Assembly: GCA_947624685.1 (NCBI GenBank)
Contig: CANQLJ010000010.1
Location: 1 to 45,963, forward strand
Direction: 5' to 3'
DNA: 45,963 nucleotides
From: Candidatus Gastranaerophilales bacterium
GTDB taxonomy: Bacteria > Cyanobacteriota > Vampirovibrionia > Gastranaerophilales > Gastranaerophilaceae
The position numbers were made by a program, and so were the translations under genes. Positions 1 through 45,963 of this stretch are shown one piece after another; positions within the stretch are counted from its first letter, which is position 1, and each line of letters begins with the position of its first letter. A model generated the notes under the pieces. It made no database searches, had not been told where the DNA came from, and worked only from the letters and a program-made list of their open reading frames with translations.

Positions 1-171
1 GTATTAGCAGAAGTTTCCCTCTGTTGTCCCCCGCTCAAGGGCAGATTTCCTATGTTGTACTCACCCGTCCGCCACTTTCCACTTTAGCAAGCTAAAGTTT
101 CTCGTTCGACTTGCATGTATGAGGCACACCGCCAGCGTTCGTCCTGAGCCAGGATCAAACTCTCCGTTGTC
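1..171 (-). rRNA. 16S ribosomal RNA, 5' end (partial)
   Basis: Read on the minus strand, positions 163-144 give the universal bacterial 16S 5' primer site (AGAGTTTGATCCTGGCTCAG). It is followed by the conserved GACGAACGCTGGCGG stretch and the helix before GTGGCGGACGGGTGAG. The mature 5' end is placed about 8 nt upstream, near 171; the exact end is inferred. The gene runs off the left edge, so only about 170 of roughly 1,500 nt are present. The remaining rRNA operon would lie to the left. Confidence 0.97.
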
Positions 172-976
172 AGAAATTTTTGTCAATTAATATATTGTAT
201 ATATCTGACACTCTGTGAAAGAGTGATTTGACTCATTTTGAAGTGTTTTGTTTTCACAAAACGCACTGTCCAATTGTTCTTTCGTTAAAAAAATCAACAG
301 GTATTTGTCGTTTGTATTTGTTATCGAGTATAGTGGTTAGTTGAGAGATTTGTTTGGTTTGATGTTGTTTGATTCCGCCGGTTTTTAAATTGTAGCCGGT
401 TTGATTACATCCTCATTCTTGTTGTTTAAGTTTAAGGACACCAAACTCCGTCTCATGTAACATATAATCGACAAGATATGATATTCTTTTTTCAATGTGC
501 AACTAAACTTAATTTATAAGACCAATTAATCATCGCAATTTAATTTTCAACCTTTGGGGTAATACATACGATTGATATTTAGTCGCATTTATTAGCCTAA
601 CACTTCAATTTTTTTTGTCAACATTTTATTTTTAAAAATCATCAATCTATACTAGATTTTATTGTGACTTTGTCTAATTCGATTCCTTGACTGCCTTGAG
701 GGCATTTTGGTGATAATCTTGACTTATTTTTTATTTTAATGCTTCAAATTGAAATGTACTGTTGAGCTAGGTCGCTCGAGTAACATTAATCATATTACAT
801 CAAAAAATAATTACAAGGGGTATGTTAAAATTTATTTACAAAACCGCCTGTCCCCAGCAAAACCGCCAGTTCCCCTAAAAAAACAAAAAACGCCCGCCCC
901 CAACAAACAAGAAAGCCGCCCTCAAAAAAATCGTCCCAAAAAACAAAACCACCCGCCCTCCGGAGAGAACCCCATC
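172..976. other. rRNA leader and gene-free region between 16S and the 204-aa protein gene
   Basis: About 800 bases without a convincing gene. On the minus strand it is the rRNA leader: an AT-rich stretch with a small hairpin (209-225, CACTCT/AGAGTG) and a second near 243-265 (GTTTTG/CAAAAC), plus a promoter candidate near 594-621. From about 845 to 970 the minus strand carries repeated G-tracts (GGCGG, GGGG, GGGCGGG) separated by T-rich spacers. The 92-codon plus-strand frame here is Pro/Lys/Gln-rich because it reads these C- and A-tracts, and it runs through a terminator, so I do not call it a gene. Confidence 0.6.
594..621 (-). promoter_or_regulatory. Candidate rRNA operon promoter
   Basis: On the minus strand a perfect TTGACA (621-616) is followed after 16 nt by TAGGCT (599-594), pointing at the 16S gene about 420 nt downstream. 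The -35 is perfect and the -10 is a partial match. A long leader is normal for rRNA operons. The start site is inferred. Confidence 0.45.
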
Positions 977-1010
977 AAAAAAGCAGCCTTTCAAACAAAA
1001 GACTGCTTTT
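977..1010 (-). terminator. Intrinsic terminator of the 204-aa protein gene
   Basis: On the minus strand AAAAGCAGTCTTT pairs with AAAGGCTGCTTTTTT around a short loop, ending in a T-run. It lies 17 nt past the stop codon of the gene at 1028-1642. Confidence 0.88.
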
Positions 1011-1027
1011 ATTATATTATTCATTAA

Positions 1028-1642
1028 TTATTTCTTGAATTGTTTAAGAAATTCTTCCAATTGTGCCGGATCTTTTAATTCAGGGTGTTTTTCAACAAAT
1101 TCTTTTGCATGCTTTGTCAATAATTTTTCCTTTAATTCAGATATATCTAAAGCTTTTTCGGCAGCGGTTCTTCCGTTTTCGATAAACACTTCTGCGGAAT
1201 TTCTGGCACTTTTTTCAACGTAATCTTTAATAATTCCAAGGTCTCTCATTGTTTGTTTTGTTGCAGATTCAGCGGCCACTTCTTCTGCAAATTTTTTTGC
1301 CGCTTTATCAGATGCAACAGCATCTTTGACCGCTTTTTTCACTGCTTCAGAAACGTCGGAACCTATTTTTTTAGTTTTTTCGCTGGCTTTTTTAGAAATG
1401 CCTTCATTAAATTTTGCAACTTCTTTTCCCAAATCTAATGTGCCATATTTTTTATAAAGTTCACTATCCGTCAAAACTTTTGCTTTCATCGTTGAAGATA
1501 AAGCGTCAAGCGAACCTTGAATTTTTTTTGTTCCGTTTTCAACTTCAAGCGGAACGATTTTCGCTGTTTTTAATTTTTTAGCTGCTTGAACGGCAACTTC
1601 AATAGCACCTTTTGCTTTTCCGGCAATTTTTTCAATACCCAT
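1028..1642 (-). CDS. Lys/Ala-rich helical protein, function unknown
   Basis: 204 residues, very rich in Lys, Ala and Glu, with heptad-like helical patterns almost throughout (for example around residues 75-125) and no cysteine. There is no signal peptide or membrane segment. The start is supported by an AAAGGAAA ribosome site about 7 nt upstream, and a strong terminator follows, so it appears to be a single-gene unit. It lies just upstream of the rRNA operon on the same strand. I do not recognise a family. The composition resembles LEA-like or nucleoid/stress-type amphipathic helical proteins, but that is only a compositional remark. Confident as a gene, not as to role. Confidence 0.75.
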   Translation of the reverse strand: MGIEKIAGKAKGAIEVAVQAAKKLKTAKIVPLEVENGTKKIQGSLDALSSTMKAKVLTDSELYKKYGTLDLGKEVAKFNEGISKKASEKTKKIGSDVSEAVKKAVKDAVASDKAAKKFAEEVAAESATKQTMRDLGIIKDYVEKSARNSAEVFIENGRTAAEKALDISELKEKLLTKHAKEFVEKHPELKDPAQLEEFLKQFKK

Positions 1643-1689
1643 TTTAAATTTCCTTTCTTTTTTAACTTTGATATTTTTATAAAAACATT

Positions 1690-1735
1690 TTTTTTAAAAA
1701 AACTGCTACCCCCCCCTTCGGGTGGTTTTGTTACA
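1690..1735 (-). terminator. Possible terminator with a long G-tract
   Basis: On the minus strand ACCACCC and a run of G bases (C-run near 1709-1716 on plus) can form a GC-rich hairpin around a GAAG-type loop, followed by AGCAG and a T-run. It lies about 140 nt downstream of the stop of the gene at 1870-2367. The T-run is not directly adjacent to the stem, so this is tentative. Confidence 0.4.
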
Positions 1736-1869
1736 AAAATTTACACAACACAACCATAATCAAGCTATAGCTTGAAAAAAAATTCAACCCCATCGGCTTG
1801 AAAAATTTAAAAACAAAAGAAAAGAAAAAACGCACGAAAATCAAATCCCAAAAAAGCGAAAACTAAGAC

Positions 1870-2367
1870 CTATTCAATACAATACTCATCCCATGAGCCA
1901 AAAATGAGGTCTTTGGACTTAATTTTTTTTGCCTCTTTAACCCAAGTGTCGCAATTTTTTATCCTTATTTCAAAACAAGAAAAGCAATGTCCGCAATAAG
2001 CTTCAACTATGCTTGGCAAGTGTCTTCTGGAAGGATGCTCCTCAAAAGCGTCATAGGCAATTTCTTCTTCGTATTTAAGGTATGTTGAATCCATATTTAC
2101 TTTGATTTTTGTCGGGATAAGCTTGATTCTGCGGCATTTCGGGCATTTTCGAATTGTGAAATATCTTGTTAAAATGAGCCCTTCTTTTTCGTCATACTGC
2201 TTCGATTCGTTTGCGATATTAACCAAAGACACGAAAATGCCGTCTCTGGTTTGTTTTGTGTAATAGGGATTAATCGAACCTATCCCCAAAAGTTCGAAAT
2301 TTTGTATTGGAACCTCTTTGATTTTGTGCGCCAACAGGCGATTTTTAGATAACAAAAAATCTAACAT
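1870..2367 (-). CDS. Hypothetical protein with paired CxxC motifs
   Basis: 165 residues. A CPKC pair near residue 74 and a CGHC-FSC cluster near residue 125 look like the two halves of a zinc ribbon, with a basic segment (KCRRIKLIPTKIK) after the first knuckle. No membrane segments are seen. It lies 59 nt downstream of pheA on the same strand and may be co-transcribed. There is no clear ribosome site before the ATG. A nucleic-acid-binding or structural zinc role is possible but not shown. I do not recognise the family. Confidence 0.65.
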   Translation of the reverse strand: MLDFLLSKNRLLAHKIKEVPIQNFELLGIGSINPYYTKQTRDGIFVSLVNIANESKQYDEKEGLILTRYFTIRKCPKCRRIKLIPTKIKVNMDSTYLKYEEEIAYDAFEEHPSRRHLPSIVEAYCGHCFSCFEIRIKNCDTWVKEAKKIKSKDLIFGSWDEYCIE

Positions 2368-2426
2368 AATATTTTATCTTACATTATTATATTTTTTTTG
2401 CATACTTCTTCATAAAATTAAACATT

Positions 2427-3257
2427 TTATATATTTATATAGCTGCCCAAAAGCTTATAGAAATTGCATTTCGACTTAATTTCATCAAGCGCATCAGCTA
2501 TATCAAGAGCGTCTGCTTCAATATCCGCAAAGAAATTATATTCCCCAAAGACCTTTTTAGAAGGGCGAGATTCAAGATACAAAAGATTCAAGCCATAGAT
2601 ATTAATTAAATATAAGATTTTCAGCAATTCGCCCGGGGAATTTTTCGCGTTAAAAACAATTGAAGTTCTTGAATTTTTGCCCAAATCGATATTTTCATCA
2701 AGAAGCCTTGAAACAAGCACAAAGCGCGTTTTATTATCCAAAATATCGGAAATATTTTTCCCTATTATATTATAGTTTAATTTTTCGCCCAAAGCCAAAT
2801 CCCCGATTGCGCCATAGCTTTCATCCAATTCATTTAATGAATTAAGAGCTTTTGAAGTCGAATCGGCCTCGATTAAATTAATATTTTCATCAAAATTTTT
2901 AATAATATAATCCTGACACTGCGCAAGGGCGCTGGGATGCGAGATTATGTTTTTTATATCTTCCTTTTTTCCTTTGGAAAATAGGCAATGATTAATCTCT
3001 ATTTCGCTTTGAGCAAGGATTTTGACATCCGTTTTATATAGATTATCTAATGTCGCATGGACAATCCCATCGAGCGAATTTTCAATCGGCAAAACGCCGA
3101 AAGTGCCCGGGGTTTTATCTAATATATCAATTGTTTTAGATATTGTCGAGACCGGTTTTAATTCAAAATCATTGAAATATTTAAGTTTTTCAACAAATTT
3201 TTTTGCCGCATGTTCACAATTTGTGCCTTTTGGCCCAAGAAAATAAAGCATTTTCAA
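2427..3257 (-). CDS. pheA: Prephenate dehydratase
   Basis: Converts prephenate to phenylpyruvate in phenylalanine synthesis. The 276 residues match a monofunctional enzyme: a PDT domain (about 1-185) beginning FLGPKGTNCEHAA, with GVLPIENS (residues 54-61) and the catalytic TRF triad (177-179), then a C-terminal ACT domain (about 195-276) with the ESRP motif (229-232) that binds regulatory phenylalanine. No chorismate mutase domain is fused. The start is probably TTG at 3257: an AGAAGGA ribosome site inside the end of smpB sits 8 nt upstream, against 14 nt for the ATG at 3251. The gap to smpB is only 3 nt, so the two are co-transcribed and probably translationally coupled. Confidence 0.96.
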   Translation of the reverse strand: MKMLYFLGPKGTNCEHAAKKFVEKLKYFNDFELKPVSTISKTIDILDKTPGTFGVLPIENSLDGIVHATLDNLYKTDVKILAQSEIEINHCLFSKGKKEDIKNIISHPSALAQCQDYIIKNFDENINLIEADSTSKALNSLNELDESYGAIGDLALGEKLNYNIIGKNISDILDNKTRFVLVSRLLDENIDLGKNSRTSIVFNAKNSPGELLKILYLINIYGLNLLYLESRPSKKVFGEYNFFADIEADALDIADALDEIKSKCNFYKLLGSYINI

Positions 3258-3260
3258 TTT

Positions 3261-3737
3261 CTAAATCCTTCTTAAATTTTGATTAATGTCGCGGTTGATG
3301 TCGGCTTGTTTTTTGGATTCTCTTTTATCATAAAGCTTTTTACCCTTCGCAAGAGCAATTTCGAGCTTCACATATTGATTCGAAAAATACATTTTTGTAG
3401 GGACAATGGTGTATTTTTCCTGTTTAACTTTATTTGAAATTTTTAATAATTCTTTTTTATTTAAAAGAAGCTTTCTTTCGCGCCTCGGCTCGTGATTATA
3501 GATATTTCCGAATTCATAAGGCGAAATGTGGCAATTGATTAAATATGCTTCCAAGTCGTCTGTGAGCTTGATATAGCTATCTTTTAGGTTCGCTCCGTTT
3601 TTTCGAATCGATTTAATTTCCGTTCCTAAAAGGCAAATCCCCGCTTCAAATTTATCAAACAAAAGAAAATCGAAGCTTGCTTTTTTGTTTGATGAGATTA
3701 ATTTAGAAGGGTTTTTGGCTTTTTCGTCTTTTTTCAT
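3261..3737 (-). CDS. smpB: SsrA-binding protein SmpB
   Basis: Binds tmRNA and takes part in rescue of stalled ribosomes. At 158 residues it is full length, with the conserved core GTEIKSIRKNGANLKDSY, the NHEPRRERKLLL motif and the positively charged tail (KKLYDKRESKKQ) that enters the ribosomal A site. It is first in an operon with pheA. There is no ribosome site before the ATG; instead TATTAT (3750-3745) ends 7 nt before it, so the mRNA may be leaderless. It diverges from the sensor kinase gene across 81 nt. Confidence 0.97.
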   Translation of the reverse strand: MKKDEKAKNPSKLISSNKKASFDFLLFDKFEAGICLLGTEIKSIRKNGANLKDSYIKLTDDLEAYLINCHISPYEFGNIYNHEPRRERKLLLNKKELLKISNKVKQEKYTIVPTKMYFSNQYVKLEIALAKGKKLYDKRESKKQADINRDINQNLRRI

Positions 3738-3744
3738 ATATTAA

Positions 3745-3750
3745 ATAATA
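3745..3750 (-). promoter_or_regulatory. -10 element for smpB (leaderless type)
   Basis: On the minus strand TATTAT is followed by 7 nt and then the smpB ATG. A weak -35-like TTTAAA lies 17 nt upstream. Transcription would start about at the start codon. Confidence 0.4.
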
Positions 3751-3803
3751 GCGCAATCAAAAAAATATTTAAAGAAATTGTATTATGTTTATTTTTTAAA
3801 TTA

Positions 3804-3812
3804 TGTTACAAT
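3804..3812 (+). promoter_or_regulatory. Extended -10 element for the sensor kinase (leaderless type)
   Basis: TGTTACAAT (an extended -10, TG-N-TACAAT) ends 6 nt before the ATG at 3819, and no ribosome site is present. This places the predicted start of transcription at the start codon. Confidence 0.45.
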
Positions 3813-3818
3813 TTTTTT

Positions 3819-6116
3819 ATGAAAAAGAAATTTAATTTAGATTTAACGACCCAAAATAAACTGATTATTATGGCGCTTGTTTTTTCAACTGTCTTGATTA
3901 TATTAAGTTCGCTTTGGGCAATGGGTAGAATAAAATATGAAGTCGACAAAGGCTATAGAGACCTTGGAAATTTATTGAGCAAGACTTTGGCTTTGCAAAA
4001 CTATGAAATTACGCAGTCTCAAATAAATCCGATTGCTCTTTCGCACTTAAAAGCCCATGTTAATTCGATTTTAGCTTCGACAAACGACATTTCATTTATC
4101 TCTTTTAAAAACCAAGACGGAAAAATAATCTATTCGACAAAAGATATATTTGAAAAAAGGACAAAACCCTCTGACACAAAAACATCTTCTCAAATTTTGG
4201 ATTCGAACGGAAAACTCGTGGGCACGGTTGAAATCGGGCTTCCGGTCGACAAAGTTAATAACGTCACAAAAACAATCAAAGGCGCAATTTTTGCAATATT
4301 CAGCTTCATTTGGCTCATTTTCACAGCCGTCATCTTAATCAACGCGCTTTTAATCAAAAGAGAACTGACACTTTTACATAACGGCGTCAAAGAAATTGAA
4401 CAAGGGAAATTCGGCACCGTCTTAAACTATAACCAAGCCTCGGGCGAAGTTAAAGAGCTTTTTGACGCGTTTAACGATATGTCAAAGAAGCTTCATAACT
4501 ATGAAGAACAAAATATCGACCAATTGACGCTTGAGAGAAACAAATTGGAAGCGGTGTTAATGAGCATAGCTAACGGGGTTGTCGTCTGCGATAACCATGA
4601 CAAGGTTTCAATAATCAATTCAAGCGCCCAAAAAATCCTCAATGTCGCACAAAATCAAATCTTAAATACATCAATTCAAAAATACTGCGACTCGGCGGGG
4701 GAATTTTGTTTCAAAGAAAAAATCACAATATTTAAAAACACTCCGCTTGATGTAATTGAGAAAAAACCGCTTGAGTTCAACATTAACGTCGATAAAAGAG
4801 TCATAAAATCAATCATATCGCCAATGTATTCTAAAATGCACGACTATTTAGGCTATATTATTGTCTTAATCGATATTACAAAAGAAGCAGAGGTCGACAG
4901 ATTAAAAGACGACTTCATTTCAAACGTTTCCCATGAATTAAGAACGCCGGTTACGATATTGAGCACTTACGCAGACACTTTATATAACCTCGGAAGCGAA
5001 TTTAGCTATGAAGAACAAAAAGAATTCATCGGAACAATTAACCAAGAAGTCGTCAGATTAAATAAAATGGTTAATGATATTTTGGATTTTTCAAGGCTTC
5101 AATCCGGTCAAACTCTTGAAAAAGAAAAACAGGATATTACTCTCACGATTGATAAAATCGCCCAAAGCCACAAGGTTTTAGCCGATGAAAAAAATATCTC
5201 GATTACGGTTATAAAAGAAGAAAATCTTCCCAAAATCTCTTATAACGCTCAAAGTATCGAAAGAGCACTGAGCAACCTCATCACAAACGCGATAAAATAT
5301 TCTAACGACAACACGAGAGTTAAAATCAGAGCGGAAATCGCGCGTGACCCCAATTATCTTGAAATAAGCGTCGAAGACCAAGGAATAGGGATAGCTCCCG
5401 AGTATCAAAAGACGATTTTTGAAAGATTTTATAGAATTGAAAATCAAGTCCACACCGTAAAAGGAACGGGCCTTGGGCTTCATTTGGTCAAGATTGCAAT
5501 CGAAAAACACCACCAAGGCAAGGTTTTTGTTAAATCAAAATTAAACGAAGGTTCGACTTTTTCTATTTGGCTTCCGATAGATAAAAACGATGTCGGAGCA
5601 AAAAAACCGCAAGATTACAGCGTTTTAGACAGTTTTAATTATAAAACTCCGCAGCAATTGAATGAACAAAACCCTCAAAGCACATTAAATGAATTAAGCG
5701 AAGCCGGTCAATTAAATGAATATGGCGCGCAAGGCGGGCAGTTGCAAGAAAAAAATTATGAAGAATATAAAATTGAAAAAATAGAAGATTATTCTAAAAA
5801 AGCCAATTTTGATGCGCAATTTATCGGCCATAACAACGAAGAACTCCAAACGATTGAACAAAATAAAGAAATTGAAAATAATAAAGAAAATCTGTTTTTT
5901 GAAGAATTTAAAAAAGAAACGATTCCTTCTCAAAACCCGATTAATAAGGCAAATGACCTTGACAACAATCAACAAAAAAATGTTGAATTTGATAATGAAA
6001 TTGGTAAAGAAATTGACAAGGAAAACGGGCAAGAAACCTTATTATCCCAAAAAACTCAACAAATCCAAGACGAACAGGGGGATTGGGAAATATCTTTTGA
6101 AGTGCGCGACAATTAA
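3819..6116 (+). CDS. Membrane sensor histidine kinase with long disordered tail
   Basis: Membrane-bound two-component kinase. Order: TM1 (about 14-35), extracytoplasmic sensor (36-150), TM2 (about 154-180), HAMP (181-235), a PAS-like domain (about 240-355), HisKA with phosphoacceptor His372 in FISNVSHELRTP, and HATPase_c with N490 (NLITNAIKYS), the DQGIGI box and GTGLGLHLVK. This is the PhoR/WalK-like layout. After the ATPase domain (ends about 585) comes a tail of some 180 residues rich in Gln, Asn, Glu and Lys, with repeated LNE motifs and no recognisable domain. No response regulator lies nearby, so it is an orphan here. It is convergent with the GH57 gene across 37 nt, where TTTTGG/CCAAAA (6130-6153) may form a weak shared hairpin. 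Confidence 0.93.
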   Translation: MKKKFNLDLTTQNKLIIMALVFSTVLIILSSLWAMGRIKYEVDKGYRDLGNLLSKTLALQNYEITQSQINPIALSHLKAHVNSILASTNDISFISFKNQDGKIIYSTKDIFEKRTKPSDTKTSSQILDSNGKLVGTVEIGLPVDKVNNVTKTIKGAIFAIFSFIWLIFTAVILINALLIKRELTLLHNGVKEIEQGKFGTVLNYNQASGEVKELFDAFNDMSKKLHNYEEQNIDQLTLERNKLEAVLMSIANGVVVCDNHDKVSIINSSAQKILNVAQNQILNTSIQKYCDSAGEFCFKEKITIFKNTPLDVIEKKPLEFNINVDKRVIKSIISPMYSKMHDYLGYIIVLIDITKEAEVDRLKDDFISNVSHELRTPVTILSTYADTLYNLGSEFSYEEQKEFIGTINQEVVRLNKMVNDILDFSRLQSGQTLEKEKQDITLTIDKIAQSHKVLADEKNISITVIKEENLPKISYNAQSIERALSNLITNAIKYSNDNTRVKIRAEIARDPNYLEISVEDQGIGIAPEYQKTIFERFYRIENQVHTVKGTGLGLHLVKIAIEKHHQGKVFVKSKLNEGSTFSIWLPIDKNDVGAKKPQDYSVLDSFNYKTPQQLNEQNPQSTLNELSEAGQLNEYGAQGGQLQEKNYEEYKIEKIEDYSKKANFDAQFIGHNNEELQTIEQNKEIENNKENLFFEEFKKETIPSQNPINKANDLDNNQQKNVEFDNEIGKEIDKENGQETLLSQKTQQIQDEQGDWEISFEVRDN

Positions 6117-6153
6117 AAACATTTAGGGATTTTGGTTGGCATAAAGTCCAAAA

Positions 6154-8385
6154 CTACAGCTCAATCAGAACATCTTGCGCGTAAACATCGTTTATAAGCT
6201 CGTTTGTGGAATCGATGATACAGAATGACACCGGTTTATCAAGGCAATTTAGGTCTTGTCTTGGGATTTTGAGCTCTATGACGTCTTTATAGACGACTTT
6301 GGAATCTTTTGATAACGTTTGGCACCAGAGATTATTTTGGATTGCGCGGTTGAAAAATAATCTTGAAATATAGTTTAAATTAAAGCAAAAACGCACTTCA
6401 TAGCTGAAATGATTTTTCAAAATCGGATAGAAATTGTCGTTTTTGTTCACATATCGAATAGTGCTTTTATATTTTTCGTTATCGAGCGCAAAATAGATTG
6501 CGATTTGGTTTTGGATGTTTTCTCTTGAAATTTTTGTCGAATTTCGATTTAAAATGAACCTAAAATATAGGTTTTTATCGTCTTTTCCGAAATATATGTT
6601 TTTGATTAATGATGAAATATTGGCGCTAGGCCCGTCGGGGATGAAGATATAGCCCGCGTTTTTCCATTCTTTGTTTTTATCTTCAATATCGCAAGTTAAG
6701 CTTGGGGTGATGTTTTTTAGGGGATTTCGAAGATTTCTGTTTTGAATATCAACCAACGGATTAAAAAGATATTTCGGAACCTCCAAACCTATGATTTCAT
6801 AGACGTTTATAAGGTGTGAACGAAACAGATAATCAAATATATCGTCGTTTTTAGACTCGTTGGGCTCTCCATACCACCAATACCAGTCGCTTCCTTGGGC
6901 AATCAAAATCTCTCTTTTTGCTTGGGAATAAATCTTTTCAAACTCTTGTTTTTGTTTATTGTTTTTGATTGTTTTTTGCTTTTTTTGGGCATATTTTTCA
7001 AGATCGTCGCTCACACTTTTTAAATACAGCCAGGCGAGGTTTTTTGTCTTTTCGCCTATCCAAAGGTCGAAATTGCGGTTAATCCAAGAGCCGCCTTTAA
7101 TGTTTTCAATGATTTCAGGGGGATTGCTTTCGATATAATCAGATATTAAAACCGTTTCAAGCGTGTCATCATCGTTGATTAAGCCATACAAAGTATCCAG
7201 AAACTCCGCTCCGTCGTTTTGATATGTCTCCCAACAATTTTCCCCATCCAGCGCAATTGTCACAATGTGGCTTTTTCGAGGAGAATTTTGGATTTTTGAT
7301 TGAATGATTTTGATTTTTTCATACAGGTCATTTGCCGCGATTTTAGAGTCATAGTTGCCATAGCCGAAATTAATCAAATTTGAGAAAAATGAATCCGCAA
7401 AAAGAATATTAATTGGGTTTTTAGACTTTTTAAGATAGTTTATCGTGAGATTATAAGGGTTTTCTAAATTGCCCTCAAAGTCTCTCATAAACTCTTTTTT
7501 GATTGATTTAGATAATATTCCTTCATCCAATATCGTCCATTTAAAGCCGAATTTGCCCAATATATCTGCCGTTGCGTTACATACGCAAAGTTCGCTCAGC
7601 CACATACCCCTTGGCTGCGTTTCAAAAATTTTTCTGTATTTTTCTTTGGCAAATTCGATTTGGAGCTTTGCGTCATTTTTAAAAGAAGTTTTTTGGGGTA
7701 AATTTTCAAAATTCTTTATCTCTTTTCCTTGAAAACTCAGCAATAAAGGCATCACCGGGTGATAATAGGGACTTGTTGAAACTTCAATTTTTCCTCTTTT
7801 TTGATAATTTTTATATTCGACCAAAATCCTTTTTATTATATCAAGCTGGATTTCATAGATTTTTTTTCTGTCCTCAAGGCTATAGCCCTTTTGCTTTTCA
7901 TAAAGATTTTTTAATATCGGATAGTCCTTAACAAAAAATTCATCAATCCACAAAAGAGTGTAATTTGCCATAATATCGAAGTATTGAGTGTCGCTAAATA
8001 TATCAACATCGAGGTTTTTGGCGTTTGCTCTTTTGTTAAAAAGTTCGGTAAAATACGGGCTTTTTAAAACCATATTTTTATAATTGAGGTCAAAATAGTT
8101 GTTTAAAATAAAGATTTTATCTTCTTTTTCAAGTTTATCTTTCAACAAAAGCTTTAAATGCAGGTCTTTTGCGCCATCAAGATATTTTTCAAGCGCATTT
8201 AATAAAACGGGCGAAAAATTAAAGTTCAATTTGATGTTATCAAATTTTTCTATCCTCAATAACATATCCAGATAATCTTTTGAGGCATGGAGCCTTGAAT
8301 AGGGCAAAAGAAAATCGTCCGTATAATTTCTTTGATAATTTGGCTGATGAAAGTGCCAAACAAAAGCTATGTTTAATTTTTTCAT
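6154..8385 (-). CDS. Glycoside hydrolase family 57 protein (alpha-glucan acting)
   Basis: 743 residues. The N-terminus has the GH57 signature (AFVWHFHQPNYQ). The catalytic nucleophile is expected at Glu265 (GMWLSELCV) and the acid/base at Asp380 (ALDGENCWETY); DWYWWYGE near residue 500 is also typical. After the barrel and helical part (to about 540), a C-terminal beta-rich region of about 180 residues follows. Families of this type act on alpha-1,4-glucans (amylase, 4-alpha-glucanotransferase or branching activity); the exact reaction cannot be told. No signal peptide, so probably cytoplasmic, acting on glycogen or maltodextrin. A good promoter (TTGCGA-17-TATAAT) precedes it, with a 12-nt gap from -10 to ATG and no clear ribosome site. 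It diverges from glyA. Confidence 0.92.
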   Translation of the reverse strand: MKKLNIAFVWHFHQPNYQRNYTDDFLLPYSRLHASKDYLDMLLRIEKFDNIKLNFNFSPVLLNALEKYLDGAKDLHLKLLLKDKLEKEDKIFILNNYFDLNYKNMVLKSPYFTELFNKRANAKNLDVDIFSDTQYFDIMANYTLLWIDEFFVKDYPILKNLYEKQKGYSLEDRKKIYEIQLDIIKRILVEYKNYQKRGKIEVSTSPYYHPVMPLLLSFQGKEIKNFENLPQKTSFKNDAKLQIEFAKEKYRKIFETQPRGMWLSELCVCNATADILGKFGFKWTILDEGILSKSIKKEFMRDFEGNLENPYNLTINYLKKSKNPINILFADSFFSNLINFGYGNYDSKIAANDLYEKIKIIQSKIQNSPRKSHIVTIALDGENCWETYQNDGAEFLDTLYGLINDDDTLETVLISDYIESNPPEIIENIKGGSWINRNFDLWIGEKTKNLAWLYLKSVSDDLEKYAQKKQKTIKNNKQKQEFEKIYSQAKREILIAQGSDWYWWYGEPNESKNDDIFDYLFRSHLINVYEIIGLEVPKYLFNPLVDIQNRNLRNPLKNITPSLTCDIEDKNKEWKNAGYIFIPDGPSANISSLIKNIYFGKDDKNLYFRFILNRNSTKISRENIQNQIAIYFALDNEKYKSTIRYVNKNDNFYPILKNHFSYEVRFCFNLNYISRLFFNRAIQNNLWCQTLSKDSKVVYKDVIELKIPRQDLNCLDKPVSFCIIDSTNELINDVYAQDVLIEL

Positions 8386-8397
8386 GACCGTAATTTA

Positions 8398-8426
8398 ATT
8401 ATAGCTTTATTTTCAATTATTCGCAA
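8398..8426 (-). promoter_or_regulatory. Promoter of the GH57 gene
   Basis: On the minus strand TTGCGA (8426-8421), a 17-nt spacer and a perfect TATAAT (8403-8398) lie just upstream of the ATG at 8385. Confidence 0.6.
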
Positions 8427-8501
8427 ATTATTTTTACTAAAAATTTTTTTTCGGGTAAAATGATTTTAATAATCAAATAAATTTTATGGGAGGAGTATTA
8501 A

Positions 8502-9752
8502 ATGGAACTCGATATAATAAGAAAAACAGACCCCGAGGTCGCGAAATATATTGAAGATGAGCTCAATCGCCAAAGAAACACGATTGAACTTATTGCATCG
8601 GAAAATTTCACATCCCAAGCCGTCATGGCAGCAGCGGGAAGCGTTTTGACAAATAAATATGCCGAAGGAAAGCCCTATAAAAGATTTTATAACGGTTGTG
8701 AAAATATTGATAAAATTGAACAATTGGCAGTTGATAGATGCTGTGAGCTTTTTGGATGTGACCATGCTAATGTTCAGCCGCACTCGGGCGCACAAGCTAA
8801 TATGGCAGTGTTTTTATACGCTCTTAACATCGGCGACACCGTTATGGGGATGGATTTATCAAACGGCGGACACCTCACCCACGGCTCTCCCGTTAATTTT
8901 TCGGGGATTAACTACAATATAATTTCCTATGGAGTTGATGAACAGGGTGTCATTAATTATGATGACGTTGAAAAAAAAGCTCTTGAACATAAGCCAAAAT
9001 TAATCATAGCGGGCGCAAGCAACTATTCTCGAATCATTGATTTTGAAAGATTCTCACAAATTGCAAAAAAAGTCGGAGCTTATCTAATGGTTGATATTGC
9101 CCATATTGCAGCGCTTGTTGCAACAGGCGTCCACCCAAGCCCCGTACCTTATGCCGATTTTGTTACAACAACAACCCATAAAACCCTAAGAGGCCCAAGA
9201 GGCGGGATTATCATGTGTAAAAAAGAGCATGCAGCGGGAATTGACAAAGCCGTGTTCCCGGGACTTCAAGGAGGGCCACTGGAACATATAATAGCAGCCA
9301 AAGCCGTAGCATTAAAAGAAGCGCAAAGCGAAGAATTTAAGCAGTATGCGCGCCAAGTCGTTGAAAATTCAAAATGTTTAGCCCAAGAATTAATTAAACA
9401 GGGAATTGATATTGTCGGAGGAAAATCCGAAAATCACGTCATGACAATAGATTTAAGAAGATTAAATAAAACGGGTAAAGACGTTTCAAACCTGCTTGAA
9501 CAAGTAGGAATTACGGCAAATAAAAACACCGTTCCAAATGACCCGCAATCGCCTTTTGTGACTTCGGGAGTCAGAATCGGAACGGCAGCCACAACCACCA
9601 GAGGTATGAAAACACCTCAAATGGTAAAAATAGCAAAAATAATCGCTGACGCTATTTTAGGCAAAGACACAATTGAAAACCTCAAAGCTCAAAGCTTAGA
9701 ACTATGCAGGGAATTTCCTTTATATGAGACTATGGAATTAATTGAAAGATAA
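8502..9752 (+). CDS. glyA: Serine hydroxymethyltransferase
   Basis: PLP enzyme that interconverts serine and glycine and charges tetrahydrofolate with a one-carbon unit. At 416 residues it is standard length. The N-terminus ([11 protein letters not shown]), the [14 protein letters not shown] motif, the PLP lysine Lys227 in [14 protein letters not shown], and [10 protein letters not shown] are all intact. A strong ribosome site (GGGAGGAG) sits 7 nt before the ATG. It heads a short plus-strand run and is followed after 20 nt by the wecA-type gene, so the two are probably co-transcribed. Confidence 0.98.
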
Positions 9753-9772
9753 AAAAATAAAAGGCAAAAACA

Positions 9773-10819
9773 ATGATTAAACTATCTCAAGCCCACGTAT
9801 TAGGAACAATTATCGCTTTTTTATTGGGAATATTTATTGTTCCTCTTGTGATATATTATTCGCAAAAGAACCATCTTATCGACGTTCCAAACGAAAGAAA
9901 AATCCACCACGGCCAAATATCGCGCCTTGGCGGGGTCGCTATCTGGCTTAGCGTAATAATCACCTTTCTTCTTTTGGTTTTATTAAGCTATTATCCGAAA
10001 GGTCAGGGCCTTAGCGCCATTATCACGGGCGGTTTTTTAATGTTTTTAATGGGTTTAATTGATGATATTTATGGTTTAAACGCCAAATTTAAACTTTTTA
10101 TACAAATTGCAATCGCAGTAATCGTGATGCTTTTGGGCGTTCGAATAGAGACATTATACAATCCTTTCGGCCAAAATATTGAGCTTGGGCTTATGTCATA
10201 CCCGATAACTCTGCTTTGGATTGTAGGTATCACAAACGCGATTAATTTTATCGACGGAATCGACGGGCTCGCAGGTTCTATCGTGAGCATAAGTTCACTA
10301 TCAATTGGTTTAGTATCATTGGCGCTTAATCCGACGCAACCCATAACGGCATTAATTGCGTTTATTTTAATGGGAGCGATGTGCGCGTTTTTAACGTTCA
10401 ATTATAACCCCGCAAAAATCTTTATGGGAGACTCAGGTGCCCTCTCGGCAGGGTTTTTGCTTGCGACATTATCCATAACGGGCGTTGTAAAACAGAGCCA
10501 AGGCATAAGCATGTATCTTCCGATATTGATTTTGGCGTTACCCTTGATGGACATTGCTTTTTCATCCTTAAGAAGAATAATGAACGGCTCAAGCCCTTTT
10601 GTGGCGGACGCTGAACACATTCACCATAAATTGCTCCATGCGGGCTATTCTCAAGACAGGCTTGTTCTTTTGCTTGCGAGCTTTTCGATGATTTGCGCTT
10701 TGTTATCAATTTTTGTTGTGACAACTAAAAGCAAATTTATAATCATCCCTCTAAGCCTAATTGGCGTGCTTTTGGTATTAAATATCGTCTCAAAATTAAT
10801 TAAAAAGAAAGAAGATTAA
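9773..10819 (+). CDS. wecA: Undecaprenyl-phosphate GlcNAc-1-phosphate transferase (WecA/TagO type)
   Basis: Polytopic membrane enzyme of the MraY/WecA family that transfers a sugar-1-phosphate from a UDP-sugar to undecaprenyl phosphate, starting O-antigen or other wall polymer synthesis. About ten membrane helices. Diagnostic cytoplasmic motifs: RKIHHGQISRLGG near residue 42, the Asp pair GLIDDIYGLNAK near 95, NAINFIDGIDGLAGS near 158, the metal-site KIFMGDSGALS near 218, and HIHHKLLHAG near 282, which favours WecA/TagO over MraY. A modest AAAGGCA site precedes the ATG. A UDP-GlcNAc 2-epimerase (wecB) in the same window fits surface polysaccharide synthesis, though the genes are not adjacent. 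Confidence 0.92.
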   Translation: MIKLSQAHVLGTIIAFLLGIFIVPLVIYYSQKNHLIDVPNERKIHHGQISRLGGVAIWLSVIITFLLLVLLSYYPKGQGLSAIITGGFLMFLMGLIDDIYGLNAKFKLFIQIAIAVIVMLLGVRIETLYNPFGQNIELGLMSYPITLLWIVGITNAINFIDGIDGLAGSIVSISSLSIGLVSLALNPTQPITALIAFILMGAMCAFLTFNYNPAKIFMGDSGALSAGFLLATLSITGVVKQSQGISMYLPILILALPLMDIAFSSLRRIMNGSSPFVADAEHIHHKLLHAGYSQDRLVLLLASFSMICALLSIFVVTTKSKFIIIPLSLIGVLLVLNIVSKLIKKKED

Positions 10820-10854
10820 ACTTTTTTATAATGCAAATGAACTTTTTGTGCTTT

Positions 10855-10882
10855 AATATCGTTAATAATAATATCGTTAATA
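10855..10882 (+). repeat. Tandem AATATCGTTAATA repeat upstream of the secreted-protein gene
   Basis: Two exact copies of the 13-mer AATATCGTTAATA (10855-10867 and 10870-10882) with a 15-bp period. The second copy runs into a TATAAT (10881-10886), a possible -10 for the gene at 10905. The arrangement looks like a paired regulator site or a small slippage repeat. Confidence 0.5.
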
Positions 10883-10904
10883 TAATTCGTGAGGTTAAAA
10901 AATT

Positions 10905-11387
10905 ATGAAAAAAATAATATGTTGCTTAGTTTTTGTATCATTATTAATGTTTTCATTTCTTTTAAACGGCCAAAGCGCCCTGGCAGACGACAAGTCGGAC
11001 GTCTTAGCAATATTTAACAATTACGTTAATGACGCAAATAACTATAGCACAAGTTTACCCAACTATTACACCAAAAACGCAAAAATTATCCGCGTGGTAA
11101 ACAAAAAACAAGGCGGACAACAATCCGTCATAATCCCTTTTGACAGATACTTAAAGGAATTGAGCGGACACTCCAAAATGGCAAAAATGGTAAATTACAA
11201 AAATAATTATACGAACAGAAAAATCACACCCTTAGGTGCCGACTATAAAATAAGCGCCACAAGAATCCCGAGAAACGATAAAACTGGCCTTCCCTGCCAC
11301 TTTGTGTTTACAAAAAGCGGCAATACCTGGAAAATCAAAGAAGAAAGCATGACAACAAACGTCCAAACGTTTCTAAACGCAAAATAG
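10905..11387 (+). CDS. Secreted NTF2-like (SnoaL-type) small protein
   Basis: 160 residues. It has a clear Sec signal peptide (MKKIICC, hydrophobic core, cleavage about after residue 27 in SALA-DD). The mature part looks like an NTF2/SnoaL-like cone: an N-terminal helix with NYYTKNAKI, then beta strands ending in FTKSGNTWKIKEESM. No catalytic residues are evident, so binding or a structural role is likely. A GAGGT ribosome site lies 10 nt before the ATG. It stands alone between wecA and pflA and ends only 5 nt from convergent pflA. The family call rests on fold-like pattern only. Confidence 0.7.
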   Translation: MKKIICCLVFVSLLMFSFLLNGQSALADDKSDVLAIFNNYVNDANNYSTSLPNYYTKNAKIIRVVNKKQGGQQSVIIPFDRYLKELSGHSKMAKMVNYKNNYTNRKITPLGADYKISATRIPRNDKTGLPCHFVFTKSGNTWKIKEESMTTNVQTFLNAK

Positions 11388-11392
11388 CTTTA

Positions 11393-12139
11393 TTATAGCG
11401 GCTTTGTTGCCCTCATGGTATCTAATATCAAGGTTCTTGCGTCTTCAATTTCTTTTGTAGTCGGAATAGGCGTATCTTTGAGGTGATATTCTTTATTTAA
11501 TGCTTCATATTTTTTTATCGCCATATTGTGATAAGGCAATAAATCGAGCGCTTCAATATTATCTAAAGTCGACAAAAATTCCCCGAGGCGGACTAATTGA
11601 CTTTTATTTAAAGTGATTCCCGGAACCAAAACGTGTCTAATCCAAACAGGGACATTGTTTTTGGAAAGATAGCGCGCAAAATCAAGGACATTTTCGTTTT
11701 TTTGGCCGGTTAATTTGTGGTGAATTTCGCTATCTATATGTTTAATGTCGAGCAAAACCAAATTTGTGTATTTAATCAGTTCGTCGATTTTTTTTGTATC
11801 GTTTTTATTAAACAAAATCCCTGACGTATCAAGCGCAGTGTGGATGTTTTTTTCTTTACATTTCTTAAATAATTGAACCAAAAAATCAATCTGCAAAAGC
11901 GGTTCGCCCCCGGTCACGGTCAATCCGCCACTTCTTAGAAATTCTTTTACTTTATCGAATTTATTTAAAATCCCATCGACGCTCATTTTTTTCTTAATCG
12001 TGTTGTCCCAAGTGTCGGGATTATGGCAGTAAAGACATCTTAAGGGACAGCCTTGGAAAAAGACGACAAAGCGCACACCGGGCCCGTCCACTGTCCCCAT
12101 TGTCTCGATAGAATGAATATTAGCGTAATCTTGAGTCAT
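11393..12139 (-). CDS. pflA: Pyruvate formate-lyase-activating enzyme
   Basis: Radical SAM enzyme that installs the glycyl radical on pyruvate formate-lyase in anaerobic fermentation. At 248 residues it has the standard length. The CxxxCxxC cluster ligands are Cys31, Cys35 and Cys38 (GCPLRCLYCHN), preceded by the diagnostic VDGPGVRFVVFFQG, with GGEPLLQ for SAM binding and an LDIKH strand. It lacks the extra ferredoxin cluster of larger activases. pflB is not in the window, and activation of another glycyl radical enzyme cannot be excluded; nrdD lies 31 kb away. It diverges from the coiled-coil protein gene. Confidence 0.93.
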   Translation of the reverse strand: MTQDYANIHSIETMGTVDGPGVRFVVFFQGCPLRCLYCHNPDTWDNTIKKKMSVDGILNKFDKVKEFLRSGGLTVTGGEPLLQIDFLVQLFKKCKEKNIHTALDTSGILFNKNDTKKIDELIKYTNLVLLDIKHIDSEIHHKLTGQKNENVLDFARYLSKNNVPVWIRHVLVPGITLNKSQLVRLGEFLSTLDNIEALDLLPYHNMAIKKYEALNKEYHLKDTPIPTTKEIEDARTLILDTMRATKPL

Positions 12140-12217
12140 TAAATTAACCTATATAATTTTAATTATATACCAAAAATATTTTTTTGTAAACTTTTGTAAA
12201 ATTTATTGAAAAAACCC

Positions 12218-12245
12218 TAAAGTTTCCTTAAATACTACCCGTAAA
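12218..12245 (+). promoter_or_regulatory. Sigma-28 (FliA)-like promoter
   Basis: TAAAGTTT at 12218-12225 matches the flagellar sigma-28 -35 consensus exactly. After 11-12 nt comes ACCCGTAAA (12237-12245), matching 5 of 8 positions of GCCGATAA. It lies about 40 nt before the ATG at 12283. In an AT-rich genome the 8-mer also occurs by chance (a copy lies inside the 16S gene), so the call rests on position and context. Confidence 0.4.
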
Positions 12246-12282
12246 GACTAATATAAGGTGACAATGGAGGCTATGAACGAAT

Positions 12283-13356
12283 ATGGGTTTAGCAGCAAGT
12301 CAAGCAAGATTCCTGGGTTTAACAGCCAGAAAAAGTAATGTTGAATATCAAGGACAACAAGTCAATCAACAAAGAACCGGTTTGGCTAATGAAAGCGCGA
12401 ATTTGTACAATCAAATGATGAATTTGACAGTGCCGACGCCTCCTGCCACAAGCGATTATTACACAACGACTTACACTCTTGAAAATTCCGGTGACGGGGC
12501 TGACATTGGCGATTACAAAATGACCGCTATGCAAAAGACCTATGACCCAGAAAATCCTGGACAATACCTTGTCACATTGAGCTATGAACAAGGTGTGGTC
12601 GATGTTACAAACAATCAATATAAATTAACAAAATCGACAAAAACGGAAGGTGAAGAAGGAAAAAGCTCGTATAGTTTCCGTTTGAGCGAATTGAACAGCT
12701 CAAATAACGTCACATTGAATTATATCGAAGACCAAACAGACGCATACACAGGAAACAACGGCTCTTTAAATATTAACAGAAATCAAATTTATGAAATTAA
12801 CCCCGACAAAGAATTAGACGGGTTTGAAAAATGCCAGGAAGACAACAAAGGCATCGAATTGAAGTATTTCTATCAAGGAAATGACGGAAAAAATCATTTT
12901 CTTTCGCAAGATCAGCTTGATGCGATGAAAAATGATACAAAAGACGATGTTTTTGCTTTCAGCACGACTTATCAATATACAAAAGACGTCTCGACCCAAG
13001 TCAAAGCATATTTAGAGCAATCCGATTCCGGAAGATACAGCACAATTCAAATTGAAGACGGCGAAGAATATCCTGCGGAATTGAAAGGCAAGACTTTTTC
13101 TTTGAATATGTCGGAAGTCAAAGACGATAAAGCCTATGAAGAAGCATTAAACGACTATCAATATAATAAAGAACTCTATGAAAAGACAATTTCAGACTTA
13201 AATGCGCAAACGGAAGTTCTTCAAAAAGAAGACCAACAGCTTGAATTAAGGCTGAAACAGTTGGATACCGAACAAAACGCGATTACAACCGAAATGGAAT
13301 CCGTCACGAAAGTTCTTCAAGACAACGTCGAAAAAACATTTAACGTATTTGGCTAA
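12283..13356 (+). CDS. Coiled-coil protein with conserved GLAASQARFL N-terminus, possibly exported
   Basis: 357 residues, no Sec signal. It begins with an amphipathic helix (MGLAASQARFLGLTARKSN, then QVNQQRTGLANESANLYNQ), continues with a Thr/Asn/Tyr-rich, beta-like middle (about 60-270) and ends in a long coiled coil (about 275-350, DLNAQTEVLQKEDQQLELRL) closing with VEKTFNVFG. Helical ends around a variable middle is the plan of flagellar axial and type III-exported proteins; from memory this N-terminal motif recurs in gut Vampirovibrionia proteins of unknown role. A GGAGG site lies 12 nt before the ATG, and a TAAAGTTT promoter lies upstream. A link to the fliOPQR export gate in this window is inference. 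Gene certain, role unproven. Confidence 0.8.
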   Translation: MGLAASQARFLGLTARKSNVEYQGQQVNQQRTGLANESANLYNQMMNLTVPTPPATSDYYTTTYTLENSGDGADIGDYKMTAMQKTYDPENPGQYLVTLSYEQGVVDVTNNQYKLTKSTKTEGEEGKSSYSFRLSELNSSNNVTLNYIEDQTDAYTGNNGSLNINRNQIYEINPDKELDGFEKCQEDNKGIELKYFYQGNDGKNHFLSQDQLDAMKNDTKDDVFAFSTTYQYTKDVSTQVKAYLEQSDSGRYSTIQIEDGEEYPAELKGKTFSLNMSEVKDDKAYEEALNDYQYNKELYEKTISDLNAQTEVLQKEDQQLELRLKQLDTEQNAITTEMESVTKVLQDNVEKTFNVFG

Positions 13357-13377
13357 AAATTAAATAACTAAATAGTT

Positions 13378-13405
13378 TTGTAATATTGTTTTTTTATAAT
13401 ATAAT
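13378..13405 (+). promoter_or_regulatory. Promoter of dnaX (leaderless type)
   Basis: TTGTAA (13378-13383), a 16-nt spacer and TATAAT (13400-13405). The -10 ends 6 nt before the dnaX ATG at 13412 and no ribosome site is visible, so transcription probably starts at the start codon. Confidence 0.5.
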
Positions 13406-13411
13406 CATATT

Positions 13412-15307
13412 ATGGAACAAACTAGTGAAAAATCCGCTCAACAAAGCTATTTACCGTTATTTAGAAAATATCGTCCGCAATCCTTTGCCGATATTGTGGG
13501 TCAAGAAAGCCTTGTCAAGGCGTTATCTAACGCGATTGAATTAAACAGAATTGCAAATGCATATCTTTTTTGCGGGCCGAGAGGAACGGGAAAGACTTCG
13601 AGCGCGAGAATTTTTGCCAAGTCGCTCAACTGTGAGCACGGGCCGACACTTACTCCATGCCAGAAATGCGCAAGCTGTGTCGATATTACAAACGCCACAG
13701 GGCTTGATGTAATTGAAATTGACGCCGCATCAAACAGAGGTATCCAAGACGCAAAAGATTTAATCGCAAAAGTGCAATATGCGCCCATCAACGGAAAATA
13801 TAAAATTTTCATTATCGACGAAGTCCACATGCTCTCAAACGACGCTTTTAACGCACTTTTAAAGACTTTTGAAGAACCACCCAAAAACGTCATATTTATC
13901 CTCGCCACAACCGAACCCCACAAGGTCTTGGAAACAATCATTTCAAGATGCCAAAGGTTCGATTTAAGAAGAATTACAACCGATGATATAATTAAAAGAT
14001 TAAGAGAAATTTCAGACCTTGAAAACATCAAAATCACCGATGACGCTCTTTTTACAATCGCAAAAAATGTCTCGGGAGGCTTGAGAGACTCTCTTGCCCT
14101 GTTGGATCAGGTGAGCATTTTAGGCGTCAAAGATGAAATTGACAAAGATTTAATTGAAGAATTATTGGGAAAAATTAATTTTGATGTTTTATTAAATCTT
14201 CTAAAAAATATTTATGAGCAAAAGCTCGATTTGGCGCTCTTTAGCATCAATGAAATATATTCGAAAGGAAACGAGCCGAGGAATCTGGCCGAAAACTTTA
14301 TCGAATTTTTAAGAAATGTCATTTTAATTTTAAATTCCAAAAACCCTTCCGATATTACAAAATTCACAAGCCTTGTGGATGTTGACATTGAAAAAATTCT
14401 CTCGTGCCATTTTGACGGCGAAAAAATAATCAAAATTTTAAATACTATTATCGAATATTATAAAGAAATTAAAATTTCAACCAACCCATATATGTGGATG
14501 GAGCTTGCGGCAATTGCAGCTTCGAGGTTAGACTTAAAAGAATCCAAAGGTAATATTATTCAAACTCTCCCTCCTTCAAGTGTTTCAAATATTGCCCAAA
14601 TCCAACCTCAACCCAAAATCCAGCCTCAACCGCAACCGCAAAACCAACCGCAACCAACAAAGCCACAGGTGCAGCAAACTCAAAATCAAACCCAAAACCA
14701 ACCGCAACCTCAATCTCAAGCTCAACCCATCCAAACTCAGCAACCCCAAGCGCAAAACATTGAAACAAGCGGAAATGAAGCTCAAATTTGGTCAACTATA
14801 TTATCAAAAATCCCTTCGCTACCTATAAAAGCTTTCTATAGCGGAGTTGGAAAACTTGTAAAAATTGAAAATAACAAAATTACTCTCGGGTTTTTATTTG
14901 AAAACGCGCTTATTCAGGCAAAATCAAATACAAAATTGCCCCATCTGAATGACGCAATCAAATCTTGCTACCCTAATTTAGAAGTTGAATTAATAAAAAT
15001 CGATTCTTCGACAAAAACAATTGAAATTAAAAAACCTTCCGCCTCCCAAAACACTTCCCCAAGCGCTACTGCTCAACATGTAACTCAAAATACAACCCAA
15101 AACCCAATTCAAACCCAAAGTGTAAATTCAAATAGTGATATAGACGCTCCGGATGGAGAGAGTCAAATAATTGAGGGTAACGAGAGTGGCGAAAGTAACG
15201 AGAGTGGCGAAAGTAAGCAAAAACAAAAAGTCGAAAAAAAGCACTATAGCCCCCAGGTTCAAGATATGATTGAACAATTCAACGGCAAAATAATTGATGA
15301 AGAATAA
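13412..15307 (+). CDS. dnaX: DNA polymerase III subunit gamma/tau
   Basis: Clamp-loader ATPase. 631 residues: AAA+ domain with Walker A GPRGTGKTSS (55-64), a four-cysteine zinc module (Cys74, 83, 86, 89), Walker B DEVH (136-139), the SRC sensor motif (ISRCQRFDLR), and domain III to about 370. A linker at about 395-450 is almost wholly Pro and Gln, with other low-complexity stretches near 545-580, and the exact 18-bp DNA repeat at 15179-15214 encodes NESGES twice. A C-terminal tau-like region (about 450-540) lies between. The AAAAAAAG run at 15234-15241 is a possible slippage site, but a -1 shift would remove only about 19 residues. A -10 box 6 nt upstream suggests a leaderless mRNA. Confidence 0.96.
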   Translation: MEQTSEKSAQQSYLPLFRKYRPQSFADIVGQESLVKALSNAIELNRIANAYLFCGPRGTGKTSSARIFAKSLNCEHGPTLTPCQKCASCVDITNATGLDVIEIDAASNRGIQDAKDLIAKVQYAPINGKYKIFIIDEVHMLSNDAFNALLKTFEEPPKNVIFILATTEPHKVLETIISRCQRFDLRRITTDDIIKRLREISDLENIKITDDALFTIAKNVSGGLRDSLALLDQVSILGVKDEIDKDLIEELLGKINFDVLLNLLKNIYEQKLDLALFSINEIYSKGNEPRNLAENFIEFLRNVILILNSKNPSDITKFTSLVDVDIEKILSCHFDGEKIIKILNTIIEYYKEIKISTNPYMWMELAAIAASRLDLKESKGNIIQTLPPSSVSNIAQIQPQPKIQPQPQPQNQPQPTKPQVQQTQNQTQNQPQPQSQAQPIQTQQPQAQNIETSGNEAQIWSTILSKIPSLPIKAFYSGVGKLVKIENNKITLGFLFENALIQAKSNTKLPHLNDAIKSCYPNLEVELIKIDSSTKTIEIKKPSASQNTSPSATAQHVTQNTTQNPIQTQSVNSNSDIDAPDGESQIIEGNESGESNESGESKQKQKVEKKHYSPQVQDMIEQFNGKIIDEE

Positions 15308-15401
15308 TTTCAGCTTCCGCACGAGCTCCTAATTTTGGTGAGCTCCTAATTTCGAAAACCCTTAATTTCGAAAATCCCTAATTTGCGCGGGATAAAAAAC
15401 C
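15308..15401. repeat. Short imperfect direct repeats between dnaX and coaE
   Basis: The motif CCTAATTT/CTTAATTT recurs four times in about 60 bp, twice preceded by GAGCTC and twice followed by CGAAAA. The two GAGCTC palindromes can pair with each other. There is no T-run, so it does not look like a standard terminator. It is a small slippage-type repeat between convergent genes. Confidence 0.5.
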
Positions 15402-15956
15402 TTATCTATCTAAAATCCGGTTCAAAACTCTTTCGACTTCTTTTTTGAGCTCCTCAAGGGTGCCGTTATTTTCAATCACAAAATCGGCCTTATCGGAGTC
15501 ATCTTGAAGGTTTAATCTCTTTTGAGCCTCTTGTTTAGTTAAATGATTTCGATTCATCAATCTTTCCAATCGAATCGAAGGCTTTGCGTCAATATAAATC
15601 GTCTTGTCAAATAACCTGTCGAAACCTGACTTAAACAAAAGTGCGCCCGAGACGAAAATCGCCTGTTCGTTTTTAAATCTTTCAAAAAGAGATGTGATAT
15701 ATTCTTCAATCTTTGGAAAAATTATGTTTTCAAGAGTTTTTCTTTTTTTCTTGTCGTCAAAGACAATGTGCGCAAGCTCTTTTTTATTTATGGTCTTAAA
15801 TTCTTTTAAAATCTCATTTCTGATTTGTTTATCAAATTCAAAAATTCCGTTTGTCACTTTATCAAGGTCGAAAACAAGAAACCCAAAAGCCTCCAGGATG
15901 TTTTGGACTTCGTTTTTACCCGATGCAATTTTACCTGTCAAACCTACTTTAATCAT
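15402..15956 (-). CDS. coaE: Dephospho-CoA kinase, divergent
   Basis: Last step of coenzyme A synthesis: phosphorylation of dephospho-CoA. 184 residues, slightly shorter than usual. The fold is recognisable: P-loop start VGLTGKIASGKN, the central DKTIYIDA strand, RLERLMNRNHLTKQEA, RLNLQDDSDKADFVIENNG. Two usual features are altered: the P-loop Ser/Thr after the lysine is Asn15 (normally GxxxxGK[ST]), and the usual LLFE motif reads LLFKS. It may be a diverged but active enzyme or a weak one. It is convergent with dnaX. TAAAAT (15968-15963) ends 6 nt before the ATG with no clear ribosome site, suggesting a leaderless mRNA. Confidence 0.88.
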   Translation of the reverse strand: MIKVGLTGKIASGKNEVQNILEAFGFLVFDLDKVTNGIFEFDKQIRNEILKEFKTINKKELAHIVFDDKKKRKTLENIIFPKIEEYITSLFERFKNEQAIFVSGALLFKSGFDRLFDKTIYIDAKPSIRLERLMNRNHLTKQEAQKRLNLQDDSDKADFVIENNGTLEELKKEVERVLNRILDR

Positions 15957-15962
15957 ATCTTT

Positions 15963-15992
15963 ATTTTAACTCAAAACTATAGTATAATTCAA
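15963..15992 (-). promoter_or_regulatory. Promoter of coaE (leaderless type)
   Basis: On the minus strand TTGAAT (15992-15987), an 18-nt spacer, then TAAAAT (15968-15963) ending 6 nt before the ATG. It overlaps the divergent promoter region of the BI-1/YccA gene. Confidence 0.42.
15983..15988 (+). promoter_or_regulatory. -10 element for the BI-1/YccA gene
   Basis: A perfect TATAAT lies 33 nt before the ATG at 16022, with a weak TTTATT -35 17 nt upstream. A strong ribosome site follows, so this gene is of the ordinary leadered type. Confidence 0.42.
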
Positions 15993-16021
15993 TTAAAATT
16001 ATACAAATGTAGGAGGAGAAA

Positions 16022-16750
16022 ATGTCAAGTAATCCATTAATAAAACAAGAAGTCTATGAAAACGTCATTCAAAGCGACAGACCCATGAGCGTTTCGGGGA
16101 CAATTAATAAAACTCTTATTTTGACTTTGGTTATGTCAGTTTGCGCTTATTTAACCTGGCAGCTTTGTGCCTATGGCTATAGCGACAAAGCTCTTTTATT
16201 AACAGGCGTCGGCGCAATCAGTGCTTTCATTTGCGCTTTAATTGCAGCTTTCAGACCACAAAATTCGCCTATTTTGGCTCCTTTTTATGCGCTTTGTGAA
16301 GGTTTAGCACTCGGTGCAATAAGCTTTGCCTACGCATCATTATACGACGGAATCGTCATAAATGCTCTTTGTATCACAATTATCACGCTTTTTTCGATGC
16401 TTCTTTTATATAAATCAAGGGTAATTGCTGCGACAGAAAGGTTTAAAAGGGTTGTTTTTACGGCAACTCTTGCAATTGGTATATTTTATTTAATTGATTT
16501 CGTCTGCTGGCTTAAAGGTACTCCTTTAAATATCTTTAACGGAAGTATAACGGGAATTGTCCTAAATTTTGTTATTTGCATATTTGCAGCACTTAATTTC
16601 ATTAGAGATTTCGATTTTATTGAACGAGGTTCAAATTCTTTTGCACCTTCATACTTTGAATGGTACGGAGGCATGATGCTTTTAGTCACCGTCGTATGGC
16701 TTTATCTTGAAATATTAAGATTATTGGCGCAATTGAGCAAAAGAGATTAA
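16022..16750 (+). CDS. Bax inhibitor-1/YccA family membrane protein
   Basis: 242 residues with about seven membrane helices and a short hydrophilic N-terminus, the layout of the bacterial BI-1/YccA family. Helix signatures include GVGAISAFICALIAAFRPQN and APFYALCEGLALGAISFAYASLYDGI, typical of the larger BI-1-like branch. Members are inner-membrane proteins linked to calcium leak or to control of the FtsH protease; the function here is not known. A strong site (AGGAGGAG) sits 5 nt before the ATG, and a 12-bp terminator hairpin follows the stop codon. Confidence 0.88.
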   Translation: MSSNPLIKQEVYENVIQSDRPMSVSGTINKTLILTLVMSVCAYLTWQLCAYGYSDKALLLTGVGAISAFICALIAAFRPQNSPILAPFYALCEGLALGAISFAYASLYDGIVINALCITIITLFSMLLLYKSRVIAATERFKRVVFTATLAIGIFYLIDFVCWLKGTPLNIFNGSITGIVLNFVICIFAALNFIRDFDFIERGSNSFAPSYFEWYGGMMLLVTVVWLYLEILRLLAQLSKRD

Positions 16751-16764
16751 AAAAATATATAACT

Positions 16765-16801
16765 TTAACAGCTTGAAATAAAATCAAGCTGTTAATTTTT
16801 T
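16765..16801 (+). terminator. Strong intrinsic terminator just before recJ
   Basis: A perfect 12-bp stem (TTAACAGCTTGA / TCAAGCTGTTAA) with a 7-nt loop, followed by six T. It ends only 12 nt before the recJ start codon. Confidence 0.93.
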
Positions 16802-16813
16802 GGTGTTAAATTT

Positions 16814-19195
16814 ATGAATTATAAAAAAATAGCTGTCAAAGAAAAAATTAAAAACATAGCTCATCTGACAAATGATTCTTTTTTAAACGAGCTTTTGGCC
16901 CAAAGAGGAATTAACGACGAAATTAGCGCAAAACAATTTCTCAATCCTTCAAAAGATGATTTTATAGACCCTTTTGCCTTTAGCGATATGCAAAAAGCAA
17001 AAGATAGGATTTTAGATGCCATTAAAAACCAAGAAACTATCCTTGTTTGGGGCGATTTTGATTGTGACGGCGTCACATCGACTTCGATTCTTTATAAAAC
17101 ACTATCATTTTTAGGCGCAAATGTAATTACATTCATCCCCGATAGGCTTCTCCATGGCCATGGGCTAAATAGTAAAGAGCTCATCAAATTCATCTCAAAA
17201 GACAAAATAAAGCTTGTGATAACCGTGGATTGCGCTATATCGGACATTTCTCAAGTTAATCTTTTAAGAAGTTTAAAAATTGACACAATCATAACCGACC
17301 ACCACACGACCGATTGCGAACTTCCAAACGCCTATGCAATAATTAACCCCCAAGTTAAAGGCGCAATTAAAGACAACGTAAGCGCAAATGATATTGAATC
17401 TCTTTGCTATAACTCAGGCTCCGCCGTTGCTTTTAAATTAGCTCTTGCGCTGTTAAATTCCAATGACAATAAAGAAAAAGAAGATTTGATTACGGAGCTT
17501 CAGCTAATCGCTTCAGTTGGGATTGTTGCCGATGTCGTGCCGCTTTTGGGCGAAAATCGCGCGATGGTAAAATACGCTCTTGATAATCTCAATTCAAAAA
17601 AAGAAAATCTCCACTACGGAATATACTCTCTTTTGAATAAAAATTGCCCGAACAAAGATTTCACAAGCTATGATATAGCTTTCATTCTGGCCCCAAGGAT
17701 TAATGCGGTCGGAAGGTTAAATAATGCAAAATTATCTTTTGAATTTTTAACAACAAAAGATAAAATCAAACAGGAAATGATTATCGAGCAATTGGATAAT
17801 TATAATAAAATCCGCCAAAGCAAATGCGCTCAAACCTATGATGAAATTATAGATTACTTAAACAACCACAAAGAAGAAAACGACAATCCCGCAATAATTC
17901 TGATGAATAAAGATTGGCATATAGGTATAATAGGTATTGTCGCCTCAAAAATCGTCGAAAACTTCCATAAGCCTTGTTTTTTAATGACAATAGATGAAAA
18001 TAACAGCGCAAGATGTTCAATTCGAAGCAACGAAACAATTAACGTTTATCAAGTCTTAAAAGAAAATGAGAAGCTTTTTTCGGGCTTTGGCGGGCACAAG
18101 CTTGCGGGAGGTTGTTCGTTTAATTTAGATGAAATATCTTTTGAAACGGTCAAAAAAAGCCTTCTTGACACTGTTAGAGAATCTTATGACGCCGAAAAAG
18201 AAGATAAGACCCTATGGGCGGATGTTGAAGTCGATGAAAATGCGCTTGAATTAAATATATTAGAGACGATAGAAAAACTCGAACCCTTCGGACAAAATAA
18301 TCCGATGCCTCTGTTTATGATGTCAAATGTACATTTAGACGAATTTAGCTTCATCGGAAAAGAAAAAAACCATCTGAGAATGTTTTTTTCAAAAAACGAC
18401 AGGAAATTTCAGTGCGTAAGCTGGAATGAAAAAGATTTTAAAATCCCCCTGAATTCCGTTTGTGACATAGCGTTTTACCCGAGGTTGAATGATTTTAACG
18501 GAGAAAAAAACATCCAGCTTGAAATAAACGATGTATATTGTGAAAACATTGAAAAACAGATTAATTCAAGCTACAAGATATTTGACCACAGAAGAAAAAC
18601 GGGAATCTTAGATTCCATAAGCCAATATCTTGAAAAATGTGCAAATAATATTGGTATCTGGGCAAAAAGCCCCAAAACAAAACAGGAGCTTTCAAACTAT
18701 AAAATAATTAAAGATAATTTTATCGAAGATTATTCAAACGAAACAAAAAAAGGGATAATGTTTTTCGACTATCCTTCAAGCGACGAGGAGCTTTACGAGA
18801 TATTATCAAACATCAAACCCACAAAAATTCATTTCATGAATTATGAAATTGACGAAAATTTGGAAAATTATGTTAAGCAAATTTTCGGAATGGTGAAATA
18901 TTGTTCAAATAAACTACAAGGCATAATCGACATATCTAAAATGGCGCATGCCGTGGGGCTGAATGAGACTTGTGTTCATCTTTCGCTTGAAATTATGGAA
19001 AACCTTAATTCGATTGAAATTTTAAACAAAGAAAAATTAAACTATCTAAAACCCTTTCAATATCAGGATTTTAGGAATGATTCTTTGTTTGAACTGTTAA
19101 ATGAAGAATTTGAAAATGTAATTAACTATAAAAAGAACCTTCTAAACTGCGATATAGCTGAGCTTGAGAAAATTGTTGCGAATATAATAAGCTGA
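16814..19195 (+). CDS. recJ: Single-stranded-DNA-specific exonuclease RecJ
   Basis: 5'-3' exonuclease on single-stranded DNA used in recombination and repair. 793 residues, longer than the usual 560-600. DHH-family core: GDFDCDGVTSTS near residue 80, the DHH motif (TDHHTTD) near 162, ASVGIVADVVPL near 235, the DHHA1 glycine motif GFGGHKLAGG near 420, then an OB-like domain. The last 200 residues, from about 590, form an extension seen in some RecJ proteins of other phyla and contain no motif I recognise. The start codon lies 12 nt after a strong terminator and has no good ribosome site, so expression must come from read-through or from a promoter overlapping the hairpin. Confidence 0.95.
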   Translation: MNYKKIAVKEKIKNIAHLTNDSFLNELLAQRGINDEISAKQFLNPSKDDFIDPFAFSDMQKAKDRILDAIKNQETILVWGDFDCDGVTSTSILYKTLSFLGANVITFIPDRLLHGHGLNSKELIKFISKDKIKLVITVDCAISDISQVNLLRSLKIDTIITDHHTTDCELPNAYAIINPQVKGAIKDNVSANDIESLCYNSGSAVAFKLALALLNSNDNKEKEDLITELQLIASVGIVADVVPLLGENRAMVKYALDNLNSKKENLHYGIYSLLNKNCPNKDFTSYDIAFILAPRINAVGRLNNAKLSFEFLTTKDKIKQEMIIEQLDNYNKIRQSKCAQTYDEIIDYLNNHKEENDNPAIILMNKDWHIGIIGIVASKIVENFHKPCFLMTIDENNSARCSIRSNETINVYQVLKENEKLFSGFGGHKLAGGCSFNLDEISFETVKKSLLDTVRESYDAEKEDKTLWADVEVDENALELNILETIEKLEPFGQNNPMPLFMMSNVHLDEFSFIGKEKNHLRMFFSKNDRKFQCVSWNEKDFKIPLNSVCDIAFYPRLNDFNGEKNIQLEINDVYCENIEKQINSSYKIFDHRRKTGILDSISQYLEKCANNIGIWAKSPKTKQELSNYKIIKDNFIEDYSNETKKGIMFFDYPSSDEELYEILSNIKPTKIHFMNYEIDENLENYVKQIFGMVKYCSNKLQGIIDISKMAHAVGLNETCVHLSLEIMENLNSIEILNKEKLNYLKPFQYQDFRNDSLFELLNEEFENVINYKKNLLNCDIAELEKIVANIIS

Positions 19196-19262
19196 GAATG
19201 TAAAAAATTGTAATAATTCGCATCTATGGTATTTATATGATATAACTATTATTGGAGGAATA

Positions 19263-19580
19263 ATGGCACAAAATCCGCCCAATAACGAATCAGAAAAGCA
19301 AAACGCAACAAAACCGAGCGTTTCAGGCGACATTTCAAAAGTTGCAAAAGTGCAGGTGACTTTGTGCGCAGAGCTTGGCCGCGCCAAGATGCCTCTTAAA
19401 GATATTATTGAATATGACACAGGTTCAATAATCACGCTTGACAAAACGACATCATCAACAGTCGATATTTTTGTGGACGACATCTTGATTGCAAAAGGCA
19501 AAATCGTTGCGATAGAAGATTCTTACGGCATAAAAATAGTTGAAATTATCGAAAACAAAGCAATAGAAAATAACGCATAA
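19263..19580 (+). CDS. FliN-like single SpoA-domain protein
   Basis: 105 residues: a charged N-terminus of about 28 residues, then one SpoA (FliN C-terminal) domain. This starts VQVTLCAELGRAKMPLKDI and runs through YDTGSIITLDKT, VDIFVDDILIAKGKIVAIEDSYGIKIVEI, which follows the FliN pattern of V-x-L-x-x-x-L-G, 'G-s-i-i-x-L', 'n-g-x-x-i-a-k-G' and 'vv-x-x-x-y-G-i-k-i'. FliN forms the lower C-ring of the flagellar motor and the sorting platform of export systems. A strong GGAGGAA site precedes the ATG. It is followed after 4 nt by an E1-like enzyme, an unusual partner, and lies 15 kb from the fliOPQR cluster. Confidence 0.85.
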   Translation: MAQNPPNNESEKQNATKPSVSGDISKVAKVQVTLCAELGRAKMPLKDIIEYDTGSIITLDKTTSSTVDIFVDDILIAKGKIVAIEDSYGIKIVEIIENKAIENNA

Positions 19581-19584
19581 AAAA

Positions 19585-20484
19585 ATGATGAAATTAAGCA
19601 GGTATTCAAAAAATCTGGAAAACCAAGGAATTACACAAGAACAACAGGAAAAACTTTTGTCATCAAAGGTTCTTGTAATGGGCGCCGGGGGCCTGGGGTC
19701 GGGCGTCATTATGAACCTTGCTGCGATGGGCGTGGGGCAGATTAAAGTGGTCGATTCCGATGTCGTCGAAGTCGATAATTTTAACCGCCAATTTATCCAT
19801 AAAGAAAAAAACCTAAACAGAGCGAAAGTAATCTCGGCCAAGGAATGGATTCAAGAATTTAATTCCGACATAAAAGTCGAAATCGATAAGGTAAGAATTA
19901 ATGACCTTAACTATTATAACGTCATTCAAGGCTACGACATAATCGTAGACTGCTTTGACGGCTATGAAGCAAAATACATGTTAAATGAAATTGCGCTAAG
20001 GCACAAAATCCCCCTTGTCCATGGCGGAATCTTGGGCACAAAAGGCCAGGTCACAACGATTGTTCCCGACAAAACTGGCTGCTTAAATTGCATCGTTGCA
20101 AAGCCAAAATCATTCTCTAAAACCCAAATTGCAACCTTCAGCCCAATTGTAAACACAATTTCCGCCCTTCAAGCAAACGAAGTATTTAAAATGGTAACGG
20201 GTTTTGGCGAAGCATTATTAAACAAAGTCTTGATTTTTGATGGGCTAAAAGGCCAATTTGACACAATAAACTATTCAAAAAGCGCGCTGTGCGAGTATTG
20301 TAACGGAAGCTTTTTTGATGATATAAATATCGACCAAAGCCAAAATCTGACTTTAGACACAGGTTCAAACCCTATTCCAAGCCCCAACCTCAATTCCAAC
20401 CCCAATTCCAATCTTAACGCAAACTCAAATTTAAACCCCCAAATCGGCGAACAATTAAAATTAGGCGATACCAAAATAATCTAA
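19585..20484 (+). CDS. E1-like adenylyltransferase (ThiF/MoeB/HesA family)
   Basis: 299 residues. A Rossmann ATP-binding domain with VLVMGAGGLGSGVIMNLAAMG (residues 29-49), the acidic VVDSDVVEVDNFNRQF segment with the NRQ arginine, the DCFDGYEAKYMLN adenylate site, and two CxxC pairs (GCLNC and CEYC) for structural zinc. Such enzymes adenylate the C-terminal Gly-Gly of ThiS/MoaD-type sulfur carriers; no carrier gene is nearby. The last 45 residues are a low-complexity Asn/Pro/Ser tail (SPNLNSNPNSNLNANS). The gene is probably co-transcribed with the FliN-like gene and overlaps wecB tail-to-tail by 24 nt. MoeB and ThiF cannot be told apart here. Confidence 0.88.
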   Translation: MMKLSRYSKNLENQGITQEQQEKLLSSKVLVMGAGGLGSGVIMNLAAMGVGQIKVVDSDVVEVDNFNRQFIHKEKNLNRAKVISAKEWIQEFNSDIKVEIDKVRINDLNYYNVIQGYDIIVDCFDGYEAKYMLNEIALRHKIPLVHGGILGTKGQVTTIVPDKTGCLNCIVAKPKSFSKTQIATFSPIVNTISALQANEVFKMVTGFGEALLNKVLIFDGLKGQFDTINYSKSALCEYCNGSFFDDINIDQSQNLTLDTGSNPIPSPNLNSNPNSNLNANSNLNPQIGEQLKLGDTKII

Positions 20485-21582
20485 AATTATTTTCTCGATA
20501 TAACTGCAGGCTTTCCCGTCGCCATAAGGATTTGCGCTTTTTGACATTTTGTCATATTCTTCTTTATTGTCTAAAAGCAGGCTCACGTTTTGAATAATCT
20601 TGTCTTTGTGCGCTCCGACCAATTTAACCGTTCCAAATTCAATCGCCTCGGGCCTTTCGGTCTCGTCTCTCAATACCAAAACAGGAACACCCAAAGAGGG
20701 CGCTTCTTCTTGAACACCGCCGGAGTCCGTTAAAATTATGTGCGATTTTTTCATCAATGCGCAAAATGGCGCGTAATCCAACGGCTCAATTAATTTAACC
20801 CTTTCGATGCCCTTAAGCATTGGTAGAACCGTATTTTGGACATTAGGGTTCGGATGAACCGGATAAACTATTTCAATGTCATTATATTTTTTAACAAGCT
20901 CAACTGCTGCACTGCAGATGTTTTTCAAAGGTTCGCCAAAGTTTTCGCGCCTGTGCGAAGTTAAAAGAATCGTTTTTAAATCGGGATTCAGATTCAAAAA
21001 ATCGATGTTTGCTTTGTCTTTGTTGTTTTTTAGGGTGTAAAAAAGCGCATCAATTACGGTGTTTCCGGTTTTATGGATGCCCGTTTTGATACCTGAAACA
21101 TTAAGGTTTTCTACCGCCTTATCCGTCGGACAAAACATCAAATCGCTTACGCTATCGACAATTACTCTGTTGATTTCCTCGGGGAAGGGATAGTTTTTGT
21201 CAAATGTTCTTAATCCCGCTTCGACATGGGCAATTTTTATTCTTGAATAAAAGGCGCTAAGTGCGCTCATAGAAGCGCTTGTCGTGTCACCATGGACTAA
21301 GATTAAGTCGGGGCGCTCTTTTTCAAAGACTTCTTTTGTTTTAAGAAGTATTTCGCTTGATAAATTCCACAAATTTTGATTTGGCTTCATCAAATCAAGG
21401 TCATATTTTGGTGTGACATCAAAAAGCTCAAGCACGGAATCGAGCATATTTCGATGTTGCGCCGTGACAAGCGTAACAACGTCAAATTTCGGGTTTTGCT
21501 CCAATCTTTTAACCAAAGGGCACATCTTTATTGCTTCGGGGCGCGTGCCAAAAACAAGAGCTATTTTAATCTTTTTATCCAT
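20461..21582 (-). CDS. wecB: UDP-N-acetylglucosamine 2-epimerase (non-hydrolysing)
   Basis: Interconverts UDP-GlcNAc and UDP-ManNAc for surface polysaccharides. 373 residues, full length. Motifs: FGTRPEAIKM at the N-terminus, HGDTTSA, HVEAGLRT, PEEINRV, the HRRENFGEP motif near residue 210, and the C-terminal DSGGVQEEAPSLGVPVLVLRDETERPE. It stands alone, convergent with the E1-like gene and divergent from the DUF2157 gene. TAAAAT (21594-21589) ends 6 nt before the ATG, with TTGAAT 16 nt further up and no ribosome site, so the mRNA is probably leaderless. Confidence 0.97.
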   Translation of the reverse strand: MDKKIKIALVFGTRPEAIKMCPLVKRLEQNPKFDVVTLVTAQHRNMLDSVLELFDVTPKYDLDLMKPNQNLWNLSSEILLKTKEVFEKERPDLILVHGDTTSASMSALSAFYSRIKIAHVEAGLRTFDKNYPFPEEINRVIVDSVSDLMFCPTDKAVENLNVSGIKTGIHKTGNTVIDALFYTLKNNKDKANIDFLNLNPDLKTILLTSHRRENFGEPLKNICSAAVELVKKYNDIEIVYPVHPNPNVQNTVLPMLKGIERVKLIEPLDYAPFCALMKKSHIILTDSGGVQEEAPSLGVPVLVLRDETERPEAIEFGTVKLVGAHKDKIIQNVSLLLDNKEEYDKMSKSANPYGDGKACSYIEKIILDYFGIA

Positions 21583-21588
21583 AAGATA

Positions 21589-21616
21589 ATTTTATATTAT
21601 CCATTTTTTTATTCAA
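21589..21616 (-). promoter_or_regulatory. Promoter of wecB (leaderless type)
   Basis: On the minus strand TTGAAT (21616-21611), a 16-nt spacer, then TAAAAT (21594-21589) ending 6 nt before the ATG. The hexamers are the same pair as at coaE. Confidence 0.45.
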
Positions 21617-21634
21617 GCCTTATAAATAAAAATG

Positions 21635-21643
21635 TGGTAGAAT
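21635..21643 (+). promoter_or_regulatory. Extended -10 element for the DUF2157 gene
   Basis: TGGTAGAAT (TG-N-TAGAAT) lies 43 nt before the ATG at 21687, with no good -35. A GAGGGAAG ribosome site lies between, 10-13 nt before the start codon. Confidence 0.38.
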
Positions 21644-21686
21644 TGTTCTATAAAAATTATTACATTGAGGGAAGAATTAGTAAATT

Positions 21687-22877
21687 ATGGAAAAATTTTT
21701 AAACAGATGGTTTGAGAAGGGTTTAATCTCAAAAGAGCAATATCTTGATTTATTGAACGATTTGAAAAGCGAAAAAACAAAATCCGCAAAATTAAAATCC
21801 CAAATCGCACTATATCTAATCGGCGCGGTATTAGTGGGTTTGGGAGTGTTTTTGTTTATAAGCGCAAACGATTGGATTTTGGAATTATTAAACAAATTGT
21901 ATTTTATCAAAATCTTCATTGTTCTTCTTTTGTCGATTTTGAGCTTATATTTTGGCAACAAATTGCAAAATCAATCAAACTACCCAAAACTCGGCTCCTC
22001 TTTGATATTTCTCTCGACATTATTAACAGGAGGAACAATCGCCCTTGTGGGTCAAGCGTATAATTTCAAAGCAAACAGTTCTTGGCTGTATTATCTATGG
22101 TTTTTGAGCGTCTATCCTTTGGCATTTTTATTTAGAAGTCAGGCGATTAATATTTTATCTATAGTGATATTTATCATCGCAACATCACTCTTTTATGAGC
22201 GCTGGAGCGGCAAATATTATGATATATTTATAACCTTAGGAGGACTATTATATACAATGGGCGGCATCAAAAAAATCCGCACAAATTATGAAAATTTTGC
22301 ATTGGTTTATAAATCTCTCGGGCTTCTTTCGATATTTATTTTCTTTTTCGTATTGACGTTTACCGGCGGATATTTAACTGATTGGACTAATTGGTATGAA
22401 CGTTGCGCAAAGTTTTATAATGATGGGTTTTACTTTGAAACTGCTTGCTTCGATGTTATTGTGCCTTGCGTTCTAATAGGCATATTAAATATTATAAATT
22501 ACATACGAAATAAAGAAAAAAGCGGATTAGCAAAAACAGAATTCATTTTTCTTTTGTCATCATTTGCTTATGCAATATTGAGCTACTCATTTCCTTTTTG
22601 GTGGGGCTATGTCGCACATTTATTTATAATTGCGATGATTTATCTTGAATATCACTATGGAATCAAACTTGAAAAAGATAATTTTGTTCGAATCGCAAGA
22701 GTGATGCTTTGGTTTTATATTGCTTATTTATATATAAGATTTGGAGTAGATTACCATTTAGGTGCGCTATATTTCACCTTGGGCGGTGTTATATTAATCA
22801 GCCTCGGAATTTATAAGGAAAGAAATAAAAAACCTTTAAAAGAAACAAAAGAATCTTCTCAAAAAATTGAAGGATAA
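21687..22877 (+). CDS. DUF2157 integral membrane protein
   Basis: 396 residues. The hydrophilic N-terminus (FEKGLISKEQYLDLL) followed by about twelve membrane helices, with GAVLVGLGVFLFISANDW in the first and GGTIALVGQAYNFKANSSWLY, is the DUF2157 pattern. It forms a two-gene unit with the GDYXXLXY protein 17 nt downstream, a pairing that recurs widely in bacteria. The biochemical role of this pair is unknown; it sits in the cytoplasmic membrane. Confidence 0.9.
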   Translation: MEKFLNRWFEKGLISKEQYLDLLNDLKSEKTKSAKLKSQIALYLIGAVLVGLGVFLFISANDWILELLNKLYFIKIFIVLLLSILSLYFGNKLQNQSNYPKLGSSLIFLSTLLTGGTIALVGQAYNFKANSSWLYYLWFLSVYPLAFLFRSQAINILSIVIFIIATSLFYERWSGKYYDIFITLGGLLYTMGGIKKIRTNYENFALVYKSLGLLSIFIFFFVLTFTGGYLTDWTNWYERCAKFYNDGFYFETACFDVIVPCVLIGILNIINYIRNKEKSGLAKTEFIFLLSSFAYAILSYSFPFWWGYVAHLFIIAMIYLEYHYGIKLEKDNFVRIARVMLWFYIAYLYIRFGVDYHLGALYFTLGGVILISLGIYKERNKKPLKETKESSQKIEG

Positions 22878-22894
22878 ATGTAAAGGAACAAAAA

Positions 22895-23362
22895 ATGAAA
22901 GATAAAAAAATATTTTATATAATTTTGGCTTGGATAATTATACTTTTGCCTATAATTATCTATAACGAAATGCCAAAGCTTTTTGGTCAAGAGGTTTTAT
23001 TAAAAGTTGCACCTTATGACCCGAGAGATTTAATGAGAGGAGATTATGTTGAATTGACTTTCGAAGAAATTTCAGATGATAGTAAAATATACAATGAAAT
23101 AATTTATTCCGTTATAAAAACGGACGAAAATAATGTCGCACATTTAGTCAAAATGACGGATAAAAAACCAAAAGGATGTTTATTTATCAAAGGGGAAAAA
23201 GAATATAAAAGCGCTTCAAGGGTCACTTACGGCATTGAACACTATTTTGCAAGCAAAAAAGAAATCAAAAAAATCGAAAGAGGACACGGCAGCCTCTACG
23301 CAAAAGTCAAAATCGACAAAACAGGCAGAGCAAGACTGGTTGGCGTGGAGACAAAAAACTAG
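22895..23362 (+). CDS. GDYXXLXY-family membrane-anchored protein
   Basis: 155 residues. One N-terminal membrane anchor (about 5-22), then an extracytoplasmic domain with the family motif DPRDLMRGDYVELTFE near residue 48, where GDYVELTF fits GDYxxLxY, and a closing FIKGE and TGRARLVGVE strand region. A good AAGGAA site precedes the ATG. It is expected to work with the DUF2157 protein. The gene ends at the edge of a GC-rich non-coding island. Confidence 0.88.
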   Translation: MKDKKIFYIILAWIIILLPIIIYNEMPKLFGQEVLLKVAPYDPRDLMRGDYVELTFEEISDDSKIYNEIIYSVIKTDENNVAHLVKMTDKKPKGCLFIKGEKEYKSASRVTYGIEHYFASKKEIKKIERGHGSLYAKVKIDKTGRARLVGVETKN

Positions 23363-23710
23363 CGAGCGCACACGAGACGAGCGAGCGGATTTTGGCCAGG
23401 GCGTAACGAAGTGAGCCCGTCTCTGTGAGCAGCTTTTTGAAGCGGAGTTTTACAAAGTAAAACGAAGCGAAATACTAAAGCTGCGAACCGCCAATAATCC
23501 AAGACGGCTTAGAGCATTGGATGCGCTTGCCGAGCGAAGTTTTCCGCATAAGGATGTGGAGCCCGTGACGGCAAAGTAAGAGCCTTGGCGGACAGGGCGT
23601 AATCTGTGCCGTGCGCGAGTTCCCGGAAGGGATGATGTTGAATTTAGTGTACGTCCTAGTAACCCACATGGTGCGAGCCCTCTTTCTTAACTTTTTCGTC
23701 CGCATTTTTC
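23363..23710. other. GC-rich structured segment, candidate non-coding RNA or decayed element
   Basis: About 350 bp with visibly higher GC than its surroundings and no convincing reading frame. It contains nested complementary arms: CAGCTTT (23430-23436) with AAAGCTG (23477-23483), enclosing GTTTTAC-aaa-GTAAAAC (23448-23464). Next comes an outer stem CCGCCAA (23488-23494) with TTGGCGG (23585-23591), enclosing ATCCAA/TTGGAT (23497-23522) and TTGCCG/CGGCAA (23527-23574). This forms a multibranch junction. I recognise no known RNA family (not RNase P, tmRNA or SRP by their core motifs). Confidence 0.45.
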
Positions 23711-23952
23711 CCGCCTGTGCAATCGAAGATTGCTACGGCGGCTATCAATAGCTCCAACTTCGCTTCCTCTACGCAAGCTCGTTTGGGAGCCCTGGCTTAC
23801 GCTTTTTTCTTTGATGGGCGCCAATATAATCCAAAAAGGCAAAGAAAAGAAAGCGGGCAAATTGATGAAATCAATTTTTTAAAAAACTTTTTGGCTTTTT
23901 TTTAAAGAAAGAAAAGTGAACAAATCGAAGAGAAAAGATTACATACTAAACA
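23711..23952. other. Gene-free spacer in the repeat island
   Basis: Continuation of the gene-free island. The first half (to about 23830) is GC-richer and contains CCTGGCTTACGC, which resembles CTCTGGCTTACGC in the gene-free stretch at 25280-25292. The second half is A/T-rich with poly-A and poly-T runs. The 62-codon plus-strand frame at 23717-23905 has no ribosome site and no family resemblance, so it is not called. Confidence 0.4.
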
Positions 23953-24114
23953 GATTGCGGGTCGGGGCCCGCAATGACGGGATGTATTACCCGCAATGAC
24001 GGGTGGATTTTTATAAATTATTACACATGGCATGGTCTGGCCCTGAAATACCTTCGGCTTCGCCTAAAAATACTGGCTACAAGGCTCGTCCCTCGCCTGT
24101 TCGCTTTGTAAAGC
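23953..24114 (+). repeat. Dispersed repeat copy A (inverted partner at 45569-45730)
   Basis: A 162-bp unit that begins with a hairpin (ATTGCGGG/CCCGCAAT), has two CCCGCAATGACGGG copies, and continues to GCTTTGTAAAGC. The reverse complement of 45569-45730 matches it along the whole length, with about ten substitutions and three small indels by eye. It carries no gene. This looks like a REP/MITE-like or intergenic dispersed element. Confidence 0.85.
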
Positions 24115-24343
24115 TCAGAATGACAGTTTACTTTTTTATAAAATACTACCATTAGTCAGATTCTGAAACGAGTTCAGCATGACGCTTTCATGCCAAATTC
24201 TTGTTGGTTCAAGGTGGTGTATTGTGCTGAATTCTTGTAGGCTCAGTTTGGAAAGATACTTTTTATACAAGATTAGTTGTCATTATACTATCCCCAAATG
24301 ATTATCCTATCCCAAAATGTTTCACCACGGATAAAACCTCAAA
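24115..24343. repeat. Fragments of short dispersed repeats
   Basis: CTCAGAATGACA (24114-24125) and GATTCTGAAACGAGTTCAGCATGACGC (about 24160-24184) are variants of the same unit as GATTCTGAGTCAAGCTCAGAATGACGC at 45760-45786. Two loose copies of ATTCTTGTNGGNTCA follow (about 24198 and 24231). No gene is seen in this stretch. Confidence 0.5.
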
Positions 24344-25096
24344 TCAACGAATGATGTTATAATCAAAAGAAAATTCTATCGGTACGGAATTTCCTTTATA
24401 TTCTTTGGGCAAGGGTTTAAATGGTGCAGTTGCCTTTAAAGCCTCGATTACGGCCTCATTTGCCTTTTTGTTTTTTGATGGCTTTTTAAATTCATAATCG
24501 AGCAAATTCCCTTTTTTATCGATTTTGAAAATGACTATAATTCTGTTTGAGCGAAAAGCTCTTGGCGGATGCCAGTTTGCTTTGATACTTTTTTCAACTT
24601 CGGCCATATAAGTCTTCCAATATGGGGTAGTGGAATTATTTATATATTTGGATTTTAGTTCATTAATGTTTTCAACTTCCGACGAATCTTTTATTTGCAT
24701 AATTTCAGATTTCATCTCGCATGCCGCTTTGTGCACCAAATGGGCCGGGAGCGTCTTATCCAAGGGTTCAAAATCTCTCGAATTGTTGTAATTATAAAAT
24801 GTTTTATCGTTTGTCCTATTATAGTCCCTGCAAGCTAAAAGAGCTGATTTATTATTGCTGCAGTTCGATTCTAACCAGCAAATTGAGTTTAGTTTGTTTT
24901 GATTGCGAATTAACCTTATTCTGTAAAAAACGTACCCGTCTTTGACATTGACTGAAGATGTGTCTAAAAACAGGTCTACAGAATAATCTTTTTTCGCATT
25001 GAGATTTTTCCAAGTCCCTTCAGCACCTGCCGTTTGAACAGCCAAAAAAGCCATGACAAATATAACAATTACGAAATATAAGATTTTTTTGTTCAT
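24344..25096 (-). CDS. Secreted/periplasmic protein with TonB C-terminal domain
   Basis: Starting at the ATG at 25096, 250 residues: a signal peptide (MNKKILYFVIVIF, cleavage about after residue 25 at AGA), a domain with WKNLNAKKDYSVDLFLDTSSVNVKDGYVFYRI reminiscent of surface-adhesin E-like domains, then a TonB/TolA C-terminal domain (YMAEVEKSIKANWHPPR, IVIFKIDKKGNLLDYEF, EAVIEALKATAPFKPLP). It probably acts in the periplasm. The frame stays open 19 codons further up, but an extended -10 (TGTTATAAT) lies 6 nt before ATG 25096 and the signal peptide begins there, so the later start is preferred. The mRNA is probably leaderless. Confidence 0.82.
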   Translation of the reverse strand: MNKKILYFVIVIFVMAFLAVQTAGAEGTWKNLNAKKDYSVDLFLDTSSVNVKDGYVFYRIRLIRNQNKLNSICWLESNCSNNKSALLACRDYNRTNDKTFYNYNNSRDFEPLDKTLPAHLVHKAACEMKSEIMQIKDSSEVENINELKSKYINNSTTPYWKTYMAEVEKSIKANWHPPRAFRSNRIIVIFKIDKKGNLLDYEFKKPSKNKKANEAVIEALKATAPFKPLPKEYKGNSVPIEFSFDYNIIR

Positions 25097-25102
25097 TGAT
25101 AA

Positions 25103-25133
25103 ATTATAACACACAAATAAAAATGATTGCCAA
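25103..25133 (-). promoter_or_regulatory. Promoter of the TonB-C protein gene (leaderless type)
   Basis: On the minus strand TTGGCA (25133-25128), a 19-nt spacer and extended -10 TGTTATAAT with TATAAT at 25108-25103, ending 6 nt before the ATG at 25096. No ribosome site. Confidence 0.55.
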
Positions 25134-25288
25134 ACGCCATCGTAGTGTTCCAACTCGCTTGCAGCTGGCTTGCTTGAAAATCTCGACTAGTGTCGGATTT
25201 TCTACGCAATCTGCGCATACTTTATTCGTACGTTTCGCTGTCGCTCAACTACGACTAAAGCATCATCGCAACGCCGCTTCACTCTGGC

Positions 25289-26533
25289 TTACGCATTTCT
25301 ATCCCGTATCTTAAACGCATAAATGACTTCAATGATGCTCAAAATCAAAAACAACCCAAACACAAGCAAATATGATTTATTTGAATATATTAAATCCGCT
25401 CCGATCTTTTTGGGTTCATAAAATCCCATCAAAATTCCGCTTATCATTCCCAACAACCCAACCATCATAAAATAGCTGAAATTTTGGATGGCGACAGAGC
25501 TTGCCTTGAGCTCATAACGGTTCAATTGATATAGCGATAAAATCACAAGCGGGGAGATGCTTCCAATATAAGACGGGATAAACAGAATTATCGCGATGAT
25601 TTTTGTTTTGATATTAAAAAACAAAAATATCGTAATTAAAAGCATCGAAAACATCCCGAAAAGCGAAAATATCTTAAAAATTATGTCTCTTTTATTATTA
25701 ATGCATTTTGAGATAAATGCCGTTATGGTCCCCGAAAATGCCGAAATAATTGCCATTGTGGATAAAACGATGGCGGAAGAATGAACCTCAAATTGGCAAA
25801 AATCTTCCAAAAACTTCTTTCCGATGACCGTTTGAAGGGTATAATAAACACCATAGTTAATCGCGGCAAAAATATAAAGATAGATATTTTCTTTCTTTTT
25901 CAAAACTTCGCAATAAGGCATAAGCGAAAATTTCGTCTCTTTTTCAATGTGGATTGGGTTAAATTTAAAAAGCGCCACAAAATATATTATTGTCAAAAAC
26001 AATCCAAAATACGCTAAGCCATAAAGCGTGTTTCTCCAGCCGATTTCAGAAACAAAAAGGACAAATGGCGCATTAGCGACGATTCCTCCCGCATAACCCA
26101 CAAAAAGAATATATGAAACAGCCAAAGAAAAATTTTCATCTTTTGCATATTTTTTAACTTCGCTTACGGTGCTTAAATAAAACGTCGCCCCGCCAAAACC
26201 CACAAGCGCTCTTGAAATATACAATTGAAGCAAATTTGAACTGTGGGGAAATAATATTGCCCCAAGGCAAAACGCCACAGCACCAAGGGCGATGACCTTA
26301 AATCCGCCGATTTTATCAATCAAAAGCCCGACAATAAGCTGTGTAAAAGCATAAACATAGCAAAATATCGCCCCCAAAAGCGTGATTTTAGAAGCATTAG
26401 CGAAAAAATCACTCTGTAAAAGGTTAAATATCGCTCCCGGAATCGCACAGCGCTGAATATTTGCAAGGAAATAAAATATCGTTGCAATTAAAATCAAAAC
26501 TAATCTTATGTGGTGTTTTTGATGAAGCGTCAT
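25289..26533 (-). CDS. Major facilitator superfamily transporter
   Basis: 414 residues with twelve predicted membrane helices in two halves. The loop 2-3 motif reads GLLIDKIGGFKVI, matching the MFS G-x-x-x-D-R/K-x-G-x-R/K pattern, and SRALVGFGGATFYLSTVSE fits helix 4. The substrate cannot be told. The gene lies 15 nt downstream of the DUF486 gene on the same strand, so the two are co-transcribed. A gene-free stretch (25134-25288) of higher GC follows the gene. Confidence 0.9.
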   Translation of the reverse strand: MTLHQKHHIRLVLILIATIFYFLANIQRCAIPGAIFNLLQSDFFANASKITLLGAIFCYVYAFTQLIVGLLIDKIGGFKVIALGAVAFCLGAILFPHSSNLLQLYISRALVGFGGATFYLSTVSEVKKYAKDENFSLAVSYILFVGYAGGIVANAPFVLFVSEIGWRNTLYGLAYFGLFLTIIYFVALFKFNPIHIEKETKFSLMPYCEVLKKKENIYLYIFAAINYGVYYTLQTVIGKKFLEDFCQFEVHSSAIVLSTMAIISAFSGTITAFISKCINNKRDIIFKIFSLFGMFSMLLITIFLFFNIKTKIIAIILFIPSYIGSISPLVILSLYQLNRYELKASSVAIQNFSYFMMVGLLGMISGILMGFYEPKKIGADLIYSNKSYLLVFGLFLILSIIEVIYAFKIRDRNA

Positions 26534-26548
26534 TGCGGTTTTTCTACT

Positions 26549-26887
26549 CTATTTTTTGAAAATGAAAAATACGGCTAAAACTATAAATACAAACCCGATT
26601 AGATAATTCCAGCGAAACTGTTCGCGAAGATATAAAACGCTAAACAATGAAAAAATGATTAACGTAATTACTTCTTGAATAGTTTTTAATTGAACGACAT
26701 TATAAACCTCATGCCCGAATCTGTTTGCGGGCACTTGAAAACAATATTCAAAAAAAGCAATAAGCCATGATACAATAATCACAAGCCATAAAGCGCAATT
26801 TTTGTGCCTTAAATGCCCATACCAAGCAAATGTCATAAAGACATTAGAGATAATTAAAAGAATAATCGGCGTTAAATATTTAATCAT
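26549..26887 (-). CDS. DUF486 small membrane protein (DMT-like)
   Basis: 112 residues with four membrane helices. The conserved loop FQVPANRFGHEVYNVVQLKTIQEVITLIIFSLFS is diagnostic of DUF486, a half-size relative of drug/metabolite transporters. Substrate unknown. TAAAAT (26899-26894) ends exactly 6 nt before the ATG, with no ribosome site, and the thioredoxin terminator lies just upstream, so this gene appears to open a new leaderless transcript shared with the MFS gene. Confidence 0.88.
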   Translation of the reverse strand: MIKYLTPIILLIISNVFMTFAWYGHLRHKNCALWLVIIVSWLIAFFEYCFQVPANRFGHEVYNVVQLKTIQEVITLIIFSLFSVLYLREQFRWNYLIGFVFIVLAVFFIFKK

Positions 26888-26893
26888 AGTTTT

Positions 26894-26899
26894 ATTTTA
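26894..26899 (-). promoter_or_regulatory. -10 element for the DUF486-MFS unit (leaderless type)
   Basis: TAAAAT on the minus strand, 6 nt before the ATG; an overlapping TATACT lies 3 nt further up. No convincing -35. Confidence 0.38.
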
Positions 26900-26914
26900 G
26901 TATAAAAATTTTTT

Positions 26915-26953
26915 TAAAAAAGAAATGCCTTATTAATAAAATTAATAAGGCAT
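26915..26953 (-). terminator. Intrinsic terminator of the thioredoxin-like gene
   Basis: A perfect 13-bp stem (26925-26937 with 26941-26953) around a 3-nt loop. On the minus strand it is followed by TTTCTTTTTT. It lies 20 nt past the stop of the gene at 26974-27492. Confidence 0.92.
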
Positions 26954-26973
26954 AATACATTTCCAATTCAAAT

Positions 26974-27492
26974 CTAATCTTTTGTTTGTCCGATAGCTTC
27001 GTACATGTTTTTCTTGATTACTTCAACAGAATCATTATTGAAGAACGTTCCGTTATCAAGATGAGTACGTTTTCCGTCCGTGTTAATTACATAAACGGTC
27101 GGGAAGCCTTGAACTTCATATTCTTTCATTAATTCTTGGTTTTCGGGTTTTTCACAATTTACATAAGCAACTGCGAAATCTTTTTTAACATCTTTTGATT
27201 TTGCAATTTTTGCATAGGTTTTAACAAAGTTTTGGCAGAAATGGCACCAATCCGTATAGAAAAATACTACGACGGGTTTTTTGGTATCAAGCGCTTTTTG
27301 AAGGCTTTGACCTTTGTCATATTGTTTTGAAATTACGACTTTCTTTTGTCCGCCTTCACCGACTCCCCCTTGAGTTAAAAGATAAGTTAAACCGCCTAAT
27401 GATAATAATGAAAGCAAAAGCGCAATGATTGAAATGACAAGCGCCGCTTTACAACATTTTTTACCTGAATTTTGTTGAATTTCTTCTGACAT
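26974..27492 (-). CDS. Membrane-anchored thioredoxin-like protein
   Basis: 172 residues. A short cytoplasmic N-terminus with a CC pair, one membrane helix (about 16-41), a Gly-rich linker, then a thioredoxin fold facing the periplasm. The redox site is WCHFC (Cys83, Cys86) after VVVFFYTD; the cis-proline is in GFPTVYVI. The CHFC dipeptide differs from the CGPC of cytoplasmic thioredoxin and fits periplasmic disulfide or cytochrome-maturation helpers; the partner is unknown. A strong AAGGAG site and a strong terminator make it a single-gene unit. Confidence 0.9.
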   Translation of the reverse strand: MSEEIQQNSGKKCCKAALVISIIALLLSLLSLGGLTYLLTQGGVGEGGQKKVVISKQYDKGQSLQKALDTKKPVVVFFYTDWCHFCQNFVKTYAKIAKSKDVKKDFAVAYVNCEKPENQELMKEYEVQGFPTVYVINTDGKRTHLDNGTFFNNDSVEVIKKNMYEAIGQTKD

Positions 27493-27539
27493 TTTAAAAA
27501 CTCCTTACTTGTTGATATATTTACCTATAGCATAAAAGC

Positions 27540-28853
27540 TTAATTTTTACCACAACATTTTTTATATTTTAAACCCGACCCGCATGGGCAAGGGTCGTTT
27601 CTTCCTATGGTTTGTTTTTTTTGAATAGGGTTTTGGGCGTTGTTTGAAATGTTACTTTGGTTAATATTTTCATATTCTTTTTCAAAATTGCCGAGCTTTG
27701 AAAACAGTTCGCTATTGTATAAAACACATATCGGAGAATATATCTCATCATCAATATAGACTGCTTTTGTGTTAAATAACAATTCTTCAAGCGTCGAAAA
27801 ATCAGTGTTTAAGACATTGTTAATCGTTTCAAAAAACGTTTCTTCGTTTTGTTCATAAGCATATTTTATGACGCTTGGGGGGATTTTGTCGTTTGTTAAA
27901 AATTCTCTTATACATTCTTCTTTATTTTCAATATTTTCCCTAAACGATTTTAAAAATGTTTCAAAGAAAGGTATCACATATAATCCTCTTTTTTTATCCA
28001 TCCAAAGAGCAATGTCATAGATTCTGTCGCACGATGAAAAGCCGATTAGCGCATCGTTAAAATATGACATTTCATTTTGAAAATCACTTTGAAAATTATT
28101 TTGGATTTTAAAATATTCATATTTATCCGGTTTTTGAATTAAGCTTGAATAGTTACTTTCGTTTTGGCTTAATCTATAGTCATTAAAAAATTTGATTAAA
28201 TCGTCGACTTTTTTGTTTGTCGTTGTGATGAATTTGTCTTTAAAAAGCTTATGGAATTTGTTATCGAAATCTTGAATGCTTTTTTGAAGTTCGATTTTCT
28301 TTTGTTCATTTTTGTAATGAGCAAGCTTGGGATTATTGAGCATATATTTAATCGCTTCGATGGTCGAGAGAAAGACGTTATGTTCAGAAATTATTTCATA
28401 AATTTCCAGGATATATAAATTGTTATCCAGCTCGATTATTCTTGAAGAAAAGAAATCGTTTCTTCCGATTTGCTTTAGGTGGTTCATTTTCACCATAGGA
28501 ACAAGAGTCACTTTCGTGCTTGAAGTAAGGCATGTTACTTCATAGGCGTTTGATAAAATTTTATCAACCCGAAAAACGCTGCAAATAGAGTTAGATAATG
28601 CATCTATAATTTCATCTTGGACTTTGTTGTTTCTTCTGTAATACTCTAAAACCCTCAAGCCGTCTTTCATTTTCATATCAAGAGCATAAGAAATTATGAT
28701 ATTATTAAACTCCGATTCGGAATTTATTTCGATGTTATTTTGTTCAAGATAGTTTTTAAAATCATTTGATAATGTTTCATCTTGTGCCACAAAATCCAAA
28801 ATTTGCCCCATTGTGCTGCTCACAAGCCCGAGGCTGTCAATTACGCTTGGCAT
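27540..28853 (-). CDS. SEC-C zinc-motif protein, otherwise unknown
   Basis: 437 residues. The C-terminus carries a SEC-C zinc motif ([18 protein letters not shown], about 418-435), as in the SecA tail. The rest is mostly helical, with no membrane segment or known domain. It overlaps the 3' end of tlyA by 17 nt; its AAGGGGGAAC ribosome site lies inside tlyA, so translation is coupled. It is the last gene of the nupC-tatD-tlyA operon. SEC-C is often an add-on that binds ribosomes or SecB-like partners; the role here is not known. Confidence 0.82.
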
Positions 28854-29634
28854 GTTCCCCCTTTTTTAAATATATTAAATATTCAGTGTTTTTACTTTTT
28901 GCGCCTTTTATAGGGCTTTCGATGAGCCCCAAGACTTCAAGACCCAAAGAAACGCAATAGTCTTTTATGTCTTCGATTATTCTCTCTCTTGCGTTTTGGT
29001 CTTTGACGACGCCTTTTTTTTCTATTTCATTTTTTTGTGCTTCAAATTGCGGTTTGATTAATAAAACGCAGATTGTTTCATTTGCGACTAATTTAAGACA
29101 GTTTTCAAGAACTTTTTTAATCGATATGAAAGATAAATCCATGCTCATAAACTCCGGCATTTCATTTTGAGATAATTCCTCAACTCCAAAACAATCAAAA
29201 AAAGTGCAGTTTTTGACGTTTATTTTTTCGATTGCCTTAACTTTTTTATCCTGTCTTAATTTCCAAGCAAGCTGATTATATCCGCAATCAAGAGCATAGA
29301 CAAGTTTTGCGCCGTGTTGAAGCATACAGTCGGTAAAACCTCCGGTGGAAGCTCCTATATCGATACAAATTTTATCTTTTAAGTCGATATTGAATGTTTT
29401 AATCGCATGGTCAAGTTTTAATCCGCCCCTTGAGACAAAAGGGATTGAATCTATTTCTATTTTTGCGGGGTTTTTTGAATCAAATAGTTTATCTTCATCA
29501 AACATTGCCCCCGCTTTTGAAACAATGACATCATTGATTTTGACGTTTTGCGCAAGGATGTTTGAGCTTGCAAGGCTTTTTGTTTCAAAAAAACCATGTT
29601 CAAATAAAATTAAATCCAATCTCTTTTTGGGCAC
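28837..29634 (-). CDS. tlyA: TlyA-family rRNA (ribose) methyltransferase / S4-domain protein
   Basis: 265 residues: an S4 RNA-binding domain (about 1-62, [19 protein letters not shown]), the [11 protein letters not shown] linker motif, then an FtsJ/Rossmann methyltransferase with [20 protein letters not shown] and [14 protein letters not shown]. Family members 2'-O-methylate 16S and 23S rRNA and were once called hemolysins. The start is GTG at 29634, with AAAGGA 7-8 nt upstream. It sits in an operon with tatD and two small genes. Confidence 0.94.
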
Positions 29635-29659
29635 TTAAAATCCTTTTTTTATTACTTTT

Positions 29660-29917
29660 TTATTGTTGAGTTAAATATCTTTCTTCCTGAAGCGCAACGC
29701 CTATAATTCTATCAGACAATATTGCGGCTTTTTTAATCGGGCCTAAGGGTTCAAATTCAACCATTTGAACTTGAGTTGAATTAATCACCGCTTTTAAATC
29801 TTCATATATTTTTTGAGCGTTATCAAAATATAAAACCATCGGGCTTGTCATTTCTTTACAAAAAACAAGCAGAGCGGTTCTTGTTTGAATTGTACCTTGG
29901 GGTTGTTGTTGTGCCAT
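29660..29917 (-). CDS. Conserved-looking small protein, function unknown
   Basis: 85 residues from the ATG at 29917, chosen because AAGGAGGAG lies 5 nt upstream; the in-frame ATGs further up overlap tatD. After a Gln-rich start (MAQQQPQG) it looks like a compact alpha/beta domain (TALLVFCKEM, MVLYFDNAQKIYEDLKAVI, GPIKKAAILSDRIIGVALQEE). No motif is recognised. It lies 10 nt after tatD and 25 nt before tlyA in the same operon. The strong ribosome site suggests good expression. Confidence 0.78.
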   Translation of the reverse strand: MAQQQPQGTIQTRTALLVFCKEMTSPMVLYFDNAQKIYEDLKAVINSTQVQMVEFEPLGPIKKAAILSDRIIGVALQEERYLTQQ

Positions 29918-29927
29918 TTTCTCCTCC

Positions 29928-30698
29928 TTATTCATCCTCAAATTTATCTAAATTAAAAAATTCTATTGCATTTTTTGTCGTATTTTCAACAACACAATCA
30001 TAAGATATATTTTTTAAATTTGCAATTTCTTTTGCAACAAAACCGATATATTTTGGTTCATTCTCGCTTCCTCTGAAAGGATGGGGGGCAAGATAGGGGC
30101 AGTCTGTTTCAAGCATTAAGTTTTTTAAATCTGTTTCTTTTATAACTTCTTTTATCGTATTTGCGTTTTTAAAGGTCACAACACCCCCGATTGCGATTTT
30201 ATAGCCCAAAGCGCAACACTCTTTCATAAATTCGACACTTCCTGAAAAACAATGTAAAAGCGCTCTTTTGGGTTTCATTTCTTTTAAAATCGTAATGGTA
30301 TCAAGATGTGCATCTCTATCATGCACCGCAATAGGGAGATTAAGACTGTTAGCTATTTCAATTTGGGTTTGAAAACATCTTTTTTGGCTCTCTTTATTTT
30401 CTTTATTAAAATGATAATCAAGCCCGATTTCGCCAATCCCTACGACTTTTTCATCTTTCGATAATTCAATCATCTTTTTTGCGGTGTTGTCGTTAAATTT
30501 TTCACAATCCTCGGGATGTACACCTAAAAGAGCGTAGATATTATCGTATTCGTGGCAAATTTCAAGCGCTTTTTCAAAACTATCTTCACTTGCCGTTGGT
30601 AAAATAATTTTTTCAACTCCTGCCTCATGCGCCTGTTTAATCGCTTTTTTATAGTCGCTTAACATATCAAGATGAGCGTGCGTATCAATTAAATACAT
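29928..30698 (-). CDS. tatD: TatD-family metal-dependent hydrolase (DNase)
   Basis: 256 residues, full length. Metal-binding motifs of the TatD amidohydrolase family: DTHAHLDML at the N-terminus, GIGEIGLDYH near residue 91, AVHDRDAH, LLHCFSGS, and ETDCPYLAP near residue 202. Members are Mg2+-dependent nucleases involved in DNA repair or turnover. The start codon abuts the stop of a 58-codon upstream gene without any gap, suggesting translational coupling. Confidence 0.95.
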   Translation of the reverse strand: MYLIDTHAHLDMLSDYKKAIKQAHEAGVEKIILPTASEDSFEKALEICHEYDNIYALLGVHPEDCEKFNDNTAKKMIELSKDEKVVGIGEIGLDYHFNKENKESQKRCFQTQIEIANSLNLPIAVHDRDAHLDTITILKEMKPKRALLHCFSGSVEFMKECCALGYKIAIGGVVTFKNANTIKEVIKETDLKNLMLETDCPYLAPHPFRGSENEPKYIGFVAKEIANLKNISYDCVVENTTKNAIEFFNLDKFEDE

Positions 30699-30875
30699 TT
30701 AATCTAAAATCCTTCCCGATACAGATAATGTTAATACATTTTGATTCACATCCACAATCGCCCACCTGAGAGGTTCAAGTCCTTGTTTTATAATTTCATT
30801 TTCAATAAAATCGACCTTCGGGGGCATATTGTTTGAAATTATTTTAATTGTTTTCGATATTACTTCGTTTTTCAT
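30699..30875 (-). CDS. Small 58-residue protein upstream of tatD
   Basis: Starts at ATG 30875 and stops at 30699, directly next to the tatD start. The product begins MKNEVISKTIKIISNN and ends LTLSVSGRILD, with a central FIENEIIKQGLEPLRWAI helix-like part. It sits 4 nt after the nupC stop and fills the whole gap, so tight packing on both sides supports a real gene. It lacks a strong ribosome site and is probably read by coupling. Function unknown. Confidence 0.7.
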   Translation of the reverse strand: MKNEVISKTIKIISNNMPPKVDFIENEIIKQGLEPLRWAIVDVNQNVLTLSVSGRILD

Positions 30876-30879
30876 AATT

Positions 30880-32172
30880 TTATAATAGCAGCCCCGCCAT
30901 AGCTGCTGAAATGTAGCTTACAAAAGTTCCTGCGATAAGCGCTTTCATACCTAATCGTGCAAGGTTTTTTCTTTGATTCGGGGCAAGTTCGCCTATACCG
31001 CTTATTTGAATAGCAACCGTTGAAAGATTTGCAAAACCGCAAAGAGCAAATGTCGCTATTATTTCGCTTTTTTTGGTTAATAAAGCTAAATCCATATAAT
31101 TTGCTAAATCAGCGTAGCCTATTGTTTCATTTAAAATCAATTTTTCGCCTATCAATCTTCCGACTTGATCAATATTTTGGATGCTTGCGCCTATAAAAAG
31201 CGCAAATATTGAAAATACTTTTCCTACTATCATCTGAATTGAAAGATTTTGAAGGTCAATTCCGATACCGGAAAAGTTAAGATGAAGATTGTTAAACAAA
31301 AACAGCCCGAATTTTAATAATATCGAATTACAAAAAGTAATTAAGGCAACAAGGGCGATTAATACGGCAATTATGTTAATTGAAACTCTCATCCCTTCGC
31401 AGGCGCCTTTTGAAATGGAAGCTAGGATATTAACATCCGTCCTTCTTCTTGAAATTTTAAAATCTTTTTTTGTTTCGGGGTCATTTACTTCGGGGTAAAT
31501 TATTTTCGATACCACAAAAGACCCGGGAATTGCCATAACAGAAGCTGCAAGAAGATATTGCGTTTCAATCCCGAATCCGCTATACATAGCTATACAGCTT
31601 GCGCTGATACAAGACATTGAGCCTGTCATTGAAGCCAATAATTCCGAGCGGGTGAGATTTGGCAGATAATGTTTGATTAGCGATTGCGCCGCAACATTTC
31701 CCACAAAAGGACTTGCGCAATTTGAAAGTGCTTCTGCTCCGCTTACGCCGAGGATTTTATTCATGATTTTTCCCAAAAACAGGATTATTCTTTGCATTAT
31801 GCCCCAATAATAGAGCATATTTACAATGACAAGGATAAAAATCATCGTCGACATAAGAACTATTGCGAATATAAAACCTTTTGAACCGAATATTTCGGTT
31901 ATTTTTTCGGGCGAATTAGTTAGCCACCCAAAGACAAAATTCGCTCCTTCGATTGATGCGGCAAGGATTTTATTTATGACTTTTGCTAAAAATGAAAAAA
32001 TATTTTCGCCAATCGGAGTCTTAATTATAAAAACCGCAAGCAAAAACTGCAACAAAAGCCCCACCGAGACGGTTTTTAGGTTTATTTTCTTTTTGTTATT
32101 TGACATTAAATAACAAATGCCCAAAATAAGCACTATTCCAATTAATCCCAAAAGTTTTTCCAAAATCTGCAA
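30880..32172 (-). CDS. nupC: Concentrative nucleoside transporter (NupC/CNT family)
   Basis: 430 residues. It has the CNT layout: N-terminal helices with QFLLAVFIIKTPIGENIF, a gate region (GAEALSNCASPFVG, residues about 144-157), LTRSELLASMTGSMSCISASCIAMYSGFGI, and the C-terminal ATFALCGFANLSTVAIQISGIG. It imports nucleosides using an ion gradient across the inner membrane. The start is TTG at 32172, chosen because GGAG lies 6-7 nt upstream and no ATG is suitably placed. It heads the operon continuing to the 58-aa gene, tatD, the 85-aa gene, tlyA and the SEC-C gene. Confidence 0.94.
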   Translation of the reverse strand: MQILEKLLGLIGIVLILGICYLMSNNKKKINLKTVSVGLLLQFLLAVFIIKTPIGENIFSFLAKVINKILAASIEGANFVFGWLTNSPEKITEIFGSKGFIFAIVLMSTMIFILVIVNMLYYWGIMQRIILFLGKIMNKILGVSGAEALSNCASPFVGNVAAQSLIKHYLPNLTRSELLASMTGSMSCISASCIAMYSGFGIETQYLLAASVMAIPGSFVVSKIIYPEVNDPETKKDFKISRRRTDVNILASISKGACEGMRVSINIIAVLIALVALITFCNSILLKFGLFLFNNLHLNFSGIGIDLQNLSIQMIVGKVFSIFALFIGASIQNIDQVGRLIGEKLILNETIGYADLANYMDLALLTKKSEIIATFALCGFANLSTVAIQISGIGELAPNQRKNLARLGMKALIAGTFVSYISAAMAGLLL

Positions 32173-32282
32173 AAGTTCTCCTTTTATTTTTTTAAAAAAA
32201 ATTTTATTACAATTTAATTTTATTAAAATTAATGCGATAAATCAAGTTTGGCGCAATAACGCTATATAGGTTTTTGTGCTAT

Positions 32283-32288
32283 TATAAT
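32283..32288 (+). promoter_or_regulatory. -10 element for the HlyD-like gene
   Basis: A perfect TATAAT lies 28 nt before the ATG at 32317, with AAGGAG in between. No clear -35. Confidence 0.38.
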
Positions 32289-32316
32289 GTTAGTTTTTTA
32301 AGGAGAATATTTTAAA

Positions 32317-33261
32317 ATGAATAAAAATGCGATAAAAACTTCTTTTATAATCCTAATTGCGCTTTTGCTTGCGGTTTTATCGATAACTTTATATTATCTT
32401 TTGAATTATAAAAAATTTGAAATTATTTCGTCATTTGATAATGAAATTAACCTTGAATCTAAGGCGCAAGGAAAAGTCATCTTTTTAAACCCCAAGGAAG
32501 AAACAAACATCAAAAAAGGGCAAATAATCGCAAAATTAGATGAACAAAACTATAAAAATGACTATGAACAATTCAGCCAAAAGCTTCAAGAACTCAATGA
32601 TTCGAAAAAAACCACCGACGAAAAAGCTCAAGAGCTAATCAAACAAAATGAAAAAATAAAACAGGATTTTAAAACGGCAAAAACAAACCTCGAAAACGCA
32701 AACAATGACTACACAATGTACCTTAATTCCTATAAAGATAAAACTGTCACAAAAAAAGACCTCGATAACGCGATAAAAAACCTCCAAATTGCAAAAAATC
32801 GCTATAGTGAAGCCCAAAACAGCCTCAAAAACATCTCAAACGATTTAAAAACCACCATAAACAAACAAAATTCAATCAATCTTGAAATAGAAAAAATCGT
32901 CTCCGCCCAAAACGACATCGAGCTTGATTTATCTGATTGTACAATTATCGCTCCGGTTGACGGAACCATCAAAAAAACAAACATCAATATAAATGATATT
33001 GTTAAAAAAGGTCAAAATATTTTTGTAATTAATTCTAACGAACATATTTTAATAATAAAAAACTCTCTGAATCCGGCTCAAAACAATAAATTTAGTGAGA
33101 ACCAAAAAATCAAAATCAAGAAAAATTATTTTTCAAAAGAAATCGTTGCAACCGTTCAAAAAGCGGACGAAAAAGAAATTAAAATCCTTGTAATCGATGA
33201 TAAACAGGACTTTAATTTCCAAAACAATTCCAAAAAGAATTTATATATTAAAAATAAATAA
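32317..33261 (+). CDS. HlyD-like membrane fusion (periplasmic adaptor) protein
   Basis: 314 residues. One N-terminal membrane anchor (about 9-30), a first half-lipoyl segment (LESKAQGKVIFLNPKEETNIKKGQIIAKLDE), a long coiled-coil hairpin (about 80-200) and the second lipoyl half (DLSDCTIIAPVDGTIKKTNININDIVKKGQNIFVI), then a beta-rich end. This is the adaptor plan of efflux pumps and type I secretion. No ATPase or RND partner lies next to it, so it is an orphan adaptor here. It ends 1 nt from the convergent HExxH gene. Confidence 0.88.
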   Translation: MNKNAIKTSFIILIALLLAVLSITLYYLLNYKKFEIISSFDNEINLESKAQGKVIFLNPKEETNIKKGQIIAKLDEQNYKNDYEQFSQKLQELNDSKKTTDEKAQELIKQNEKIKQDFKTAKTNLENANNDYTMYLNSYKDKTVTKKDLDNAIKNLQIAKNRYSEAQNSLKNISNDLKTTINKQNSINLEIEKIVSAQNDIELDLSDCTIIAPVDGTIKKTNININDIVKKGQNIFVINSNEHILIIKNSLNPAQNNKFSENQKIKIKKNYFSKEIVATVQKADEKEIKILVIDDKQDFNFQNNSKKNLYIKNK

Positions 33262-33262
33262 T

Positions 33263-33901
33263 CTATAGCAATTCTTCAAAACCGACGGACGTTTCGGGAA
33301 GATTTTGGTATCCTTTATTTGTTACGACAAATTTATGGATATATTTACTTGTGTAATCCCCTCTTTTAAAAAGCTTTTTGATGACGTTTTCGCGCTCAAC
33401 CAAAGGATGGGAGATATTTTCAAGCTCTTTATTATCGTCGCTCAATTGTGTCCAAACGGCAGCTTCCAAGGTCCATGCGTATGTTTCTTCGTTTAAGGAA
33501 TTATATTCGTCCTGATGAATCGCTTCGTGGGCTAATATCGCACAGAGCGCTTCTATGGGAGCGTCTTTGTGTTTTTCGTTTATGTAGATATTGAGGGTTT
33601 TCTTTTGTTTCCAGCCTAATGCGTCAAAATTAGTGTAGATTGGATTTATTGTGGCAAGATTCATAAATTGAATCTTCATCGGGCGATTAGAGAGGTTTTT
33701 CCCTAATATCGCTTCTTTGGAATATTTCCCTGTTGTCCCTTCAAGCATTTCAACCGCGCGGATGATGTTTATGTCATCTGTCACATTTTTATATTTTTTA
33801 TATAAAGCTTCATCGTTTGATGTTTCATCTTGCGCGAAAGAAACATTTGTAAATACACTAAAAACCATTAAAAACAACAGAAATAAAACGTTCTTTTTCA
33901 T
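33263..33901 (-). CDS. Secreted HExxH-motif putative metallopeptidase
   Basis: 212 residues with a signal peptide (cleavage about after residue 23, SFA-QDE). The segment ALCAILAHEAIHQDEYNSLNEETYAW holds HEAIH (His125-Glu126-His129), with Glu139 a possible third zinc ligand ten residues on, as in gluzincins. The rest is not recognised. No activity can be claimed from the motif alone. An AGAGGA ribosome site and a good promoter (TTGTCA-18-TATAAT) precede it. Confidence 0.75.
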   Translation of the reverse strand: MKKNVLFLLFLMVFSVFTNVSFAQDETSNDEALYKKYKNVTDDINIIRAVEMLEGTTGKYSKEAILGKNLSNRPMKIQFMNLATINPIYTNFDALGWKQKKTLNIYINEKHKDAPIEALCAILAHEAIHQDEYNSLNEETYAWTLEAAVWTQLSDDNKELENISHPLVERENVIKKLFKRGDYTSKYIHKFVVTNKGYQNLPETSVGFEELL

Positions 33902-33931
33902 AAAATCCTCTAAATAAAATCGGTTAATTAA

Positions 33932-33961
33932 ATTATACGCATATAATTTTTATAATGACAA
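33932..33961 (-). promoter_or_regulatory. Promoter of the HExxH protein gene
   Basis: On the minus strand TTGTCA (33961-33956), an 18-nt spacer and TATAAT (33937-33932), about 30 nt before the ATG at 33901. Confidence 0.55.
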
Positions 33962-34026
33962 ATAATTTTTTGACAAATTTTAAAAACATCTAAAAAAACA
34001 AAATTTTATTAAATTTCTTTAATAAA

Positions 34027-34056
34027 TTGCCTTGAAAAAAAATAAAATTATATAAT
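34027..34056 (+). promoter_or_regulatory. Promoter of the SpoA-fliOPQR cluster
   Basis: TTGCCT (34027-34032), an 18-nt spacer and TATAAT (34051-34056), 33 nt before the ATG at 34090. A second TATAAT overlaps the start codon itself (34086-34091) and is probably incidental. Confidence 0.45.
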
Positions 34057-34089
34057 ATCCATGGGCTTTAATGGCTAAAAATCGGTATA

Positions 34090-35415
34090 ATGCAAAAGAA
34101 TACAACAACAAATACATTTGAAAATAAGAATCTTGATAATTTCATCCCAAAAATTTGCGATGTGATAATAGAGGCGTGTCAAAGTTTTTGGGAAAAAGAT
34201 ATAAAAGCTCATGTTCTTGCGCTGAACGATTTTGAGGCATTAAGAAACGAAAAATTGGTCTATAGCGTGGATTTTTTCACAAGCCAAATAAAAGTCGAAA
34301 ACCATAAGCCCGTCGTAATCCGTCTCGCGAGGGAATTTATCGAAAATATTTTAGATTCGATATTAAAATCAAAAGGCGAAAAATTTGATTTAACAAAACT
34401 CACAGAGCTTGAAGTGCGCATATTAAACGCGTTTTGCGAGCTATTGTATAAAAAGTTAGATGAAATTTTAGTCGATACTAAAAACATCAAAACCAACGAA
34501 AAAAATATCAAAAACATCAATTTTGTTTTTTTGATAAACGATAACGAGAAAAACATCTCAAAAATCGTACTTTCCATACCAAGCGAAAGGATTAACTTTG
34601 AACCTTTAAAAAAAATTGTTGCATTTAATGATACCGATTTTTTGCAAATCAGCACGGAGGTTAAATTAAATCTCGGGAGTTCAAAAATCACATTTAACGA
34701 ACTCAATACCCTAATCAAAGGCGACATAATTGTCCTTGAAAACAGCAGTGCCAATAAAATGACTTTAACATCTGGAGATTATGAAAAAACATTTTCAACA
34801 AAAATAAAAGATTCCTTAATTAAAAAAATTGAAGATATAGAAATTGAAGATAATGACAATGAAAACATTACACAAAATTTTAACGAGGTAACAATGGATA
34901 AAAATGTGTGGGATGACATACAAATTGAGATAAATGCGGAATTTGAAAAAGTCAAAATGACTCTTGGCGAATTAAAACAAATCTCCCAAGGGCAAATTGT
35001 TGACTTAGGTTCAATATTAGAAAATGAAATATCTCTTTTTGTGGAAGATAAAAAAGTTGCAAAAGGCGAATTGATTATTATAAATGATAGATATGGGGTG
35101 AGGTTAAATGAAATTTATAATTCAAAACCTCAAAGCGCTCCAAAACCGATTTCTTCTCCTCAAGCCCAAAACTCCGCTCAAAAGCCCCAAGCAACCGCAG
35201 CTTCTGCTGCTGCCCAAAGAGCACAAACAGCAGCCCCAAGGGCACAAGGGGTACAAGGAACACAAGGGGCTTCCGCAGCAAGACCGATACCAAGACCCCA
35301 GGCAGCCCAAAAGCCCCAGGCAAACCCGGCTTCCGCTCCTCCAAGAACACAAGCAGCTCCCCCAAGGCCTAAACAAGAGGAAGAAGAGTTTGATTATTCG
35401 GATTTTGAAAAATAG
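34090..35415 (+). CDS. Double SpoA-domain FliM/FliN-like protein with Pro/Ala/Gln tail
   Basis: 441 residues. An N-terminal domain (about 1-170) without clear motifs; a first SpoA-like unit (about 180-240: VKLNLGSSKITFNELNTLIKGDIIVL); a second, more typical FliN/SpoA unit (about 277-342: IEINAEFEKVKMTLGELKQI, SQGQIVDLGS, VAKGELIIINDRYGVRLNE); then a disordered tail of about 95 residues rich in Pro, Ala and Gln, ending in an acidic EEEEFDYSDFEK patch. SpoA pairs build the C-ring or sorting platform below the export gate. FliM's phosphatase-like middle domain is not evident. It heads the cluster fliO-fliP-fliQ-fliR 46 nt downstream. Confidence 0.82.
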   Translation: MQKNTTTNTFENKNLDNFIPKICDVIIEACQSFWEKDIKAHVLALNDFEALRNEKLVYSVDFFTSQIKVENHKPVVIRLAREFIENILDSILKSKGEKFDLTKLTELEVRILNAFCELLYKKLDEILVDTKNIKTNEKNIKNINFVFLINDNEKNISKIVLSIPSERINFEPLKKIVAFNDTDFLQISTEVKLNLGSSKITFNELNTLIKGDIIVLENSSANKMTLTSGDYEKTFSTKIKDSLIKKIEDIEIEDNDNENITQNFNEVTMDKNVWDDIQIEINAEFEKVKMTLGELKQISQGQIVDLGSILENEISLFVEDKKVAKGELIIINDRYGVRLNEIYNSKPQSAPKPISSPQAQNSAQKPQATAASAAAQRAQTAAPRAQGVQGTQGASAARPIPRPQAAQKPQANPASAPPRTQAAPPRPKQEEEEFDYSDFEK

Positions 35416-35461
35416 AATTAGTTTTAATTAATTAGATTAAGGAAAAGAGGATAAAAACAAA

Positions 35462-36136
35462 ATGCTTACATATCTTACGGCTTTTATATTTTATACACTT
35501 GCAATGGTCGGGATTTTGCTTGTCGGTTTTATTGTCTATAAAAAAACCTTTGCAAGCGCGAAAAGCGAAAATAAAGGGCTCATAAAAATCGTCGACAGTC
35601 TTATGATTGCGCCAAAAAAAATGCTTCTTGTCGTAAAAATCAAAAACGAAAGATTTTTAATAGCATCGGGAGCCGAGCACACGACGTTTTTAGCTAAATT
35701 AAACAAAGGGCAAAATGAAAATGAAATTTCATTGAATGATTTAGTCGAAAATCAAAATAAAATTGCAAATTTCATTAATCCGCCAAAAGAAAAAAGAATT
35801 GACGAAGGATTAGAATCAATTCCTTTTTACAAAAGCGAAAACCAATATCAATATCAAAAAAACAATTTTCAAGATGAATTAAACGATATTGAAAATATCA
35901 AACGCGCAAAAGCTCTTGAAGCGCAAAGACAGTTTAAGGAACTGTATGAAAAAGAAGACGAAAATGAAAACGAAAAAGGAAATACAAACAACATATTAAA
36001 CAAAAAGACTCAAAAATATTCAAACAAAAAAGATTTATATAGAGAAATTCTAAAAACTCTAAACGCCAAAGAAAAAACAATGAATTACGACTATGAAAAC
36101 GATTATAACAAAATCAGAGTTGGGAGCAGATATTAA
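35462..36136 (+). CDS. fliO: FliO-like flagellar export protein
   Basis: 224 residues. One N-terminal membrane helix (about 5-28), then a small beta domain typical of FliO (GLIKIVDSLMIAPKKMLLVVKIKNERFLIASG and TTFLAKL), followed by a long charged cytoplasmic tail (about 90-224) rich in Glu, Asn and Lys. FliO helps assemble the FliP ring of the flagellar export gate. Position directly before fliP (2 nt gap) supports the call. FliO is weakly conserved, so the name relies partly on context. Confidence 0.85.
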   Translation: MLTYLTAFIFYTLAMVGILLVGFIVYKKTFASAKSENKGLIKIVDSLMIAPKKMLLVVKIKNERFLIASGAEHTTFLAKLNKGQNENEISLNDLVENQNKIANFINPPKEKRIDEGLESIPFYKSENQYQYQKNNFQDELNDIENIKRAKALEAQRQFKELYEKEDENENEKGNTNNILNKKTQKYSNKKDLYREILKTLNAKEKTMNYDYENDYNKIRVGSRY

Positions 36137-36138
36137 TA

Positions 36139-36780
36139 ATGGATAATCTTTTAAAAGACATAAATCCCGTCATACAGCTTCTTATCACAATGGCACTGTT
36201 TTCACTGTTGCCTTTTGTGTTTGTTTCAATGACACCTTTTTTAAGATTCACTATCGTTTTTTCGATGCTCAAAACCGCAATGGGAACAAATTCCGTTCCG
36301 CCTGCGATAACTTTAATCGGATTATCTTTGATATTAACTTTATACACGATGTCGCCCGTGTTTGATAATATGTATAAAGAATATCAAATTCCCTATCAAA
36401 AAAACCATAACGTAATTGAGGCGCTTGATGCAAGCTCGAAGCCTTTAAAAGAATATATGCTCAAACAAACCCGCCAGAGTGACCTTGCCTTTTTTGTCGA
36501 AAAAACAAGAGGAAGAGCTCCAAAAACTCCCGAAGAATTAACTATTTGGGAAGTTGCCCCCGGGTATATCGTTTCAGAATTAAAAACAGCGTTTGAAATA
36601 GGTTTTATAATCTATGTCCCTTTTATTGTGCTCGACCTTGTCGTTGCAAATATATTACTTGCCTTGGGGATGTTTATGCTATCTCCTCAAATTGTTTCAA
36701 CGCCTTTTAAACTTTTGATTTTTATCGCAGTCGACGGCTGGAGCCTTATTGTCAAAGGACTTGTGGAGAGCTTTAACTGA
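36139..36780 (+). CDS. fliP: Flagellar type III export gate protein FliP
   Basis: 213 residues. Core FliP features: MTPFLRFTIVFSMLKTAMGTNSVPP near residue 33, the PVFDNMYK segment, VAPGYIVSELKTAFEIGFIIYVPFIVLDLVVANILLALGM, then PQIVSTPFKLLIFIAVDGW. It starts directly with the first membrane region and lacks the cleavable signal peptide found in many FliP proteins. FliP, FliQ and FliR form the helical export channel. The stop codon overlaps the fliQ start (TGATG), so the two are translationally coupled. Confidence 0.96.
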   Translation: MDNLLKDINPVIQLLITMALFSLLPFVFVSMTPFLRFTIVFSMLKTAMGTNSVPPAITLIGLSLILTLYTMSPVFDNMYKEYQIPYQKNHNVIEALDASSKPLKEYMLKQTRQSDLAFFVEKTRGRAPKTPEELTIWEVAPGYIVSELKTAFEIGFIIYVPFIVLDLVVANILLALGMFMLSPQIVSTPFKLLIFIAVDGWSLIVKGLVESFN

Positions 36781-37277
36781 TGGAAGTTTTGGTAGAATAT
36801 TTAGGAAAAGGTTTTATGGTTATGCTTATGATTAGCATGCCTTGTGTCTTAATGGCGGCGCTTGTCGGGCTTGTTGTGGGGATTTTGCAAGCGGTAACTC
36901 AAGTACAAGAACAAACAATTGCCGCAGCACCAAAGATTGTCCTTGTGTTTTTAACAATCGTTGTATTGGGCGGGTATTTTATAAAAGTTTTAACAAACTA
37001 TATTTTTGAAGGAAGCCACATAGCTTTTGATGTGGTACCGAAAAACGATTCTTTTGTTTTACCAAATGACTATTATAAATACACTCGCCCTTTTGATTAT
37101 GAAATGAGAGATAAATTAAGAAAAAATAGCTCCCTTAATTCCGCTCTTAAAAACCACGGAGCGATACCTTGGGATAATAAAGCGACAAGAAAACAAATTT
37201 ATATCGATTCAAAGCAAAACGCCGTTAATGGGCCAAATTTCATTGAAAGAGCAAAAATTCAATCCAACAACAAATAA
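36780..37277 (+). CDS. fliQ: Flagellar export gate protein FliQ with C-terminal extension
   Basis: 165 residues, whereas FliQ is normally about 90. The first 85 residues are standard: two membrane helices with GLVVGILQAVTQVQEQTIAAAPKIVLVFLTIVVLGGYF. The remaining 75 residues form a hydrophilic, Asn/Lys/Tyr-rich segment (PNDYYKYTRPFDYEMRDKL ... NHGAIPWDNKATRKQ) with no domain I know. Base composition does not change across the junction and no frameshift is needed. The gene lies between fliP (1-nt overlap) and fliR. Confidence 0.94.
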   Translation: MEVLVEYLGKGFMVMLMISMPCVLMAALVGLVVGILQAVTQVQEQTIAAAPKIVLVFLTIVVLGGYFIKVLTNYIFEGSHIAFDVVPKNDSFVLPNDYYKYTRPFDYEMRDKLRKNSSLNSALKNHGAIPWDNKATRKQIYIDSKQNAVNGPNFIERAKIQSNNK

Positions 37278-37297
37278 AAAAGGAGCAAAAGGAAAAA

Positions 37298-38077
37298 TTG
37301 GATGAAATTTTAAAAGAATTTGCACTATATTTCCCCGAGCTCAACAACGCTCTTGGCGCGGGGATTATGATATTTTTGCGCCTTGTGGGGTTGATGAGGC
37401 TCGCTCCCGTGCTATCTAAAAGCGAAGTTCCGGCGCTTGTAAGGCTATCTTTTGCTCTTATTACAACGGTAATTCTGGTGGGCGTGATAAACCCCGCCCC
37501 GCCCGCTCCCAATACTCCGATATACCTTTGTATGGCTCTTAATTTCATCTTCGGGATGATTATAGGTTATGTTGCAAATTGTATCCTGGCTGCAATCTTA
37601 GCCGGCGGCGATATGATAAACACCCAAATGGGTTTATCATCTGCAATGATAATGGATCCGAGCTCTAAAAGCCAAATAAGCATTATGGCAAACTATTTTT
37701 CAGTCCTTGCGATGCTTGTTTTTATGTATTCCGGAGGGATTTATTGGCTTTTTAATGCGCTAATAAAGAGTTTTGAATTGTTTCCTATGTATAGCGTCGA
37801 TTTTCATTTTGAAAAAATAATAAATATTCAATATCTAAGCGACATTACGGCAAATGTCTTATTCTGCGGGCTTCATATAGCGGCACCGGTGTTGCTTGCA
37901 ACGTTAGCTCAAGATATAATCTTGGGGATAATATCAAAAACCGCCCCTCAAATAAATGTTTTTTCATTGAGCTTTCTTTTCAAACCGGTTATGGGAGCGT
38001 TTATTTTGATTGTAATTTTGCCGATGCTCATTAACGTCATAACGGACTATTTAGTGTCTTTTGCGAATATTTTTTGA
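37298..38077 (+). CDS. fliR: Flagellar export gate protein FliR
   Basis: 259 residues, full length, with about six membrane helices. Motifs: FLRLVGLMRLAPVLSKSEVPALVRLSFALI near residue 25, LNFIFGMIIGYVANCILAAILAGGDMINTQMGLSSA, ISIMANYFSVLAMLVFMYSGG, and the C-terminal GIISKTAPQINVFSLSFLFKPVMG. The start is TTG at 37298, with AAAAGGA just upstream. It overlaps the convergent BioY-like gene by 27 nt at its 3' end. flhB and flhA, which often follow, are absent here. Confidence 0.95.
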   Translation: MDEILKEFALYFPELNNALGAGIMIFLRLVGLMRLAPVLSKSEVPALVRLSFALITTVILVGVINPAPPAPNTPIYLCMALNFIFGMIIGYVANCILAAILAGGDMINTQMGLSSAMIMDPSSKSQISIMANYFSVLAMLVFMYSGGIYWLFNALIKSFELFPMYSVDFHFEKIINIQYLSDITANVLFCGLHIAAPVLLATLAQDIILGIISKTAPQINVFSLSFLFKPVMGAFILIVILPMLINVITDYLVSFANIF

Positions 38078-38770
38078 GATTTTTTCGCGTTTGGCTTTTT
38101 GTTGTTTTCTTTCTTTTTGCTTTTTTGTTTCATATTTTGGCTTCATACAAGTCCAAAGGACGTTTTTTATATAAGGCGCCAATAAAATCAAAATGAAACT
38201 AAAGAGAATATCCAATAATATGTTGCTTAGGATAATTTTGCTTATGATTGGTATCACGAGGCTGAATTTGATTACTTTTAAGATAGCTAAAATTATGCAA
38301 TAAAAAAGTTCGCTGAAATGAATCGTTAATATCCCGCAAAAGGTCGCAACGAGCCTTGTTTTGATTGTTTGAGAGAGGTTGAAAATGAACCCCGCGATAA
38401 ATATCGCCAAAGCAAAGCCCACAATATAGCCAAAAAGATAGTTTTGGACAAATTCAACTCCTCCGCCAAAAACAAATATCGGCCAAACAAAAAACCCTGT
38501 CAAAAGATACAAAATGAACAATAAAAATGAATAGTTGATTCCTAAAATATAGATTATAAAAAGCATTATGGGAATCAAAGGGCTGTATGAGATGTTATGA
38601 GCCGCAAAATTGAAGCTGAATTGGCTAAATGTTGCAATTATCAAAAGCAAAAAACACAAGCCCAAAACGGCAATCGTCCCGACACTTAGGGGCGTAGGCT
38701 CGCCTTTGTGGATATATTGAGCGAAAATGTCTTTATAGCGTTTAGAAATCAGATGTTTCATAATAACCAT
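38051..38770 (-). CDS. Membrane protein, divergent BioY-like (biotin ECF component)
   Basis: 239 residues with about six membrane helices and a very basic C-terminal tail (KKQKERKQQKAKREKISK). The segment LYLLTGFFVWPIFVFGGGVEFVQNYLFGYIVGFALAIFIAGFI resembles the BioY signature around the G-G-x-x-Y-x-x-G-F pair, but the usual PT before GGY is replaced. BioY binds biotin in ECF-type uptake; no ECF ATPases are nearby, so the substrate is uncertain. It follows rimI by 17 nt. ATG starts at 38770 and 38761 are both possible; a TATAAT (38780-38775) immediately upstream would favour 38761. Confidence 0.6.
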   Translation of the reverse strand: MVIMKHLISKRYKDIFAQYIHKGEPTPLSVGTIAVLGLCFLLLIIATFSQFSFNFAAHNISYSPLIPIMLFIIYILGINYSFLLFILYLLTGFFVWPIFVFGGGVEFVQNYLFGYIVGFALAIFIAGFIFNLSQTIKTRLVATFCGILTIHFSELFYCIILAILKVIKFSLVIPIISKIILSNILLDILFSFILILLAPYIKNVLWTCMKPKYETKKQKERKQQKAKREKISKNIRKRH

Positions 38771-38787
38771 GATGATTATATCATTTT

Positions 38788-39285
38788 TTATAAATTTTTA
38801 CTTAGCTCGCTATATAAATCTTTATATTTTTTATCAAAAATATTTTCGCTCCACATAATAAGCGCATCTTCGTTGTTGTCTTGGTAATATTTTTTTCTGT
38901 AGCCCAACGACTTAAATCCGAACTTTTCATAAAGATGTATCGCTTTTAGGTTGCTTTTTCTTACTTCAAGCGTTATAAATTTTATTTTTTCGCGATAACA
39001 AATATCAATCGCATTCAAAAGCAATTTGTGGGCGAGTTTTTTGTTTTGAAAATCCGGATGAACGGATAAATTAGTCACATGCGCCTCGTCCATTATCTTC
39101 CAAATCCCCATATAACCGACGCAATTGTCGTTTTCGTCGACTATACAATGATAGGAAGAAATTTTGTTGCTTAATTCCGTTTGAAACGATTCTTTAGACC
39201 AATGATGCGCGCCATAGCACAATTGCTCGATTTTGAGAATTGAATCTATGTCACTATGGGTCATTTCGCGAATTTTAAAATTCAT
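38788..39285 (-). CDS. rimI: Ribosomal protein alanine N-acetyltransferase (RimI-like GNAT)
   Basis: 165 residues. GNAT fold with MTHSDIDSILKIEQLCY at the start (RimI-type), AHVTNLSVHPDFQNKKLAHKLL for acetyl-CoA binding (residues about 68-90), ITLEVRKSNLKAIHLYEKFGFKSLGYRKKYY near the C-terminus. RimI acetylates the N-terminus of ribosomal protein bS18 or other proteins. It lies 18 nt after speD on the same strand. AAAGG lies very close to the ATG. Confidence 0.88.
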   Translation of the reverse strand: MNFKIREMTHSDIDSILKIEQLCYGAHHWSKESFQTELSNKISSYHCIVDENDNCVGYMGIWKIMDEAHVTNLSVHPDFQNKKLAHKLLLNAIDICYREKIKFITLEVRKSNLKAIHLYEKFGFKSLGYRKKYYQDNNEDALIMWSENIFDKKYKDLYSELSKNL

Positions 39286-39303
39286 AACCTTTATGATGTT
39301 ATT

Positions 39304-39747
39304 TTAGAAATTTTCCGAAACCAAAAACGGTTTGTGTTCAACTTTTGAATCAAAATCCATTAAACCGCGGTTTAATTGAGAATATTTTGCGTCTTTTGAA
39401 TTAAATTTTTTCTTTAAAAATTCATATGAAACTTTAGGGTCGCACTGTTCACCGCAAGTGAAAAGGTCAACAGCGGCATAGCCATATTCAGGCCATGTGT
39501 GGATTGCAAGATGGCTTTCCGATATAATGACAACTCCTGATACACCATGGGGCGCAAATAAATGAAAACATTTATTAACAACTGTAGCGCCGCATTCATA
39601 AGCTGCTTCTAACATGTATTTTTCGACCAATGAAGGATTGTTTAAAACATTTGAGTCACATTCAAAAAATTCTGCCAAAATGTGTCTGCCAAGATACTGC
39701 TGTTTCTTTGCTTCAGCCATATTAGAGATAGGTGTCATTACTGCCAA
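39304..39747 (-). CDS. speD: S-adenosylmethionine decarboxylase proenzyme
   Basis: Makes decarboxylated SAM for spermidine synthesis. 147 residues; small bacterial type. Autocleavage between Glu77 and Ser78 (VVIISE-SHLAIHTWPE) would give the pyruvoyl group on Ser78. The C-terminal catalytic motif FTCGEQCDPK is present. The start is probably TTG at 39747: an AGGGGGAA site lies about 7 nt before it, while the ATG three codons in would be too distant. It heads the speD-rimI-BioY-like run. Confidence 0.94.
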   Translation of the reverse strand: MAVMTPISNMAEAKKQQYLGRHILAEFFECDSNVLNNPSLVEKYMLEAAYECGATVVNKCFHLFAPHGVSGVVIISESHLAIHTWPEYGYAAVDLFTCGEQCDPKVSYEFLKKKFNSKDAKYSQLNRGLMDFDSKVEHKPFLVSENF

Positions 39748-39880
39748 TTCATATTCCCCCTTATTTTTTACTGTTATATTATTTGCAACAAAAACAAATA
39801 TACAATATATTAAAAAAAACTACAAGTGAATTTTTTAACTATTTTTGATACAATTTTAACATTTTTTAATATATTTTTTA

Positions 39881-41500
39881 TTATTCAATTATATCTTGAA
39901 TGTTTATATTAATTTGCTCAACTTTTTTACATTCATCTTTTCCATAGGTCGAGGCCATATTTTTTCCGTTGTGTTTAGAAAAATATAGTGCCGTATCTGC
40001 GCAATTAATTAATTCTTTTGCTTCCTGAGCGTCGGTTGAAAATTGCGCAATGCCCATAGAAACCGTGGGGGAGAGCATTTCATTGTCATTGACTTTGACT
40101 TCAATTTGAGCAATATTTTTTCTTATTCTTTCTGCTATGACACAAGCATCCTTCTTATCCGTCTCAGGCAGAATTACGACAAATTCTTCTCCGCCGTAGC
40201 GAGCGGGGACGTCGATTTTTCTAACCGTATCTTTTAGAGTTGCAGCTAATCTTTTGAGGATTAAATCGCCCGTTAAGTGGCCATAGGTATCGTTAATTCT
40301 TTTAAAATTATCAATATCCATAATAATTAATGACATGTTTCTTTTATATCTTTGGCAGCGTCTGATTTCATTTTCTAAAAGCATATAGAAATGGCGATAG
40401 ATATAAAGTTTTGTCATGCCGTCTTTTGTAGCCAGTTCATATAATTTAGCGTTATCGATTGCAATTGCCGCTTGATTAGCTAATGACGTTATAAATTCGA
40501 GGTCTTTTTGATTAAATAATTTGTCGTGTTTTTTGTTTGTAATGTTAATGACGCCAATTACTTCGCCTTTGGCTATCAAAGGCACACAAAGAAGCGATTT
40601 TGTGTTTGATAATACTTCTTTTGCAATGAATCTGGGGTCGGCTGAACCGAGGTTTGTTATAATCGGTTTTCTTTCTAAAAATACCGTTCCCGCGATGCCT
40701 TCGCCGACGTTGATTTTTGCACATTGTACTGCGCCGTTATTTATCGCTTCTTCAAGTTTTTTATCCTGCAAACCCGAGACAATTCTTACTTGAAGCGCGT
40801 TTAGTGCGTCATCAAAAAGCATTAATGAACCTTTTTCAGCGTCAAGCGTAATAAGAGCTTTTTGAATGATTACGGACAAAAGCCTTTTTAAGTCATCAAT
40901 GAAGCTCACTGCTTGAGAAATATTGTATAATATTGAAATGTTGTGCAAAGATTTTTGCAATTGCGCAAGTTCTTCATTTTTCTTTATTTGTTTGTGCAGT
41001 TTTGCAATAATCGGTTCAAGATAGTCAAATACAACGTCAAGGCTCTTTTGAGCGCCTTGTGAGATAGGATTTGCGGGATTTTGTTTAATAAAACAAAAAC
41101 ATATCGGTACACTATTGTTGAAAAACACTCTCACATGGCTTGGATCGAGCGAGAGAATGTTATTTCTTTCCAAAAATGATTTAAAAAGATGGGCGCCGTT
41201 TCCGTCTTTCATCGCCGTGAGCTTTGCGGAATTGACCGCTTGCCAAAAGGCGCTGTTGTTTTCTTCGCCTTCAAAAAATTCGTTATTTCGAAGTTTTGTG
41301 TCAATATTGACGCATTTAAAATGCTGCCCTTCAAGAAGATAATACGTTATATCGTCGGTATCTATCATCTTTTTGCAATAGGCTTTAATTTTTTTCAACA
41401 GTTCATAGATGTCATCGGATTGATTAGCCATTGTGCTAACCTCAAACATCATGTTAAGATATTTAATATTGTTTTCGATTAAAATTTGGTTTTCTGACAT
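39881..41500 (-). CDS. GAF-GGDEF diguanylate cyclase
   Basis: 539 residues from the ATG at 41500; the frame stays open upstream but would run into the divergent methyltransferase start. An N-terminal region (about 1-170), possibly a degenerate GAF, a coiled-coil linker (NEELAQLQKSL), a clear GAF domain (about 205-355, NVGEGIAGTVFLERKPII, SLLCVPLIAKGEVIGVINITNK), then GGDEF with GGEEF at 436-440. The product-inhibition site RxxD is intact (RKID, 427-430). Makes c-di-GMP, which commonly controls motility. TATAAT lies 9 nt before the ATG, with no ribosome site. Confidence 0.94.
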   Translation of the reverse strand: MSENQILIENNIKYLNMMFEVSTMANQSDDIYELLKKIKAYCKKMIDTDDITYYLLEGQHFKCVNIDTKLRNNEFFEGEENNSAFWQAVNSAKLTAMKDGNGAHLFKSFLERNNILSLDPSHVRVFFNNSVPICFCFIKQNPANPISQGAQKSLDVVFDYLEPIIAKLHKQIKKNEELAQLQKSLHNISILYNISQAVSFIDDLKRLLSVIIQKALITLDAEKGSLMLFDDALNALQVRIVSGLQDKKLEEAINNGAVQCAKINVGEGIAGTVFLERKPIITNLGSADPRFIAKEVLSNTKSLLCVPLIAKGEVIGVINITNKKHDKLFNQKDLEFITSLANQAAIAIDNAKLYELATKDGMTKLYIYRHFYMLLENEIRRCQRYKRNMSLIIMDIDNFKRINDTYGHLTGDLILKRLAATLKDTVRKIDVPARYGGEEFVVILPETDKKDACVIAERIRKNIAQIEVKVNDNEMLSPTVSMGIAQFSTDAQEAKELINCADTALYFSKHNGKNMASTYGKDECKKVEQININIQDIIE

Positions 41501-41574
41501 AACAAGATAATTATAAATCTTATATTGATAAAAATCACTCAGAAAAATTTTAAAATACAACTTTTGGAGGAAAA

Positions 41575-42444
41575 ATGGAAGATATTTGCAAAAATTGGTC
41601 AATGTGGCTCAAAAAAACCAGATTTTCATATATGAGTGAAGCGCAAGTCGAGCAGACTTTAAATTGGCTCAACGTCATAAAAGAGCAGGTTTTAGCGTTA
41701 GCTCAGATAAAAGAAAACGAAAAAATTGCCGATTTTGGCTGCGGAAGCGGACTGTTGGGTTTTGGAGTTTTAGAAAAATTTAAAGACAAAGTCGAGATCA
41801 TTTTTTCGGATAAATTTGAAGATTGTCTTGAGGAATGTAAAAAAATATTAAGCGAAATAAAAACTGAAAATAACGCAAAATTCCTCCAAAGCGATATTTT
41901 AGATATTAAACTGCCCGATAATTACCTTGACTGCGCAATGACGCGCTCTGTTTTAGTCCATGTTACGGATAAAAAAAGAGCGTTTAATGAGCTTTATCGC
42001 GTCATAAAACAGGATGGGAGATATTGCGCTTTTGAACCCATAATATCTCAAAATACAAGGTATTATGAATTGCTTTTGCCTGATCAGATTAGCGATTATT
42101 TTGAATTTAAAAAGGCGGAAAAGGAGTTTATGGAAAACAAAAACGATTCTCTTGTTAATTTTGATGCTTATAGTCTTGATAATGACTTAAATGAAGCGGG
42201 GTTTGGTGATGTCAAAGTCGAAGTACAAGTTGCCGCTTCAAAATATATTCCCTCAAAAGAAGCAATTTTGAGCTGGTTTTTGGCTCCGCCTTCGCCAAAT
42301 ACAAAAAATATGAAGCAGAGATTTTTGGATTATTTTGATGAAAAAAAAGTTGATAATTTTATCCTTGAAGTCCAAAACGCGCTATCTGATAAAGAAATCA
42401 AGATTAGCTCAAATACCGCTTTAATTAAAGCGGTTAAATGTTAA
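41575..42444 (+). CDS. Class I SAM-dependent methyltransferase
   Basis: 289 residues. Rossmann methyltransferase with SAM motif I KIADFGCGSGLLGFG near residue 52, FSDKFEDCLEEC (acidic motif II), FLQSDILDIKLPDNYLDCAMTRSVLVHV and a UbiE-like LYRVIKQDGRYCAFEPI. The C-terminal third (about 160-289) is specific and not recognised. The substrate is unknown. A GGAGGAAA site precedes the ATG. It is divergent from the diguanylate cyclase across 74 nt. Confidence 0.88.
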   Translation: MEDICKNWSMWLKKTRFSYMSEAQVEQTLNWLNVIKEQVLALAQIKENEKIADFGCGSGLLGFGVLEKFKDKVEIIFSDKFEDCLEECKKILSEIKTENNAKFLQSDILDIKLPDNYLDCAMTRSVLVHVTDKKRAFNELYRVIKQDGRYCAFEPIISQNTRYYELLLPDQISDYFEFKKAEKEFMENKNDSLVNFDAYSLDNDLNEAGFGDVKVEVQVAASKYIPSKEAILSWFLAPPSPNTKNMKQRFLDYFDEKKVDNFILEVQNALSDKEIKISSNTALIKAVKC

Positions 42445-42504
42445 ATGCCAAGTTAAATATATTAAACAAGGGGCCTGTAGTTTTTTATTACTCAGCTTTA
42501 AAAG

Positions 42505-42532
42505 CCTGCGGTATTTTATTTACCGTAGGAAT
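42505..42532 (-). terminator. Hairpin at the end of the 51-aa gene
   Basis: CCTGCGGTA (42505-42513) pairs with TACCGTAGG (42521-42529) with one mismatch; the stop codon lies in the loop. On the minus strand it is followed by CTTTTAAAG and later an A-rich stretch, so the T-tract is weak. Confidence 0.4.
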
Positions 42533-42671
42533 TAAGGTATCTTGAAGCCAAATAGGAAAAATATGCCCTTTTAAATTCATCTGCTGCAAGATGTTCAACG
42601 GCAGTCGGAACAATGACCAAAAAAGTGTAAACAATTATTCCAAAAAACACCAAAGAAAATAGTTCTAACAT
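42516..42671 (-). CDS. 51-residue single-span membrane protein
   Basis: Starts at ATG 42671 with a GAGGT site 11 nt upstream and stops at 42516. The product (MLELFSLVFFGIIVYTFLVIVPTAV, then EHLAADEFKRAYFSYLASRYLNSYGK) has one clear membrane helix (about 4-24) and an amphipathic, Tyr-rich end. Too short for most gene finders. It sits alone in a 525-bp gap between the methyltransferase and nrdD. Hydrophobic pattern, start site and hairpin support a real gene. Function unknown. Confidence 0.65.
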   Translation of the reverse strand: MLELFSLVFFGIIVYTFLVIVPTAVEHLAADEFKRAYFSYLASRYLNSYGK

Positions 42672-42774
42672 AATTACTTAACCTCGTAAATTTTGTCGTC
42701 CTTATATTTATTTTGACGGTTAAAGGGTAAAATAACTTTAGACTTTTTGATAATGTTTTAATAAAAGTTTACAA

Positions 42775-42892
42775 AACCCGCTCCTTTTTTGTAACCCCCC
42801 AAAAAATCACCCCCCCCCTTTTTTTTTGCAAAAAATCTCCCCTCAAAAATCCCCCCCCTTTTTTTTATAATTTTTTATATTATTTTTCACGC
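42775..42892. other. Poly-C / poly-T tract region downstream of nrdD
   Basis: Three to four C-runs (six to nine C) separated by A- and T-runs on the plus strand, that is G-runs on the nrdD strand, just past the nrdD terminator. There is no reading frame. It may form G-quadruplex-like structures or be a slippage-prone tract. Confidence 0.6.
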
Positions 42893-42954
42893 AAAAAAAG
42901 CGCTTTTTAATATGGAATCTAAAATATCCAAAAATTTATAAAAAGCGCTTTTTT
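42893..42954 (-). terminator. Intrinsic terminator of nrdD
   Basis: On the minus strand AAAAAAGCGCTTTTT pairs with AAAAAGCGCTTTTTTT across a loop that holds a second small stem (TGGA/TCCA). It lies 16 nt past the nrdD stop codon. Confidence 0.85.
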
Positions 42955-42970
42955 GATATTAATATATTAG

Positions 42971-45226
42971 CTACATTGAAACCCTGTCTTTAATTTCTTC
43001 CATTTTGTGATCGGCAAGTCTTGAATCCCCTTTGACTCTTGAATATGCCAAATAGCCATTCATTCTATCTATTTTTGTAAGATTTTTAGACCCGCACTTG
43101 GGACAAACGTCCATATTAAGCTCTTGGTGTCCGCAATCGTCGCAATATGAGAGCGAAAGATTGACCCCTTCATAAAATCCCATCTTCATCGCGCGTCTTA
43201 AAAGCGTCTCAACCGCTTTTGTGTTATATGAAATAGGATATTTTACATATTGGATTTTTCCGCCGTTCATCAAATCCCAGAATCTGCCTTCTTTGTCTTG
43301 TTTTTCTATAGGGCTTATTTGTTCTGATACATGGCAGTGGAAAGAATTTGAAACATAGGGTCTATCTGAAACTTTATTTACAATACCATATTTTTTTCTA
43401 AATTGCGTAACTTGAAGCCCGCAGAGGTTTTCGGCGGGAGTGCCGTAAAGCGCATAGAGATTTCCATCTTGTTCTTTAAATTCATTAACTTTTTTATTAA
43501 TGTATCTCATTACTTCAAGCGCAAATTCGCCGTCTTCAACCAATGATTTTCCGTTATAGATTTCTTGAAGCTCATTTAGCGCAGTAATACCAAATGAAGC
43601 GGTAGCTGATTTTAAAAGAGGTTTGATTTTTTCGTTATATTTTAAATGACCTCCCAAAAATCCTCCTTCGCAATATGCCAAAGGATTGACCGAAGCTCTC
43701 ATTTCGCCTAAGTATTCATAGGTTCTTATATGGATTTTTCGAATTAATTCCATATAATAATCCAAAACTTCATAAAAATCCTTGCTTTCTTGTTTTGCCT
43801 TAGCATAAATCATTGGCAAATGAAGGCTGATTGCGCCAATATTGAAACGTCCCACAAATACGGGTGTATCATTTTCATCCGCAGGCTTCATGCCCCCTCT
43901 TTCATACCAAGGAGAAAGAAAAGCGCGGCATCCCATAGGCGAGATTACTTTTTTATATTTTTTGTAAATACTTGCGACATAGCCGTCTCCCGTTAAAGAC
44001 AACCAATCAGGGTACATTGTCTTTTTAGAACATTCAACTCCTGCGTGGAATAAGTTTTCCAACGGTTTTCCTTCGCCATGGAGGTTTTCGTCATATAAAA
44101 AGACGATTTTTGGGAACAAGACCGGTTTTTTGCATTCTTTTTTGCCTTGACCGCCCGCGCGGGTTTTAAGACAAGCTAACGTTGCCATAACTTCAAATTC
44201 GCTTTGGCCCAAGCCTGTAGTAACGGTGATAAAGGGATAGTCGCCGCGAGAAGAAGCAACTGTGTTAAATTTATATTCCCAGCCTTGGAATCCTTGTTCA
44301 AAGTCGCTTTGAACGTCTTTCATCGCTTCTTCTTTGGCTTTTTCCATTGAAAGACCCATGCAAATATATCTTTCATGCTGCCTTTCATAGGTCTTTTGGG
44401 CATAAGGAGCAAGGATTTTATCGACTTCCGGAACGGTAAAACCGCCATATTGCTGGCTTGCGGCAGCCATAACAATGTCACCTATGACATCAAACGCAAC
44501 GTCCAGGCTCTTTGGCTCGTTATACCAGATATTACCCATCTCAAAACCGCCTTTTAGAACTGTTGCAACATCGAAAAGACAGCAGTTCATTGTGTCACGT
44601 CTTGCTGACATATCGTGAATATAGATATAGCCTTCTTTTATGGCTTGTTTATCTTCGACAGTCAGAAAGAATTTTTTGTATAATTCTTTATTTAATTCAT
44701 TGAAAATTAAAGAGCGTTTTGTAGAAACAAGCGTCGAATCGGCGTTTGCGTTTTCTTTATCGCCGATATACATAATTCTTTGGGATTCTTGGTAGACTTT
44801 ATCAAGCATTCTGACAAAGTCTGTTTTGTAATTTCTGTAATTTCTGTAGCTTTCGGCAACCTTAGGGCTCAATGCCGATAGCGCGCTTTCAACAATATTG
44901 TGCATTTGGGAGATTTCGACCGCGTCTTTGTTCATTTCGAGCACGGATTTATTTACAAATACACAAATGTCTTTTATTTCTTTGTCCGTAAATTCAACAA
45001 GCATCCTTGTTGCGGACTTTTTTACGGCGTCAATTACTTTTTGTACATTGTATTTTTCTTTTGTGCCGTCTTTTTTTATAATCAAAATATCGTTTAAATT
45101 GCGTCTTTGGAAGTTTACTATATTAATCAAGTTTTCACTTGAATTTCTGATTGCGTCGCTCACAACGCTGTGTGATTGTGGTTGCAAATTAACGTTCGTT
45201 TCTAATTCATTTGAAACTTTTTGCAT
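42971..45226 (-). CDS. nrdD: Anaerobic (class III) ribonucleoside-triphosphate reductase
   Basis: Oxygen-sensitive glycyl radical enzyme that makes deoxyribonucleotides. 751 residues: an N-terminal ATP-cone regulatory domain (about 45-140, IIKKDGTKEKYNVQKVIDAVKKSA), the large barrel (about 200-660, CCLFDVATVLKGGFEMGN, GGFTVPEVDKIL, SRGDYPFITVT), a C-terminal CxxC...CxxC zinc site (CDDCGHQEL, CPKCGSKN) and the glycyl radical at Gly724 in RMNGYLAYSRVKGD. The activase nrdG is not in the window. An AGGAGGAAA site gives a firm start. Two 14-bp direct repeats lie about 110 nt upstream. Expected to be expressed under anoxia. Confidence 0.97.
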   Translation of the reverse strand: MQKVSNELETNVNLQPQSHSVVSDAIRNSSENLINIVNFQRRNLNDILIIKKDGTKEKYNVQKVIDAVKKSATRMLVEFTDKEIKDICVFVNKSVLEMNKDAVEISQMHNIVESALSALSPKVAESYRNYRNYKTDFVRMLDKVYQESQRIMYIGDKENANADSTLVSTKRSLIFNELNKELYKKFFLTVEDKQAIKEGYIYIHDMSARRDTMNCCLFDVATVLKGGFEMGNIWYNEPKSLDVAFDVIGDIVMAAASQQYGGFTVPEVDKILAPYAQKTYERQHERYICMGLSMEKAKEEAMKDVQSDFEQGFQGWEYKFNTVASSRGDYPFITVTTGLGQSEFEVMATLACLKTRAGGQGKKECKKPVLFPKIVFLYDENLHGEGKPLENLFHAGVECSKKTMYPDWLSLTGDGYVASIYKKYKKVISPMGCRAFLSPWYERGGMKPADENDTPVFVGRFNIGAISLHLPMIYAKAKQESKDFYEVLDYYMELIRKIHIRTYEYLGEMRASVNPLAYCEGGFLGGHLKYNEKIKPLLKSATASFGITALNELQEIYNGKSLVEDGEFALEVMRYINKKVNEFKEQDGNLYALYGTPAENLCGLQVTQFRKKYGIVNKVSDRPYVSNSFHCHVSEQISPIEKQDKEGRFWDLMNGGKIQYVKYPISYNTKAVETLLRRAMKMGFYEGVNLSLSYCDDCGHQELNMDVCPKCGSKNLTKIDRMNGYLAYSRVKGDSRLADHKMEEIKDRVSM

Positions 45227-45334
45227 ATTGTTTCCTCCTGAGCTATAAAATTTTCCCGTATTGAACTAGTAATAATGTTGTTGTTAAAGTTGTAAAATAA
45301 TTAAAAATTTAATATTATTTTTTAAATCATCTGT

Positions 45335-45365
45335 TTAACATCTATTTTGAATTAACATCTATTTT
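45335..45365. repeat. Tandem TTAACATCTATTTT upstream of nrdD
   Basis: Two exact copies of TTAACATCTATTTT (45335-45348 and 45352-45365), 17-bp period, in the nrdD upstream region. They could be paired regulator sites. They do not match the NrdR box. Confidence 0.5.
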
Positions 45366-45448
45366 AAATATTTTACTACAACTTTTAGAGCATGGACACA
45401 TTTATTTTTACGAATTTTAAAATAATTTTATAAAGATAAAAACCACTT

Positions 45449-45537
45449 TGTTATAATAGGCTTTTGGGCCGATTGCAGCAAGGGGAAGGTAAAACGCAGC
45501 ACTATGTTCTTACCAATTCAGGGCAACCGGTACTTTT
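45449..45537 (+). ncRNA. Candidate small structured RNA
   Basis: An extended -10 (TGTTATAAT, 45449-45457) is followed by a 75-nt segment whose ends can pair with mismatches (GGGCCGATTGC near 45466 with GCAACCGGTAC near 45524-45533) and whose middle pairs GGTAA with TTACC, giving a rod-like fold, then TTTTTC. No reading frame is present. I could not match it to SRP, 6S, tmRNA or a known riboswitch. Low certainty. Confidence 0.3.
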
Positions 45538-45554
45538 TCATAAAACCACCATAC

Positions 45555-45806
45555 CCCGTCATTGCGGGCTTTATAAAGCAACAGGCGAACAACGAGCCTT
45601 GTAGCCAGTATCTTTAGGCGAAGCCGAAGGTGTTTCAGGGTCAGACCATGCCATGTGTGATGATTTATAAAAAAATCCACCCGTCATTGCGGGTAATACA
45701 CCCCGTCATTGCGGGCCCCGACCCGCAATCTCTAAAGAAGGAAATATTCAAGGTGAAGAGATTCTGAGTCAAGCTCAGAATGACGCATGAGGTATTTAAT
45801 ATTTCC
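45555..45806. repeat. Dispersed repeat copy B and flanking short repeats
   Basis: 45569-45730 is the inverted partner of 23953-24114. It is flanked by an extra CCCCGTCATTGCGGG (45555-45568) and by GATTCTGAGTCAAGCTCAGAATGACGC (45760-45786), variants of which also flank copy A. No gene is present; the 64-codon minus frame here only reads the repeat. Confidence 0.82.
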
Positions 45807-45910
45807 TGTGCACTTAGTGAGAGACGGCACGGAGCGCTCTGCGTATAGGATGGTTGCATTAAACATCACGGGAACGATGCGCGGGAGTGCCGTCTCTCAC
45901 TAAGTGCACA
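45807..45910. repeat. Perfect 24-bp inverted repeat around 56 bp
   Basis: TGTGCACTTAGTGAGAGACG... at 45807-45830 is matched exactly by its reverse complement at 45887-45910. The 56-bp centre is GC-rich, with no frame. AGATTTTTTT follows at 45911. It may be a MITE-like element or a large terminator hairpin. The remaining bases to 45963 show no gene; TCGTGTCATGCTGA at the edge looks like another dispersed repeat fragment. Confidence 0.85.
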
Positions 45911-45963
45911 AGATTTTTTTCGGATGTTTAGAATTTTCACATCCCTGTATCGTGTCATGCTGA

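Follow-up and report, generated by a model that had tools for sequence, protein, structure and literature searches.

A candidate axial-type substrate of a second, flagellum-derived export apparatus in Gastranaerophilales

Partial flagellar gene sets in Gastranaerophilales are read as flagellum loss in those parts of two earlier reports on which we draw (PMC4040986, PMC5877343), whereas in the present data the partial subset looks like a distinct second system with substrates of its own, coexisting with a true flagellum in other members of the group. In the open-licence literature on secretion or flagella of Gastranaerophilales, Melainabacteria and Vampirovibrio, we found no description of a second export system. 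The secretin-less type III secretion systems (T3SS) of Myxococcales are presented, in the portion of Abby and Rocha 2012 used here (PMC3459982), as descendants of a flagellum-injectisome intermediate. Set against that portion of their account, the second system (S2) appears similar in that both are secretion machines derived from the flagellum that lack flagellin and any known needle, and different in that it keeps rod-type FlgB/C, FlgE/F/G-D1 and FliE and is accompanied by an axial-like family of its own and by FliA; because S2 keeps rod genes, we have not filed it as a non-flagellar T3SS.

The gene studied here lies in a window of 45,963 nucleotides, the whole stretch of DNA that was analysed, and we consider it probable, though well short of certain, that it encodes an axial-type substrate of this non-flagellar, flagellum-derived S2 apparatus. 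Its family resembles flagellin, FlgL, FliD, FlgE and FlgG in the conservation of both terminal helices, in the variable middle, in the lack of a Sec signal and in its co-occurrence with an FlhA/FliPQR gate, and shares a sigma-28-type promoter with flagellin; it is unlike flagellin in that it gives no match to PF00669, is present in 124 genomes without flagellin and has members from 107 aa upwards. The EspA filament and the SctF needle are built of helical-hairpin subunits, and injectisomes have hydrophobic translocators. The family recalls EspA and SctF in its helical-hairpin subunits and in a weakly hydrophobic neighbour gene, but there is no sequence or specific structural match to either, the fold matches of the 107-aa hairpin being unspecific.

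The window gene, its family and their predicted architecture

The open reading frame at 12283-13356 of the forward strand encodes 357 aa and is preceded by a ribosome-binding site, GGAGG (12266-12270, +), 12 bases 5' of the start codon; a GGAG-type site also lies upstream of many of its relatives. The protein has no significant match to a Pfam, NCBIfam or PHROGs family, and with Pfam at E values up to 10 nothing comes near the cut-off, flagellin PF00669 included. As the first-pass annotation had proposed, no Sec signal is apparent: the peak 19-residue Kyte-Doolittle mean across the whole protein is 0.14. The annotation had also described a conserved N-terminus, a variable middle and a coiled-coil C-terminus, and the same plan is seen in the paralogues and in the 69 rows of our alignment A2, which holds 69 of 76 references (window included) and is restricted to proteins of 300-440 aa from named loci. 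By family comparison and predicted model, residues 2-46 (12286-12420, +) form the conserved N-terminal helix; a beta-rich variable middle takes up about residues 60-280 (12460-13122, +), as judged from the paralogues and the model; and the alignment, a profile of short members and the model place the conserved C-terminal helix at residues 282-356 (13126-13350, +).

The genome from which the window comes, of 2.0 Mb in 92 contigs, was found to hold five family members, the window gene included; three of the others are of similar plan (contigs C17, C25 and C68) and one is short (C2). Members have in common about 45 residues at the N-terminus (MGLAASQARFLxLTARKSNxEYxGQQIN) and about 70 at the C-terminus, while the middle differs between them in length and sequence. 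The family is large and was previously without a name; for the 80 of 468 relatives that were listed, the labels read Gastranaerophilales, Melainabacteria, Cyanobacteria, Galligastranaerophilus or unnamed bacteria. None of the 69 members of A2 matches the flagellin profile PF00669, and the four Pfam matches among them, to unrelated coiled-coil or other families, were taken as chance. Against PDB sequences the family profile found no SctF needle subunit or EspA; its one chain (E 0.18) was likewise taken as chance.

Members range from 107 to 772 aa, and frames of up to 1053 residues bear the N-terminal motif. By matches to the N-terminus, the genomes of a 24-genome panel hold 2 to 20 copies each, the highest number, 20, being that of G252, where frames reach 1053 residues. 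This abundance, the very different middles and lengths and the scattering of the genes over different contigs would suit soluble effectors or adhesins that form no polymer and have in common a signal for secretion and a tail that binds a chaperone or shaft. We regard that explanation as unlikely: the C-terminal helix is as conserved as the N-terminus and a bare hairpin exists, whereas both would not be needed for a signal alone, and the architecture is flagellin-like.

The shortest members clarify what is constant in the family. A profile made from the ~107-aa members hits the long proteins in two stretches only, one at each end, so that the short form corresponds to the family core without the inserted domain. 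Most genomes of taxonomic family f1 in a 22-genome panel have one close copy of it each. Matches in families f6, f11 and f12 are forms of ~110 aa. This suggests an ancestral hairpin and a later insertion of the beta domains, in Gastranaerophilales.

An AlphaFold2 model computed from the 69 rows (mean pLDDT 93.4, pTM 0.62) consists of a helix at residues 2-46, a beta-rich middle and a helix at 282-356, so that the arrangement characteristic of axial proteins, in which the two terminal helices pair and a variable domain lies between them, is present in the prediction. Foldseek returned nothing for this model at E 0.001. After re-alignment with VIA-align, flagellar axial proteins (FliD, FliC of several species, FlgL, FlgE and FlgG) made up 22 of the 26 rows with Z of at least 5.8, the best Z being 9.3; these values are modest and within the reach of long helices by chance, and the tool warns about helical models. 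The predicted fold thus resembles FlgL, flagellin and FliD, as would be expected of the axial-protein plan first proposed, and was not of an unrelated kind. Given the modest Z and the warning, we read the likeness as agreement in plan, common descent staying unproven; the absence of sequence similarity to any axial family counts against the axial reading.

The 107-aa member is predicted to be a two-helix hairpin (pLDDT 86.3), and its model resembles many coiled coils, including YscO (4mh6) and the coiled coil of IpaB. An identification from this fold was rejected, as 470 of 952 chains reach Z of at least 8 and the matches are ordinary coiled coils. The same resemblance, together with a weak profile match to EscO (E 0.13) and the single close short-form copy in most f1 panel genomes, would be expected if the short members were export factors like FliJ or YscO, coiled coils of the cytoplasm of which the long members are elaborations, the family being part of the machine and not its cargo. 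With hairpin matches so unspecific, we think this very improbable; we know of no FliJ or YscO protein with a large beta domain between its helices, with many paralogues or with late sigma-28-type promoters.

Sigma-28-like promoters of the family genes

Upstream of the window gene, at 12218-12244 on the forward strand, an exact match to a sigma-28-like promoter is formed by TAAAGTTT (12218-12225), an 11-base spacer and ACCCGTAA (12237-12244); the first element begins 65 bases 5' of the start codon, and CCCGTAA follows it. The Salmonella FliA site is given, in the part of the source used here, as TAAAGTTT-N11-GCCGATAA (PMC4866697). Within the window alone this match could be due to chance, since the two-part motif occurs once and 23 of 100 shuffles contain at least one; TAAAGTTT itself is not enriched there, with 6 matches against 7.68 expected. 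The significance of the promoter comes instead from its conservation among relatives.

Upstream regions of family genes were reduced from 193 to 158 by dropping identical sequences and to 120 by dropping similar ones. Among the 158 distinct upstreams, 48 contain TAAAGTTT exactly, mostly 60-75 bases before the start, while shuffling gave a mean of 3.55 and a maximum of 8 over 100 rounds. The second element is approximately G/C-C/T-C-G-A/T, and some genes carry the full GCCGATAA. The exact two-part motif is found in 26 of the 120 clustered upstreams against 5 of 730 control open reading frames; when up to one mismatch is allowed, these numbers become 46 and 11, three of the latter being family members themselves. 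The motif is limited to members of 150-500 aa (1 of 15 short members, 0 of 7 very long ones). By these sequence matches, the sigma-28-like promoter proposed earlier for the window gene appears conserved across the family, which would give it the late-class sigma-28-type promoter that is a feature of axial proteins.

Two control frames with the exact two-part motif are candidate exported proteins in their own right: one of 931 aa without a Pfam match (L049:9665-12460) and one of 525 aa with weak EF-hand matches (L082:2643-4220).

The sigma factor itself, FliA, scored above the NCBI cut-off in 26 of 28 panel genomes, the two misses being genomes without FlhA, and sigma-28 is kept in the 10 family-positive genomes inspected that lack flagellin and FlgH. 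In flagellin-less genomes, 12 of 28 family genes examined have the exact motif.

A second export gate and the distribution of the family

We surveyed 289 genomes of the class to which Gastranaerophilales belong, from which panels of 20-28 were chosen non-randomly to cover all families. The protein family was found in 211, an FlhA-type domain in 235, flagellin in 96, rod domains in 229 and FlgH in 90; the family scan scored at most six candidates per genome, so that paralogues cannot be counted from its matches. The suspected tie to an export gate agrees with this distribution: every one of the 211 family-positive genomes has an FlhA-type domain, and the family occurs in 211 of the 235 genomes with that domain and in none of the 54 without. 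No family-positive genome lacking any export gate was seen; the qualification concerns G088, with S2 FlhA in fragments, and G197, with none, both of which are family-positive and keep FliP. An assembly gap or decay may account for the lack of an intact S2 FlhA in these two. In 24 genomes (f7, f8 and f9) FlhA is present and the family was not found; these genomes, like G088 and G197, count against reading the family as an S2 substrate.

Flagellin accompanies the family in 87 of the 211 genomes. The other 124, all in f1, have neither flagellin nor FlgH by profile and nevertheless retain the family, which means that the protein outlives the flagellum; the gut relatives of cyanobacteria probably kept S2 even where flagella were lost.

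The first-pass annotation had placed the gene alongside a flagellar-type export gate in the same window. The gate genes are indeed there by profile: fliO (35462-36136; PF04347, 3e-9), fliP (36139-36780; PF00813, 6e-66), fliQ (36780-37277; PF01313, 7e-20) and fliR (37298-38077; PF01311, 1.4e-51), all on the forward strand. The two SpoA proteins it had listed proved to be a single protein of 441 aa with two FliMN_C (SpoA) stretches (34090-35415, +; PF01052, 1.8e-22), which, from its position beside fliOPQR, is probably the C-ring or sorting protein of S2. The gate is not that of the flagellum. Seven flagellin-less panel genomes carry a single FliP each, and the window FliP groups with these, scoring 323-414 bits against them and 181 bits against the flagellar FliP of its own genome; on this sequence grouping the window gate belongs to S2. 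Since S2 is the gate that flagellin-less genomes keep, we prefer to connect the protein with a non-flagellar apparatus.

Two full-length types of FlhA occur in the family-positive genomes of the 28-genome panel, one (853-885 bits) in genomes with flagellin and the other (695-729 bits) both in flagellated genomes and in those lacking flagellin, G088 and G197 excepted. In a tree of 36 FlhA rows, which has no fixed root and drew a warning of long branches meeting, the S2 type forms one clade across f1, f3, f6 and f11 (11 rows, SH-aLRT 100), apart from the flagellar clade (17 rows) and sister to seven rows of f7, f8 and f9. The pattern in these sequences looks like long-standing vertical descent of a second system. 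The seven sister rows come from genomes without the family, which counts against the axial S2 reading.

Both systems are present in the window's own genome: the flagellar one has a fliP-Q-R-flhB-flhA cluster on C3 and genes for rod, ring and hook-filament on C11 (names on these two contigs being assigned partly by eye), and S2 has its flhA operon on C19; FlgF/G-, FlgH-, FlgI-, FlgK- and FlgL-like genes and flagellin are all found. Pooled across several genomes, the S2 core comprises FlhA, FliF, FliH, an FliI-type ATPase, FlhB2, FliPQR and SpoA. The S2 operon of G253 contains FlgB/FlgC-type rod genes, two FlgE/F/G-D1 proteins, a lytic transglycosylase, FliE, FliF, FlhA, an FliI-type ATPase and, by position, an FliH-like gene, and that of the flagellin-less G053 contains FliE, FliF, FliH and FlhA. 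S2 keeps, in the FlgB/FlgC-type rod genes and FliE of G253, genes that are usually counted as flagellum-specific. The flagellin-less f1 genomes listed have 1-4 rod matches each, with the exception of three that have none.

Several further proteins were noticed. Between FliF and FliH, at the position of FliG, lies a protein of 319-340 aa (L127:6832-7848, L128:6479-7501, L178:7065-8024, L169:5548-6528), with no clear Pfam match in the two scanned (L127 and L178), as if the rotor function had been lost. In the window's genome a 670-aa SLH-domain protein, which we take to be of the sort found in outer membranes of atypical diderms, adjoins the S2 operon on C19 (L169:10186-12198). A 483-aa protein on C28 of that genome (L170:8227-9675, minus strand) matches only the cytoplasmic half of FlhA (PF00771 positions 321-656); stand-alone matches of this kind occur in other f1-f4 genomes too, and the protein may be an extra platform on which export substrates dock.

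In flagellated genomes, the window's included, the protein might instead be exported by the flagellum and decorate, cap or replace flagellin, with S2 uninvolved. Sigma-28 is the late flagellar sigma factor, the window genome has a flagellum with flagellar FlhA-FlhB-FliPQR and flagellin, and at one locus a relative of the window gene is convergent to FlgL- and FlgK-like genes (L042:7209-9688), the only flagellar neighbours that we noticed. We give this explanation little credence, in view of the 124 of 211 genomes that keep the family without flagellin or FlgH, of the sigma-28-like promoters in 12 of the 28 genes, and of the fact that some family genes adjoin S2 genes. The axial S2 reading, in which the family would use S2 over the flagellum even in flagellated genomes, remains the one we prefer.

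Neighbouring genes and a possible role

The proximity of some family genes to S2 flhA or flhB2 counts in favour of the axial S2 reading. In eight f1 genomes a family gene lies about 9-12 kb from S2 flhA, and since these genomes come from few genera the linkage may be one event. At four loci (L043, L044, L046 and L106) an flhB of the second type (PF01312, 1e-112 in L106) stands before a gene closely related to that of the window.

Of the 78 named loci that leave space downstream, 33 have a conserved partner gene (MSYKNDSYLVI..., 270-314 aa over all loci) no more than 311 bases 3' of the family gene, which we also count in favour of the axial S2 reading. The partner is glycine- and alanine-rich (for example L049:7304-8119 and about 50 other loci) and of moderate hydrophobicity, with 19-residue means of up to 1.54. 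It gave no Pfam family and no PDB match, one of 19 members at 0.0047 being taken as chance; on position and composition it is translocator-like. Families f6 and f12 have this pair too, with the 109-aa form as the family gene. In the examined stretches of the window's own genome the partner was not found, and the gene directly 3' of the window gene is dnaX. Directly before the short member, loci of f1, f2 and f3 have a gene of 85-92 residues, without a Pfam match at L220:1824-2093 (minus strand) and like loci, which is possibly a chaperone. Injectisomes have gene blocks of needle, translocator and chaperone, and the order of family gene, partner, small gene and short member recalls such a block by analogy.

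Taking the axial S2 reading as a basis, we envisage that sigma-28 (FliA) would transcribe the window gene late and that the protein, having no Sec signal, would pass out of the cell in an unfolded state by way of the FliPQR-FlhB2-FlhA2 gate. Once outside, its N- and C-terminal helices would pack together as in flagellin, FlgL and FlgE, leaving the beta domain exposed. Most probably these helices would polymerise, or else dock, to give a filament, a needle or a structure at the rod tip, whose surface face would be the variable middle. The 107-aa hairpin member could then be the smallest structural subunit, and the longer paralogues would be decorated or specialised ones.

A more far-reaching and tentative idea, possible but to be doubted, is that the whole is an old contact-dependent delivery machine, carried by non-photosynthetic relatives of cyanobacteria that include the Gastranaerophilales of animal guts: a flagellum-derived, rod-bearing, flagellin-less basal body crowned by the hairpin family as needle or filament, with the glycine-rich partner as translocator and sigma-28 as regulator. 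If true, an injectisome-like system would have been invented independently in the cyanobacterial lineage.

The 'incomplete flagella' of the non-photosynthetic gut relatives of cyanobacteria are thereby reread as a separate export system with a large substrate family. If this is right, it would represent a second conversion of a flagellum to secretion beside the injectisome, and would give a first starting point for asking in what way these bacteria, which are known here almost solely from metagenome bins, may contact or affect host or neighbouring cells.
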